From Chryseobacterium gleum (GTDB lineage: Bacteria > Bacteroidota > Bacteroidia > UBA10329): 41,588 bases of DNA. A program made the translations under genes and the position numbers. The stretch lies in NCBI GenBank assembly GCA_945903645.1, contig CAMDOM010000028.1, positions 1-41,588 on the forward strand, written 5' to 3'. The stretch's first letter is position 1. Every line of letters begins with the position of its first letter. Below the pieces are notes generated by a model that was given only the letters and a program-made list of their open reading frames with translations, was not told the DNA's origin and did not search any database. Of this stretch, positions 1-41,588 are shown one piece after another.

Positions 1-2
1 TC

Positions 3-134
3 CTACTGAACCTAATGGGCGCACTTGCAGCCTATTCTTTCTTTGAGAAAAAACCCAGCATCACCCCAATTGTCAAGGAAACAAAACCAGCCGAAATCTA
101 CGCCAATGAAAGCCAATTGCTATTGGCGGCTTAA
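3..134 (+). CDS. C-terminal end of an unrecognised protein (partial)
   Basis: An open frame enters from the left edge and ends in TAA at 132-134, giving 43 residues. It starts with a hydrophobic stretch (LLNLMGALAAYSFF) that could be the end of a membrane helix. A polar tail with Lys, Glu and Pro follows, ending QLLLAA. The fragment is too short to assign a family. A transmembrane protein with a cytoplasmic or periplasmic tail is the simplest reading. The frame could also be chance, since only the last 43 codons are visible. Confidence 0.45.
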   Translation, partial: LLNLMGALAAYSFFEKKPSITPIVKETKPAEIYANESQLLLAA

Positions 135-208
135 CCCGAACTCAGGTTAGTAATAGAAGGATGCAGAATTGAGATGTGAAGGTGTGTTAAAAGTGAGCAA
201 CGAAGCAT

Positions 209-244
209 CCGTCATTACGAAGGAGGAACGACTGAAGCAATCTC
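209..244. repeat. Dispersed intergenic repeat of the CGTCATTGCGAGGAG type
   Basis: The sequence reads CCGTCATTACGAAGGAGGAA, then CGACTGAAGCAATCTC. It closely resembles the short non-coding repeat (CGTCATTGCGAGGAGGAACGACGAAGCAATCTC-like) that is scattered through intergenic regions of many bacteria, including Bacteroidota. It sits between the truncated gene at the left edge and the GIY-YIG remnant. The match is from memory of the motif, and no second copy was seen in this window. Confidence 0.5.
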
Positions 245-273
245 ACTAAGAATCAATTACATCACTCTACTCC

Positions 274-432
274 CTATTCCAAAGTCTCATCAAACAAGTC
301 CTTCCATTCAGGATTCATTGCATTTATCAATGCCTCTTTCTTCTTTCTCGAACCTGCTTTGATTTGCTTTTCACGGGCAATAGCCTCTTCAATTCGGTGG
401 AATCCTTCATAGTAAACCAGCAGTTCCGTGTT
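274..432 (-). pseudogene. GIY-YIG endonuclease C-terminal remnant
   Basis: On the minus strand, reading from 432 down to TAG at 274-276, 52 codons encode the C-terminal half of a small GIY-YIG nuclease of the UvrC-like/YhbQ type. Visible hallmarks are ELLVYYEGF, then AIAREKQIKAGSR, then ALINAMNPEWKDLF. The N-terminal half with the GIY and YIG motifs is missing, although family members are usually 80-100 aa. Upstream of codon 432 no frame continues the homology. The sequence instead becomes, on the other strand, the end of an FMN reductase. No start codon fits. The fragment is almost certainly non-functional because the catalytic Tyr and Arg region is absent. Confidence 0.8.
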
Positions 433-600
433 GCTTCGGTGTTGGACATTGCCAAAAAATCATTTCCCTTTCAAGGTGCCGTTATTAAGAACACCTTCTC
501 TTTGCCCAGTTTCAATCAAAATTTTGATGCTGAAAAAGGAATAACGAACCCCGAATTATTAGAGGATTTGAAGGCCATCATTCAAGAATTCAACGCCTAA
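433..600 (+). pseudogene. NADPH-dependent FMN reductase C-terminal remnant
   Basis: From 433 the plus strand encodes ASVLDIAKKSFPFQG, then FSLPSFNQNFDAEKG, and ends in TAA at 598-600. This is the C-terminal end of the small flavodoxin-fold NAD(P)H-dependent oxidoreductase family, where the G-G-x-SVLxIA helix and the SFSLPSFxxNFD segment are typical. Roughly the first two thirds of the protein are missing, including the flavin-binding loop. An ATG at 364 lies in frame, but codons 364-432 are the antisense of the GIY-YIG remnant and look like no FMN reductase. The open frame is therefore a chance fusion, and no enzyme activity is expected. Confidence 0.7.
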
Positions 601-705
601 TGGTTGTGCCAATAGCAAAGAGGAAATAACCGAAATCTGCTTATTTGCCCTAAGCCTGTATGGCGATTGCAGCAGCTTGCACCAGTTACAGAATCTTATA
701 CAAGA

Positions 706-736
706 TTTTGAAAATGCCATAATAGATGTACCTTTG
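706..736 (+). promoter_or_regulatory. Bacteroidota-type promoter for the sigma-factor operon
   Basis: TTTTG ends at 710 and a perfect TAnnTTTG element (TACCTTTG, 729-736) follows after 18 bases. This matches the Bacteroidota -33/-7 consensus. The predicted transcription start is near 743, about 30 bases before the likely translation start region of the ECF sigma gene. Confidence 0.6.
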
Positions 737-816
737 GACAGATAGTTCTTTGCGATGTAGTAATCTCGAAAGTCATCAACCCAAACTTTCAACACATTTA
801 TGCGCAGCATTCGGGC

Positions 817-1302
817 ATGGTGTATAACCTGTGCCTCAACTATTTGCAAAATGCCCAAGATGCCGAAGAAGTAACACAGGATGTATTTCTAAAAGTGCAC
901 GCCAAGTTGGGTGGCTTCAAGGCCGAATCGGAACTAAAAACTTGGATTTATCGTATTGCCGTAAATCAATGTTTGGATTTTTTGAAAGCCAAGAAGCGCA
1001 CCAAACGATTCGTTTTTATTCTTTCTATTGGCAAAGAACTAGCAGAAGATGCTGCTCCATTTGCCACATTCAATCATCCGGGAGTGCAACTAGAGCATCG
1101 GGAAGAAACCGAGCGCATCTTCAAATGCATCAACCAACTGCCCGAACGGCAAAAAACGGCACTGCTGCTCAAAAGCATGGAACAACTTTCGCAAAAGGAG
1201 ATTGCCGAGGTAATGGCGCTTTCCGAAAAAGCAGTGGAATCATTGCTTTCGCGTGCCAAAGCCAATTTGAAAAATGCATTGCACACAAGCGAAGGATTAT
1301 AA
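817..1302 (+). CDS. ECF-type RNA polymerase sigma factor (start probably upstream, near 775)
   Basis: The protein directs RNA polymerase to a small regulon, here probably metal stress. Region 2 is visible (MVYNLCLNYLQNAQDAEEV, TQDVFLKVH, then SELKTWIYRIAVNQCLDFLK), as is the region 4 helix-turn-helix (INQLPERQKTALLL, then LSQKEIAEVMALSEKAVESL). It is 161 aa from the ATG at 817, but that ATG lies inside conserved region 2.1. The homology continues upstream in frame as NPNFQHIYAQHSG back to about 775, with no ATG, GTG or TTG between 712 and 817. An ATC at 775 would give a normal N-terminus of MNPNFQHIYAQHSG type. The gene leads a co-directional cluster with a small membrane protein and a periplasmic sensor, so it is probably held inactive by the membrane protein. 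Family assignment is firm; the regulon is inferred. Confidence 0.88.
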   Translation: MVYNLCLNYLQNAQDAEEVTQDVFLKVHAKLGGFKAESELKTWIYRIAVNQCLDFLKAKKRTKRFVFILSIGKELAEDAAPFATFNHPGVQLEHREETERIFKCINQLPERQKTALLLKSMEQLSQKEIAEVMALSEKAVESLLSRAKANLKNALHTSEGL

Positions 1303-1331
1303 CACAATAATCGTCTAACTCGTAGAGCACC

Positions 1332-1607
1332 ATGCCACACCCAAACGAAATAGAACTAGTGCAACACGTAAATCGGGTGGCGGTTCCACCTTTTCTTTTC
1401 ACGCGAATACAGGCACGAATAGAAGCGCAACTGCAGGAACAGCTTCCTATTAGCTGGGTATGGGTTTCGCTAAGCACCCTGCTCCTACTTGTTGTTGTAA
1501 ACACGCTCATTCTGCGCGATACCACACCGCTTCCTGAAGCATCGAACAGCAGCAGTTACCACATTTCGGAAGAAATGGGAATGCAGACATCCAATCAGCT
1601 TTACTGA
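1332..1607 (+). CDS. Small single-pass membrane protein, candidate CnrY-like anti-sigma factor
   Basis: This 91-aa protein has a polar N-terminal segment of about 40 residues, one transmembrane helix at roughly 41-61 (SWVWVSLSTLLLLVVVNTLIL), and a short polar tail of 30 residues. No known domain is recognised. The gene lies 29 bases after the sigma gene, and its TGA overlaps the ATG of the next gene by one base, so translation is probably coupled. A short cytoplasmic segment plus one helix, placed between an ECF sigma factor and a CpxP/ZraP-like sensor, is the layout of CnrY, the 95-aa membrane-bound anti-sigma factor of the CnrYXH nickel/cobalt system. The role is inferred from size, topology and position, not from sequence identity. 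Confidence 0.7.
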   Translation: MPHPNEIELVQHVNRVAVPPFLFTRIQARIEAQLQEQLPISWVWVSLSTLLLLVVVNTLILRDTTPLPEASNSSSYHISEEMGMQTSNQLY

Positions 1608-2080
1608 TGAAAAAGACACAATTATTGGCCATTTTGGTGGTCGTGTTGGTGCTACTAAATGCGGCTACACTTGGTTTTCTACTCTTAGGCAGACCGCATG
1701 GGCCACATCCGCCACACATGAAGAGCGAACACGGACCCAAAGCACGAATAGAAGAACGCCTTTCATTCACAGCAGAGCAGGAAAAGGCCTTTCAGGGTTT
1801 GATTGAAGCGCATAGGTCGCAGATTCGGGCAAAGGATGAGGAAATGATGGCCGCCCGAAACATGCTCTACGCACAGTTGTCGGATGGCGATACAGCCCAT
1901 ACGGATTCCCTTTTGGCAGCAATCGGCCGTATTCAGCAAGAAGTGGAACAGGTTCATTTCGCGCATTTCGAACAGATTCGTGGCTTGTGCACATCAGAAC
2001 AATTGCCCGCTTACCACGAACTGACCAAGGAATTGGCTACGTACTTTGGTCACCCAAAAGGTCCAAAGCACAAGCATTGA
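1607..2080 (+). CDS. Membrane-anchored periplasmic metal sensor, CpxP/ZraP/CnrX-like
   Basis: The 157-aa protein has an N-terminal anchor helix at about residues 5-27. A His/Pro-rich linker follows (H31, H34, H37, H42), then an all-helical domain typical of the Spy/CpxP/ZraP heavy-metal-resistance superfamily. The LSFTAEQEKAFQGLIEAH segment is the LTxxQ-like first helix. Further possible metal ligands are H69, H117, H120 and the C-terminal HPKGPKHKH tail. A membrane-tethered ZraP-like domain of about 150 aa next to an ECF sigma gene is the CnrX arrangement, in which metal binding releases the anti-sigma factor. A chaperone role like CpxP/Spy is the alternative. Its stop codon overlaps the TTG start of the next gene. 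Confidence 0.72.
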   Translation: MKKTQLLAILVVVLVLLNAATLGFLLLGRPHGPHPPHMKSEHGPKARIEERLSFTAEQEKAFQGLIEAHRSQIRAKDEEMMAARNMLYAQLSDGDTAHTDSLLAAIGRIQQEVEQVHFAHFEQIRGLCTSEQLPAYHELTKELATYFGHPKGPKHKH

Positions 2081-2748
2081 AAAGGTTCGTCCTTAGTAGC
2101 TTTCTTCTATTCGTTTGCGGAACGCTGTCGGCACAAATCCTTCGGTTTCAGCCTTCGTTTCATCAACCCCCATTGGTGTTAGATAGCACCTATGTTACCG
2201 CCCAAGGCACTCCAGTGGCTGTTTCCGTGCTGCGATTCTACGTCTCCCATGTGCAGCTTTTGAACGGAAATGCAGTAGTTTGGCAAGAACCCGATAGCTA
2301 TCATCTGGTAGATATGGCCGATTCGGCTTCGTTACGCATAGCCCTACCTTCCAACGTCACCGCCAATAGGCTTTCATTTCTTTTGGGAACAGATAGTCTT
2401 GCGAATGTTTCGGGTGCCATGGGTGGCGCTCTCGACCCCAGCAAAGGCATGTATTGGGCGTGGAATAGTGGTTACATTAACTTCAAGTTGGAAGGAACGA
2501 GCCCAGTCTGCACTTCTCGGAACAACGCATTTCAATTTCATTTGGGTGGATACTCCTATCCGAACGCCACAGTGCAGCAAGTCAGCTTAAAATTATCGGA
2601 TGCTTCTGTTACGGTCGTGGTAGATGTCGCTCAATTGTTGGCAGCCGTAGACCTGAAAGTACTTTCCAAGGTCATGTCTCCCTGTGCGGAAGCTGTTGCC
2701 TTATCCAAGCAAGCTGCCACCATTTTCCGTGTGAAAGATGAAGAGTAG
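2077..2748 (+). CDS. MbnP-like periplasmic copper-binding protein
   Basis: The protein resembles the MbnP family, periplasmic copper-binding proteins in which a Trp is oxidised to kynurenine by the di-heme enzyme MbnH. Visible features are a signal peptide ending GTLSA-Q (cleavage about residue 19), VLRFYVSHVQLL, a SYHLVDM motif, FLLGTDSLANVSGAMGGALDP, the aromatic MYWAWNSGYINFKLEG block with W127 and W129, and FQFHLGGYS. TTG at 2077 was chosen because it directly precedes a signal peptide and its first codon overlaps the TGA of the sensor gene. An ATG at 1987 would add about 30 residues that overlap the upstream gene and bury the signal peptide. The product is 223 aa. The next gene, which overlaps by 11 bases, is the expected MbnH-type partner and strongly supports the call. 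Confidence 0.82.
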   Translation: MKRFVLSSFLLFVCGTLSAQILRFQPSFHQPPLVLDSTYVTAQGTPVAVSVLRFYVSHVQLLNGNAVVWQEPDSYHLVDMADSASLRIALPSNVTANRLSFLLGTDSLANVSGAMGGALDPSKGMYWAWNSGYINFKLEGTSPVCTSRNNAFQFHLGGYSYPNATVQQVSLKLSDASVTVVVDVAQLLAAVDLKVLSKVMSPCAEAVALSKQAATIFRVKDEE

Positions 2749-3754
2749 AGCCGCTATGCTGCTGGTTTTAGCTGCTGCGTTGCTCTCTGCCACGCAAAGC
2801 GGTCTGAGCGAAATAGAACTGGAATACCCCGAATATTGGCCAAAGCCGAGCTACGATTTTGAAAAAAGTCCGTTAAGCAAAGAAGGTGTTGCCTTGGGTA
2901 GAATGCTGTTCTACGACCCAATTCTCTCGGTCGATAGCACCATTTCGTGCAGCAATTGCCATTTGGTGTATACTGCATTCACGCATGTGGATCACCAGCT
3001 CAGTCATGGCATTCGCGACAGCATAGGAACACGCAACTCGCCTGCATTATTGAATTTGGCATGGAGCAAACACTTTATGTGGGATGGTGCGGTAAACCAT
3101 TTGGACATGCAGGCTTTAGCTCCTATAACCCATCCGGCCGAGATGGGAGAAACCCTGCCAAACGTACTTGCCAAACTCCAACGTTCGTCCAGCTATCCAC
3201 AGATGTTCCACACTGCTTTTGGTGATTCCATCATCACAGGGCATCATTTACTCAAAGCCTTGGCGCAGTTTCAACTGACCTTGGTTTCTTCCAATTCAAA
3301 ATACGATAAGTTCAAAGCGGGCACAGCAGAATTTACCGAACAGGAGCAACTTGGCTATGCGCTATTTAGAAGCAAATGCGCCTCATGCCATACCGAACCT
3401 TTATTTACCAATGGAGAATTTGCCAATAGCGGTCTACCAATGGATACCACATTGAATGACTTGGGTAGAATGCATATCACCAAGAACACATCAGATTCGT
3501 TACGCTTTAAAGTGCCCACGTTGCGCAATATTGAATTCTCGTACCCCTACATGCACGATGGACGATTTAATACCATCCGACAAGTGTTAAACCACTACGA
3601 TGCAGGCGTGGTGCACTCCAAAACCTTGGCCATCGAACTCGAAAATGGCACACCACTCTCAAGCAAAGAGAAAGCAGATTTGACTGCTTTTCTGCTCACC
3701 TTGACAGACAAGGACTTTCTTTTCAACCCAGATTTCGCATATCCAAAAAAATAA
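2738..3754 (+). CDS. Di-heme cytochrome c peroxidase, MbnH/MauG type
   Basis: This 338-aa exported protein carries two CxxCH haem-attachment motifs, CSNCH at 71-75 and CASCH at 214-218, in the bacterial di-haem peroxidase (CcpA/MauG) fold. Other family landmarks are ALGRMLFYDPILS, IGTRNSPALLN, FMWDGA, and RFKVPTLRNIEF followed by YPYMHDGRF. A hydrophobic N-terminal segment (residues 4-18) should act as a signal for periplasmic export. It starts inside the 3' end of the MbnP-like gene, so the two are translationally coupled. In MbnP/MbnH pairs the di-haem enzyme makes kynurenine in the partner, and the same reaction is inferred here. A plain peroxide-detoxifying cytochrome c peroxidase remains possible on sequence alone. 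Confidence 0.88.
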   Translation: MKSRAAMLLVLAAALLSATQSGLSEIELEYPEYWPKPSYDFEKSPLSKEGVALGRMLFYDPILSVDSTISCSNCHLVYTAFTHVDHQLSHGIRDSIGTRNSPALLNLAWSKHFMWDGAVNHLDMQALAPITHPAEMGETLPNVLAKLQRSSSYPQMFHTAFGDSIITGHHLLKALAQFQLTLVSSNSKYDKFKAGTAEFTEQEQLGYALFRSKCASCHTEPLFTNGEFANSGLPMDTTLNDLGRMHITKNTSDSLRFKVPTLRNIEFSYPYMHDGRFNTIRQVLNHYDAGVVHSKTLAIELENGTPLSSKEKADLTAFLLTLTDKDFLFNPDFAYPKK

Positions 3755-3833
3755 TATCAAACCTAACGAAGGATGCGCGGCATCGTGTCGTCTAAAGAAA
3801 ACAATTATCAAACTAGCCAATCCAACTGCCTTC

Positions 3834-5201
3834 ATGAAAAAAGTAATCCTCATTGCTGTACTGGCCATGTTCGGACAAGCACAGGCGCAAAGTCCAGCCA
3901 TCACCTCGTGGCTACAAAACACAACTACGTATGGTAGTTATTATACAGGTGGTAACTACACGGCTATTCCTATGACGGTGCTTGCCAACTGCCAAGAGGT
4001 TAGTTATTCTAACAATTGGGTGTATGTGAAAACAAGAGGTATTCCTGCATATCCAACCGGAATTTTTAGCGGAGATGGGAATCCAAATGTTGCTGGCGAT
4101 CAGAATGCGATTTACAAATTCCCTCTAAACCCTTCGGAAAACACTGGAAATCCGACCGCTACAACCGGAGGAAATATTGGTGTTTTCATCAATGGAGTCT
4201 CCTTGTTTGACTACCGAGATGGGGTGGCCTATAATGCCAACGCTACGAATGGTGTCTGCGGTGGCCCGCCACCAAACGCTATGTGCCCAGGCGGACCCAG
4301 TACAACACAAGCTTGGAATAGGGATGCAATTCCAGCTGAAAAGTTGGGTTTCGATTGTTCAAAAGGCCATCCGGCTGGAACAAATTATCATCATCACCAA
4401 AATCCAAGTGCTTTCAAATACGATAGCGAAACCTCTTTAACATATTCTGATATCTGCGATTTGTACGACTCTGATGGATTATACACCATCATCCAAACCG
4501 AACACTCTCCGTTAATTGGATTTGCTTATGATGGATTCCCCATTTATGGCGCTTACGGTTATGCCAACACGGATGGAACTGGTGGGATAACAAGAATTAA
4601 ATCCAGCTATCAGTTGAGTAGCAGCACTACAAGAGTTAATGGACCCAATGTTAATCAGGTAATTGGGACACAGACTTTCTTCAACGGCTATTTCCGAGAA
4701 GATTACTTGTACACCGCAAATGCTGGGCAAGATTATTTAGATGAACACAACGGACGGTTTTGTGTAACTCCAGAATATCCAAATGGAATCTATTGCTACT
4801 TCGCCACGGTAAATGATGATAATTCTTCTGCGTACCCATATGTGGTTGGCCCAACCTTTTATGGCAACAAAACCGCAGCAAAAGTAACGAGTATCAGTGA
4901 AGCAGTAACCGTTTACACGCCATCTCTAACAGGGATAACTCAGACCAACGAGGATAAACTAAACGTTACTATTTTTCCTAATCCATCGGCAGATTTTATT
5001 GGGGTGCAAGTAAACGGATTGGTGAAGCAAAACATTCCTGTAAGTATTTATGACGCAACTGGAAAACTGGTTTCCGAAGGAACAATTTTAGCCGGTACTA
5101 CCATCTGGTATTTAGATACAAAAACCCTATATGATGGAACTTATATCGTTAAGGTAGGAACCCAAGGAGCCCCCAAGCTAGTGGTGTTGGCAAGGAATTA
5201 A
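3834..5201 (+). CDS. Secreted YHYH-domain protein with T9SS type A sorting domain
   Basis: The protein is 455 aa. A signal peptide (MKKVILIAVLAMFGQAQAQ) is followed by a YHYH domain covering most of the chain: YVKTRGIPAYPTGIF early, GVFINGVSLFDYRDG, the name-giving His cluster as NYHHHQNP (canonical YHYH), then IGFAYDGFPIYGAYGY and GRFCVTPEYPNGIYCYFAT. The last 75 or so residues are a T9SS type A sorting domain (VTIFPNPSADFIGVQVNG, then GTYIVKVG), predicting export by PorU/PorV-type machinery to the cell surface. It follows the di-haem enzyme after 79 bases with no clear promoter, so it may belong to the same transcript. The biochemical role of YHYH domains is not established; the His cluster suggests metal binding. 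Confidence 0.85.
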   Translation: MKKVILIAVLAMFGQAQAQSPAITSWLQNTTTYGSYYTGGNYTAIPMTVLANCQEVSYSNNWVYVKTRGIPAYPTGIFSGDGNPNVAGDQNAIYKFPLNPSENTGNPTATTGGNIGVFINGVSLFDYRDGVAYNANATNGVCGGPPPNAMCPGGPSTTQAWNRDAIPAEKLGFDCSKGHPAGTNYHHHQNPSAFKYDSETSLTYSDICDLYDSDGLYTIIQTEHSPLIGFAYDGFPIYGAYGYANTDGTGGITRIKSSYQLSSSTTRVNGPNVNQVIGTQTFFNGYFREDYLYTANAGQDYLDEHNGRFCVTPEYPNGIYCYFATVNDDNSSAYPYVVGPTFYGNKTAAKVTSISEAVTVYTPSLTGITQTNEDKLNVTIFPNPSADFIGVQVNGLVKQNIPVSIYDATGKLVSEGTILAGTTIWYLDTKTLYDGTYIVKVGTQGAPKLVVLARN

Positions 5202-5228
5202 GCACAATTTCCCTCACTTAGCTAATTC

Positions 5229-5984
5229 CTACCGATACTTCTTTCGAATAGGCGCTAAGAACCCAATGCCCACATTAAAATTGAGCAGATAGTAGCTAAA
5301 CAACCGCGCTTCGGCTTGGGCGCGCAGGTCGGTGGCTTGGTCGGGTTTGCCCAATTCTCCATCAAACAATTGAATGTAAGGCCCAATGCCTGTGGGCACT
5401 ATTCCCAATTGAACGCCCGAGCGCAATACCAAAAAATCGAAAAATACACGCTGCCGGCCATAGGTTAACGAAAGCATGGGAGTAATCACGCGCTCTTCGT
5501 GCCCCATAGCCATGGATTTCTGCTTGTCGTACGGTTGAATGCGGGTATCCAACACCATCACATCAAACTTCACGTAGCCACCAATAGGTGCAATTCCACC
5601 CTTTGAAGGGTTGGTAAACACCTTGTAGTTGATGCCATAGCCATAGCCCCGAATTTGTGCATGGTCATAGCCTGCATCAATACCTGGAATAAGCAATCGG
5701 GTAAATTCTAGTGTGCTCCAATTGTATTCCATTCCAGTAAAAATCAAATCGAACGTTACGCCAATAGACCCATTGCGTGCCACCATATAATCCATATCAA
5801 TGGTGCTGCGAATGTTGACAGCAAAACTGCTCAACCCCTTTTCCATAAAGTGATTGGGATGAAACAAAGCATTGAAAAAACTAGCCTCACCAGTAACCAA
5901 CAAGCGCTTGCCCATATAGCCAGGCGCTTGGGCATAGGACCATTGGCCTACCAGCATCAATGCTATGACAAGCAGATTTCTCAT
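5229..5984 (-). CDS. Outer-membrane beta-barrel-like protein of unknown function
   Basis: This 251-aa protein has a signal peptide (MRNLLVIALMLVGQWSYAQ). Alternating hydrophobic/polar segments follow with many Gly and aromatic residues (YGYGINYKVF, YVKFDVMVL, LSLTYGRQRVFFDFLVLRSGVQLGI, LNFNVGIGFLAPIRKKY), as in small outer-membrane barrels. ATG at 5984 was preferred because it forms an ATGA overlap with the stop of the upstream protease gene and begins directly with the signal peptide. A longer start at 6017 adds 11 polar residues overlapping the protease. The two genes are clearly co-transcribed. The family is not recognised beyond the general barrel look. Confidence 0.65.
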   Translation of the reverse strand: MRNLLVIALMLVGQWSYAQAPGYMGKRLLVTGEASFFNALFHPNHFMEKGLSSFAVNIRSTIDMDYMVARNGSIGVTFDLIFTGMEYNWSTLEFTRLLIPGIDAGYDHAQIRGYGYGINYKVFTNPSKGGIAPIGGYVKFDVMVLDTRIQPYDKQKSMAMGHEERVITPMLSLTYGRQRVFFDFLVLRSGVQLGIVPTGIGPYIQLFDGELGKPDQATDLRAQAEARLFSYYLLNFNVGIGFLAPIRKKYR

Positions 5985-8194
5985 CGCTTTTTTCGGGGTC
6001 GTGTTTTCATTTGCCACATGCTATCATAAACATTGCTGTTAATGAAATCGGGCGAGTCTTTCAACCTAAAATTGCTGTAGGCAATCATGCTCGGTTCGCC
6101 AGTGCTTAGGTTGAAAGTGAGGCAATAGTAATAGGTGTCATAATTGGGCCGAGCCATGTAGTATATAGCCAGTGGAATGGCGGGCGGCACTAGTATATAT
6201 AGCAAATGCAATGGGGTAAACTGCTTGTTTTCGCGGTAATTGATAACGCCAGTCCACGAAAAATTCTCGGTGCTATAATCCTTAATAATAGCAGCAATTC
6301 GCTCGCGGTCTAAACTCACCATATCCACATCCATATGGAGCAGGCGCTTGTCTACCCATTCATTTAAGAAAGCAATGTCATTAAACGTTTTCACGCTATT
6401 GGAATCGAGCATGGTGGCTTCCAAGATTATTGTTTCGAGCGAGAGCAGCTTTGCGCTCTTTTCTAATTTGGAAAACAACTCCAACTTGGCTGATTCCGCA
6501 TCCAAAAAGTTGTGCTGCTGCTGCTTGCGCATATCCAATTTGGTATACGCTGGCGATATCATCACCACCTTATCAATCCCCAACTTAATGCCCGAATTAC
6601 GCCATTCTCGTTTCTCTTCACGGTTCTTTTTATCTTGCTCAAAAACTGATTCAGTCGTTTTATTCCCCATCCATTTTTCGCGTTCCCATTGATCGAATTG
6701 GTTGCTGAAGGTGGTATCGTTAAACAATTCCACAAAGGCATAGCGCAGCATAGAATAGCGTGGTTTTTCCATTTGTCTAAGGCGCAAACGGTCGTACCTG
6801 CTCATTTGCTCCAGTTGAATTGTATCCAAGTGAGCCGCTTGGAGTTCGGGGGCTGTGCGGCTAAACATGCCGGGCATGTAGTGATCAAGCATCAGTTGTT
6901 TCAGCAGGTCGTCCGCCATAGCAATAAGGTCAGCATCGGTAGGATTTTTAAGCCGTAAGCGCCAAATATGACCCAAAGCCAACACACATAATTCGTCCGC
7001 TTGCAGTTGATAAAACAGATGGTACAACTGCTGCGATTCGCCTTCTATGGCGGTATATCCGGGATGCACATAACCCAATTTGCCTGCCATCTTAAACTTA
7101 GCAAGTGTATAAAGCGAACGAGCCACTTGCTGATGAAGAAAAGGATTGTTGGGATGTTTGCGCAGCAGCAAATAGGCGTTGTAAATAGCCATTATGGGCT
7201 GGTCGGTCATTTGATAAAGGTGTGTAAGCTCAAACCTCGCTGTTTCGCGTAGTAGCAAAAAGTCCTTTTCTGAAAGCAAGAAATCCTTGCCTTTAGACCC
7301 TCCCGATTTTAGCATCAATGCATTTATAATGGCTTGCCGTTCGCTTGGGCTGGGGTGCGTGGCGTCATCAACATTCTTTTCGTCCACAGGCTCGGGGGTC
7401 TTCACTTGGTCGAGAAAAAAGCTTTTGTCAATCTTAAAATCTTGATAGTTGAAAAAGGTTTGATCAAACTTCACATCATCAAACGGAAGGTGGGCATAAC
7501 GCATCACATCAAACACTTTGGGGATGGATTGGGTGGAATACCCCGAACGCAAAAACCGGTCTAACCCTTCGCTGTCTGCGGCTTTTTCCAATTCCTTGGA
7601 ATAGCGACTTCGGGCCAAAATGCGCTCGTCAAAAGAGGAACGCCCATGCACTCCTCGGCCTTCCTTCATGTCTAAGTTTTCTACATACGCATTGATGATA
7701 TGATGCCGCTGAAAATGCACCAATTCGTGGCTTAGGATGTAGGCCAACTGGGCTTCGTTTTCCAACTGCGCCAGCAAACCAAGACTCACCAGAATAACTC
7801 CATCATCGGTCGTAAAAGCGTTGACCACAGACGAACGCAACGCGTACACCCGAACACTGTCGCGCAACTCAGGTTCATCCTTCAGCACAATATCCAGCAC
7901 TTTAGACAAATAGACAGACACAGGGTCATTGAAAAGTACGCGCCCGCTGGTGAGCACTTGGTTCATTACAAAGTTGCTTTCCAGCAAGAAATTGTCTTTG
8001 TCGCGGGTGCGTTGCTTGCCATCGCGTTCACGGTTCAGCTTCTTTTGTGCCGTTTTATACTTCTCGGTAGATAGCTGACGAAACTCCTCAGGAATGGGAT
8101 TCTGCGCTTGTAGCGGCTGGTAATTGGTCAAGTTCTGCGCCAGCAAGCCAAACGGCAGCAGGAAAAACAACAGAAGAGCGTACCACTTGACCAC
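5981..8194 (-). CDS. M48-family metalloprotease with long C-terminal region
   Basis: The protein is 737 aa. The N-terminus is a signal peptide (LLLFFLLPFGLLAQ). The M48 zinc site is visible as HELVH at residues 156-160, with the third ligand in ELEKAADSEG (E203, followed by D207). DGVILVSLGLLAQLENEAQLAYIL precedes the site, as in BepA/YfgC and related periplasmic peptidases. Beyond about residue 300 comes a long region not recognised as a known domain, including a hydrophobic stretch near residue 670 (LLYILVPPAIPLAIYYM). It could process or assemble outer-membrane proteins, which fits its translational coupling to the barrel-like gene, but that is inference. A TATCTTTG -7 element lies 17 bases upstream. 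Confidence 0.8.
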   Translation of the reverse strand: MVKWYALLLFFLLPFGLLAQNLTNYQPLQAQNPIPEEFRQLSTEKYKTAQKKLNRERDGKQRTRDKDNFLLESNFVMNQVLTSGRVLFNDPVSVYLSKVLDIVLKDEPELRDSVRVYALRSSVVNAFTTDDGVILVSLGLLAQLENEAQLAYILSHELVHFQRHHIINAYVENLDMKEGRGVHGRSSFDERILARSRYSKELEKAADSEGLDRFLRSGYSTQSIPKVFDVMRYAHLPFDDVKFDQTFFNYQDFKIDKSFFLDQVKTPEPVDEKNVDDATHPSPSERQAIINALMLKSGGSKGKDFLLSEKDFLLLRETARFELTHLYQMTDQPIMAIYNAYLLLRKHPNNPFLHQQVARSLYTLAKFKMAGKLGYVHPGYTAIEGESQQLYHLFYQLQADELCVLALGHIWRLRLKNPTDADLIAMADDLLKQLMLDHYMPGMFSRTAPELQAAHLDTIQLEQMSRYDRLRLRQMEKPRYSMLRYAFVELFNDTTFSNQFDQWEREKWMGNKTTESVFEQDKKNREEKREWRNSGIKLGIDKVVMISPAYTKLDMRKQQQHNFLDAESAKLELFSKLEKSAKLLSLETIILEATMLDSNSVKTFNDIAFLNEWVDKRLLHMDVDMVSLDRERIAAIIKDYSTENFSWTGVINYRENKQFTPLHLLYILVPPAIPLAIYYMARPNYDTYYYCLTFNLSTGEPSMIAYSNFRLKDSPDFINSNVYDSMWQMKTRPRKKR

Positions 8195-8210
8195 GTATTG
8201 CAGGTTTGGG

Positions 8211-8218
8211 CAAAGATA
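8211..8218 (-). promoter_or_regulatory. -7 promoter element (TATCTTTG) for the M48 protease operon
   Basis: On the minus strand the sequence is TATCTTTG, an exact TAnnTTTG match, with its 3' end 17 bases before the ATG at 8194. No TTG is present at the expected -33 distance, so the call rests on the -7 element and its position alone. Confidence 0.45.
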
Positions 8219-8330
8219 ACATCTGCAAAAGGTGTGGGTATTGATGTTTGTTGCTACGAATTCGGTTGATGAAAAAGAATTCTAACGCAATCCAAATTTC
8301 AAAAACTGAACAAACCAATAAATCAAATTC

Positions 8331-9329
8331 CTACTCCGCAATTTCAGCCTTCGCTATTCCGCTTTTGAAAAGATGCATCCGTAGTGTGATTTCGTGGCTG
8401 CCGTTGCTGTAGGCACGGAGGCGGCTGGTGGTTATATCATACGAATAGCCAACCCGAAACCATTTAAACACCACCTCACCCGCAACCATTACTGCATCGT
8501 CAATACGATAGCCCACTCCAATATTGACCCGATTTAGATAGTTATTCAAATTGTCGAACCCAAACCATAAGGATTGGTCAAATTGGGCAGATGCACCATC
8601 TGTCTTGAAAAACGATTGGGGCTTAAGTCGAAATACTCTTCCAATCTTAAAATCATAACGAATAAGGCCATAATAATGGCGAGCTACTGTAACTTTCGAA
8701 ACAGTGCCACCATCTGCATATTCCAAAGTCTGCCCAGTCAAGTGATTCGCACTGAAGCCTACCACAAGCCCCTTAAAGCGGTAGCTTAATCCGATTCCCA
8801 TGTCAAATGCTAAACCGCCTTGATTACTACTAATAATATTTTGGTCACCAGTTTGAATTGGGTTGAGCTTTGACCCGTCCAATGTGTTATACAACATTCC
8901 AGTATAAATCCCTGGAATGATTCTATGCTCACCGATTGTGATACAATATGCATAGTTGAACCTTACAGCACCTGAATACTGTGCTCCCAATTTGTCACTT
9001 AATACAGTGACACCAAAGCCACTCTTTGAAATGGTTTTCAGGAAATTTCTCTTAAGCCAACTACCAGTTTCTGGAACTTTAACTGTAAATCCATTTTCAC
9101 CCCTGTTAAGGTCGACCGAGATATTAACGAGTGTTGATATTGGTCTTCCATCAAAACCAACCCATTGTTGCCTGTGCTGCACATCAGCATTCAATTTATA
9201 ATCGTTGACTATGAACTATGGATTGATGAATGCGCTGTAGTCCTGATACTGCGAAAACTGTGGATCCTGCTGTGCACGCATGTTCAGGCTAGCAAGAAAT
9301 AGTAGGGTTAGAACTTTTAGGAATTTCAT
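8331..9329 (-). pseudogene. PorP/SprF family protein interrupted by an in-frame amber codon
   Basis: From ATG at 9327-9329 the frame encodes a signal peptide and the hallmark PorP/SprF N-terminus QQDPQFSQYQDYSAFINP. It is then broken by TAG at 9216-9218 (codon 38). The same frame resumes at once and runs open to TAG at 8331-8333 with typical family features (ADVQHRQQWVGFDGRP, FGVTVLSDKLGAQYSG, LAFDMGIGLSYRF, GVGYRIDDAVMVAGEVVFKWFRVGYSYD). The full length would be 332 codons, normal for the family. PorP/SprF proteins are outer-membrane components that anchor T9SS type B cargo. The stop separates the signal peptide from the barrel. An ATG at 9194 could restart translation but would give an unexported product. 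A sequencing or assembly error is the main alternative. Confidence 0.8.
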
Positions 9330-9410
9330 TGTGGAAAAGTAACTAAATGAACCCTTCCATATAAAATCACGAAAGCATCTCTAGTTAACTCGTAGTATAC
9401 ACAGTATACC

Positions 9411-12005
9411 TCACCCACACTTACTATGCCCGCAGTTTTTGCAATTCAGGCAGCCTTCTTCGTAGATTAAAGCTGGTTGGTGGCACTCGCTGCAAATGGC
9501 ATCGGCTGGGCGAGTTCCGTCTTCTATGTAGCGTTTTAGAGACCGCGCCACACCGTTTTTCCAGTTGTTGAGCGATGGGGCATCCAAATGCAAATTCTCC
9601 ACTAGGTTTACCACATACGGCAATGGCATTCCGTGGCGCAATACGCCCGAAATGAGCTTGGCGTAGTTCCAATATTCTTTGTCGAACATGCGCGATAATC
9701 CCTCTATGGTGGTGCCATAACCTTCACGATCGGTGTAGCGAAAATCGTAGCGCGATCCTTTGCCAACACGCTGTTTAAGCACCTGGCCATGCTCAACCCA
9801 TTCTGGCAGTCGAAATGAATCTTTTGATTTTCCCGTGAAAATTTCATACGGATGCCCTTCTATCAATCCCATCACAGCAATCCATTCTTCTTCGCCATTG
9901 CGGAAACGAACAACATCGGCTTCGAGCACATCAGGGCGTTTGGCTGGACGCGCCTCCACCTCCATTTCGCCTTTGGTTTCTTTCTTTTCGTCATTGCTAA
10001 TTAGCACACCCGAACGCGACCCATCGCGATAAACGGTAATGCCTTTGCAGCCTGTTTCCCAACCTGTTCTGTATATGTCAGCTACCAGTTCTTCGGTGGC
10101 ATTGTTGGGCACATTCACAGTAACGCTGATGCTATGATCCACCCATTTTTGAACGGAACCTTGCAGGCGAACTTTATTCAACCAATCTACATCGTTGGCG
10201 CATGCCATGTGATAGGGACTTTTGGCAATAAGCGCCTTCATTTCGGCCTCGCTGCTTTGCGCCACGGTATTGGGGTCGTAGCCATTTACTTGCAGCCATT
10301 GGGAAAACCCATGGTGCAGCACATGAAATTCTTCCCATGAATCGCCCACGCCATCTACAAAATCTACTTTAATGTTGCGGTCGTTAGGATTCACTTTGCG
10401 CCTGCGCTTGTAGGCCACCATAAATGCAGGCTCAATGCCCGATGTGGTTTGCGTCATCAGGCTAGTAGTTCCAGTAGGCGCAACGGTGAGCAAAGCGATA
10501 TTTCTACGACCATATTTTTTCATGTCGGCAAAAAGGTCGGGGTCTGTGGCTGCAATGCGCGCTATGAAAGGATTACCCTCTTCGCGCTTGGCATCATAGA
10601 TTGGAAATGCACCACGTTCGCGCGCCATCTCTACCGAAGAACGGTAGGCTTCGACCGCCAATGTTTGATGCACACGCGTGCAAAACGTTACGCTTTCGTC
10701 CGAGCCATAGCGAATGCCCAATGCTGCCAGCATATCACCTTCTGCGGTAACGCCAACTCCCGTTCTTCTTCCTTGAATGCATTTCTCACGGATTTTTGTC
10801 CACAGGCCAAGCTCTACCGATTTGAGGTCGACTGGCTCAGGGTCTGAATTTATTTTGGCTAGTATCGTATCAACTTTCTCCAATTCGAGGTCGATGATAT
10901 CGTCCATGATGCGCTGGGCAAGCTGCACGTAGCGACTAAATCCATCAAAATTGAACTTGGCTGATTTGGTAAATGGATTTTCCACAAAACCCATAAGGTT
11001 GAGTGCCAACAACCGACAACTATCGTAGGGACAAAGTGGAATTTCGCCACATGGATTGGTGCTCACTGTTTTGAAACCCAAATCGGCATAACGGTCTGGC
11101 ACCGATTCGCGAATAATTGTATCCCAAAACAGAATGCCCGGTTCGGCAGACTTCCATGCGTTATGAATGATTTTTTGCCAGATGGCAGCCGCATTTACCT
11201 CTTTGGTCACTTTTGGTTCAAGGGCATCAATAGGAAACTGCTGCACATAGGTTTTTCCGCTAATCACGGCTTTCATAAATGCATCGTCAATGCGCACCGA
11301 AACGTTGGCTCCAGTCACTTTGGTACCATCCATTTTGGCATCTATAAATTTCTCGGCATCGGGATGTTTTATAGAAACGCTAAGCATCAAAGCGCCTCTG
11401 CGGCCATCTTGCGCCACTTCGCGTGTGGAATTTGAGTAGCGCTCCATAAATGGCACTAAACCCGTGGATGTAAGCGCACTGTTTTTTACAGGAGTTCCTG
11501 CCGGGCGGATGTACGACAAATCGTGCCCCACGCCACCTCTGCGTTTCATCAACTGCACTTGTTCTTCGTCCACGCGCATAATGGCACCATACGAATCGGA
11601 GTTTCCATCGGCACCAATTACAAAACAATTGGACAGCGATACGATTTGATAATTATTGCCAATGCCCGTCATTGGTCCACCTTGCGGAACTATGTAGCGA
11701 AATCGGTCTAAAGCATCAAATATCTCTTGCTCGCCTATAGGATTTGGATAGCGCTTCTCTATTCGAGCAATTTCTTTGGATAATCTGCGGTGCAAATCGG
11801 ATGGTGTGCACTCGTAAATATTGCCATAAGAATCTTTGAGGGCATATTTGTTTATCCAAACACTGGCGGCCAGTTCGTCCCCATTGAAATAAATGATGGA
11901 AGCCGCCAAAGCTTCTTCATACGAATAGGTTTGTTTTGGAGATGGGTTGTTAGGCTCGTTAGTTTTTGGGGTCGCGATATCCATAGTTTCGGCTTCGATG
12001 CTCAT
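9411..12005 (-). CDS. nrdJ: Adenosylcobalamin-dependent (class II) ribonucleotide reductase
   Basis: The enzyme reduces ribonucleotides to deoxyribonucleotides with a B12-generated thiyl radical. The 864-aa sequence shows the radical-site motif NPCGE (N317, C319, E321). The reducible cysteine pair is C127 (in LSNCFV) and C330 (in YDSC), 11 residues after C319 as in Thermotoga NrdJ. The glycyl/phosphate-binding segment APTGTTSLM is also present. The C-terminal tail has six cysteines (C838, C841, C852, C855, C858, C863) in a zinc-ribbon-like pattern typical of this subfamily. No class I subunit is nearby. The cell needs or makes cobalamin for this enzyme, and no cobalamin riboswitch was seen upstream. 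A perfect palindrome upstream (12103-12119) may be an operator. The call is firm. Confidence 0.95.
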   Translation of the reverse strand: MSIEAETMDIATPKTNEPNNPSPKQTYSYEEALAASIIYFNGDELAASVWINKYALKDSYGNIYECTPSDLHRRLSKEIARIEKRYPNPIGEQEIFDALDRFRYIVPQGGPMTGIGNNYQIVSLSNCFVIGADGNSDSYGAIMRVDEEQVQLMKRRGGVGHDLSYIRPAGTPVKNSALTSTGLVPFMERYSNSTREVAQDGRRGALMLSVSIKHPDAEKFIDAKMDGTKVTGANVSVRIDDAFMKAVISGKTYVQQFPIDALEPKVTKEVNAAAIWQKIIHNAWKSAEPGILFWDTIIRESVPDRYADLGFKTVSTNPCGEIPLCPYDSCRLLALNLMGFVENPFTKSAKFNFDGFSRYVQLAQRIMDDIIDLELEKVDTILAKINSDPEPVDLKSVELGLWTKIREKCIQGRRTGVGVTAEGDMLAALGIRYGSDESVTFCTRVHQTLAVEAYRSSVEMARERGAFPIYDAKREEGNPFIARIAATDPDLFADMKKYGRRNIALLTVAPTGTTSLMTQTTSGIEPAFMVAYKRRRKVNPNDRNIKVDFVDGVGDSWEEFHVLHHGFSQWLQVNGYDPNTVAQSSEAEMKALIAKSPYHMACANDVDWLNKVRLQGSVQKWVDHSISVTVNVPNNATEELVADIYRTGWETGCKGITVYRDGSRSGVLISNDEKKETKGEMEVEARPAKRPDVLEADVVRFRNGEEEWIAVMGLIEGHPYEIFTGKSKDSFRLPEWVEHGQVLKQRVGKGSRYDFRYTDREGYGTTIEGLSRMFDKEYWNYAKLISGVLRHGMPLPYVVNLVENLHLDAPSLNNWKNGVARSLKRYIEDGTRPADAICSECHQPALIYEEGCLNCKNCGHSKCG

Positions 12006-12102
12006 TGCTTGAAATAATTGTAGAAGGTTCCCCGTGCAGATTGACTTTCAGAACTCAGGAACAGTTTTTCAAAGAAGCAAAGCACCAAGGAAAATGACAA
12101 GT

Positions 12103-12119
12103 GAATGTTCTGAACATTC
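12103..12119. promoter_or_regulatory. Perfect palindrome upstream of nrdJ, candidate operator
   Basis: GAATGTTC-T-GAACATTC is an 8-bp perfect inverted repeat with a one-base centre, about 100 bases upstream of the nrdJ start. It does not resemble the NrdR box. The TGTTC/GAACA half-sites recall LexA-type sites of other phyla. A degenerate -7-like sequence (TATAATTTG, minus strand, 12142-12150) lies just upstream, which would put the palindrome near the transcription start. The function is inferred. Confidence 0.4.
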
Positions 12120-12224
12120 GCGAAAAGTTATTCACCTCCGCACAAATTATAGTCTCGTTTCAGAGCTAAATAAAATCGAACCGAGAAGGAGAACTGTGAA
12201 ATTGAACATCACTAGCCCTACAAC

Positions 12225-12260
12225 AAAAAAGCCTTGCACGCACCGCGAGCAAGGCTTTTT
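12225..12260 (-). terminator. Rho-independent terminator after the Gly-rich T9SS gene
   Basis: A strong hairpin (GCCTTGC ... GCAAGGC, loop of 11) is flanked by A-runs on one side and T-runs on the other: AAAAAAGCCTTGC and GCAAGGCTTTTT. It lies 19 bases beyond the stop of the T9SS cargo gene, which reads into it on the minus strand. The stem is symmetrical and could also act on the plus strand. Confidence 0.8.
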
Positions 12261-12278
12261 GAATGGGAAAAAGCTGTT

Positions 12279-14786
12279 CTATCTCTGAAGTATAACCTGA
12301 CGAACCGCGTTTACTTCTTCATTAGCGAATCGGATGAGATAGATTCCGTTAGTCAAATGATCAAGCGCTATGGTTGAGTTATTAGTCACGTTTCCTTTTG
12401 TCATTATTACTTGACCCATCATGTTTACCACGCTAACTTCCAATGGATTTTTAACATTAGAAATGAACTGAACCGCACCCGAACTTGGGTTTGGATAAAG
12501 AAGCACCACATGCTGTTCTGGCTCCGTTGCTATCCCGACCACTGTAGTGTTAAAACAAGAAGACGTTGCGCTGCAACCATTTAGTGTAACCACTACGGCA
12601 AAGTTTCCTGACACGGGAGCAAGATACGTTTGCTCCGTAGCATTATCTATTGGCGCATTAGTATTATCGCAATCAACCCATTGATACGTAGCTCCTGCTG
12701 CAACGGCAGCCAACTGATTTCCTGTTTGCTCCACAGACGCATCCACAGCTTCTAGCACAGTAACCTCAACCGATGCTGTGTTTGAACAGGCAGTAAATCC
12801 GTCAATTCCAGTTAGACTATATATTGTAGTTTCAGTTGGCGAAACCGTAGCGCCATCCGCGATATTATTGTCCCAGATGTAAGTGTCTGCACCACCACCG
12901 CTCAGAACGACATCATCGCCCAAGCAAATGGTAGTTAAAGAAGCGTTTGCAGTGACTTCTGGCAGCGCGTTTATAACAAGATCAATTCCGTTTGAATTGC
13001 CTATAGCTGGCGTTGCAGAAGAAACAACCCGAATGCGATAGCCTGTGCCGCTGGCGGTTTGCAACGGAATCAAAACACTAATTGTGCCTGACGTGGCCGA
13101 AACTACTGACCCAATATCGATTGGATTCGAGAAATCGCCATTAGCATCAGAAAGTTGAGCGGTAAATGTATTTGCGCCACTAAAGCTTCCCACCGCGCTG
13201 AAATCTACTAGGGTGGTTTGGCTAGCACACAAGGTATTTAACTCCACATCAAGAGTAAGAATTTCGATGCAAGGATCGGGTTCCGCAGCCAACTCAGAAA
13301 CGTTGTCAGTCACTGAACCACTCACGCTTTCCACTGTTCCTGCGCTACCATTTGTCCCAGCTACACCAGCTGGAGAGCCCGAACCGCCAAGACCTTGATC
13401 GCCAGCCAAACCACCTGTAAACGTAGTTCCGCTTTGATTAATCGTAGAGTTATAGCCATAAATGCCAAAGCTTGAACCAGCAGCACCACCGCCTCCGCCT
13501 CCGCTATTGCCACCTGCGCCACCATCGCCACCATCGCCACCTATTTGCGAATCGCCTACGGATGCACCTCCAGGACCTCCAGTTCCACCAGTCGTTCCTA
13601 CTCCGCTCACACCGCCATTTCCACCATTTCCACCTACACCAAGAATAAAACTACAATCGACAAAAGAACATGCAGAGGAAAGCAAAAACACAGCAACAGA
13701 ACTTCCTCCAGACAACCCAGCTGTGCCAGCCAATGGAGCAGCTGTACCACCCGAACCACCACCTCCTCCGCCAGCACCATAGGAATCGGTACCGCTATCG
13801 CAACCACCAGAACCACCGCCACCGCCACCTCCAGTTCCATCTAATCCAAGTGTTCCGTTACTTCCACCAGTAGCAAACCAATAATCACCACTTAAGCTAA
13901 AGGCATCAGCGGCCCCAACTCCTCCTGCACCATGAACTGTTTGACCATCTGAACCGTCAATTCCAGCCGCACACGTGCCCGAACCTCCACCAGGTTGGCC
14001 ATATCCTGGACCAGAAATAGTAGCATTTACACCACCGATACCGCCAGTTGCATCAAAATCTGGAAATCCGCTGCAATCCGAATCCATGTACCCACCGCGT
14101 CCTCCATTTCCTCCACGCGTATTAGGATTAGATAGCGTGGCACCCACACCACCTGCACCCGAAGAATTATCGTTGCAAGCTGTGTTGAACTCATCAGCGC
14201 TTGCGCCAGGAGTGCCATTTATACCCGGTATATCAGCATTTGTACCTGCGCTTCCAATAGTGCCCGAAGAGCCAATACCACCTCGAATTGTGGTACGCTG
14301 AAAAACCAATCCCGTGCTGTTCTTTACATGAACTCCGTATGAACTTTTGCCAACGGTGAGCGCATCTGGAGCGATGATTTCAAAATCCGAAATTATAGTA
14401 GACGAATTAATGTTCTCTCCTTTCATGGTGAAAAACTCAGGACCTGACGTGCCTCCTGCAATAACAGTTAATCCGGTAACAGCCCATTGGCCGTCAAATC
14501 CACCCCACAAACTAATACCATCGGCAAGGTTTATTACCTCGTTGTAGGTTCCAGATGCTGCTACCCTAACATCCGAATATCCTTCGGTGAGGGCACGTTG
14601 GATACCCACATTAATTTTGAAACACGGGTTGTCTTCACCGCCACATTCAGGAGAGTTTACTCCTGTTGCACCATTCACATGAATGATAAACGAACAACTC
14701 TGTTGGGCAAATGAGATTGACGGAATAAAGCCAATACTAGCAAGTACAAGGCTTTTGGACAACTTCGTTAATGTAGAAAATTTCAT
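12279..14786 (-). CDS. Glycine-rich secreted protein with T9SS type A sorting domain
   Basis: The 835-aa product starts with a signal peptide (LTKLSKSLVLASIGFIPSISFAQ). A parallel beta-helix-like N-terminal part follows (DGISLWGGFDG, then FEIIAPDALTVGKSSYGVHVKNSTGL). About 280 residues are then very Gly-rich (GGVGATLSNPNTRGGNGGRG, GGTGGPGGASVGDSQIGG and many similar runs). One or two Ig-like modules follow (TTICLGDDVVLSGGGADTYIW). The C-terminal T9SS domain begins LLYPNPSSGAVQF and ends IRFANEEVNAVRQVILQR. ATG at 14786 was chosen because it leads straight into the signal peptide; a start at 14825 would add 13 residues. It is probably a surface or matrix protein, with no catalytic motif seen. 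A strong terminator follows. Confidence 0.82.
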   Translation of the reverse strand: MKFSTLTKLSKSLVLASIGFIPSISFAQQSCSFIIHVNGATGVNSPECGGEDNPCFKINVGIQRALTEGYSDVRVAASGTYNEVINLADGISLWGGFDGQWAVTGLTVIAGGTSGPEFFTMKGENINSSTIISDFEIIAPDALTVGKSSYGVHVKNSTGLVFQRTTIRGGIGSSGTIGSAGTNADIPGINGTPGASADEFNTACNDNSSGAGGVGATLSNPNTRGGNGGRGGYMDSDCSGFPDFDATGGIGGVNATISGPGYGQPGGGSGTCAAGIDGSDGQTVHGAGGVGAADAFSLSGDYWFATGGSNGTLGLDGTGGGGGGGSGGCDSGTDSYGAGGGGGGSGGTAAPLAGTAGLSGGSSVAVFLLSSACSFVDCSFILGVGGNGGNGGVSGVGTTGGTGGPGGASVGDSQIGGDGGDGGAGGNSGGGGGGAAGSSFGIYGYNSTINQSGTTFTGGLAGDQGLGGSGSPAGVAGTNGSAGTVESVSGSVTDNVSELAAEPDPCIEILTLDVELNTLCASQTTLVDFSAVGSFSGANTFTAQLSDANGDFSNPIDIGSVVSATSGTISVLIPLQTASGTGYRIRVVSSATPAIGNSNGIDLVINALPEVTANASLTTICLGDDVVLSGGGADTYIWDNNIADGATVSPTETTIYSLTGIDGFTACSNTASVEVTVLEAVDASVEQTGNQLAAVAAGATYQWVDCDNTNAPIDNATEQTYLAPVSGNFAVVVTLNGCSATSSCFNTTVVGIATEPEQHVVLLYPNPSSGAVQFISNVKNPLEVSVVNMMGQVIMTKGNVTNNSTIALDHLTNGIYLIRFANEEVNAVRQVILQR

Positions 14787-14859
14787 GGTAAATGAATTAA
14801 ATGACTCGTGAATAAACAAAACCAAGCATTCCTTTGGAGATTGGAATACTTGGAGTTAG

Positions 14860-14931
14860 TAGCCTCGAGCAGAATCGAACTGCTATCTAAAGTTTAGGAA
14901 ACTTCTATTCTATCCGTTGAACTACGAGGCT
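14860..14931 (-). tRNA. tRNA-Arg (anticodon CCU)
   Basis: The 72-nt cloverleaf folds fully on the minus strand. The acceptor is AGCCTCG/CGAGGCT with discriminator A, the D stem is GTTC/GAAT, the anticodon stem is GAAGT/ACTTT, the loop is TTCCTAA, and the T arm is AGCAG-TTCGATT-CTGCT. The anticodon CCT (14896-14898) reads AGG codons, so the charge is arginine. CCA is not encoded. A TATATTTG promoter element lies 12 bases upstream. Confidence 0.93.
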
Positions 14932-14942
14932 GTAAAGCGCGG

Positions 14943-14976
14943 CAAATATACCGTTTAGACGAAACGGCTATACAAA
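14943..14976 (-). promoter_or_regulatory. Promoter of tRNA-Arg
   Basis: On the minus strand TTTG (14973-14976) is followed after 22 bases by TATATTTG (14943-14950), an exact TAnnTTTG match. The predicted start site is about 5 bases before the mature tRNA 5' end at 14931. The spacer contains a small inverted repeat (CCGTTT/AAACGG). Confidence 0.6.
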
Positions 14977-15053
14977 GTCAGGATTGCATTAAATAGGTTG
15001 TTTTTTTAAGGTCTGCAAGGCTCACGCTTTGGCGCGTTTTCTCCACATTATTT

Positions 15054-16643
15054 ATGAGTACAGCCATAGGACACAGTCTGTATGAAAAAGGGGAAGCGAG
15101 ACGTAGTTTTGTCCACTGCGATCATTCTACTCAGGCTGGTCTCGGTACGCGAACACATCGAATGAGCCTTTTTTCTCCTTTGGAACTGTTACGAGCATTG
15201 TCGGTTCGCATCCATGAAAGATGGGTCGTGTTGGCCTTGCTCATCTTAACACTGGTTATTGCCTTCAATAAATTGGATAGCAGCGACATATCGGACTATG
15301 ACGAGGCCCGCCAGATTGTCAACGCTGTAGAGATGAATCGGAATGCCAATTGGCTCAACCTGTATTACAATGGAGAGCCAGACACATGGAATGCCAAGCC
15401 ACCTCTATTTGTGTGGTCGATGGTCATCTCGATGAAGGTCTTTGGCACATCCTTATGGAGTGCCCGTTTGCCTGCCGCCTTGTCAGGGACTGTTACGGTG
15501 TTATTATTCTATCTCCTTATCCGGATTCATCGTGGACAGCTTTTCGCCCTTTTCACTTGCTTATTGTTGCTGTCATCAAAAGCGGTGTTCGGTTCTCATC
15601 TGGCCCGAACCGCAGACTTTGATGCCATGTTTGTGATGTTTCTAACTGGTGGGACCGTAATGTTGGAACTCGGCCTTAGGAGGTCGATGAAGTATGGTAT
15701 CCTAATGACAGGATTATTTTTCGGACTCGCTTTTCTGACAAAGGGTACAGCTATTTTTCTTGTCATACCCGGAATTGTTGCGTACCTTTTTTTTACTGGG
15801 CAATTGAGAGGACTCGTCCACAGACCGCAGACATACTTTGCGACTCTTCTTTTCCTTACCATCTCTCTTGGATGGCTGATACTTTCAGCACAGTCTGGAG
15901 AAACATTCGTCTCTGAAAAAAGCCTGTATGGGGCATCGAGTTCTTGGCACACACTCATTTATCACGATACCATTGGCAGATATTTCGGACTTACAGGCTT
16001 TGAAGCTGGTAAAGGACATAGACCTCTTTTCTTTTTTGTCGCTTTGGATCTCTTGTTAAATGTATGGTGGTATCTCATCCTCATTGGCCTCGCTGTCGGA
16101 ATCTCAAGAATTAGTAAACAAGGCACGGCATTCCTACGCGAGTTATTTAGCCGCGAAAGGCTGATTTCTATTTCCGTGTTCGTCACAATGCCTTTGGTCG
16201 TCCTACTGTCGATGTCAGCCACGCAATTCGTTTGGTATTACGGGCCAATCACCCCGTATCTGGCTATTTTAATCACCTACAGTGTAAGATGGCTAGTCAT
16301 CAACCATAAGGCCTCAGGATTCCTTGTGTCGGCCATGATGGTTGCGCTTCTTGGTCGAGAGCTCCTTAGAACGGAAACGTATTCAGAGGATAAAGCGAAA
16401 TGCTTCAGGCACTTGCAAGATGACCTGCACACAAGCCCCATCAAATTTGTTGACCTAAGCCTCGGACCTGCTTGGCTTGCTTTGGTCAAACTTCACTCAC
16501 CTCAGGCGTTAGGTATAGATATTGACGGGCGATTTCAGGAATCTGGCATTACTTTGAAGGCGCATCCGTTGGATACGGAGCACCCTTGTGGTGTCGCCAT
16601 TGCCACAGCCCTATTACAGACCCCTCGTGTAGCTGGTTCCTGA
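15054..16643 (+). CDS. GT39/ArnT-like membrane glycosyltransferase
   Basis: This is a polytopic membrane protein of 529 aa, with at least eight hydrophobic helices. The first periplasmic loop carries the acidic motif SDYDEARQ typical of the GT39/GT83 (PMT/ArnT) superfamily, which transfers a sugar from a polyprenyl-phosphate donor to lipid or protein. Other landmarks are GEPDTWNAKPPLFVW after the acidic motif, SARLPAALSGTVTVLL, ARTADFDAMFVMF, and FLTKGTAIFLVIPG. The first 36 residues are polar and look unlike the family, so the start may be the ATG at 15162 (MSLFSPLELL). It stands alone next to tRNA-Arg, and its base use looks somewhat richer in G and C than its neighbours. Substrate unknown. 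Confidence 0.82.
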   Translation: MSTAIGHSLYEKGEARRSFVHCDHSTQAGLGTRTHRMSLFSPLELLRALSVRIHERWVVLALLILTLVIAFNKLDSSDISDYDEARQIVNAVEMNRNANWLNLYYNGEPDTWNAKPPLFVWSMVISMKVFGTSLWSARLPAALSGTVTVLLFYLLIRIHRGQLFALFTCLLLLSSKAVFGSHLARTADFDAMFVMFLTGGTVMLELGLRRSMKYGILMTGLFFGLAFLTKGTAIFLVIPGIVAYLFFTGQLRGLVHRPQTYFATLLFLTISLGWLILSAQSGETFVSEKSLYGASSSWHTLIYHDTIGRYFGLTGFEAGKGHRPLFFFVALDLLLNVWWYLILIGLAVGISRISKQGTAFLRELFSRERLISISVFVTMPLVVLLSMSATQFVWYYGPITPYLAILITYSVRWLVINHKASGFLVSAMMVALLGRELLRTETYSEDKAKCFRHLQDDLHTSPIKFVDLSLGPAWLALVKLHSPQALGIDIDGRFQESGITLKAHPLDTEHPCGVAIATALLQTPRVAGS

Positions 16644-16755
16644 CTACTTGAGCTCTCGATTGCATCTGCGTCAAAGCATACTGACAGGTATGTTAGCCAA
16701 TAGGACACCAGTGACAACGATTCTCAAGTCGGAAAATCTTTCTTAAAAAAAGAGG

Positions 16756-18810
16756 CTACGCAACGTTAGAACCAGCCCTTACCGCCCTATCAGGAGCAAC
16801 AAACGTCAGCTTTCCATCAGCGTCTTCGGCCATTAGCACCATACCTTGGCTTTCGATGCCCTTGATGTTGCGCGGGGCGAGGTTGCACAACAAGGTCACC
16901 TGCTGACCGATGATGTTTTCTGGCGAATAGCTCTCGGCAATGCCAGACACTACAGTGCGTACCTCCGTGCCAATATCAATCTTCAATTGCAGCAACTTGG
17001 CAGTCTTCGGCACCCGTTGCGCTTCTGTTATAGTACCAATGCGAATGTCCATTGCCTGAAACTGCTCGAAGTTCACCGTTGGTTTCACAGGAGGCAAGGC
17101 TGTAACTGCATTCGTCTTGGCCTTTGCTTTCAGCTTCTCCACCTCATTGTCCACGTCAGCATCTTCAAAACGGGTGAAAAGTAACTCGCCTTCACCTATT
17201 ATATGATTAGCAGGAAGCAAGACGGCAGGCACTTCGCCCCAAGTATATTTCGCATCTAACTTCAACATGTCGGCCAACTTCTGCGCTGTGAATGGCAGAA
17301 ACGGAGCCAACACCTGCGATAGATGCGCAGCAATTTGCAACGAGGTGGCAATCACCTTGGCGGCAGCTTCAGGGTCGGTTTTTATGGTCTTCCAAGGCTC
17401 GTTATCGGCCAAGTATTTATTTCCTAGCCGGGCAAGGTTCATGGCCTCCGCCAATGCTTGACGAAACTGAAATTTCTCTAACGGTGCCCCTACCTTTTCA
17501 TAAAAAGACAACGCATCTTTCAATACTTCGCTTTCCGTTTCTACGGAAGGAATCTTGCCTTCATAATACTTGTGTGTCAGTACCACAGCACGATTCACGA
17601 AATTGCCGAGAATAGCTACTAGCTCATTGTTGTTGCGCGCCTGAAAATCTTTCCATGTGAACTCGCTGTCTTTGGCCTCTGGCAAGATGGAGCATAGCAC
17701 GTAACGCAGCGCGTCCTTGCGGTCGGGATACGATTCGATGTATTCGTGCAGCCATACTGCCCAGTTACGGGAAGTGCTCAGCTTTTCGCCCTCCAAGTTC
17801 AGGAATTCATTAGCGGGCACATTCTGTGGCAGGATGTATTCACCATGCGATTTCAAAATTATCGGGAAAATGATACAATGGAAAACGATGTTGTCTTTGC
17901 CGATGAAATGGACGAGGCGGGTGTCGTCACTTTTCCAGTACGGTTCCCAGTTCTTGCCATTGTTGGCCGCCCATTGCTTTGTGGCACTGATGTAGCCGAT
18001 GGGCGCATCGAGCCACACATAAAGCACCTTGCCATCGGCACCCGCAACAGGCACTTTCACGCCCCAATCGAGGTCGCGGGTCATGGCACGCGCTTGCAAG
18101 CCACCATCCAACCACGAGTTACATTGCCCCACCACGTGGTTCTTCCACTCGTTGGGGTTGTGATGTGGCACACCGTCAATCGTGCCTTTATTGATCCATT
18201 CCTTGAGCCACTCGCCATGCTGCTCCATGGGCAGATACCAGTGGGTGGTTGTCTTCATCACAGGCGGTTTGCCGCTCAGCACGGATCGTGGATTGATAAG
18301 ATCCGTGGGACTCAATGTACTTCCGCATTTCTCGCATTGGTCGCCATAGGCATCCGTGTGGCCGCATTTAGGGCACGTACCCATGATGTAACGGTCGGCA
18401 AGAAACTGCTGTTGCTCCTCGTCAAAATACTGCTCACTTTCCTTGACTGTGAAGGTACCCTTCGCCAACAGATCAGTAAAAAACTGCGATGCCGTTTCGT
18501 GATGCAGCTCGGAAGATGTGCGGTGATAGATGTCAAAGCGGATGCCGAAATCAGCAAATGCCTTCTCGCAGATGGTGTGGTACTTGTCCACCAATTGCTG
18601 AGGGGTGATACCGTCCTTCTTGGCACGTAGCGTGATAGCCGCACCGTGCTCGTCCGACCCGCATACGAACACCGCGTCCTCTCCTTTCAGTTTCAGATAG
18701 CGCACATAAATGTCGGCTGGCAAATATGCCCCTGCCAAATGGCCGAGATGGACAGGCCCGTTCACATAAGGAAGGGCTGCAGTAATGAGATGGCGTTTCG
18801 GTTTAATCAC
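16756..18810 (-). CDS. metG: Methionyl-tRNA synthetase
   Basis: MetG charges tRNA-Met. The 684-aa protein shows the class I signature HLGH at 21-24 and the KMSKS-equivalent KLSTS at 343-347. A four-Cys zinc knuckle (C146, C149, C159, C162) marks the E. coli-type enzyme. A C-terminal EMAP/tRNA-binding domain runs from about residue 578 (FEQFQAMDIRIGTI, then VVSGIAESY and LLCNLAPRNIKGIESQGMVL). The ATG at 18810 is the natural start, since the HLGH motif lies only 20 residues in. It is divergent from the LD-carboxypeptidase gene, with 61 bases between them, and has a TATCTTTG element 38 bases upstream. Confidence 0.97.
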   Translation of the reverse strand: MIKPKRHLITAALPYVNGPVHLGHLAGAYLPADIYVRYLKLKGEDAVFVCGSDEHGAAITLRAKKDGITPQQLVDKYHTICEKAFADFGIRFDIYHRTSSELHHETASQFFTDLLAKGTFTVKESEQYFDEEQQQFLADRYIMGTCPKCGHTDAYGDQCEKCGSTLSPTDLINPRSVLSGKPPVMKTTTHWYLPMEQHGEWLKEWINKGTIDGVPHHNPNEWKNHVVGQCNSWLDGGLQARAMTRDLDWGVKVPVAGADGKVLYVWLDAPIGYISATKQWAANNGKNWEPYWKSDDTRLVHFIGKDNIVFHCIIFPIILKSHGEYILPQNVPANEFLNLEGEKLSTSRNWAVWLHEYIESYPDRKDALRYVLCSILPEAKDSEFTWKDFQARNNNELVAILGNFVNRAVVLTHKYYEGKIPSVETESEVLKDALSFYEKVGAPLEKFQFRQALAEAMNLARLGNKYLADNEPWKTIKTDPEAAAKVIATSLQIAAHLSQVLAPFLPFTAQKLADMLKLDAKYTWGEVPAVLLPANHIIGEGELLFTRFEDADVDNEVEKLKAKAKTNAVTALPPVKPTVNFEQFQAMDIRIGTITEAQRVPKTAKLLQLKIDIGTEVRTVVSGIAESYSPENIIGQQVTLLCNLAPRNIKGIESQGMVLMAEDADGKLTFVAPDRAVRAGSNVA

Positions 18811-18847
18811 GAATTCTGTAAATCAGTTTTGTTCCTTTGCAGAACGC

Positions 18848-18855
18848 CAAAGATA
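18848..18855 (-). promoter_or_regulatory. -7 promoter element (TATCTTTG) for metG
   Basis: Exact TAnnTTTG on the minus strand in the 61-base divergent spacer, 38 bases from the metG ATG. No TTG is seen at the -33 distance. Confidence 0.45.
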
Positions 18856-18871
18856 GATATGGCAATTCGGC

Positions 18872-19777
18872 ATGACACTACCTCCCCACCTTCATCTTGG
18901 CGACACCATCGGCATTGTAGCCACTGCACGTAAAATGAGCTATGAAGAAGCCACTCCTGCCATTGGAATGTTGGTGGACGAAGGCTTCAAGGTGCGCACT
19001 GGACAACGAATGTTTGGTGAAAAGAACCAATTTTCTGGAACGGATGAAGAGCGCACTGCCGATATGCAACGCATGTTGGACGACCCCGAAGTGAAGGCTA
19101 TTCTCTGCGCTCGAGGTGGCTATGGCACAGTGCGCATCATCGACCAACTGGATTTTACTGAGTTCTGCAAACATCCAAAATGGATTTGCGGATTTAGTGA
19201 TGTGACTGTGCTTCATGCACACATCAACCAAAATTTCGGGATTGCTACGCTTCATAGCTCCATGCCTGTGAACATGAAAGCCATGCGCCCAACGCACCTC
19301 ACCTTTCGTTCGTTGATTGATGCGTTGCTGCATCGCTATTCGCCTATTGAAACGCCAACGCACTACTTAAATCAAATAGGGCACTGCGAAGCCGAAGTGG
19401 TGGGTGGCAATCTCTCCATTCTCTATTCGCTATTAGGTTCCGCTTCGGATGTGAATACCGATGGCAAAATCTTATTTCTTGAAGATTTGGATGAATATCT
19501 CTATCATATCGATAGAATGATGATGAACATGAAACGCAACGGACGGCTTTCAAACCTTGCCGGACTTATAGTGGGTGGCATGACCGATATGCGCGACAAC
19601 GGCATTGCCTTTGGCGAAACAGCCGAAGAAATTATCAAACGCCATGTTTCGGAGCTATATATTCCTGTGACATTTCGGTTTCCAGCAGGGCATCAAGAGG
19701 ACAACAGAGCGCTTGTATTTGGCAAAAAAGCCGCCCTAAGAGTAACGGAAAGCGGCTCTCATTTTAGTTACGTTTAG
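18872..19777 (+). CDS. LD-carboxypeptidase (peptidase S66 family)
   Basis: The enzyme trims the terminal D-Ala from murein tetrapeptides in the cytoplasm during peptidoglycan recycling (LdcA-type). It is 301 aa, a usual length. The N-terminal GDTIGIVATAR strand and the ARGGYGTVRIIDQLD segment are typical. The catalytic triad is visible as S109 (GFSDVT), E204 (FLEDLDEY) and H274 (AGHQEDN), with the spacing known from Pseudomonas LdcA. It has no signal peptide, which fits a cytoplasmic enzyme. It is transcribed divergently from metG. No functional link between the two is implied. Confidence 0.93.
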   Translation: MTLPPHLHLGDTIGIVATARKMSYEEATPAIGMLVDEGFKVRTGQRMFGEKNQFSGTDEERTADMQRMLDDPEVKAILCARGGYGTVRIIDQLDFTEFCKHPKWICGFSDVTVLHAHINQNFGIATLHSSMPVNMKAMRPTHLTFRSLIDALLHRYSPIETPTHYLNQIGHCEAEVVGGNLSILYSLLGSASDVNTDGKILFLEDLDEYLYHIDRMMMNMKRNGRLSNLAGLIVGGMTDMRDNGIAFGETAEEIIKRHVSELYIPVTFRFPAGHQEDNRALVFGKKAALRVTESGSHFSYV

Positions 19778-19817
19778 CTACGCATTCTCCCAAACCTTCG
19801 CGAGCTTATCTACTCTA

Positions 19818-20456
19818 TTATTTCTCCACTTTTTCGAATCCTGCTGGGATGGCGAACATTTTATCGTCCAATTTTTTAGGCTCTAATTTATCCACCTTGA
19901 TAAAGCCTTTTTTCTCACGAAGTAACGACATCTCGTCTGCCATCATAGGGAATTTGCGGTCTAAATCTGGAAGCGAAGTATAAAAAGCACTGTAGTTATC
20001 CTTGCGTTTTAAGATTTTCAACAACTTGGGGAAGAATGAATAATAGCCTTCTGCAACCCAATACGACACTTCGCTATTCAGCTCTTTGCTTTTAACACGA
20101 AATTGCTCGCAGTTCTTGCCCATTATCACTTTTTCGAGTTCGCCCTTTTTCAATTCCAACCCTTTCACTGGAGCCAATTCTCCAGATTTCGGCCGTTTTA
20201 AATAAAGATTTCTTTCGTGGCTTAGCGCAGTCATTTCTTTGGTTTCTAGATTCACCAAAAGGGTGGCGACAAGTTTGTCGTTGCCGTCAATTATCTCATC
20301 TATCCGAACCATATTTCCTTTTACGTGATAGGCATATTTGGTGGCCTCTACCATATTGGATTTTGTAAAATAAATAGACCCCTCAAATTCTTGAGCTTGG
20401 GTAAATCCGCTAAAAAAGATGGTAAAAGCGAGAATTAAAGTATAAATGAAACGCAT
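19818..20456 (-). CDS. Exported DUF4412-like protein
   Basis: This 212-aa protein has a signal peptide (MRFIYTLILAFTIFFSGFTQAQ). The FEGSIYFTKSN start of the mature part, the VKGNMVRIDEI segment and KLVATLLVNLETKEMTALSHERNLY are characteristic of the LolA/DUF4412-like beta-sheet proteins common in Bacteroidota. A single Cys (in MGKNCEQFRV) follows the usual family position. It is a periplasmic or outer-membrane-associated protein of unknown function. The gene stands alone, convergent with the LD-carboxypeptidase gene and divergent from yraN. Confidence 0.65.
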   Translation of the reverse strand: MRFIYTLILAFTIFFSGFTQAQEFEGSIYFTKSNMVEATKYAYHVKGNMVRIDEIIDGNDKLVATLLVNLETKEMTALSHERNLYLKRPKSGELAPVKGLELKKGELEKVIMGKNCEQFRVKSKELNSEVSYWVAEGYYSFFPKLLKILKRKDNYSAFYTSLPDLDRKFPMMADEMSLLREKKGFIKVDKLEPKKLDDKMFAIPAGFEKVEK

Positions 20457-20530
20457 GTTGGGCTATTTTTAGGGACTGAATTGAACAAAATCTGTGCTGC
20501 CAAAGTTGGCAAAAACTATGCAATCGAACC

Positions 20531-20893
20531 ATGGCCGAACATAATGATTTGGGACAACAAGGCGAGAAGCTTGCCGTGGCCTATTTGGACTCGAAAGGCT
20601 ACATTATTTTAGCCACAAATTGGCGCAGTGGGCGCAACGAATTGGATATCGTTGCGCAGCATAATGACATTATTGTGTTTGTGGAAGTGAAGGCGCGTGC
20701 TACCGGCTTTTTTGGCGAACCGTTTCACGCAGTGCTGCGAGAAAAACAGCGCAGAACCATAGCCGCGGCCAATGCCTATATGGAGAAATTTGGAGTGATG
20801 TTGGAGGCGCGCTTCGACATTATTTCAATTGTAATAACCGAAGACCGCCATCGTATTGACCACTTAGAAGAAGCGTTTTACCCCATAGCCTAG
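20531..20893 (+). CDS. UPF0102/YraN family protein, predicted nuclease fold
   Basis: The protein has 120 aa, the usual length of YraN homologues. The family core is clear: GEKLAVAYLDSKGY near the start, then NELDIVAQHNDIIVFVEVKAR. That gives the D-(x)n-ExK pattern of restriction-endonuclease-like folds (D in ELDIV, E and K in VEVK). YraN proteins are thought to act in DNA metabolism, but the cellular role is unsettled. The gene begins 74 bases after the divergent DUF4412 gene. No promoter consensus was seen. Confidence 0.9.
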   Translation: MAEHNDLGQQGEKLAVAYLDSKGYIILATNWRSGRNELDIVAQHNDIIVFVEVKARATGFFGEPFHAVLREKQRRTIAAANAYMEKFGVMLEARFDIISIVITEDRHRIDHLEEAFYPIA

Positions 20894-20921
20894 CCCCGAA
20901 ACTGCCCCTAGCTTCTGCTTC

Positions 20922-20929
20922 TATCTTTG
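20922..20929 (+). promoter_or_regulatory. -7 promoter element (TATCTTTG) for the pseudouridine synthase gene
   Basis: Exact TAnnTTTG whose last base is 15 bases before the ATG at 20945. Its position argues against the in-frame TTG at 20927, which lies inside the element. Confidence 0.5.
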
Positions 20930-20944
20930 CGCAAGCGCAACACC

Positions 20945-21916
20945 ATGGAAAGACCGAAAAGAAATGCCGCCTCCAAACCCAGTGGAGAGTCGAAAAGAGG
21001 ACGTAAATCAACTGGCGATAAACCCAAAGGAGCCAAGCCACCAACTCCATTTTATGGGCCAGAGAAGAAACTGAGCAAAACCCTTAAGCGCAAGGAAGAA
21101 CGCGATAAGTTGCCACCGCTTGAAATGGAAAAGCCCAAGCGCACCTTTAAAGGGGGCAAGGCAATAGGCAAAGTGGTGACGCCAGTGGACGAAGCCCCCA
21201 CAGAACTTCGCTTGAATCAGTTTATAGCCCGAGCTGGTGTTTGTTCGAGGCGCGAGGCAGATGAACTTATTGCCAACAACCTGATTAAAGTGAACGGCAA
21301 AGTAGTGACCGAACTGGGCATGCGAGTGAAATACACCGACCGTGTGGAATACAACGGAAAGACCTTACAAGGAGAGCGCATGGTGTATGTGCTGCTCAAC
21401 AAGCCCAAAGGATTTATTACCACCACAGCTGACGACAAAGAGCGTAAAACTGTGATGGAATTGGTAGCCAGCGCTTGCGAAGAGCGCATTTATCCAGTCG
21501 GACGATTGGATCGCGCTACAGTTGGACTTTTACTCTTCACCAACGATGGAAAACTGGCCGAAAAACTGACCCATCCATCCAATGCCATCCGTAAAATCTA
21601 TCATGTTTTCCTAAATAAAACCATGAAAGAGGAAGATTTGGACCAAATTGCCAATGGAGTGGAATTGGAAGACGGTTTTATAAAACCCGACCGCATCAAC
21701 TATGTGGTAGAAGCTTTAAACGGAGACGAAATTGGCATTCAAATTCACTCCGGAAAAAACCACATTGTGCGAAGAATATTTGAACACATGGGCTACGAAG
21801 TGGTGAAACTGGATAGAACTCTATTTGCAGGGTTGACCAAAAAAGACCTGCCACGCGGCAAATGGCGTTTCCTTACCGAAAAGGAAGTAGCCATGTTGAA
21901 GATGCTGGCAAAGTAG
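20945..21916 (+). CDS. RluB/RsuA-family pseudouridine synthase
   Basis: The enzyme isomerises uridine to pseudouridine in rRNA. The 323-aa sequence has a Lys/Arg-rich, probably disordered N-terminal tail of about 85 residues. An S4 RNA-binding domain follows (LRLNQFIARAGVCSRREADE, then NNLIKVNGKVVTELG), then the catalytic domain with the active-site Asp in GRLDRATVGLLLFTNDG and the HSGKNHIVRRIFEHMGYEV block typical of the RsuA/RluB/RluE/RluF group. ATG at 20945 was chosen over TTG at 20927, because the latter overlaps a -7 promoter element. The target (23S position, as for RluB) cannot be told from sequence alone. Basic N-terminal extensions like this are common in Bacteroidota. Confidence 0.93.
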   Translation: MERPKRNAASKPSGESKRGRKSTGDKPKGAKPPTPFYGPEKKLSKTLKRKEERDKLPPLEMEKPKRTFKGGKAIGKVVTPVDEAPTELRLNQFIARAGVCSRREADELIANNLIKVNGKVVTELGMRVKYTDRVEYNGKTLQGERMVYVLLNKPKGFITTTADDKERKTVMELVASACEERIYPVGRLDRATVGLLLFTNDGKLAEKLTHPSNAIRKIYHVFLNKTMKEEDLDQIANGVELEDGFIKPDRINYVVEALNGDEIGIQIHSGKNHIVRRIFEHMGYEVVKLDRTLFAGLTKKDLPRGKWRFLTEKEVAMLKMLAK

Positions 21917-21921
21917 GTTTG
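21914..21921 (+). promoter_or_regulatory. -7 promoter element (TAGGTTTG) before the SGNH-like gene
   Basis: Exact TAnnTTTG beginning within the stop codon of the pseudouridine synthase gene, 26 bases before the ATG at 21948. The nearest TTG upstream (21896-21898) is only 15 bases away, so support is partial. Confidence 0.35.
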
Positions 21922-21947
21922 CAGCAGATTAGTTAGGTAGTCAGGTT

Positions 21948-23150
21948 ATGGGATATTCGCGCACGTTAGGAATACTCATGGTGCTGATTATCGCAGCGCT
22001 AACCCAATGGGCATTCCGTTTCGTAATGGCGTCCACGCCCGTGGATGCATTCGTCAGGCTTTTGGTGCTTATGGCCGATGTGCTCTTGTTTATTCCTGCA
22101 ATCGCAGCGCTTCTTTCCGCCAAAAGTATTTCTGACACCGTTAGAAACTGGCTGCGAAAGAGCCCTCGATTCGCATCCATTTATATAGGTTGTGCAATTG
22201 CATTTGGAATGGTGCTCGCGGTAGAGTTCGGATGCCGCTATTATTTCAAGCACAAATACACCCCGCCTTACACTGAGCGCACCGAATGGAACCCAACCCA
22301 CGACCCGCTAAAAGCCAAAGGCGACACCATTCACCACCGCTGCTTTGTGAACGATACGCTTATTTATGACATTGATTATACCATCGATACTCTGGGCAGA
22401 AGGCAGGTACCGAACGCCCATGCAGATTCAACCTATCGGGAATTTGCAATGCTTGCGGGCTGCTCCTATATGTTCGGTTATGGCGTGGAAGACAGACAAA
22501 CATTCGCTTTTGCCCTGGATAGCAGCAGTGGATTGAAACCATACAATTACGCCAAATCAGGACAAGGCCCGCAGCATCTGCTTACCACATTGAAGGCAAC
22601 AAACCTCCACCTTCAAATAAATGAACCTAACGGAAGATTGATTTATCTCTTTATTGATGACCATTTGCCGCGCCTCATCGGTTCGCGCAGACTGATTAAA
22701 ATGTGGGGGCGCGATTTCCCGTATTTCTTTCTCGAAAATGGCGAATTGAAGCAGGATGGCACTTTCACTACCGGGCGCCCCATCACCACCGCTGTTTATC
22801 GCATACTGACCCAAAGTGCGTTTCTCGACCTGTTTGATATCGACATCCCTTGGAGCATCAACGATGCGTATTTGGAACTGGCCGCCAAGGTATTCGCAGC
22901 CTCTCAAAAAGAGTTCTTGAAACAGTATCCCAATGGCGATTTTGTAGTGGTGATAGGGCCAAACAGCACGCTTATCACGCGACTAATTCCACACTTAAAA
23001 AAAGAGGGCGTGACTTATCTCGACTGCTCACAATTGCTAGACAAGGAAAAACCTGAATACAAACTATTCAGAACTGAGGGCCATCCTAATGGGCTTTATT
23101 ATCAGCGGATTGCACAAGAATTGGCAGTGTATTTTGAAGGGAAGCCGTAG
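21948..23150 (+). CDS. Membrane protein with SGNH/GDSL hydrolase-like domain
   Basis: Of 400 aa, the first 100 contain three likely transmembrane helices (about 7-25, 35-57 and 78-96). The rest resembles an SGNH-type esterase or acyltransferase domain. Block I appears as AGCSYMFGYGV (S173 as nucleophile, Cys for the usual Asp before it), a Gly block as SGQGPQH (205-210), and the C-terminal block as EGHPNGLYY (E377, H379 where D-x-H is usual). This looks like the lipid- or glycan-modifying SGNH proteins anchored in the inner membrane with a periplasmic domain. The substrate is unknown. The two replaced positions leave catalytic activity uncertain. Confidence 0.68.
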   Translation: MGYSRTLGILMVLIIAALTQWAFRFVMASTPVDAFVRLLVLMADVLLFIPAIAALLSAKSISDTVRNWLRKSPRFASIYIGCAIAFGMVLAVEFGCRYYFKHKYTPPYTERTEWNPTHDPLKAKGDTIHHRCFVNDTLIYDIDYTIDTLGRRQVPNAHADSTYREFAMLAGCSYMFGYGVEDRQTFAFALDSSSGLKPYNYAKSGQGPQHLLTTLKATNLHLQINEPNGRLIYLFIDDHLPRLIGSRRLIKMWGRDFPYFFLENGELKQDGTFTTGRPITTAVYRILTQSAFLDLFDIDIPWSINDAYLELAAKVFAASQKEFLKQYPNGDFVVVIGPNSTLITRLIPHLKKEGVTYLDCSQLLDKEKPEYKLFRTEGHPNGLYYQRIAQELAVYFEGKP

Positions 23151-23207
23151 GAAAAATAAACCAATTTTCGTGCCATTGACTTGAATTCTTGTAGAGCAAA
23201 TAAAAAC

Positions 23208-23795
23208 CTACAGCCCGGAAGTCAGCAAATCTTGCTCATTATCCAAGTCACTAAGTTGAGGTAACATTTTGACATGAAGCCCTAATTTAGAAACTCTCGC
23301 TAAGGTATCTTCTAACACGGAAGCATTGCTCCACTTCATGTTTTCAAACAGGGAAATATTTACTGTTTTCATCCCAATCAAATAATAGCCACCGTCTTCG
23401 GCTGGGCCAAGCACTATATCGTGGCTTTCTAGAGTATCAAAGGCAGTTGAAATTAACGCTGCAGAAATTTCAGGACAATCGCTACCAATAAGCACAGCCG
23501 TGGTTGCACCTTCGGCAAATGACGTGCTAAACGCATGATGCATCCGCGCTCCTAAATCTGCCCCTACTTGCCGATGCTTTTCAAAAAAAACATTGGGCCA
23601 CGCATCGTCCTGTTCTATTGCACTAGAATAATAAAGCTGACGTTGGCAATCTACTCCAAGAGAGGCGATGCGGGTTATATTCAACAACTGCCTATAAACC
23701 TGCAATGCCCGCGCATTGCCAACAGTTACTGCCAACCGCGTTTTGACCTTACCCAACACTGGGTTTTTTATGAAAATGATAAGATGTTTCACCAC
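23208..23795 (-). CDS. DUF2064 / TIGR04282-type glycosyltransferase
   Basis: The 195-aa protein begins LIIFIKNPVLGKVKTRLA, the characteristic start of the DUF2064 nucleotide-sugar-type transferases (TIGR04282). It continues with LIGSDCPEISAALI and DIVLGPAEDGGYYLIGM and ends LSDLDNEQDL. Homologues occur in arsenosugar biosynthesis clusters, but no arsenic genes are nearby, so the substrate is open. No ATG is suitable. The start is GTG at 23795 or the adjoining GTG at 23792. A CAAACCTA sequence (TAGGTTTG on the minus strand, 23797-23804) lies directly upstream, which would make any leader very short. Confidence 0.85.
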   Translation of the reverse strand: MVKHLIIFIKNPVLGKVKTRLAVTVGNARALQVYRQLLNITRIASLGVDCQRQLYYSSAIEQDDAWPNVFFEKHRQVGADLGARMHHAFSTSFAEGATTAVLIGSDCPEISAALISTAFDTLESHDIVLGPAEDGGYYLIGMKTVNISLFENMKWSNASVLEDTLARVSKLGLHVKMLPQLSDLDNEQDLLTSGL

Positions 23796-23972
23796 ACAAA
23801 CCTACAGTTTGAATTGCCTTCCATCATCGTCACACTAGCGCCAAATGCCCTTCAACGAAAACTGCAACAATTCCCTCGAAAAATTATTCATTCGCTTTTA
23901 ACTCCCATCCGATTCTAGTACCTTAGGCGGCCTTTGCCAGCACGGTATTTTAGTTCAAACCCACGCATTTAC

Positions 23973-25739
23973 ATGTATCACATCGGAGTTGCCAAAAAAG
24001 ATATTACCGCCTTCAAGCTCGGTGTGGGCATGATGGGCTACGGCATGTATTTAAATATTGTGAAGGGCGTTGACACTGACCTTTTTGCACGGGCAGTTGT
24101 GATTAAAGACAGCGCCTCAGGCAAGAAAGTGGCTATGGTGAATGCGGAAATCTGCTTCATCACTATCGCCATAAAAAAAGGGGTGATGAAAAAACTTGAC
24201 CGCAAGCATCCTGAATTGGGCTATTCGGAAGATAATGTGATGCTTACGGCTCAACACACGCATAGCGCTCCTGGTGGATATTCTCATTTTGGGTTATACA
24301 ATATGGCGGTGCCAGGCTTTGTGCCCGAAGTGTATAAAACCATAGTTGACGGCATTGTAAATGCGATTATTGAAGCAGAGGCCAGCGCTGTTCCAGCAAC
24401 AATTAAACTTGCGAAAAGTGAAATCGCACCAGATAAAGAGGTAGGGTTTAACCGGTCTGTTGGGGCCTACAACCAAAATCCTGAAGTAAAAAAAGTAGCG
24501 GAAGATGAATCTCAATATGCTGTTGACCGCAACATGCTATTGCTTCGATTCGATGACTTAGAAGGTAATCCCATTGGAACATGGAATTTCTTTGGAACCC
24601 ACACCACCAGTATCAGCAACGACAATACGTTGATTTGCTCTGACAATAAAGGATATGCCGCACTTTTTATGGAGAAAGCGCTCCGCAAAGAAGGAAAGCC
24701 TCAGGATGTTGTTTCAGTGTTTGCGCAGCGCAAAACTGGTGATGTTACTCCGAACTATGTTTGGGACAAGAAAAAAAGTTGGATACGCGGCAAATTCGAA
24801 GATGATTTTGAAAGTGCTCGCTACAATGGAAATCTTCAATTCGAACATGCAATTGACCTGTATACCAAGGCGTCAAATGAAAAAAGTATTCCGCTCCAAA
24901 TAGATTATGAAATTGCATGGGTGGACTTTCGCACCACAATTGTTGACCCGGAATTTGCTTGGGGCGACCCAGATGCTCGCACGGGACCCGCATGCCATGG
25001 CGTGAAATTTTTTGCTGGAACCAAAGAAGGCCCTGGCATGGCAAAACCACTTGCCGCATTGGTTACTGCGTTAAGTCGCGGCTTCAAAGCCTACGAACTT
25101 ATGGCTGCCAAAAAAATGCCTAAAGAACAAGCGGACAAAATCTATTTGAAATATAAAGTTCAAGGGGCAAAGGACATCCTTTTAGAAGCTGGAGAACGAA
25201 CTATTTTGGGCACACATGATATAAAGAATCTAGTTGTTCCAAAATGGGCAGACGGCACCATAGCGGCTTTCAAACGCTACCATGCTAATGGCAGTCTTGG
25301 GGATCAACCTTGGACACCTCAAGTGTTACCGTTGCACCTTGTAATTATTGGCAACTTGGCTTTTGCTGGCATTCCTGCGGAAGCAACAACCATTGCAGGA
25401 CAGCGCATCGAACAATCGCTTTTGGATATTCTGCAGGACCACGGAGTAACAGAAGTAATAGCAACCACCTACTGCAACGCCTACTGCGGCTATATTACCA
25501 CATATCAGGAATATAAAACTCAGCACTATGAAGGCGGACATACCGTATTTGGCGAACATACGCTGGGCGCGGTGCAAACCAAATTTAAGCAACTAGCATT
25601 AGAGATGTTAAAGCCGAAAAACGAGCGAATCGCTATTGACGAAGGCCGTCCAGCCACATTTACCAAAGAGGAATTGGCGCTTCGATCCTTCAATGTAAAA
25701 TCAAGAAGGCGCCAACTTAAAGGTCAAATGCCAATATAA
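23973..25739 (+). CDS. Neutral/alkaline ceramidase homologue, nucleophile Ser replaced by Thr
   Basis: Neutral ceramidases hydrolyse the amide bond of ceramide with a zinc centre. The 588-aa protein follows the family order: AQHTHSAPGGYS (H95, H97), GTHTTSISNDN (H210), AQRKTGDVTPN, IPAEATTIAGQR (E470), and TTYCNAYCGYITTYQEY with QHYEGGHTVFGEHT near the C-terminus. The zinc ligand set therefore looks intact. In the motif that should read GDVSPN or GNLSPN, the nucleophile Ser is Thr (T259). No signal peptide precedes the MYHIGVAKKDIT start, although known bacterial ceramidases are secreted. ATG at 23973 was preferred to a TTG at 23934, which only adds unrelated residues. The next gene follows after 20 bases. 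The function may have shifted within the family. Confidence 0.87.
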   Translation: MYHIGVAKKDITAFKLGVGMMGYGMYLNIVKGVDTDLFARAVVIKDSASGKKVAMVNAEICFITIAIKKGVMKKLDRKHPELGYSEDNVMLTAQHTHSAPGGYSHFGLYNMAVPGFVPEVYKTIVDGIVNAIIEAEASAVPATIKLAKSEIAPDKEVGFNRSVGAYNQNPEVKKVAEDESQYAVDRNMLLLRFDDLEGNPIGTWNFFGTHTTSISNDNTLICSDNKGYAALFMEKALRKEGKPQDVVSVFAQRKTGDVTPNYVWDKKKSWIRGKFEDDFESARYNGNLQFEHAIDLYTKASNEKSIPLQIDYEIAWVDFRTTIVDPEFAWGDPDARTGPACHGVKFFAGTKEGPGMAKPLAALVTALSRGFKAYELMAAKKMPKEQADKIYLKYKVQGAKDILLEAGERTILGTHDIKNLVVPKWADGTIAAFKRYHANGSLGDQPWTPQVLPLHLVIIGNLAFAGIPAEATTIAGQRIEQSLLDILQDHGVTEVIATTYCNAYCGYITTYQEYKTQHYEGGHTVFGEHTLGAVQTKFKQLALEMLKPKNERIAIDEGRPATFTKEELALRSFNVKSRRRQLKGQMPI

Positions 25740-25759
25740 AATAAAGACACCAAAAAGGT

Positions 25760-26956
25760 ATGAGTATAACCCCTAAAACCTACGCCTACTATCGCAACAT
25801 CGTACAGGGAAAGCAGTTTCCACTCGCTTATGTTGACCTCGATTTGTTTGATGCCAACGTGACAGAATTGGCCACTATGGCGCAGGGGAAAACCACTCGA
25901 ATTGCATCCAAAAGTGTGCGTGTACCAGCCTTGTTGCAGCGCATCCTTAAGCATTCATCGGTCTATCAGGGTTTGATGTGCTATTCGCCACGCGAGGCAG
26001 TATTCCTTTCGCAGCAAGGCTTTGATGATTTGTTGATGGGCTATCCTGCATGGAACGAGTTGGACATACTCCCAATCATAGATGAATTAAAAAAGGGCAA
26101 GACCATCATTTTGATGATAGACCGCCCCGAGCACATCACGCATCTCGACCGCATCGCTAGGCGCGAAGGCGTGCGCGTTCCCATTTGCATGGATATGGAT
26201 ATGAGCACCGACCTTCCGGGACTGCATTTCGGGGTATGGCGGTCGTCTGTGTTTGGGGAGAAAGAAGCGGTAGCGTTGGGCAAGGTCATCCAACAGCATT
26301 CGAATGTGGAACTGGTGGCCGTTATGGGATACGAAGCTCAAATAGCTGGTCTTGGCGACAATGTTCCTGGTCAAGGCGCCATGAATGCAGTTGTTAAATT
26401 ACTCAAAGGACGCTCGGTGAAAGAAATCGCGCAGCGCAGGAAAAGTATCGTTGCGGCTCTCACCGCCATGGGATTCAACCTCCGCATTGTGAACGGTGGC
26501 GGCACTGGCAGCATGAACACCACCTGCAAAGAAGAAGTAGTGACTGAGGTGACAGTTGGCTCTGGTTTTTTCAGCCCAGGTCTATTCGATAATTACAGTC
26601 ATTTCAAGATGGAACCATCAGCGGGCTATGCCATCGAGATAGTCCGTCAGCCCAAGCCGAATATCTTCACTTGTCTTGGTGGCGGTTACGTAGCTTCAGG
26701 CGAGATTGGCAAATTGAAGCAACCCAAAGTCTTTTTACCTGAAGGCGCAACGCTTATCGCTCAAGAAGGCGTGGGCGAAGTGCAAACCCCGATAACCTAT
26801 TCTGGCAAAGAGCTTGAATTGGGCAGCCCCGTGTTCCTTCGTCACAGCAAGGCAGGAGAATTGTGCGAGCACTTCAATACGGTGCATCTCATCTCGCAAG
26901 GAAAGATTGTTGACGAAGTAAAAACGAATCGGGGTTTTGGGGAGGCGTTTCTCTAA
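25760..26956 (+). CDS. PLP-dependent alanine-racemase-fold enzyme (D-threonine aldolase / D-serine dehydratase-like)
   Basis: This 398-aa protein has a fold-type III alanine-racemase N-terminal barrel. FPLAYVDLDLFDAN is the first strand and the PLP lysine is K51 in RIASKSVRVP. A Gly-rich phosphate-binding segment (NGGGTGSM) follows, then a C-terminal domain with metal-ligand-like RHSKAGELCEHFN. The group covers amino-acid deaminase/aldolases such as D-threonine aldolase and D-serine dehydratase. The gene lies 20 bases after the ceramidase homologue and 18 before fabG, so an operon is likely. A lyase acting on a 2-amino-3-hydroxy compound next to a ceramidase relative would suit breakdown of a sphingoid- or serine-like head group, but that is inference. 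Confidence 0.87.
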   Translation: MSITPKTYAYYRNIVQGKQFPLAYVDLDLFDANVTELATMAQGKTTRIASKSVRVPALLQRILKHSSVYQGLMCYSPREAVFLSQQGFDDLLMGYPAWNELDILPIIDELKKGKTIILMIDRPEHITHLDRIARREGVRVPICMDMDMSTDLPGLHFGVWRSSVFGEKEAVALGKVIQQHSNVELVAVMGYEAQIAGLGDNVPGQGAMNAVVKLLKGRSVKEIAQRRKSIVAALTAMGFNLRIVNGGGTGSMNTTCKEEVVTEVTVGSGFFSPGLFDNYSHFKMEPSAGYAIEIVRQPKPNIFTCLGGGYVASGEIGKLKQPKVFLPEGATLIAQEGVGEVQTPITYSGKELELGSPVFLRHSKAGELCEHFNTVHLISQGKIVDEVKTNRGFGEAFL

Positions 26957-26970
26957 GCCGTCTATCTTTG
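26937..26970 (+). promoter_or_regulatory. Promoter immediately upstream of fabG (possible leaderless transcript)
   Basis: TTG at 26937-26939 and an exact TATCTTTG at 26963-26970 are separated by 23 bases. The -7 element ends only 4 bases before the ATG at 26975, so transcription would begin at or next to the start codon. Confidence 0.45.
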
Positions 26971-26974
26971 CCCC

Positions 26975-27721
26975 ATGCAGTTGTTAAAAGGAAAAGTTGC
27001 ACTAGTTACTGGAGGAACCCGTGGCATTGGCAAAGGCATTTGCCTCAAGTTGGCCGAGCACGGTGCCACAATAGTATTCACTTATGTTTCAAGTGAAGAT
27101 GCCGCAAAGGCTGTTGAAGCCAAACTATGCGCAATGGGCGTTACAGCCAAGTCAGTTCGTTCCGATGCCGCCAAGCTAGAAGAGGCTGAAAAACTCATTG
27201 AAGATATCACCACTGAATTTGGCGCGTTGCATATTGTGGTGAACAATGCTGGCATCACCCGCGACAACCTATTAATGCGGATGAAGGAAGAAGACTGGGA
27301 TGCCTTGATTGATACCAACCTCAAATCGGTGTTCAACATCACCAAAGTAGTGCAGCGCATCATGCTAAAACAGCGTGAAGGAAGCATTATCAATATGAGC
27401 AGCATAGTTGGGATTGAAGGCAATGCTGGACAAGCAAATTATGCTGCAAGTAAGGCTGGAATTATTGGTTTCAGTAAGAGTATTGCAAAAGAACTCGGTT
27501 CACGGAATATTCGTTGCAATGTGATTGCTCCGGGTTTTATCGAAACCGAAATGACCAATGCACTCGACCCAAAAGTGGTTGAAGAATGGAAAGCTTCTAT
27601 TCCTTTGAAGCGCGCAGGTACTGCCGAAGATGTAGCCAATTGCGTGCTATTTCTCGCCAGTCCGTTGTCGTCCTATGTTACTGGACAAGTAATTCCTGTT
27701 TGTGGAGGAATGCTGACCTAG
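26975..27721 (+). CDS. fabG: 3-oxoacyl-[acyl-carrier-protein] reductase
   Basis: FabG reduces 3-oxoacyl-ACP with NADPH in fatty-acid synthesis. The 248-aa sequence is a classical short-chain dehydrogenase: the nucleotide-binding TGGTRGIGKGI (12-22), the NNAG motif (90-93), the catalytic S143, Y156 and K160 (SSIVG, then YAASKAG), and IRCNVIAPGFIETEMT near the end. The length and the C-terminal VTGQVIPVCGGML are typical. The gene has its own promoter element directly upstream and is followed after 3 bases by the VWA gene. Other SDR activities cannot be fully excluded, but the match to FabG is close. Confidence 0.92.
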   Translation: MQLLKGKVALVTGGTRGIGKGICLKLAEHGATIVFTYVSSEDAAKAVEAKLCAMGVTAKSVRSDAAKLEEAEKLIEDITTEFGALHIVVNNAGITRDNLLMRMKEEDWDALIDTNLKSVFNITKVVQRIMLKQREGSIINMSSIVGIEGNAGQANYAASKAGIIGFSKSIAKELGSRNIRCNVIAPGFIETEMTNALDPKVVEEWKASIPLKRAGTAEDVANCVLFLASPLSSYVTGQVIPVCGGMLT

Positions 27722-27724
27722 CGT

Positions 27725-29809
27725 ATGGAAATAATCTTCCAATATCCTGCATGGTTCGTCATCTTTTGCCTTTTGGCAGGAGTTGGCTATGCATTGGCCA
27801 TGTATTTCCGCGACCGAAAGACATCAGAATTTGCGCATTGGATGGTGCGCATGCTTGCTGCGTTGCGCGGGTTATCGGTTTTCATTATTGCTCTTCTGAT
27901 TATTGGCCCGTTGCTAAAAACTACTCAGAATAGAACGGAGAAACCAATAATTATTGTTGCTCAAGACAACTCCACTTCCGTTCTACTCAATGCCGATTCC
28001 ACATTTTACCGCACCATCTATTTGGAATCGCTTGAGAAGTTGCGCTTAGAATTGGGAGAAAAATACGAAGTGCATTCCTTCAACTTTGGTGGTTCGGTAA
28101 GCGAGGGCGATGCCACCAATTTCTCTGAAGCAAGAACCGATTTTTCTCAGTTGTTTGAAGAATTGGACAATCGCTATGCAAACCGAAACGTTGGTGCTGT
28201 AATTCTTGCATCCGATGGAATTTATAATCGCGGTGCCGACCCTGTGTATAGTCCGCTCAGAATAAAAGCTCCATTTTTCGCCATTGCTTTAGGCGATACT
28301 ACAGTAAAGAAAGATGTTATTCTAGCCAAAGTAGACCACAATCGCTACGCCTATTTGGGCAACGAATATCCAGTAGAAATCACCATTGAAGCAGCCGAAT
28401 TTGGCGGTCAAAATGCTCTGGTTCAAATTACAGGAGATAAGGGCATTCTTTGGGAAGAACGGATTTCCATTTCCTCTACATCTTTCCGAAAAACATTACT
28501 CGCAACTTTAAAAGCAGACACTCCAGGGCTTAATCGTCTGCGGATAAGCGTCCAACGTTTGAAAGGAGAATTGTCCTATGCCAACAACACCCAAGATGTG
28601 TTTGTAGAAGTTTTGGACGGACGGCAAAAAGTGTTGATTCTAGCCGCTGCCCCACACCCTGATGTTGCAGCATTAAGACGTTCCATTTCTTCCAATCAGA
28701 ATTATGAAGTAGAAGCCGAAATCATAGGGAAAAGCGAAATTATTCCAGACAAATACGATTTGATTTTACTGCATCAATTGCCGCAAACGGGCAGCGAAGG
28801 CAAGGCCATTGTGGAGCGCGTTCTGGCCAGTGATGTGCCCATATTTGTAATTGTTGGGGGAAAAACTGATTTGAATGCCTTCAATGCCTTGAGTCTTGGG
28901 CTTCGCATTAATTCGGGAAGAAAAACCCAAAACCAAGTGCAGCCTCTGTTAGCAAAGGGTTTTTCGTTGTTTGCCGTAGATGAAGAATTGCGCAGAATGC
29001 TAAGCCGTTATCCACCACTCAATGTTCCTTTTGGAGAATTCACCACAAGTGGGTCGGCTCAGTCCTTATTTTCCCAACGCATTGGCAATGTAGAAACGGA
29101 ACAATCGCTGTTGCTATTCAACGATATTTCGGGGAGAAAAATCGGCATTTCGGCTGGAGATGGCATTTGGAGATGGCGAATGAAAGATTTTCAGGATAAC
29201 GCCTCACATGAAGTATTTGACGGTATGCTATCGAAAATAGTGCAGTATCTCGCTCTAAAAACGGATAAAAGTTTGTTCCGCGTTGTGACGAAAAATCGGT
29301 ACAGCGAAGATGAACAGGTGGTGTTCAATTGCGAACTCTACAACGAAACCTATGAACCTTTGAATGAACCAGAAGTGACTTTGACCATTCGAGATGAGAA
29401 AAGAAAAGAATTTACATATGCGTTTAACCGCACCGAAACCGCGTATCGACTAAATGTTGGCACGTTCAAAGCTGGTAATTATACCTACATGGCCTCTGTA
29501 AATCACGCTGGAAAAGTGCATGAAAGCAAAGGGCAGTTTATGGTGGCCGCATTGAAATTGGAAAGTGTGAATACCTCGGCCGACCACAGTTTGCTAAATC
29601 GTTTAGCAACACAAGCGGGAGGAAAAGTATTCTATCCCAAAGAATTGGAAAAACTTTCAGCCACAATTCTAGCAAACGAAGATTTACGAAATGTGATTTA
29701 CGAAGAGACTTGGTTCAAAGAAGCCATTCACTTAAAATGGCTCTTCGCACTTATTATGCTGCTGCTTAGCATAGAGTGGTTTGTTCGTAAACGCGGAGGA
29801 GCCTACTAA
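27725..29809 (+). CDS. Inner-membrane protein with von Willebrand factor A-like domain
   Basis: The 694-aa protein has two N-terminal transmembrane helices (about 8-27 and 48-65). A VWA-like domain follows, with the MIDAS motif D81-N-S83-T-S85 (in VAQDNSTSVLL) and ASDGIYNRGADP. A long extracytoplasmic region with beta-sandwich character follows. A C-terminal helix (KWLFALIMLLLSIEWFV, about 670-687) ends in a basic tail. Large membrane-bound VWA proteins of this type are common in Bacteroidota, sometimes near BatA/BatB-like genes, but their job is unknown. The start lies 3 bases after the fabG stop, so the two are co-transcribed. There is no evidence for a direct link to fatty-acid synthesis. 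Confidence 0.78.
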   Translation: MEIIFQYPAWFVIFCLLAGVGYALAMYFRDRKTSEFAHWMVRMLAALRGLSVFIIALLIIGPLLKTTQNRTEKPIIIVAQDNSTSVLLNADSTFYRTIYLESLEKLRLELGEKYEVHSFNFGGSVSEGDATNFSEARTDFSQLFEELDNRYANRNVGAVILASDGIYNRGADPVYSPLRIKAPFFAIALGDTTVKKDVILAKVDHNRYAYLGNEYPVEITIEAAEFGGQNALVQITGDKGILWEERISISSTSFRKTLLATLKADTPGLNRLRISVQRLKGELSYANNTQDVFVEVLDGRQKVLILAAAPHPDVAALRRSISSNQNYEVEAEIIGKSEIIPDKYDLILLHQLPQTGSEGKAIVERVLASDVPIFVIVGGKTDLNAFNALSLGLRINSGRKTQNQVQPLLAKGFSLFAVDEELRRMLSRYPPLNVPFGEFTTSGSAQSLFSQRIGNVETEQSLLLFNDISGRKIGISAGDGIWRWRMKDFQDNASHEVFDGMLSKIVQYLALKTDKSLFRVVTKNRYSEDEQVVFNCELYNETYEPLNEPEVTLTIRDEKRKEFTYAFNRTETAYRLNVGTFKAGNYTYMASVNHAGKVHESKGQFMVAALKLESVNTSADHSLLNRLATQAGGKVFYPKELEKLSATILANEDLRNVIYEETWFKEAIHLKWLFALIMLLLSIEWFVRKRGGAY

Positions 29810-29821
29810 CCTCGGCCCCAA

Positions 29822-30832
29822 TTATTGAACTTGAATGGTACTCAGTCGCGCCAAACAATCGCGCGTTTCTTGTTCCATCTTTTCTACAATGCCCTTTACG
29901 GTAAGAATTTCATCAATCATTTCTACCGATTGCCCTGCGCACCATAAGGTTTTGTACGATGCAGGTTGCAATGCATTTTCCAAGCGTTTCATTCCGCGAA
30001 GCTGAACGAATAGTTTGAAATATTTTTTGGTTTGCTTGTTGGTTGCCAATTTGCGCTCAAACCAATTCTGACGAAGTCCAATCTTTTGCGCGTAAGGCGT
30101 TTGAATTATGGTGCAAGGCGTTCCACTAATCTTATCGGTCATCACAATATCTTTCATTCCGTATTCCACAATGGCATTTTTGTACCCATCGCCCACCTCC
30201 GCCTCAGTGCAAGCGATAAATCGTGTGCCAACCGAAACACCCGAAGCACCTACCGCTAGCATAGAAACTATTCCTTCACCAGTTGCAACACCGCCAGCCG
30301 ACACAATTGGAACATTCGGGAATGCTTTGCGAAGCGCTGGCACCAAAATCTGTAATGGATATGGCCCAGCATGACCTCCAGCTCCCTGTCCCACTGCAAT
30401 AATGCCATCGCAGCCTAAATCAACACACATGCGAGCGTGGTCCACATTGGTCACATCGCAAAACACCTTGGCGCCATAGCTGTGCGCTTTCTCAATTACA
30501 TCCTTGGGACTGCCAAGTGACGTAATAAAGAAAGGGACTTTTTGCCGAACAGATGCTTCCAAATGTCCTTCCAACATGGGATTTGTTTTCTGAACAATAA
30601 GATTGACCCCATAGCTTCCAGATACATTATTCGCTTCGCGAAATGCATTTAACCGCTTCAACACCTCTTCATATTCGCCTTTCTTTCGATAATTAAGTGA
30701 TGGAAAAGTTCCCATAATTCCCGCCCGCATTGCTTCTGTAACCATTGATTCATTTGAAACCAAAAACATTGGTGCCATTATGATGGGAAAATCTATGCGC
30801 AGAAGCTCGCTTAAGTCATTTTTTAAATTCAT
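29822..30832 (-). CDS. Nitronate monooxygenase / FMN-dependent enoyl reductase-like flavoprotein
   Basis: This 336-aa TIM-barrel flavoenzyme belongs to the nitronate monooxygenase/FabK-like family, which uses FMN. It shows the N-terminal FPIIMAPM strand, YGVNLIVQK, GAKVFCDVTNVDHA, and the FMN-phosphate segments GQGAGGHAGPY and VSAGGVATGEGI, then GASGVSVGTRFIACTEAEVGD. ATG at 30832 (MNLKNDLSELL) was chosen over ATG at 30850, because the divergent promoter overlaps the latter and homology begins just after 30832. It is divergent from an acyl-CoA synthetase. A role in lipid or nitroalkane oxidation is possible, and the true substrate is unclear. Confidence 0.85.
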   Translation of the reverse strand: MNLKNDLSELLRIDFPIIMAPMFLVSNESMVTEAMRAGIMGTFPSLNYRKKGEYEEVLKRLNAFREANNVSGSYGVNLIVQKTNPMLEGHLEASVRQKVPFFITSLGSPKDVIEKAHSYGAKVFCDVTNVDHARMCVDLGCDGIIAVGQGAGGHAGPYPLQILVPALRKAFPNVPIVSAGGVATGEGIVSMLAVGASGVSVGTRFIACTEAEVGDGYKNAIVEYGMKDIVMTDKISGTPCTIIQTPYAQKIGLRQNWFERKLATNKQTKKYFKLFVQLRGMKRLENALQPASYKTLWCAGQSVEMIDEILTVKGIVEKMEQETRDCLARLSTIQVQ

Positions 30833-30837
30833 GCCGC

Positions 30838-30867
30838 TTGTAGATTTCAAATGATAGATTATTTTTG
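30838..30867 (+). promoter_or_regulatory. Promoter of the acyl-CoA synthetase gene
   Basis: TTG (30838-30840), 19 bases, then TATTTTTG (30860-30867), an exact fit to the Bacteroidota TTG-N19-TAnnTTTG consensus. The predicted start is near 30873, about 48 bases before the ATG at 30921. Confidence 0.65.
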
Positions 30868-30920
30868 GGGTTCAGTCTTCTAAAGAATAATTTCAAAGTT
30901 AACCCTTAAACTGTAAAATC

Positions 30921-32564
30921 ATGAGTTATCCATTGCCGTTAGATATGATGTATCGTTGGGAAAAAGAATCTCCCAACTTAGTATTTATGCGCCAACCCAT
31001 AAATGGAAAATGGCACGAATGGACTTGGAAGGAAACTGGCGAAGAAGTGCGGAAAATGGCAGCATATCTCAAGAATTTAAATCTTGAACCAGGTACGCGC
31101 ATAGCAATGATTTCTAAAAATTGTGCACATTGGATTATAAGCGATTTGGCCATTATGATGGCTGGCCACACAGGCGTTCCTTTGTATCCAAATCTTAATG
31201 CCGAAACAATTCGGCAAATCTTGGAGCACAGCGAATCGAAAGTTTTATTGGTTGGAAAATTGGATGGATGGGCCGCCATGCGTTCGGGTGTGCCGGAAAA
31301 CGTTCAGTGCATCGCTTTCCCATTTTATACCGAACCTGGATATCCAGAGTGGTACGAATTGATGAAAAACGTGCAGCCGTTGAGAGATGATGTGCATCGC
31401 GACCGGAACGACTTAGCCACTATTATCTACACATCCGGCACAACTGGAATGCCGAAAGGGGTAATGCATAAGTTTCATAACTTCGGTTGGGCTGCCAAAC
31501 AGGCAATGGACGAACTTCAATTGAAGCCTCACACCCAGCGCTTCTTTTCATATTTACCACTGTGCCATATCGCTGAGCGTCTGTTGGTAGAAATGGGAAC
31601 TATTTACACAGGGAGCGTGGTGAGTTTTGCAGAATCACTGGACACTTTTGCTAAGAATTTAGCTGAAAGTGAACCAACCGTTTTCTTGGGCGTTCCGAGA
31701 ATTTGGAGCAAGTTTCAGCAAGGAATTCTCACCAAAATGCCCCAAAAAAAATTGGACTTGTTTTTAAAAATTCCAATTCTAAACGGAATTGTGAAGAAAA
31801 AAATCAAAGCAGGACTGGGATTAGCAAATGCTGAAAATGTTTTTACTGGTGCTGCACCCACTCCAGCAGCATTAATAAATTGGTTCGCAAAACTTGACAT
31901 CAATATTCAAGAGGCGTATGCCATGACCGAAAATTGCTGTTATAGTCACGTGACTCGCAATAATGCAATCAAAGTAGGTTTTGTAGGTCAACCATTACCG
32001 GAATGTGAAGTAAAACTTAGTCCTCAAAAAGAGATTCTGATAAAGCACGAGGCAATGATGGATGGATACTACAAGGAGCCTGCCATGACTGCCGAAACCC
32101 TTGTAGACGGGTGGTTGCATACTGGCGATGAAGGATTTATTGATTCGAAAGGCTTTTTAAAAATTACAGGTCGCGTTAAAGATTTGTTCAAGACCAGCAA
32201 AGGCAAATATGTTGCTCCGTCTCCAATAGAAATGCGCATTTCTGCCAATGCTGATGTGGAGCAGGTTGCTGTAGTTGGCGATGGAATTCCTCAACCAATT
32301 GTGCTTCTGGTGCTTTCTGAAAGCGGAATGAAAAAATCGAAAAGTGAGATTACTGACAGCCTACTTAAGACCATTGGTGAGGTTAATACTCAAATAGACC
32401 AACACGAGCAAGTGAAAGTTGCTATAATCGTGAAAACGCCTTGGACTGTTGAGAATGAACTGCTTACACCCACAATGAAAATTAAGCGAAACCCGATTGA
32501 AAAAATCTATCGTTCGCACTACGAGAAATGGTATGCTTCTAAAGATGCTGTTATCTGGGAATAG
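30921..32564 (+). CDS. Long-chain fatty-acid-CoA ligase (AMP-dependent synthetase)
   Basis: The enzyme activates fatty acids to acyl-CoA through an acyl-adenylate. The 547-aa protein carries the AMP-binding P-loop YTSGTTGMPKG (170-180), IQEAYAMTENCC (adenine-binding), GWLHTGDEGFID and the hinge region KITGRVKDLFKTSKGKYVAP, with a C-terminal catalytic Lys in TPTMKIKRN. It resembles FadD15-like long-chain enzymes and is a little shorter than some. A good promoter lies upstream and a strong terminator 17 bases downstream, so it is a single-gene transcript. The chain-length preference is not visible. Confidence 0.93.
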   Translation: MSYPLPLDMMYRWEKESPNLVFMRQPINGKWHEWTWKETGEEVRKMAAYLKNLNLEPGTRIAMISKNCAHWIISDLAIMMAGHTGVPLYPNLNAETIRQILEHSESKVLLVGKLDGWAAMRSGVPENVQCIAFPFYTEPGYPEWYELMKNVQPLRDDVHRDRNDLATIIYTSGTTGMPKGVMHKFHNFGWAAKQAMDELQLKPHTQRFFSYLPLCHIAERLLVEMGTIYTGSVVSFAESLDTFAKNLAESEPTVFLGVPRIWSKFQQGILTKMPQKKLDLFLKIPILNGIVKKKIKAGLGLANAENVFTGAAPTPAALINWFAKLDINIQEAYAMTENCCYSHVTRNNAIKVGFVGQPLPECEVKLSPQKEILIKHEAMMDGYYKEPAMTAETLVDGWLHTGDEGFIDSKGFLKITGRVKDLFKTSKGKYVAPSPIEMRISANADVEQVAVVGDGIPQPIVLLVLSESGMKKSKSEITDSLLKTIGEVNTQIDQHEQVKVAIIVKTPWTVENELLTPTMKIKRNPIEKIYRSHYEKWYASKDAVIWE

Positions 32565-32581
32565 TTGAAATCATAGAATTG

Positions 32582-32622
32582 AAAGCCCGAAGAACTTCAT
32601 GTTTCTTCGGGCTTTATATTTT
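32582..32622 (+). terminator. Rho-independent terminator after the acyl-CoA synthetase gene
   Basis: A perfect 13-bp stem (AAAGCCCGAAGAA / TTCTTCGGGCTTT, loop of 8) is followed by TATATTTT. It begins 17 bases after the stop codon. Confidence 0.88.
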
Positions 32623-32698
32623 CAAGTCATCAATAGTGTTGTCTGTAGGTTCGAAAGTCAGAAACAGCGTCACTTTTTCACCCAATAAACAGGTCTAA

Positions 32699-32728
32699 TT
32701 GCGCACGAATAGTTTATCCCTACTTTAG
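32699..32728 (+). promoter_or_regulatory. Candidate promoter of the lipoprotein gene
   Basis: TTG (32699-32701), 19 bases, then TACTTTAG (32721-32728), one mismatch from TAnnTTTG. It ends 18 bases before the ATG at 32747. Confidence 0.42.
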
Positions 32729-32746
32729 CGCAGTATTAATTAGCCA

Positions 32747-33490
32747 ATGAATGAGATTTTGCTCAGTTGTTATTTAAAGCCATTGACTGCGCGGTTGCAT
32801 AGTGTAATTCAGATTGGGATTCTAGCTTTGCTAGTCTCTTCAATTGTTTCTTGTGGTAACAGTGAGAATCTTACGAAGCCCGAGGCCATTAAGGAAGGGG
32901 TAATCATCTATGAATTGACCTATCCTCAGTTCAAGGAAGACAACATTTTCACTTCCATGTTTCCGAACGAAATGGCGTTTAAGTTCAAGGACAATAACAC
33001 CAAAAGCGAGTTAAAAACATCAATGGCTGTGTTTAGCACTGCATTATTGGCAGAGAAAAATAAAAAAACACTAACCCATTTGGTTCGTATTGCCAGCAAA
33101 TATTCTGGGTTGGTTATGGACAGCACTCAAATTGTTCAGGAGTACGGTAGAATGCCGGATGGCATGGTGATTACCCCCACAAGCAAAACCAAAACCATTG
33201 CAGGATACGTCTGCAAAAACGCTTTGATTACGTTTTCCAATGATTCCACCAAAAATTTTGATGTGTATTACACCGATGAAATTGGCATAGAAGACCCGAA
33301 TTGGTGTACTCCATATCACAAAATAAAAGGTGTATTAATGGAGGCTACAGTGAACAAGTTTAACATCGATATGCACATGGTGGCAAAGAGTGTTACTGCC
33401 CAGAAATTCGAGGACTCTGAATTTCAAATCAGTCAAAAATTCCAGCCAATTACCGTGGAGGAAATGGCAGATATTTTCCAGAGTTTCTAA
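32747..33490 (+). CDS. Putative lipoprotein of unknown function
   Basis: The 247-aa protein starts with a 35-residue signal sequence ending in a lipobox-like IVSC (SSIVSCGNS), so the mature protein should be lipid-anchored at that Cys. The mature part opens GVIIYELTYP and contains FPNEMAFKFKDNNTKSELK and TKTIAGYVCKNALITF. This pattern recalls the GLPGLI/DUF4412-like periplasmic beta proteins of Bacteroidota. No catalytic motif was found. The gene precedes ftsK by 154 bases and has its own promoter-like element. It may be envelope-associated. Confidence 0.65.
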   Translation: MNEILLSCYLKPLTARLHSVIQIGILALLVSSIVSCGNSENLTKPEAIKEGVIIYELTYPQFKEDNIFTSMFPNEMAFKFKDNNTKSELKTSMAVFSTALLAEKNKKTLTHLVRIASKYSGLVMDSTQIVQEYGRMPDGMVITPTSKTKTIAGYVCKNALITFSNDSTKNFDVYYTDEIGIEDPNWCTPYHKIKGVLMEATVNKFNIDMHMVAKSVTAQKFEDSEFQISQKFQPITVEEMADIFQSF

Positions 33491-33597
33491 GTCAAACGGT
33501 TATAATTTTCTCGTTTTCAGTAGTTTGTATTTCCATTTTTTAATTAAAAAATGGAAAACGGTTAGCTCAGCACTGCGGTTAATAAGCCCAATCCTAA

Positions 33598-33630
33598 TTG
33601 GGATGGATGTCATCGAATTTTCTACTTTTG
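33598..33630 (+). promoter_or_regulatory. Promoter of ftsK-lolA
   Basis: TTG (33598-33600) and TACTTTTG (33623-33630, exact TAnnTTTG) are separated by 22 bases. The -7 element ends 15 bases before the ATG at 33645, the same distance as at the pseudouridine synthase gene. Confidence 0.52.
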
Positions 33631-33644
33631 AAAACCCCCGAAAG

Positions 33645-36140
33645 ATGGCTGAGCAGAAAGAAAAAACCAAAGAAAAAAAGCCATCTAGTGAACCTAGTAA
33701 GGGTTCTTCTCCATCAACACCCAAAGCATCTTCAGACGGTGACCTAAAGAAAAGCACTGTTCTTGGGCTTTTTCTGGTTCTTGCTTCCGTTTTTCTTGCA
33801 CTCTCGTTCACTTCCTATTTGATTGACGGTTTTTCTGACCAAAGTCAATTGGCCAATTTGCAATTGACAAATCCTGAGGAGAAAGTGAACAATTGGATGG
33901 GAAAGATTGGCGCATGGGTTGCGGACCAAATGATGTACAACGGCTTTGGAGTGGCCGCTTTCGCATTTCCATTTCTCCTGTTTGTCGTTTCCATGCGTGT
34001 ACTGTTGCGCAAATCAGTTATTTCCATTTGGAAAGCGGCATTACACTGTATCTTTTTCCTGTATGTATTGCCACTTACAATGGGATTTGTGTCCGCAGCA
34101 AACCCAATGTTGAGCGGTGCTTTAGGATTTCAATACAACCGCTGGGCAACTTCACTTTTGGGAAGCGCTGGTACTGGAATGATGCTATTGTTTGCATTTC
34201 TGGCATACGCGGCAATCGTGTTTCATTTCTCAATTGAGTCTATTAAACCATTGTTGCGCTACTTATTTAAATCTTCGCCCAAGCCGATTGTACCTGCAAG
34301 TGCTGCAGCCGCAGCAGGATTAGCTGCATCTGCTGCCCAAGCAAAGGATGCCAATGTTGATCCATTTCTTCCCGTACCCGATGTTACCATCAAAACCAAT
34401 GACCTCGATTTGACCACGGTGGCCGAAAAAGAGGACGACTTTGAAGATTTTGAAGAAAGCGAATTAGAAATTGAGGTGAATGAACCCGAACGTACAGTGA
34501 TTCCAGAAGTTCAATTTGGACCAGTTGCAGGTCTAAATTCTGATGGAGAACCCATTGCCTTTGAAATTCAAACCATTACCTCGTTTACGGAAGAATTGGT
34601 GGAAGATGGCCAAGGAGATGGCCCTGGAGAATATGACCCAACACTTGATTTGAGCCATTACCGCATTCCGCCTCTCGATTTGCTAGAAATGTATGGGGAA
34701 GGTGGTGAGATTAAGGTAGATAAAGATGAATTGGAGTCGAATAAGAATCGCATCGTTTCTACCTTAAAGAATTACAATATTGATATTGAACGCATTAAAG
34801 CAACCATTGGTCCAACGGTAACACTTTATGAGATTGTACCTGCTCCTGGAGTGCGTATTTCCAAGATTAAAAATTTGGAAGATGATATTGCCTTGAGCCT
34901 TTCAGCACTTGGCATTCGCATTATTGCACCAATTCCAGGCAAAGGCACTATTGGCATAGAGGTGCCAAACTTGAAGCCAGATACGGTTGCAATGCGCACT
35001 GTACTAAGTTCTGAGAAATTTCAACATGCTAAGATGGAATTACCCATTGCTTTGGGAAAAACCATTAGTAACGAAACCTACGTAACTGACCTTACCAAAA
35101 TGCCCCACTTGTTGATGGCGGGTGCAACTGGTCAAGGAAAATCTGTTGGTTTAAACTGCATTCTAGCCTCCATACTTTACAAAAAACATCCCGCTCAGGT
35201 GAAGTTTGTTTTGGTGGATCCGAAAAAAGTTGAACTCACCTTATTCAACAAAATTGAACGCCATTTTTTGGCGAAGCTTCCAAACGAAGAAGAAGCCATC
35301 ATAACTGACACACAAAAAGTGGTTTATACCCTCAATTCATTGTGCATTGAGATGGATAACCGTTATGATTTGCTAAAGGAAGCCCAGTGTAGAAACCTAA
35401 AAGAATACAACGCTAAGTTTGTGGCACGCAGGCTAAATCCAAAGGATGGGCACAAGTTTCTTCCCTATATCGTATTGGTGGTTGACGAATTTGCCGATTT
35501 GATAATGACGGCTGGCAAAGAGGTGGAAACACCAATTGCTCGTCTCGCACAGTTGGCAAGGGCTATCGGAATCCACTTAATCATTGCAACACAGCGCCCT
35601 TCAGTAAACATTATAACTGGAACTATAAAAGCCAATTTCCCAGCGCGAATTGCTTTTCGGGTAACGTCAAAAATCGATTCGCGCACTATTCTCGATTCTG
35701 GTGGAGCTGAGCAACTTATTGGTCGTGGAGATATGTTGATGTCTACTGGAAACGACCTAATCCGTTTGCAATGCGCGTTTGTTGATACGCCTGAAATTGA
35801 AGCAGTTGTAGATTATATCGGCAATCAACAAGCATATCCTACCGCTTTTGAACTGCCCGAATATGATGCAGGCGAAGGAAATACTCCCGAAGCTGGAGCC
35901 GTGGACTTGGACAACAGAGACGCCATGTTTACCGAATCGGCTCGCATAGTAGTGCAGCATCAACAAGGCTCGGCCTCGCTTTTGCAGCGAAGGCTTAAAC
36001 TAGGCTACAATCGCGCTGGACGTATAATAGACCAGTTGGAGGCCGCTGGTATCATTGGCCCATTTGAAGGCAGCAAAGCCCGTCAAGTTCTCATTACCGA
36101 TGAAGCATCTCTGGAACGGATATTGCAAAGCCTGAATTAA
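33645..36140 (+). CDS. ftsK: FtsK/SpoIIIE-type DNA translocase
   Basis: FtsK pumps DNA at the division septum and resolves chromosome dimers with XerCD. The 831-aa protein has a short Lys/Ser-rich N-terminus, then four likely membrane helices. A linker containing a Glu/Asp-rich stretch (KEDDFEDFEESELEIE) follows, then the motor: Walker A GATGQGKS (493-500), Walker B VVDEFADL (D614) and ATQRPS. The C-terminal gamma domain (DAMFTESARIVVQHQQGSASLLQRRL, then QLEAAGIIGP) recognises KOPS-like sites. A longer open frame from 33390 overlaps the lipoprotein gene and contains the promoter, so ATG at 33645 was chosen. LolA follows after 35 bases, as in many Bacteroidota. Confidence 0.95.
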   Translation: MAEQKEKTKEKKPSSEPSKGSSPSTPKASSDGDLKKSTVLGLFLVLASVFLALSFTSYLIDGFSDQSQLANLQLTNPEEKVNNWMGKIGAWVADQMMYNGFGVAAFAFPFLLFVVSMRVLLRKSVISIWKAALHCIFFLYVLPLTMGFVSAANPMLSGALGFQYNRWATSLLGSAGTGMMLLFAFLAYAAIVFHFSIESIKPLLRYLFKSSPKPIVPASAAAAAGLAASAAQAKDANVDPFLPVPDVTIKTNDLDLTTVAEKEDDFEDFEESELEIEVNEPERTVIPEVQFGPVAGLNSDGEPIAFEIQTITSFTEELVEDGQGDGPGEYDPTLDLSHYRIPPLDLLEMYGEGGEIKVDKDELESNKNRIVSTLKNYNIDIERIKATIGPTVTLYEIVPAPGVRISKIKNLEDDIALSLSALGIRIIAPIPGKGTIGIEVPNLKPDTVAMRTVLSSEKFQHAKMELPIALGKTISNETYVTDLTKMPHLLMAGATGQGKSVGLNCILASILYKKHPAQVKFVLVDPKKVELTLFNKIERHFLAKLPNEEEAIITDTQKVVYTLNSLCIEMDNRYDLLKEAQCRNLKEYNAKFVARRLNPKDGHKFLPYIVLVVDEFADLIMTAGKEVETPIARLAQLARAIGIHLIIATQRPSVNIITGTIKANFPARIAFRVTSKIDSRTILDSGGAEQLIGRGDMLMSTGNDLIRLQCAFVDTPEIEAVVDYIGNQQAYPTAFELPEYDAGEGNTPEAGAVDLDNRDAMFTESARIVVQHQQGSASLLQRRLKLGYNRAGRIIDQLEAAGIIGPFEGSKARQVLITDEASLERILQSLN

Positions 36141-36175
36141 GAATTCAATCCAGTTAACATTCGGAAATCCACATT

Positions 36176-36820
36176 TTGAAACAACTTCTTCTCCTTCTCA
36201 TTCTGCCAAATTCGCTACTTTTTGCGCAGCCAGACGAAAAAGCAACAGCTATTTTAGCCAAAGTAAGTACTATAAATAAAGCCTATTCAAACATTGATGT
36301 TGCTTTCGATTACACCCTAAAAAATCCTGCTGCCAAGGTTAATGATAAGCGCGAGGGTAGTCTTTTGTTATCGGGGCAACAGTTTCACTTGGTGCTAATG
36401 GGGCAAAAAATTACCAGCGATGGCAAAATCGTTTGGTATGACATGGGCGAGGAAGTGCAGATTAAAACGATTGCAGAATTTATGGAGGAAACGGACTTGG
36501 ATCCTCGAAACATATTTACCCAATACACCAAAGGATTCAAAACGAAATACAAGGGCGAAAAAAAGGTGGGCGGGAAAGATGTTCACGTAATAGACCTCTA
36601 CCCCGAAATTCCTGGCAAAAAACCGTATTCACGTATTGAACTAAGTATTGATAAAGCCACGAATCACATTGTGGCTAGCACCACGTTTGGCAAGGATGGA
36701 ACCAACTATACATTGATGGTAAAAGCCATGAAAACAAACACTGCGATTTCCGCTGGACAGTTTATTTTCGACAAGAAAAAATTTGAGGCTAAAGGTTACG
36801 ATATAGTGGATTTCCGGTAA
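36176..36820 (+). CDS. lolA: LolA-like outer-membrane lipoprotein carrier protein
   Basis: LolA carries lipoproteins across the periplasm. The 214-aa protein has a signal peptide (MKQLLLLLILPNSLLFAQ) and the family features AILAKVSTINKAYSNIDVAFDYTL, KREGSLLLSGQQFHLVL, SDGKIVWYDMGEEVQI, and GKKPYSRIELSIDKATNHIVAS. The start is a TTG at 36176, and no ATG or GTG is suitably placed before the signal peptide. It follows ftsK after 35 bases with no promoter seen, so it is co-transcribed. LolB is often absent in Bacteroidota. The call is a family assignment. Confidence 0.82.
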   Translation: MKQLLLLLILPNSLLFAQPDEKATAILAKVSTINKAYSNIDVAFDYTLKNPAAKVNDKREGSLLLSGQQFHLVLMGQKITSDGKIVWYDMGEEVQIKTIAEFMEETDLDPRNIFTQYTKGFKTKYKGEKKVGGKDVHVIDLYPEIPGKKPYSRIELSIDKATNHIVASTTFGKDGTNYTLMVKAMKTNTAISAGQFIFDKKKFEAKGYDIVDFR

Positions 36821-39800
36821 TTACCGAAGCAAATTCACATGGCCCATGTGGGTGCTTTCCTCGCCCTTTGCATTTAGAATAGTGATAGTGTAGACATACG
36901 TTCCCGTTGGCAATTCTTTGCCTTCAAAGGAACCATCCCAACCTAGACTGATGTTTGCAGTTTGAAAAATCAACTTCCCCCAACGGTCGTAAATGGACAT
37001 GTCAAATTGCTCAATACCAACTCCTTTGGCTGAAAATGAATCGTTTCTTCGATTGCCGTTTGGCGTGAAACTATTGGGAATATAGATGAACGTTTCTGGG
37101 TCGATGGTAACGGTTTGCGTATCAGTGCTGGAGCAAATGCCGTTGATAGCGGTTAGGATAACTTCATAATCGCCTTCCAGTCCATAGCTATGCATTGGGT
37201 TGGTTGTGTTGCCCGTGGCGTCATCTCCAAAACTCCATAAAAACTGCAAAGCGTCTGTTGAGGTATTATTAAAAAAGATGCGCGGATCTAACATGGATAC
37301 ATCCGTTGGTTTAAAAGTGAAATTTGCTGTTGGGGTTCGAAACACCTCCATTAAATCGGCTAAAATCACCGTATCAGAACAAGTGCTTCCCGCGGTAGTC
37401 GCAATAAGTGAAACATCAAACACGCCATTCTCGGTGTAGGAATGTGTGGGAGATTCTAAACTCGAAACTACACTATCACCAAAATTCCATTCATAACTTC
37501 CGATGGTATAGCCTACAGGAATTGTTGTTGTGTTGAGAAAATCTACTTCAAATGGTGTGCAAACCTGAGTTTCTCCGAACGTAAATTGAGTTTGTGGATA
37601 GGGATAAACGTTTACGATTGTAGTTCCAACACCAACACAACCACTATCCGAAACGGCAGTAAGCTGAACAGCGTATTCACCATGATTGGAGTAATTGTAT
37701 TGCTGATTCACCCCAGTGGCTTGCTGTCCATTACCAAACTGCCATGTGTATGATGAGATAGCACCACCATTAAGTGTGGTTCCATTGGAAAACAATACTG
37801 GCGTGCCGAAACAAACGTCATCTCCACTGATTGAGACCTCTGGAGTTGAATTTACATACACCTGTAGCTGGGTTGTATCTCTGCAGCCTTCATCACTTTG
37901 CGCAATCAATTGAACGGTGAAATAACCATCGCCCGTAAATAAATGAACTGGATTTTGCGTGTATTCCAGTGACGCTCCATCACCAAAATTCCATTCCCAT
38001 CCACTTATTGTTCCAGTTTGAACGTTAGACAAATCCGTGAATCCAGTGTTCTCACCATAGCAAACAGGAGTGCTCCAAAAATTGGCGGCAGGATTATCGT
38101 GAATTGTTAATGATTGAGTGAGCGTATCAAAACACTGATCTGCGGTTCCTACAACAAGCGAAATAGTATAAACACCAAAAGATGCATAGTTTATTTGTGG
38201 TTCGAACGAGGTGCTCGTTGGGCCAGAAAGTGCTGCGCCAAAGGCCCAGTTGTACGTTGTAATCGGACCTGAACTTGAATTCTGAAAAGCAATTGTTTCG
38301 TTCTCACAAAAATCGACTCCTCCAAGAATTGTGAAATCCGAAGTTGGCCCATCAATAACCTCTGCCGAGCCTGTGGTGGCATCGCTGCAACCATTATTGC
38401 TAATCACGTCAAGAGTTACAGTGTAGACTCCAAGTCCGGGATAGACATGCGCTGGAGTAGCTCCTGTGCCAGTGGTTCCATCACCAAAATCCCAATTGTA
38501 TATTGCCACATCTCCAGACGAAGTGCTGTTGAATTGCACAGGATTGCCTTCGCACACCTGAGTTGGAACGGCAAAAGATGCAAGCGGAATCACATCTACA
38601 TCCACCACCAAACTATCAATGCTTTGGCAATTGTTTCCATCTGTAAGCGTTACATAATACGTGGTTGTAATGTTAGGCGAAGTGGTTGGATTGAGAATGG
38701 AAGTGTTGCTAATGGCCGAAAGTGCACTCCATTGAATAACTCCCACTCCAGTAGCATTCAGTTGCACAGGGTCGCCTTGACAGATATTTTGATTAGGACC
38801 AGCATCCAATAACGGTAACGGAAGAACGTCAACTTCAACTTGATCTGTTGATGTGCAATTATTAGCGTCAGTAACGGTTACGGTATAAACAGTGGCCACA
38901 ACTGGCGTGGCAATTGGGTTTGCTACTGTGGCATTTCCCAATGAAACGGCTGGCGTCCATGAATACACCATGCCACCTGATGCTTGCAGTTGAACTGGGG
39001 CACCTGCACAGCTTACTTCATCAGCCCCTGCATTAGCTGTTGGAAGTTGATATCGGGTGACTAAGATGTTATCAGATGCTGCACACCCTGTACTATTGGT
39101 GAAAGTGAGCGTGTAAGTTGCAGTGGCTGTTGGTGTAACTATTGGACTAGCAATAGTTGTGCTATTCAAACCAGTGGCAGGCGACCAAGCGTAAGTGCCT
39201 GCTCCAAGCGCATTTGGAAAATTTAGCTGCGCTGACAATCCAGCACAAACTCCAATATCTGCTCCCAAATTAACCACTGGAAGAGGCGCAATTGTAATGG
39301 GGATAATTGTATCCTCGGTGCATCCTTCCGTGGTAATGGTCATGCTGACATTGTATGTACCTCCTGCAGCATAGGTATGATTGATGGGAGCACCATTTGA
39401 AGTTTGCCCATCTCCAAAATTCCAAACATAACTACTTATGTTTCCTGACGAGGTAAGTGATGTATTTTGAAAACTGACTGGCGAGCCAGCGCAATTGTTG
39501 TTCGCACTGGTGGTGGTATAGATTGGCAAAATGGAATTGCAAAAGCGCTGGTAGGCACTGATACTGCCCGTTCCAGCCGTCCAGCCCCAATACACCATAG
39601 AGTTTCCTCCAAAAATGGTATTGATAATGTTGCCGTTATAGCTTAATCGAAAAACTCCATCGAAGAAAATAGCCAGTGTTTGAAGTGCTGGATCCCAGAC
39701 AAACTGGATTGTGTGGTATTGGCAGTTTTTTGTTGTTGCTTGAGAAGGAATAGCAGCTACTGGACCAGCCAAATTATTTGCTGAAGCATGGTCAGTACTT

Positions 39801-40204
39801 CCATTTTGCATGATTGCAATGTGGTCATACTGAGGGTCGGTCATAGTAGCATCATTCACCCAAGTATCAACCTCAATGGCTAAGGATGGGCTAATGCCGC
39901 CATAGCCAAGAGAACTGGAAATACCTCCCTGGCTAACATTTAGAGGTTGGAGCACAAACGCCATTCCGTCAGCATCCCAATAATCGCAACCCGTAAAAAT
40001 TTCAAAATTGTAGTTAAAAGGATTGTTCAGATTGATTTGGTTCACATTCCAAACTGAGCCTCCAGCATACTGAACATCTGGCGTAAGCTGATAGCAATTG
40101 CAGGAAATCTGGCTTGCATCTCCATTGATTTGATATTGCCCAAACGACAGTTTACTTACGAATAGAAAAAATACGAAAAACCCGCGAAAGTAGATTCGAT
40201 TCAT
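36821..40204 (-). CDS. L-type lectin / PKD-repeat surface protein with T9SS type B sorting domain
   Basis: The 1127-aa protein starts with a signal peptide (FFVFFLFVSKLSFGQ). An L-type (legume-like) lectin domain follows over roughly residues 25-230 (DYWDADGMAFVLQP, PSLAIEVDTW, QYDHIAIMQNG). Next come seven PKD signatures such as YVWNFGDG, YNWDFGDG, WEWNFGDG, YEWNFGDS and FLWSFGDD. Three tandem repeats of the type LPxxxxGxxxxxCxGxxxQL sit between the first and second PKD signatures. The end is a T9SS type B (gliding-motility-associated) C-terminal domain (IYIPNSFTPNG, DRWGKLIFQ, GTYVYTITI). ATG at 40204 was chosen to place the signal peptide first. It is a predicted large, surface-exported adhesin. 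Sugar binding is plausible and the ligand unknown. Confidence 0.88.
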   Translation of the reverse strand: MNRIYFRGFFVFFLFVSKLSFGQYQINGDASQISCNCYQLTPDVQYAGGSVWNVNQINLNNPFNYNFEIFTGCDYWDADGMAFVLQPLNVSQGGISSSLGYGGISPSLAIEVDTWVNDATMTDPQYDHIAIMQNGSTDHASANNLAGPVAAIPSQATTKNCQYHTIQFVWDPALQTLAIFFDGVFRLSYNGNIINTIFGGNSMVYWGWTAGTGSISAYQRFCNSILPIYTTTSANNNCAGSPVSFQNTSLTSSGNISSYVWNFGDGQTSNGAPINHTYAAGGTYNVSMTITTEGCTEDTIIPITIAPLPVVNLGADIGVCAGLSAQLNFPNALGAGTYAWSPATGLNSTTIASPIVTPTATATYTLTFTNSTGCAASDNILVTRYQLPTANAGADEVSCAGAPVQLQASGGMVYSWTPAVSLGNATVANPIATPVVATVYTVTVTDANNCTSTDQVEVDVLPLPLLDAGPNQNICQGDPVQLNATGVGVIQWSALSAISNTSILNPTTSPNITTTYYVTLTDGNNCQSIDSLVVDVDVIPLASFAVPTQVCEGNPVQFNSTSSGDVAIYNWDFGDGTTGTGATPAHVYPGLGVYTVTLDVISNNGCSDATTGSAEVIDGPTSDFTILGGVDFCENETIAFQNSSSGPITTYNWAFGAALSGPTSTSFEPQINYASFGVYTISLVVGTADQCFDTLTQSLTIHDNPAANFWSTPVCYGENTGFTDLSNVQTGTISGWEWNFGDGASLEYTQNPVHLFTGDGYFTVQLIAQSDEGCRDTTQLQVYVNSTPEVSISGDDVCFGTPVLFSNGTTLNGGAISSYTWQFGNGQQATGVNQQYNYSNHGEYAVQLTAVSDSGCVGVGTTIVNVYPYPQTQFTFGETQVCTPFEVDFLNTTTIPVGYTIGSYEWNFGDSVVSSLESPTHSYTENGVFDVSLIATTAGSTCSDTVILADLMEVFRTPTANFTFKPTDVSMLDPRIFFNNTSTDALQFLWSFGDDATGNTTNPMHSYGLEGDYEVILTAINGICSSTDTQTVTIDPETFIYIPNSFTPNGNRRNDSFSAKGVGIEQFDMSIYDRWGKLIFQTANISLGWDGSFEGKELPTGTYVYTITILNAKGEESTHMGHVNLLR

Positions 40205-40256
40205 TCTAAATGCAATGCTACTTCTTAGGTTTTGTGCAATCATAAATCAGCGATTC

Positions 40257-41588
40257 TCACCGCATCAGATTCACATGACCCACATATTCGTATGGGTTGC
40301 CTTTCACGTCTATAATTTTGAACATATAGGTGTAAACCCCTTGCTGAACTGGATGCCCGTTTTTCGTGCCGTCCCAATGCAAATCCATGGCACCTGATTC
40401 AAATACCTGTGAGCCCCATCGGTCGAATATAACCATCGCGTAGCCAATTACTCCTACTCCTGTGCCATAAAATGTTTCGTTGCGACCTTCGTTGTTGGGT
40501 GTAAATGTATTTGGGATGTAGAAATAAAACTCCGGGTCTACGATAACGGTAAACTCTGCTGTGTCCAAACAGCCATATTGGGTGGCTACATATTGCGTTA
40601 TAGTGAAAGTGCCAGTATCGCTATACGTGTGCTGTGGATTTTGCGCTATTGCTGTGGAGCCATCTCCAAAATCGTAATTCCAGATTGATACATTACTACT
40701 GCTTAGGTCGGTAACTTGCATTCGTGCAAAAAGTAATTCCGCCCGCTTTGGATCTACATCAAACCAAGCCTGTGGTCGCGGATATTCGGTCATATAGTTG
40801 GTGTATGTGGCAGATGAAACGCATCCATTGCCCGATGTTACTGTAAGTGTAACCGTAAATACGCCTTCTTCAAGTGGGCCTAATGTATCTGTTAGATACG
40901 TGTGTACCGGAAATTGTGCTGAAACCAACTCCGAGCTATCTCCAAAATTCCACTCCCATCTACTCAAATTGTAGGGTGATGGAATGGTGGTTTCATCCAA
41001 AAACTGAGCTCTAAAGGGTTGACATCCGCGTGTTGTGTCTGCTGAAAATGCAACTCTCGGAAGTGGATATATTTCCACCTGATGCGTGACTGTATCAGCG
41101 CATCCATGATTGGTCATTACTGCTAGCATTGCATCATATATTCCTTCGTTGGCATACAAATGTGTTGGATTAGGAATGGCAGTAGTGTTGCCATCGCCAA
41201 AGTTCCATGTCCAAAACTCTAATGTGTCTAGCGGATAATTATCTAACGTGCTTAGGTCTGTGAAAAAAGTACTGTCTTCATGGCAATTGGCAATCGCATC
41301 ATCAAAAATTGCCCTCGGCTTAGGGTGTACTCGTGCTGGTCCAATTGTCGTGTCGTATACACAGCCGTTTTCGCTAGTCACAGTGAGCGTTACAGTGTAA
41401 TCGCCCCATTGGCCATAATTGTGCAACGGGTTTTGAGTTGCATCAACCCCAGCATCGCCAAATCTCCAATCCCAATTGGTTATTTGATCAGTGCCCAATA
41501 TGCTGCTCAAATCTGTAAACGTTGTAGGCAATGGAAAACAAGCCGTGTCAAACGTGAAATCGGCCAACGGAACTGCGAATACTTCCAA
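40257..41588 (-). CDS. PKD-repeat surface protein with T9SS type B sorting domain (partial, N-terminus outside window)
   Basis: The frame runs open to the right edge, so the N-terminus is missing. The visible 443 residues contain four PKD signatures (WDWRFGDA, WTWNFGDG, WEWNFGDS, WNYDFGDG) and the type B C-terminal domain (FYIPNTFTPNN, DRWGSQVFESG, GVYTYMFKI, YVGHVNLMR). This C-terminus is clearly related to that of the next gene downstream, separated by 53 bases on the same strand, so the two are probably recent or ancient duplicates and may be co-transcribed. It is a predicted cell-surface protein. An adhesin role is inferred from domain type only. Confidence 0.85.
   Translation of the reverse strand: MEVFAVPLADFTFDTACFPLPTTFTDLSSILGTDQITNWDWRFGDAGVDATQNPLHNYGQWGDYTVTLTVTSENGCVYDTTIGPARVHPKPRAIFDDAIANCHEDSTFFTDLSTLDNYPLDTLEFWTWNFGDGNTTAIPNPTHLYANEGIYDAMLAVMTNHGCADTVTHQVEIYPLPRVAFSADTTRGCQPFRAQFLDETTIPSPYNLSRWEWNFGDSSELVSAQFPVHTYLTDTLGPLEEGVFTVTLTVTSGNGCVSSATYTNYMTEYPRPQAWFDVDPKRAELLFARMQVTDLSSSNVSIWNYDFGDGSTAIAQNPQHTYSDTGTFTITQYVATQYGCLDTAEFTVIVDPEFYFYIPNTFTPNNEGRNETFYGTGVGVIGYAMVIFDRWGSQVFESGAMDLHWDGTKNGHPVQQGVYTYMFKIIDVKGNPYEYVGHVNLMR

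Follow-up and report, generated by a model that had tools for sequence, protein, structure and literature searches.

Two groups of described systems stand close to the locus reported here. The first is CnrYXH of Cupriavidus metallidurans (pMOL28, NC_007972), in which an ECF sigma factor, a bitopic protein of about 91–95 aa and an anchored periplasmic sensor are encoded in a single operon that controls an RND efflux pump; in this system, metal binding activates (PMC7689651). The second group is found in methanotrophs. In Methylosinus, MbnP and MbnH are encoded as an adjacent pair, with an ECF sigma factor and a membrane regulator nearby: MbnI/MbnR, a pair of the FecI/FecR type for which signalling via a TonB-dependent receptor has been proposed (PMC3621798). 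MopE/SACCP and CorA/CorB likewise combine a di-haem enzyme with a partner protein, and the copper site of MopE includes a Trp-derived kynurenine (PMC3621798); these partners are not markedly similar to MbnP, and the passages on them in PMC3621798 report no ECF/sensor triad.

The locus of interest lies in a 41,588-nt stretch of Chryseobacterium gleum DNA (contig CAMDOM010000028.1; the window). Six genes occupy positions 775–5201, all on the + strand and mostly translationally coupled: those for an ECF sigma factor, a 91-aa single-TM protein, a membrane-anchored periplasmic sensor, MbnP, MbnH and a YHYH-domain protein. The sigma and 91-aa genes are 29 nt apart, and the YHYH gene follows that for MbnH after 79 nt. 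Between these points, the genes for the 91-aa protein, sensor, MbnP and MbnH overlap successively by 1, 4 (TTGA) and 11 nt, in agreement with an earlier, sequence-only reading of the locus that had described six co-directional genes with the middle four coupled. The arrangement differs from CnrYXH in gene order (sigma–anti–sensor here, Y-X-H there) and in carrying MbnP/MbnH rather than an efflux pump. Compared with the Methylosinus MbnI/MbnR loci, it has a CnrX-fold regulator, a YHYH partner and no methanobactin genes. Scans for sigma-70 promoters and terminators gave background levels only, and k-mer and dyad searches of the DNA preceding the sigma gene, 45 regions in all, returned no convincing ECF promoter motif.

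Relatives of the locus were sought with a degenerate-DNA search built on MbnH. All six genes are present in 44 of the 145 non-redundant loci collected, and the six-gene order—whose absence from relatives would, on the sequence-only reading, have refuted its proposal—extends from Flavobacteriales to Chitinophagales, Saprospiraceae, and Kapaibacterium and Ignavibacteria MAGs. Because the order recurs with similar overlaps in 44 non-redundant loci, chance adjacency of the six genes was rejected. A scan of 395 Bacteroidia genomes yielded 51 retrieved strong sensor matches: the sigma–91-aa–sensor triad stands in strict order at 45 of these, MbnP lies in the same downstream gene run at 35, MbnP or YHYH is found downstream at 42, and neither is found at the remaining nine. 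In variant operons, the triad is partnered by a T9SS multicopper oxidase or by SCO1/SenC, and a CarbopepD_reg/plug (TonB-receptor-like) protein is also encoded. In line with the earlier remark that the combination was not recognised as described, no account of the six-gene operon was found in a search of literature with few subscription journals and, it seems, without the principal publications on MbnP/MbnH.

Distance matrices resolve the genes into two co-evolving blocks: (i) sigma factor, 91-aa protein and sensor, and (ii) MbnP and MbnH. Distance correlations are 0.73–0.80 in the triad and 0.82 for MbnP/MbnH, as against 0.19–0.33 between blocks, and the within-block partial correlations exceed 500 of 500 permutations. 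The possibility that the blocks are an artefact of a few divergent sigma types was rejected; they persist without nine outlying loci. Sigma factor, 91-aa protein and sensor thus co-evolve as a single regulatory set.

We propose, with moderate confidence, that the operon encodes a trans-envelope switch of the CnrYXH kind, which responds to copper in the periplasm and drives the MbnP/MbnH copper-binding system, and that it is probably an undescribed route of cell-envelope copper control. The 91-aa protein, crossing the membrane once, would use its N-terminal part to hold the ECF sigma factor inactive at the inner membrane. The sensor would bind metal between its helices 2 and 3, through His69, His120, often His117 and perhaps Cys128; once metal is bound, it may touch the 91-aa protein's periplasmic tail differently and so release the sigma factor, which would then transcribe what is presumably its own operon. 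MbnH would then oxidise MbnP Trp127 or Trp129 to kynurenine, completing the MbnP copper site, while the YHYH protein may be exported by the T9SS and bind metal at the surface. The operon offers a candidate regulator for MbnP/MbnH, bearing on the role of this pair outside methanotrophs and on periplasmic copper sensing in Bacteroidota, and the conserved residues of its proteins provide a defined set for mutation.

The presumed copper-handling half of the operon was examined by profile and, for MbnP, by fold. The predicted MbnP copper-binding protein (2077–2748) matches PF20243 (E 4e-42, 144.6 bits, cutoff 27). TTG 2077 is its best start, rather than that of the longer ORF from 1987. It falls below the cutoff of the NCBI equivalog TIGR04052 (36 vs 140 bits), and its profile found no match among PDB sequences at E up to 10; its relative was found by fold instead, only methanotroph MbnP (7L6G) scoring against the model (E about 1e-6, Z 16.1, 200 residues). 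Of the candidate residues for kynurenine formation (Trp) and copper ligation (His), Trp127, Trp129 and His155 are present in 121 of 121 family members and His76 in 81%. The MbnH/MauG-type di-haem enzyme (2738–3754) has a CCP_MauG domain (E 3e-53) with CxxCH motifs at residues 71–75 and 214–218. It too lies below an NCBI cutoff, that of the hypothetical equivalog TIGR04039 (218 vs 363 bits). Its best solved match is 6E1C ("Di-heme enzyme", E 1e-51), which we take to be a methanotroph-type MbnH. His286-Tyr287 is near-invariant, with Tyr287 replacing the peroxidase Met ligand and aligning with a Tyr of 6E1C. MauG, which matures methylamine dehydrogenase, belongs to the same di-haem superfamily (profile match E 2.5e-33), but 6E1C is closer. 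These results uphold the MbnP/MbnH pair of the sequence-only reading. The YHYH protein (3834–5201) combines a signal peptide, a PF14240 domain (E 3e-54) and a T9SS type A sorting tail; His179, His186, His188 and His224 are invariant, and sequence searches found no solved relative.

The direction in which such a switch would operate is less clear-cut. We lean slightly towards induction by copper excess: metal binding activates in CnrYXH (PMC7689651), and the CueO-like multicopper oxidases of some variant operons point to detoxification. The opposite direction, a sub-case of the copper reading that we consider possible but doubtful, is that copper starvation is the signal, with the triad an acquisition switch and MbnP scavenging scarce copper like CorA, MopE and methanotroph MbnP. 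According to PMC3621798, copper lowers the expression of CorA and its partner, and methanobactin operons contain MbnP/MbnH; SCO1/SenC and the TonB-receptor-like protein of other variant operons are further points in favour of starvation.

The sensor (1607–2080) is anchored N-terminally by a TM helix (residues 3–27) and is periplasmic; the earlier description of a "surface" sensor did not hold. It matches PF13801 Metal_resist (34.7 bits, cutoff 29.2) and PF07813 LTXXQ (28.6 bits, cutoff 24.3). A fold comparison was needed because the search of its profile against PDB sequences gave nothing significant (best E 0.08, an STV protein; Spy 0.1). When the sensor was modelled, as the earlier reader had suggested, Foldseek ranks 1–15 were all CnrX or NccX, at probability 1.00 but with E values of only 0.008–0.1. 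The VIA comparison with CnrX/NccX gave Z 11.6 (rmsd 2.8, 106 aligned, 13% identity) as against about 9.5 for unrelated rows, a value to be read in light of the fact that Z < 13 between helical bundles may reflect a common arrangement. On both counts, the four-helix CnrX/NccX fold outranks every other solved structure. At the sequence level, hhalign links the sensor to CnrX only weakly (E 0.002, probability 13%).

Metal in CnrX is liganded by His42, His46, Glu63 and His119. In the sensor family, His69, His120, Phe121, Cys128 (97% conserved) and Gln132 are near-invariant, and Glu114 and His117 are common. His120, which aligns with CnrX His119, is the sole clear equivalent of a CnrX ligand; His42 and His46 are not conserved, and the helix 1 region holds no conserved His. 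Met123, which is required for CnrX signalling (PMC7689651), aligns with Ile124, a position that is Ile or Leu across the family. Since both Met123 and the His42/His46 pair lack counterparts, Ni/Co sensing through a CnrX-type site is unlikely. Copper is the most likely metal of the sensor; if it is the signal, the CnrX fold would serve two metal systems, each with a site of its own. Alternatively, the same triad logic may answer to Ni, Co, Zn or general envelope stress, with the sensor working as a chaperone of the Spy/CpxP sort and titrating the 91-aa protein. The breadth of the Metal_resist/LTXXQ superfamily, the Spy, ZraP and STM VirG-like structures in the sensor's structural match lists, and the nine sensor loci without MbnP and YHYH speak for this alternative. 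We consider it unlikely, given that CnrX and NccX head the Foldseek list, that the sensor keeps two His and one Cys, and that the swapped-in partners are mostly copper genes.

The 91-aa protein (1332–1607) is probably the anti-sigma factor of the sigma factor, as judged from topology, motif, position and co-evolution. It has a single hydrophobic TM segment at about 43–61, and the charge distribution suggests a short cytoplasmic segment and a short periplasmic tail; with its gene beside those of sigma factor and sensor, this is a CnrY-type layout. The family shares an N-terminal cytoplasmic motif (L..I..V..PPFL.TRI.ARI) and a conserved periplasmic tail ending in N-x-L-Y, 68 of 81 relatives having a Tyr among the last three residues. 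Neither sequence nor family profile matches Pfam, there is no curated model, comparison of the profile with solved structures returned nothing meaningful, and no homology to CnrY was detectable (hhalign probability 0.7%, E 0.086). There is hardly any sequence in common between anti-sigma classes—about 3% for RseA/CnrY—and in Bacteroidota only 6% of ECF sigma factors come with a known class I anti-sigma domain (PMC7406223). The CnrHYX-like module of the sequence-only reading stands in part: the CnrX fold and the co-evolving triad are there, while detectable CnrY homology, the CnrX ligand set and the Y-X-H order are not. That the protein instead serves the sensor, as its membrane anchor or accessory, with the sigma factor regulated otherwise, would fit its lack of homology to any known anti-sigma domain; we consider this improbable, as its gene is fixed between those of sigma factor and sensor, it is CnrY-like in length and topology with a conserved cytoplasmic segment, and the 91-aa/sigma partial correlation is 0.36–0.40. 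The 91-aa proteins are thus a candidate anti-sigma family in Bacteroidota. More tentatively, they may constitute an undescribed bitopic anti-sigma class. A CnrX-fold sensor specific for copper, with a His/His/Cys site of its own, would read their N-x-L-Y tail, and the triad would govern, apart from the copper regulators already known, a periplasmic copper regulon spread across Bacteroidota (MbnP/MbnH, YHYH, T9SS multicopper oxidase, SCO1).

A redox or peroxide switch, in which the 97%-conserved Cys128 would be the redox centre, MbnH—whose superfamily includes peroxidases—a peroxidase, and metal binding secondary, is the least probable reading, since Cys128 is the sensor's one conserved Cys and stands alongside two conserved His, 6E1C has a Tyr at the position of MbnH Tyr287, and MbnH is found together with MbnP, with which it tightly co-evolves.

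The sigma factor (775–1302, about 175 aa) consists of Sigma70 regions 2 and 4 only, as in the ECF class (Sigma70_r2 E 8e-17, r4_2 E 2e-17; TIGR02937 114 bits, cutoff 42.9). Its identity to CnrH, 27% over 172 aa, is not specific. No ATG, GTG or TTG is present where the gene should start; the codon there, at 775, is ATC, which is probably the start. The earliest canonical ATG lies at 817, and its use would remove 14 residues of region 2.

The operon (window 775–5201) consists of six genes, all on the + strand, encoding (i) an ECF sigma factor, (ii) a 91-aa single-TM protein, (iii) a membrane-anchored Metal_resist/LTXXQ protein, hereafter the sensor, (iv) MbnP, (v) a MbnH/MauG-type di-haem enzyme, and (vi) a T9SS-tailed YHYH protein. 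The 91-aa gene overlaps the sensor gene by 1 nt (TGATG), the sensor gene overlaps MbnP by 4 nt (TTGA, which places the MbnP start at TTG 2077), and MbnP overlaps MbnH by 11 nt. This overlapping core is bordered by gaps of 29 nt and 79 nt. The run ends at 5201 with the YHYH gene, since the next long ORF (5229–6017) lies on the opposite strand.

The six-gene operon is real and conserved. Gene order was mapped in 145 non-redundant loci, drawn from whole-genome searches and from a single scan covering 84,980 species genomes. The sigma factor, MbnH, YHYH and a sensor directly preceding MbnP are all found in 44 of these loci; as the loci were recruited through their resemblance to MbnP, MbnH or the sensor, the counts do not equal natural frequencies. 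The order proposed in the sequence-only reading is conserved across Bacteroidota genomes. Spacings of ≤5 nt were found for 75/78 91-aa/sensor pairs, 54/61 sensor/MbnP pairs and 115/122 MbnP/MbnH pairs. Judged by record title, the carriers are MAGs of Flavobacteriales, Chitinophagales, Saprospiraceae, Sphingobacteriales, Taibaiella, Kapaibacterium and Ignavibacteria. A less position-biased count, with the sensor alone as query, gave a match in 91 of 395 Bacteroidia genomes. Among the 51 retrieved matches of at least about 100 bits, the sigma and 91-aa genes are immediately upstream in 45, MbnP or YHYH is downstream in 42, and MbnP is within the same downstream run in 35 (directly adjacent in 29), a proportion that may be inflated because the sensor profile derives from MbnP-linked loci. 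A genome of several megabases contains one MbnP gene or a few, so almost no co-occurrence of sensor and MbnP is expected by chance.

Pairwise protein distances, compared over 59 loci, separate the operon into two groups. Correlations are 0.73–0.80 among the sigma factor, 91-aa protein and sensor (the triad) and 0.82 between MbnP and MbnH, but only 0.19–0.33 between the groups; YHYH tracks MbnP/MbnH weakly. Within-group partial correlations exceed all 500 permutations in both groups, and the pattern is kept without outlying sigma types (triad 0.59–0.64, between groups up to 0.44). This is as expected for a regulatory triad and an enzyme–substrate pair in one operon, and indicates co-evolution rather than proof of contact.

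The proposed MbnP/MbnH pair is borne out. MbnP lies far over the PF20243 cutoff, and the sole structural match to its model is the Methylosinus trichosporium MbnP 7L6G (Z 16.1 over 200 residues, E about 1e-6). All 121 relatives retain Trp127, Trp129 and His155, and 81% retain His76. The closest solved relative of MbnH is 6E1C, a methanotroph MbnH that was deposited under the name di-heme enzyme. The two CxxCH motifs and His286-Tyr287 show virtually no variation among relatives, and Tyr287 aligns with the Tyr of 6E1C. The window proteins do not reach the NCBI equivalog cutoffs TIGR04052 (MbnP) and TIGR04039 (MbnH), and are thus divergent members. Methanotroph MbnH forms kynurenine in MbnP, and the modified MbnP binds copper; by analogy, both activities are putative here. 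The YHYH protein has four invariant His (179, 186, 188, 224).

The sensor model is confident and helical (AlphaFold, pLDDT 86), with a TM helix (3–27) followed by four helices. Foldseek ranks 1–15 are all CnrX or NccX (probability 1.00), with modest E values (0.008–0.1). In VIA-align, CnrX is the top match (Z 11.6, 106 residues, 2.8 Å); the margin over unrelated helical proteins (about 9.5) is suggestive, not large. A weak hhalign alignment with pMOL28 CnrX pairs CnrX His119 with sensor His120 and places Ile124 at the position of Met123, which CnrX signalling needs (PMC7689651); alignment gave no counterparts of CnrX His42/His46. Over 86 relatives, His69, His120 and Phe121 are each kept in 92%, Cys128 in 97%, Gln132 in 99% and Glu114 in 81%, while His117 occurs in 30/53 loci with MbnP, MbnH and YHYH and 10/12 with MbnP and MbnH only. 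From the helix positions, His69 appears to face His117/His120 between the second and third helices, the location of the metal site in CnrX. Since the CnrX ligand set is not retained, we assign the sensor to a branch of its own within the CnrX fold rather than to CnrX.

The 91-aa family (81 relatives, median 93 aa) has a cytoplasmic part conserved as L..I..V..PPFL.TRI..RI and a periplasmic tail that is mostly N-x-L-Y plus 0–2 further residues, with Tyr among the last three residues in 68/81. This tail could be where the sensor or a protease docks. Searches of Pfam models gave no match, and no CnrY homology was detectable. Different anti-sigma classes have almost no sequence in common, and in Bacteroidetes the class I anti-sigma domain adjoins only 6% of ECF sigma factors (PMC7406223); the 91-aa proteins are therefore plausibly a separate anti-sigma family. 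Of the CnrHYX-like module originally suggested, then, the sensor fold stands, but the CnrX ligand set and a detectable CnrY do not. The operon is predicted to resemble CnrYXH in mode of action. Methylosinus has a known case of ECF control near MbnP/MbnH, in which MbnI/MbnR are FecI/FecR-like (PMC3621798), a mechanism that differs from that of the triad. No account of the six-gene operon was found in the openly accessible literature searched. A 123 bp pMOL28 gene adjoining cnrYXH (L131:22905–23027) is annotated 'YHYH domain-containing protein', but it probably shares only its name with PF14240.

Variant loci favour copper as the signal. Where MbnP/MbnH are absent or accompanied by other genes, the triad is followed by YHYH and SCO1/SenC at six loci (L091, L093, L102, L105, L108, L128), and at two (L097, L099) it lies in a single run together with a redoxin-like protein and a T9SS-secreted multicopper oxidase resembling CueO; at L054 and L061, multicopper oxidases of this type also adjoin MbnP/MbnH. 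Some triads, however, adjoin genes without a copper link (L092, L107, L127). At L092 (G006, same genus), the triad lacks MbnP/MbnH, and two methylmalonyl-CoA mutase subunits lie 599 bp downstream. At L107 and L127 it precedes a common five-gene run (small ORF, ATP-grasp, decarboxylase, urea transporter/M23 protein, further ORF) that has no obvious connection to copper.

The sigma gene has no ATG, GTG or TTG at its expected start (775–817). An Ile codon is found there in the window, L021 and L169 (ATC, in L169 just 3' of an in-frame stop) and in L092 (ATT), while other orthologues carry ATG, GTG or TTG. A non-canonical AUC/AUU start is possible in this clade. The same genome carries a second, unlinked MbnH/MbnP cluster (G000:C19 30000–45000, locus L023). 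It contains a tandem MbnH-MbnP-MbnH (L023:9686–12658) and another di-haem enzyme on the minus strand (L023:2281–3351), and the ORFs inspected there include no sigma triad.
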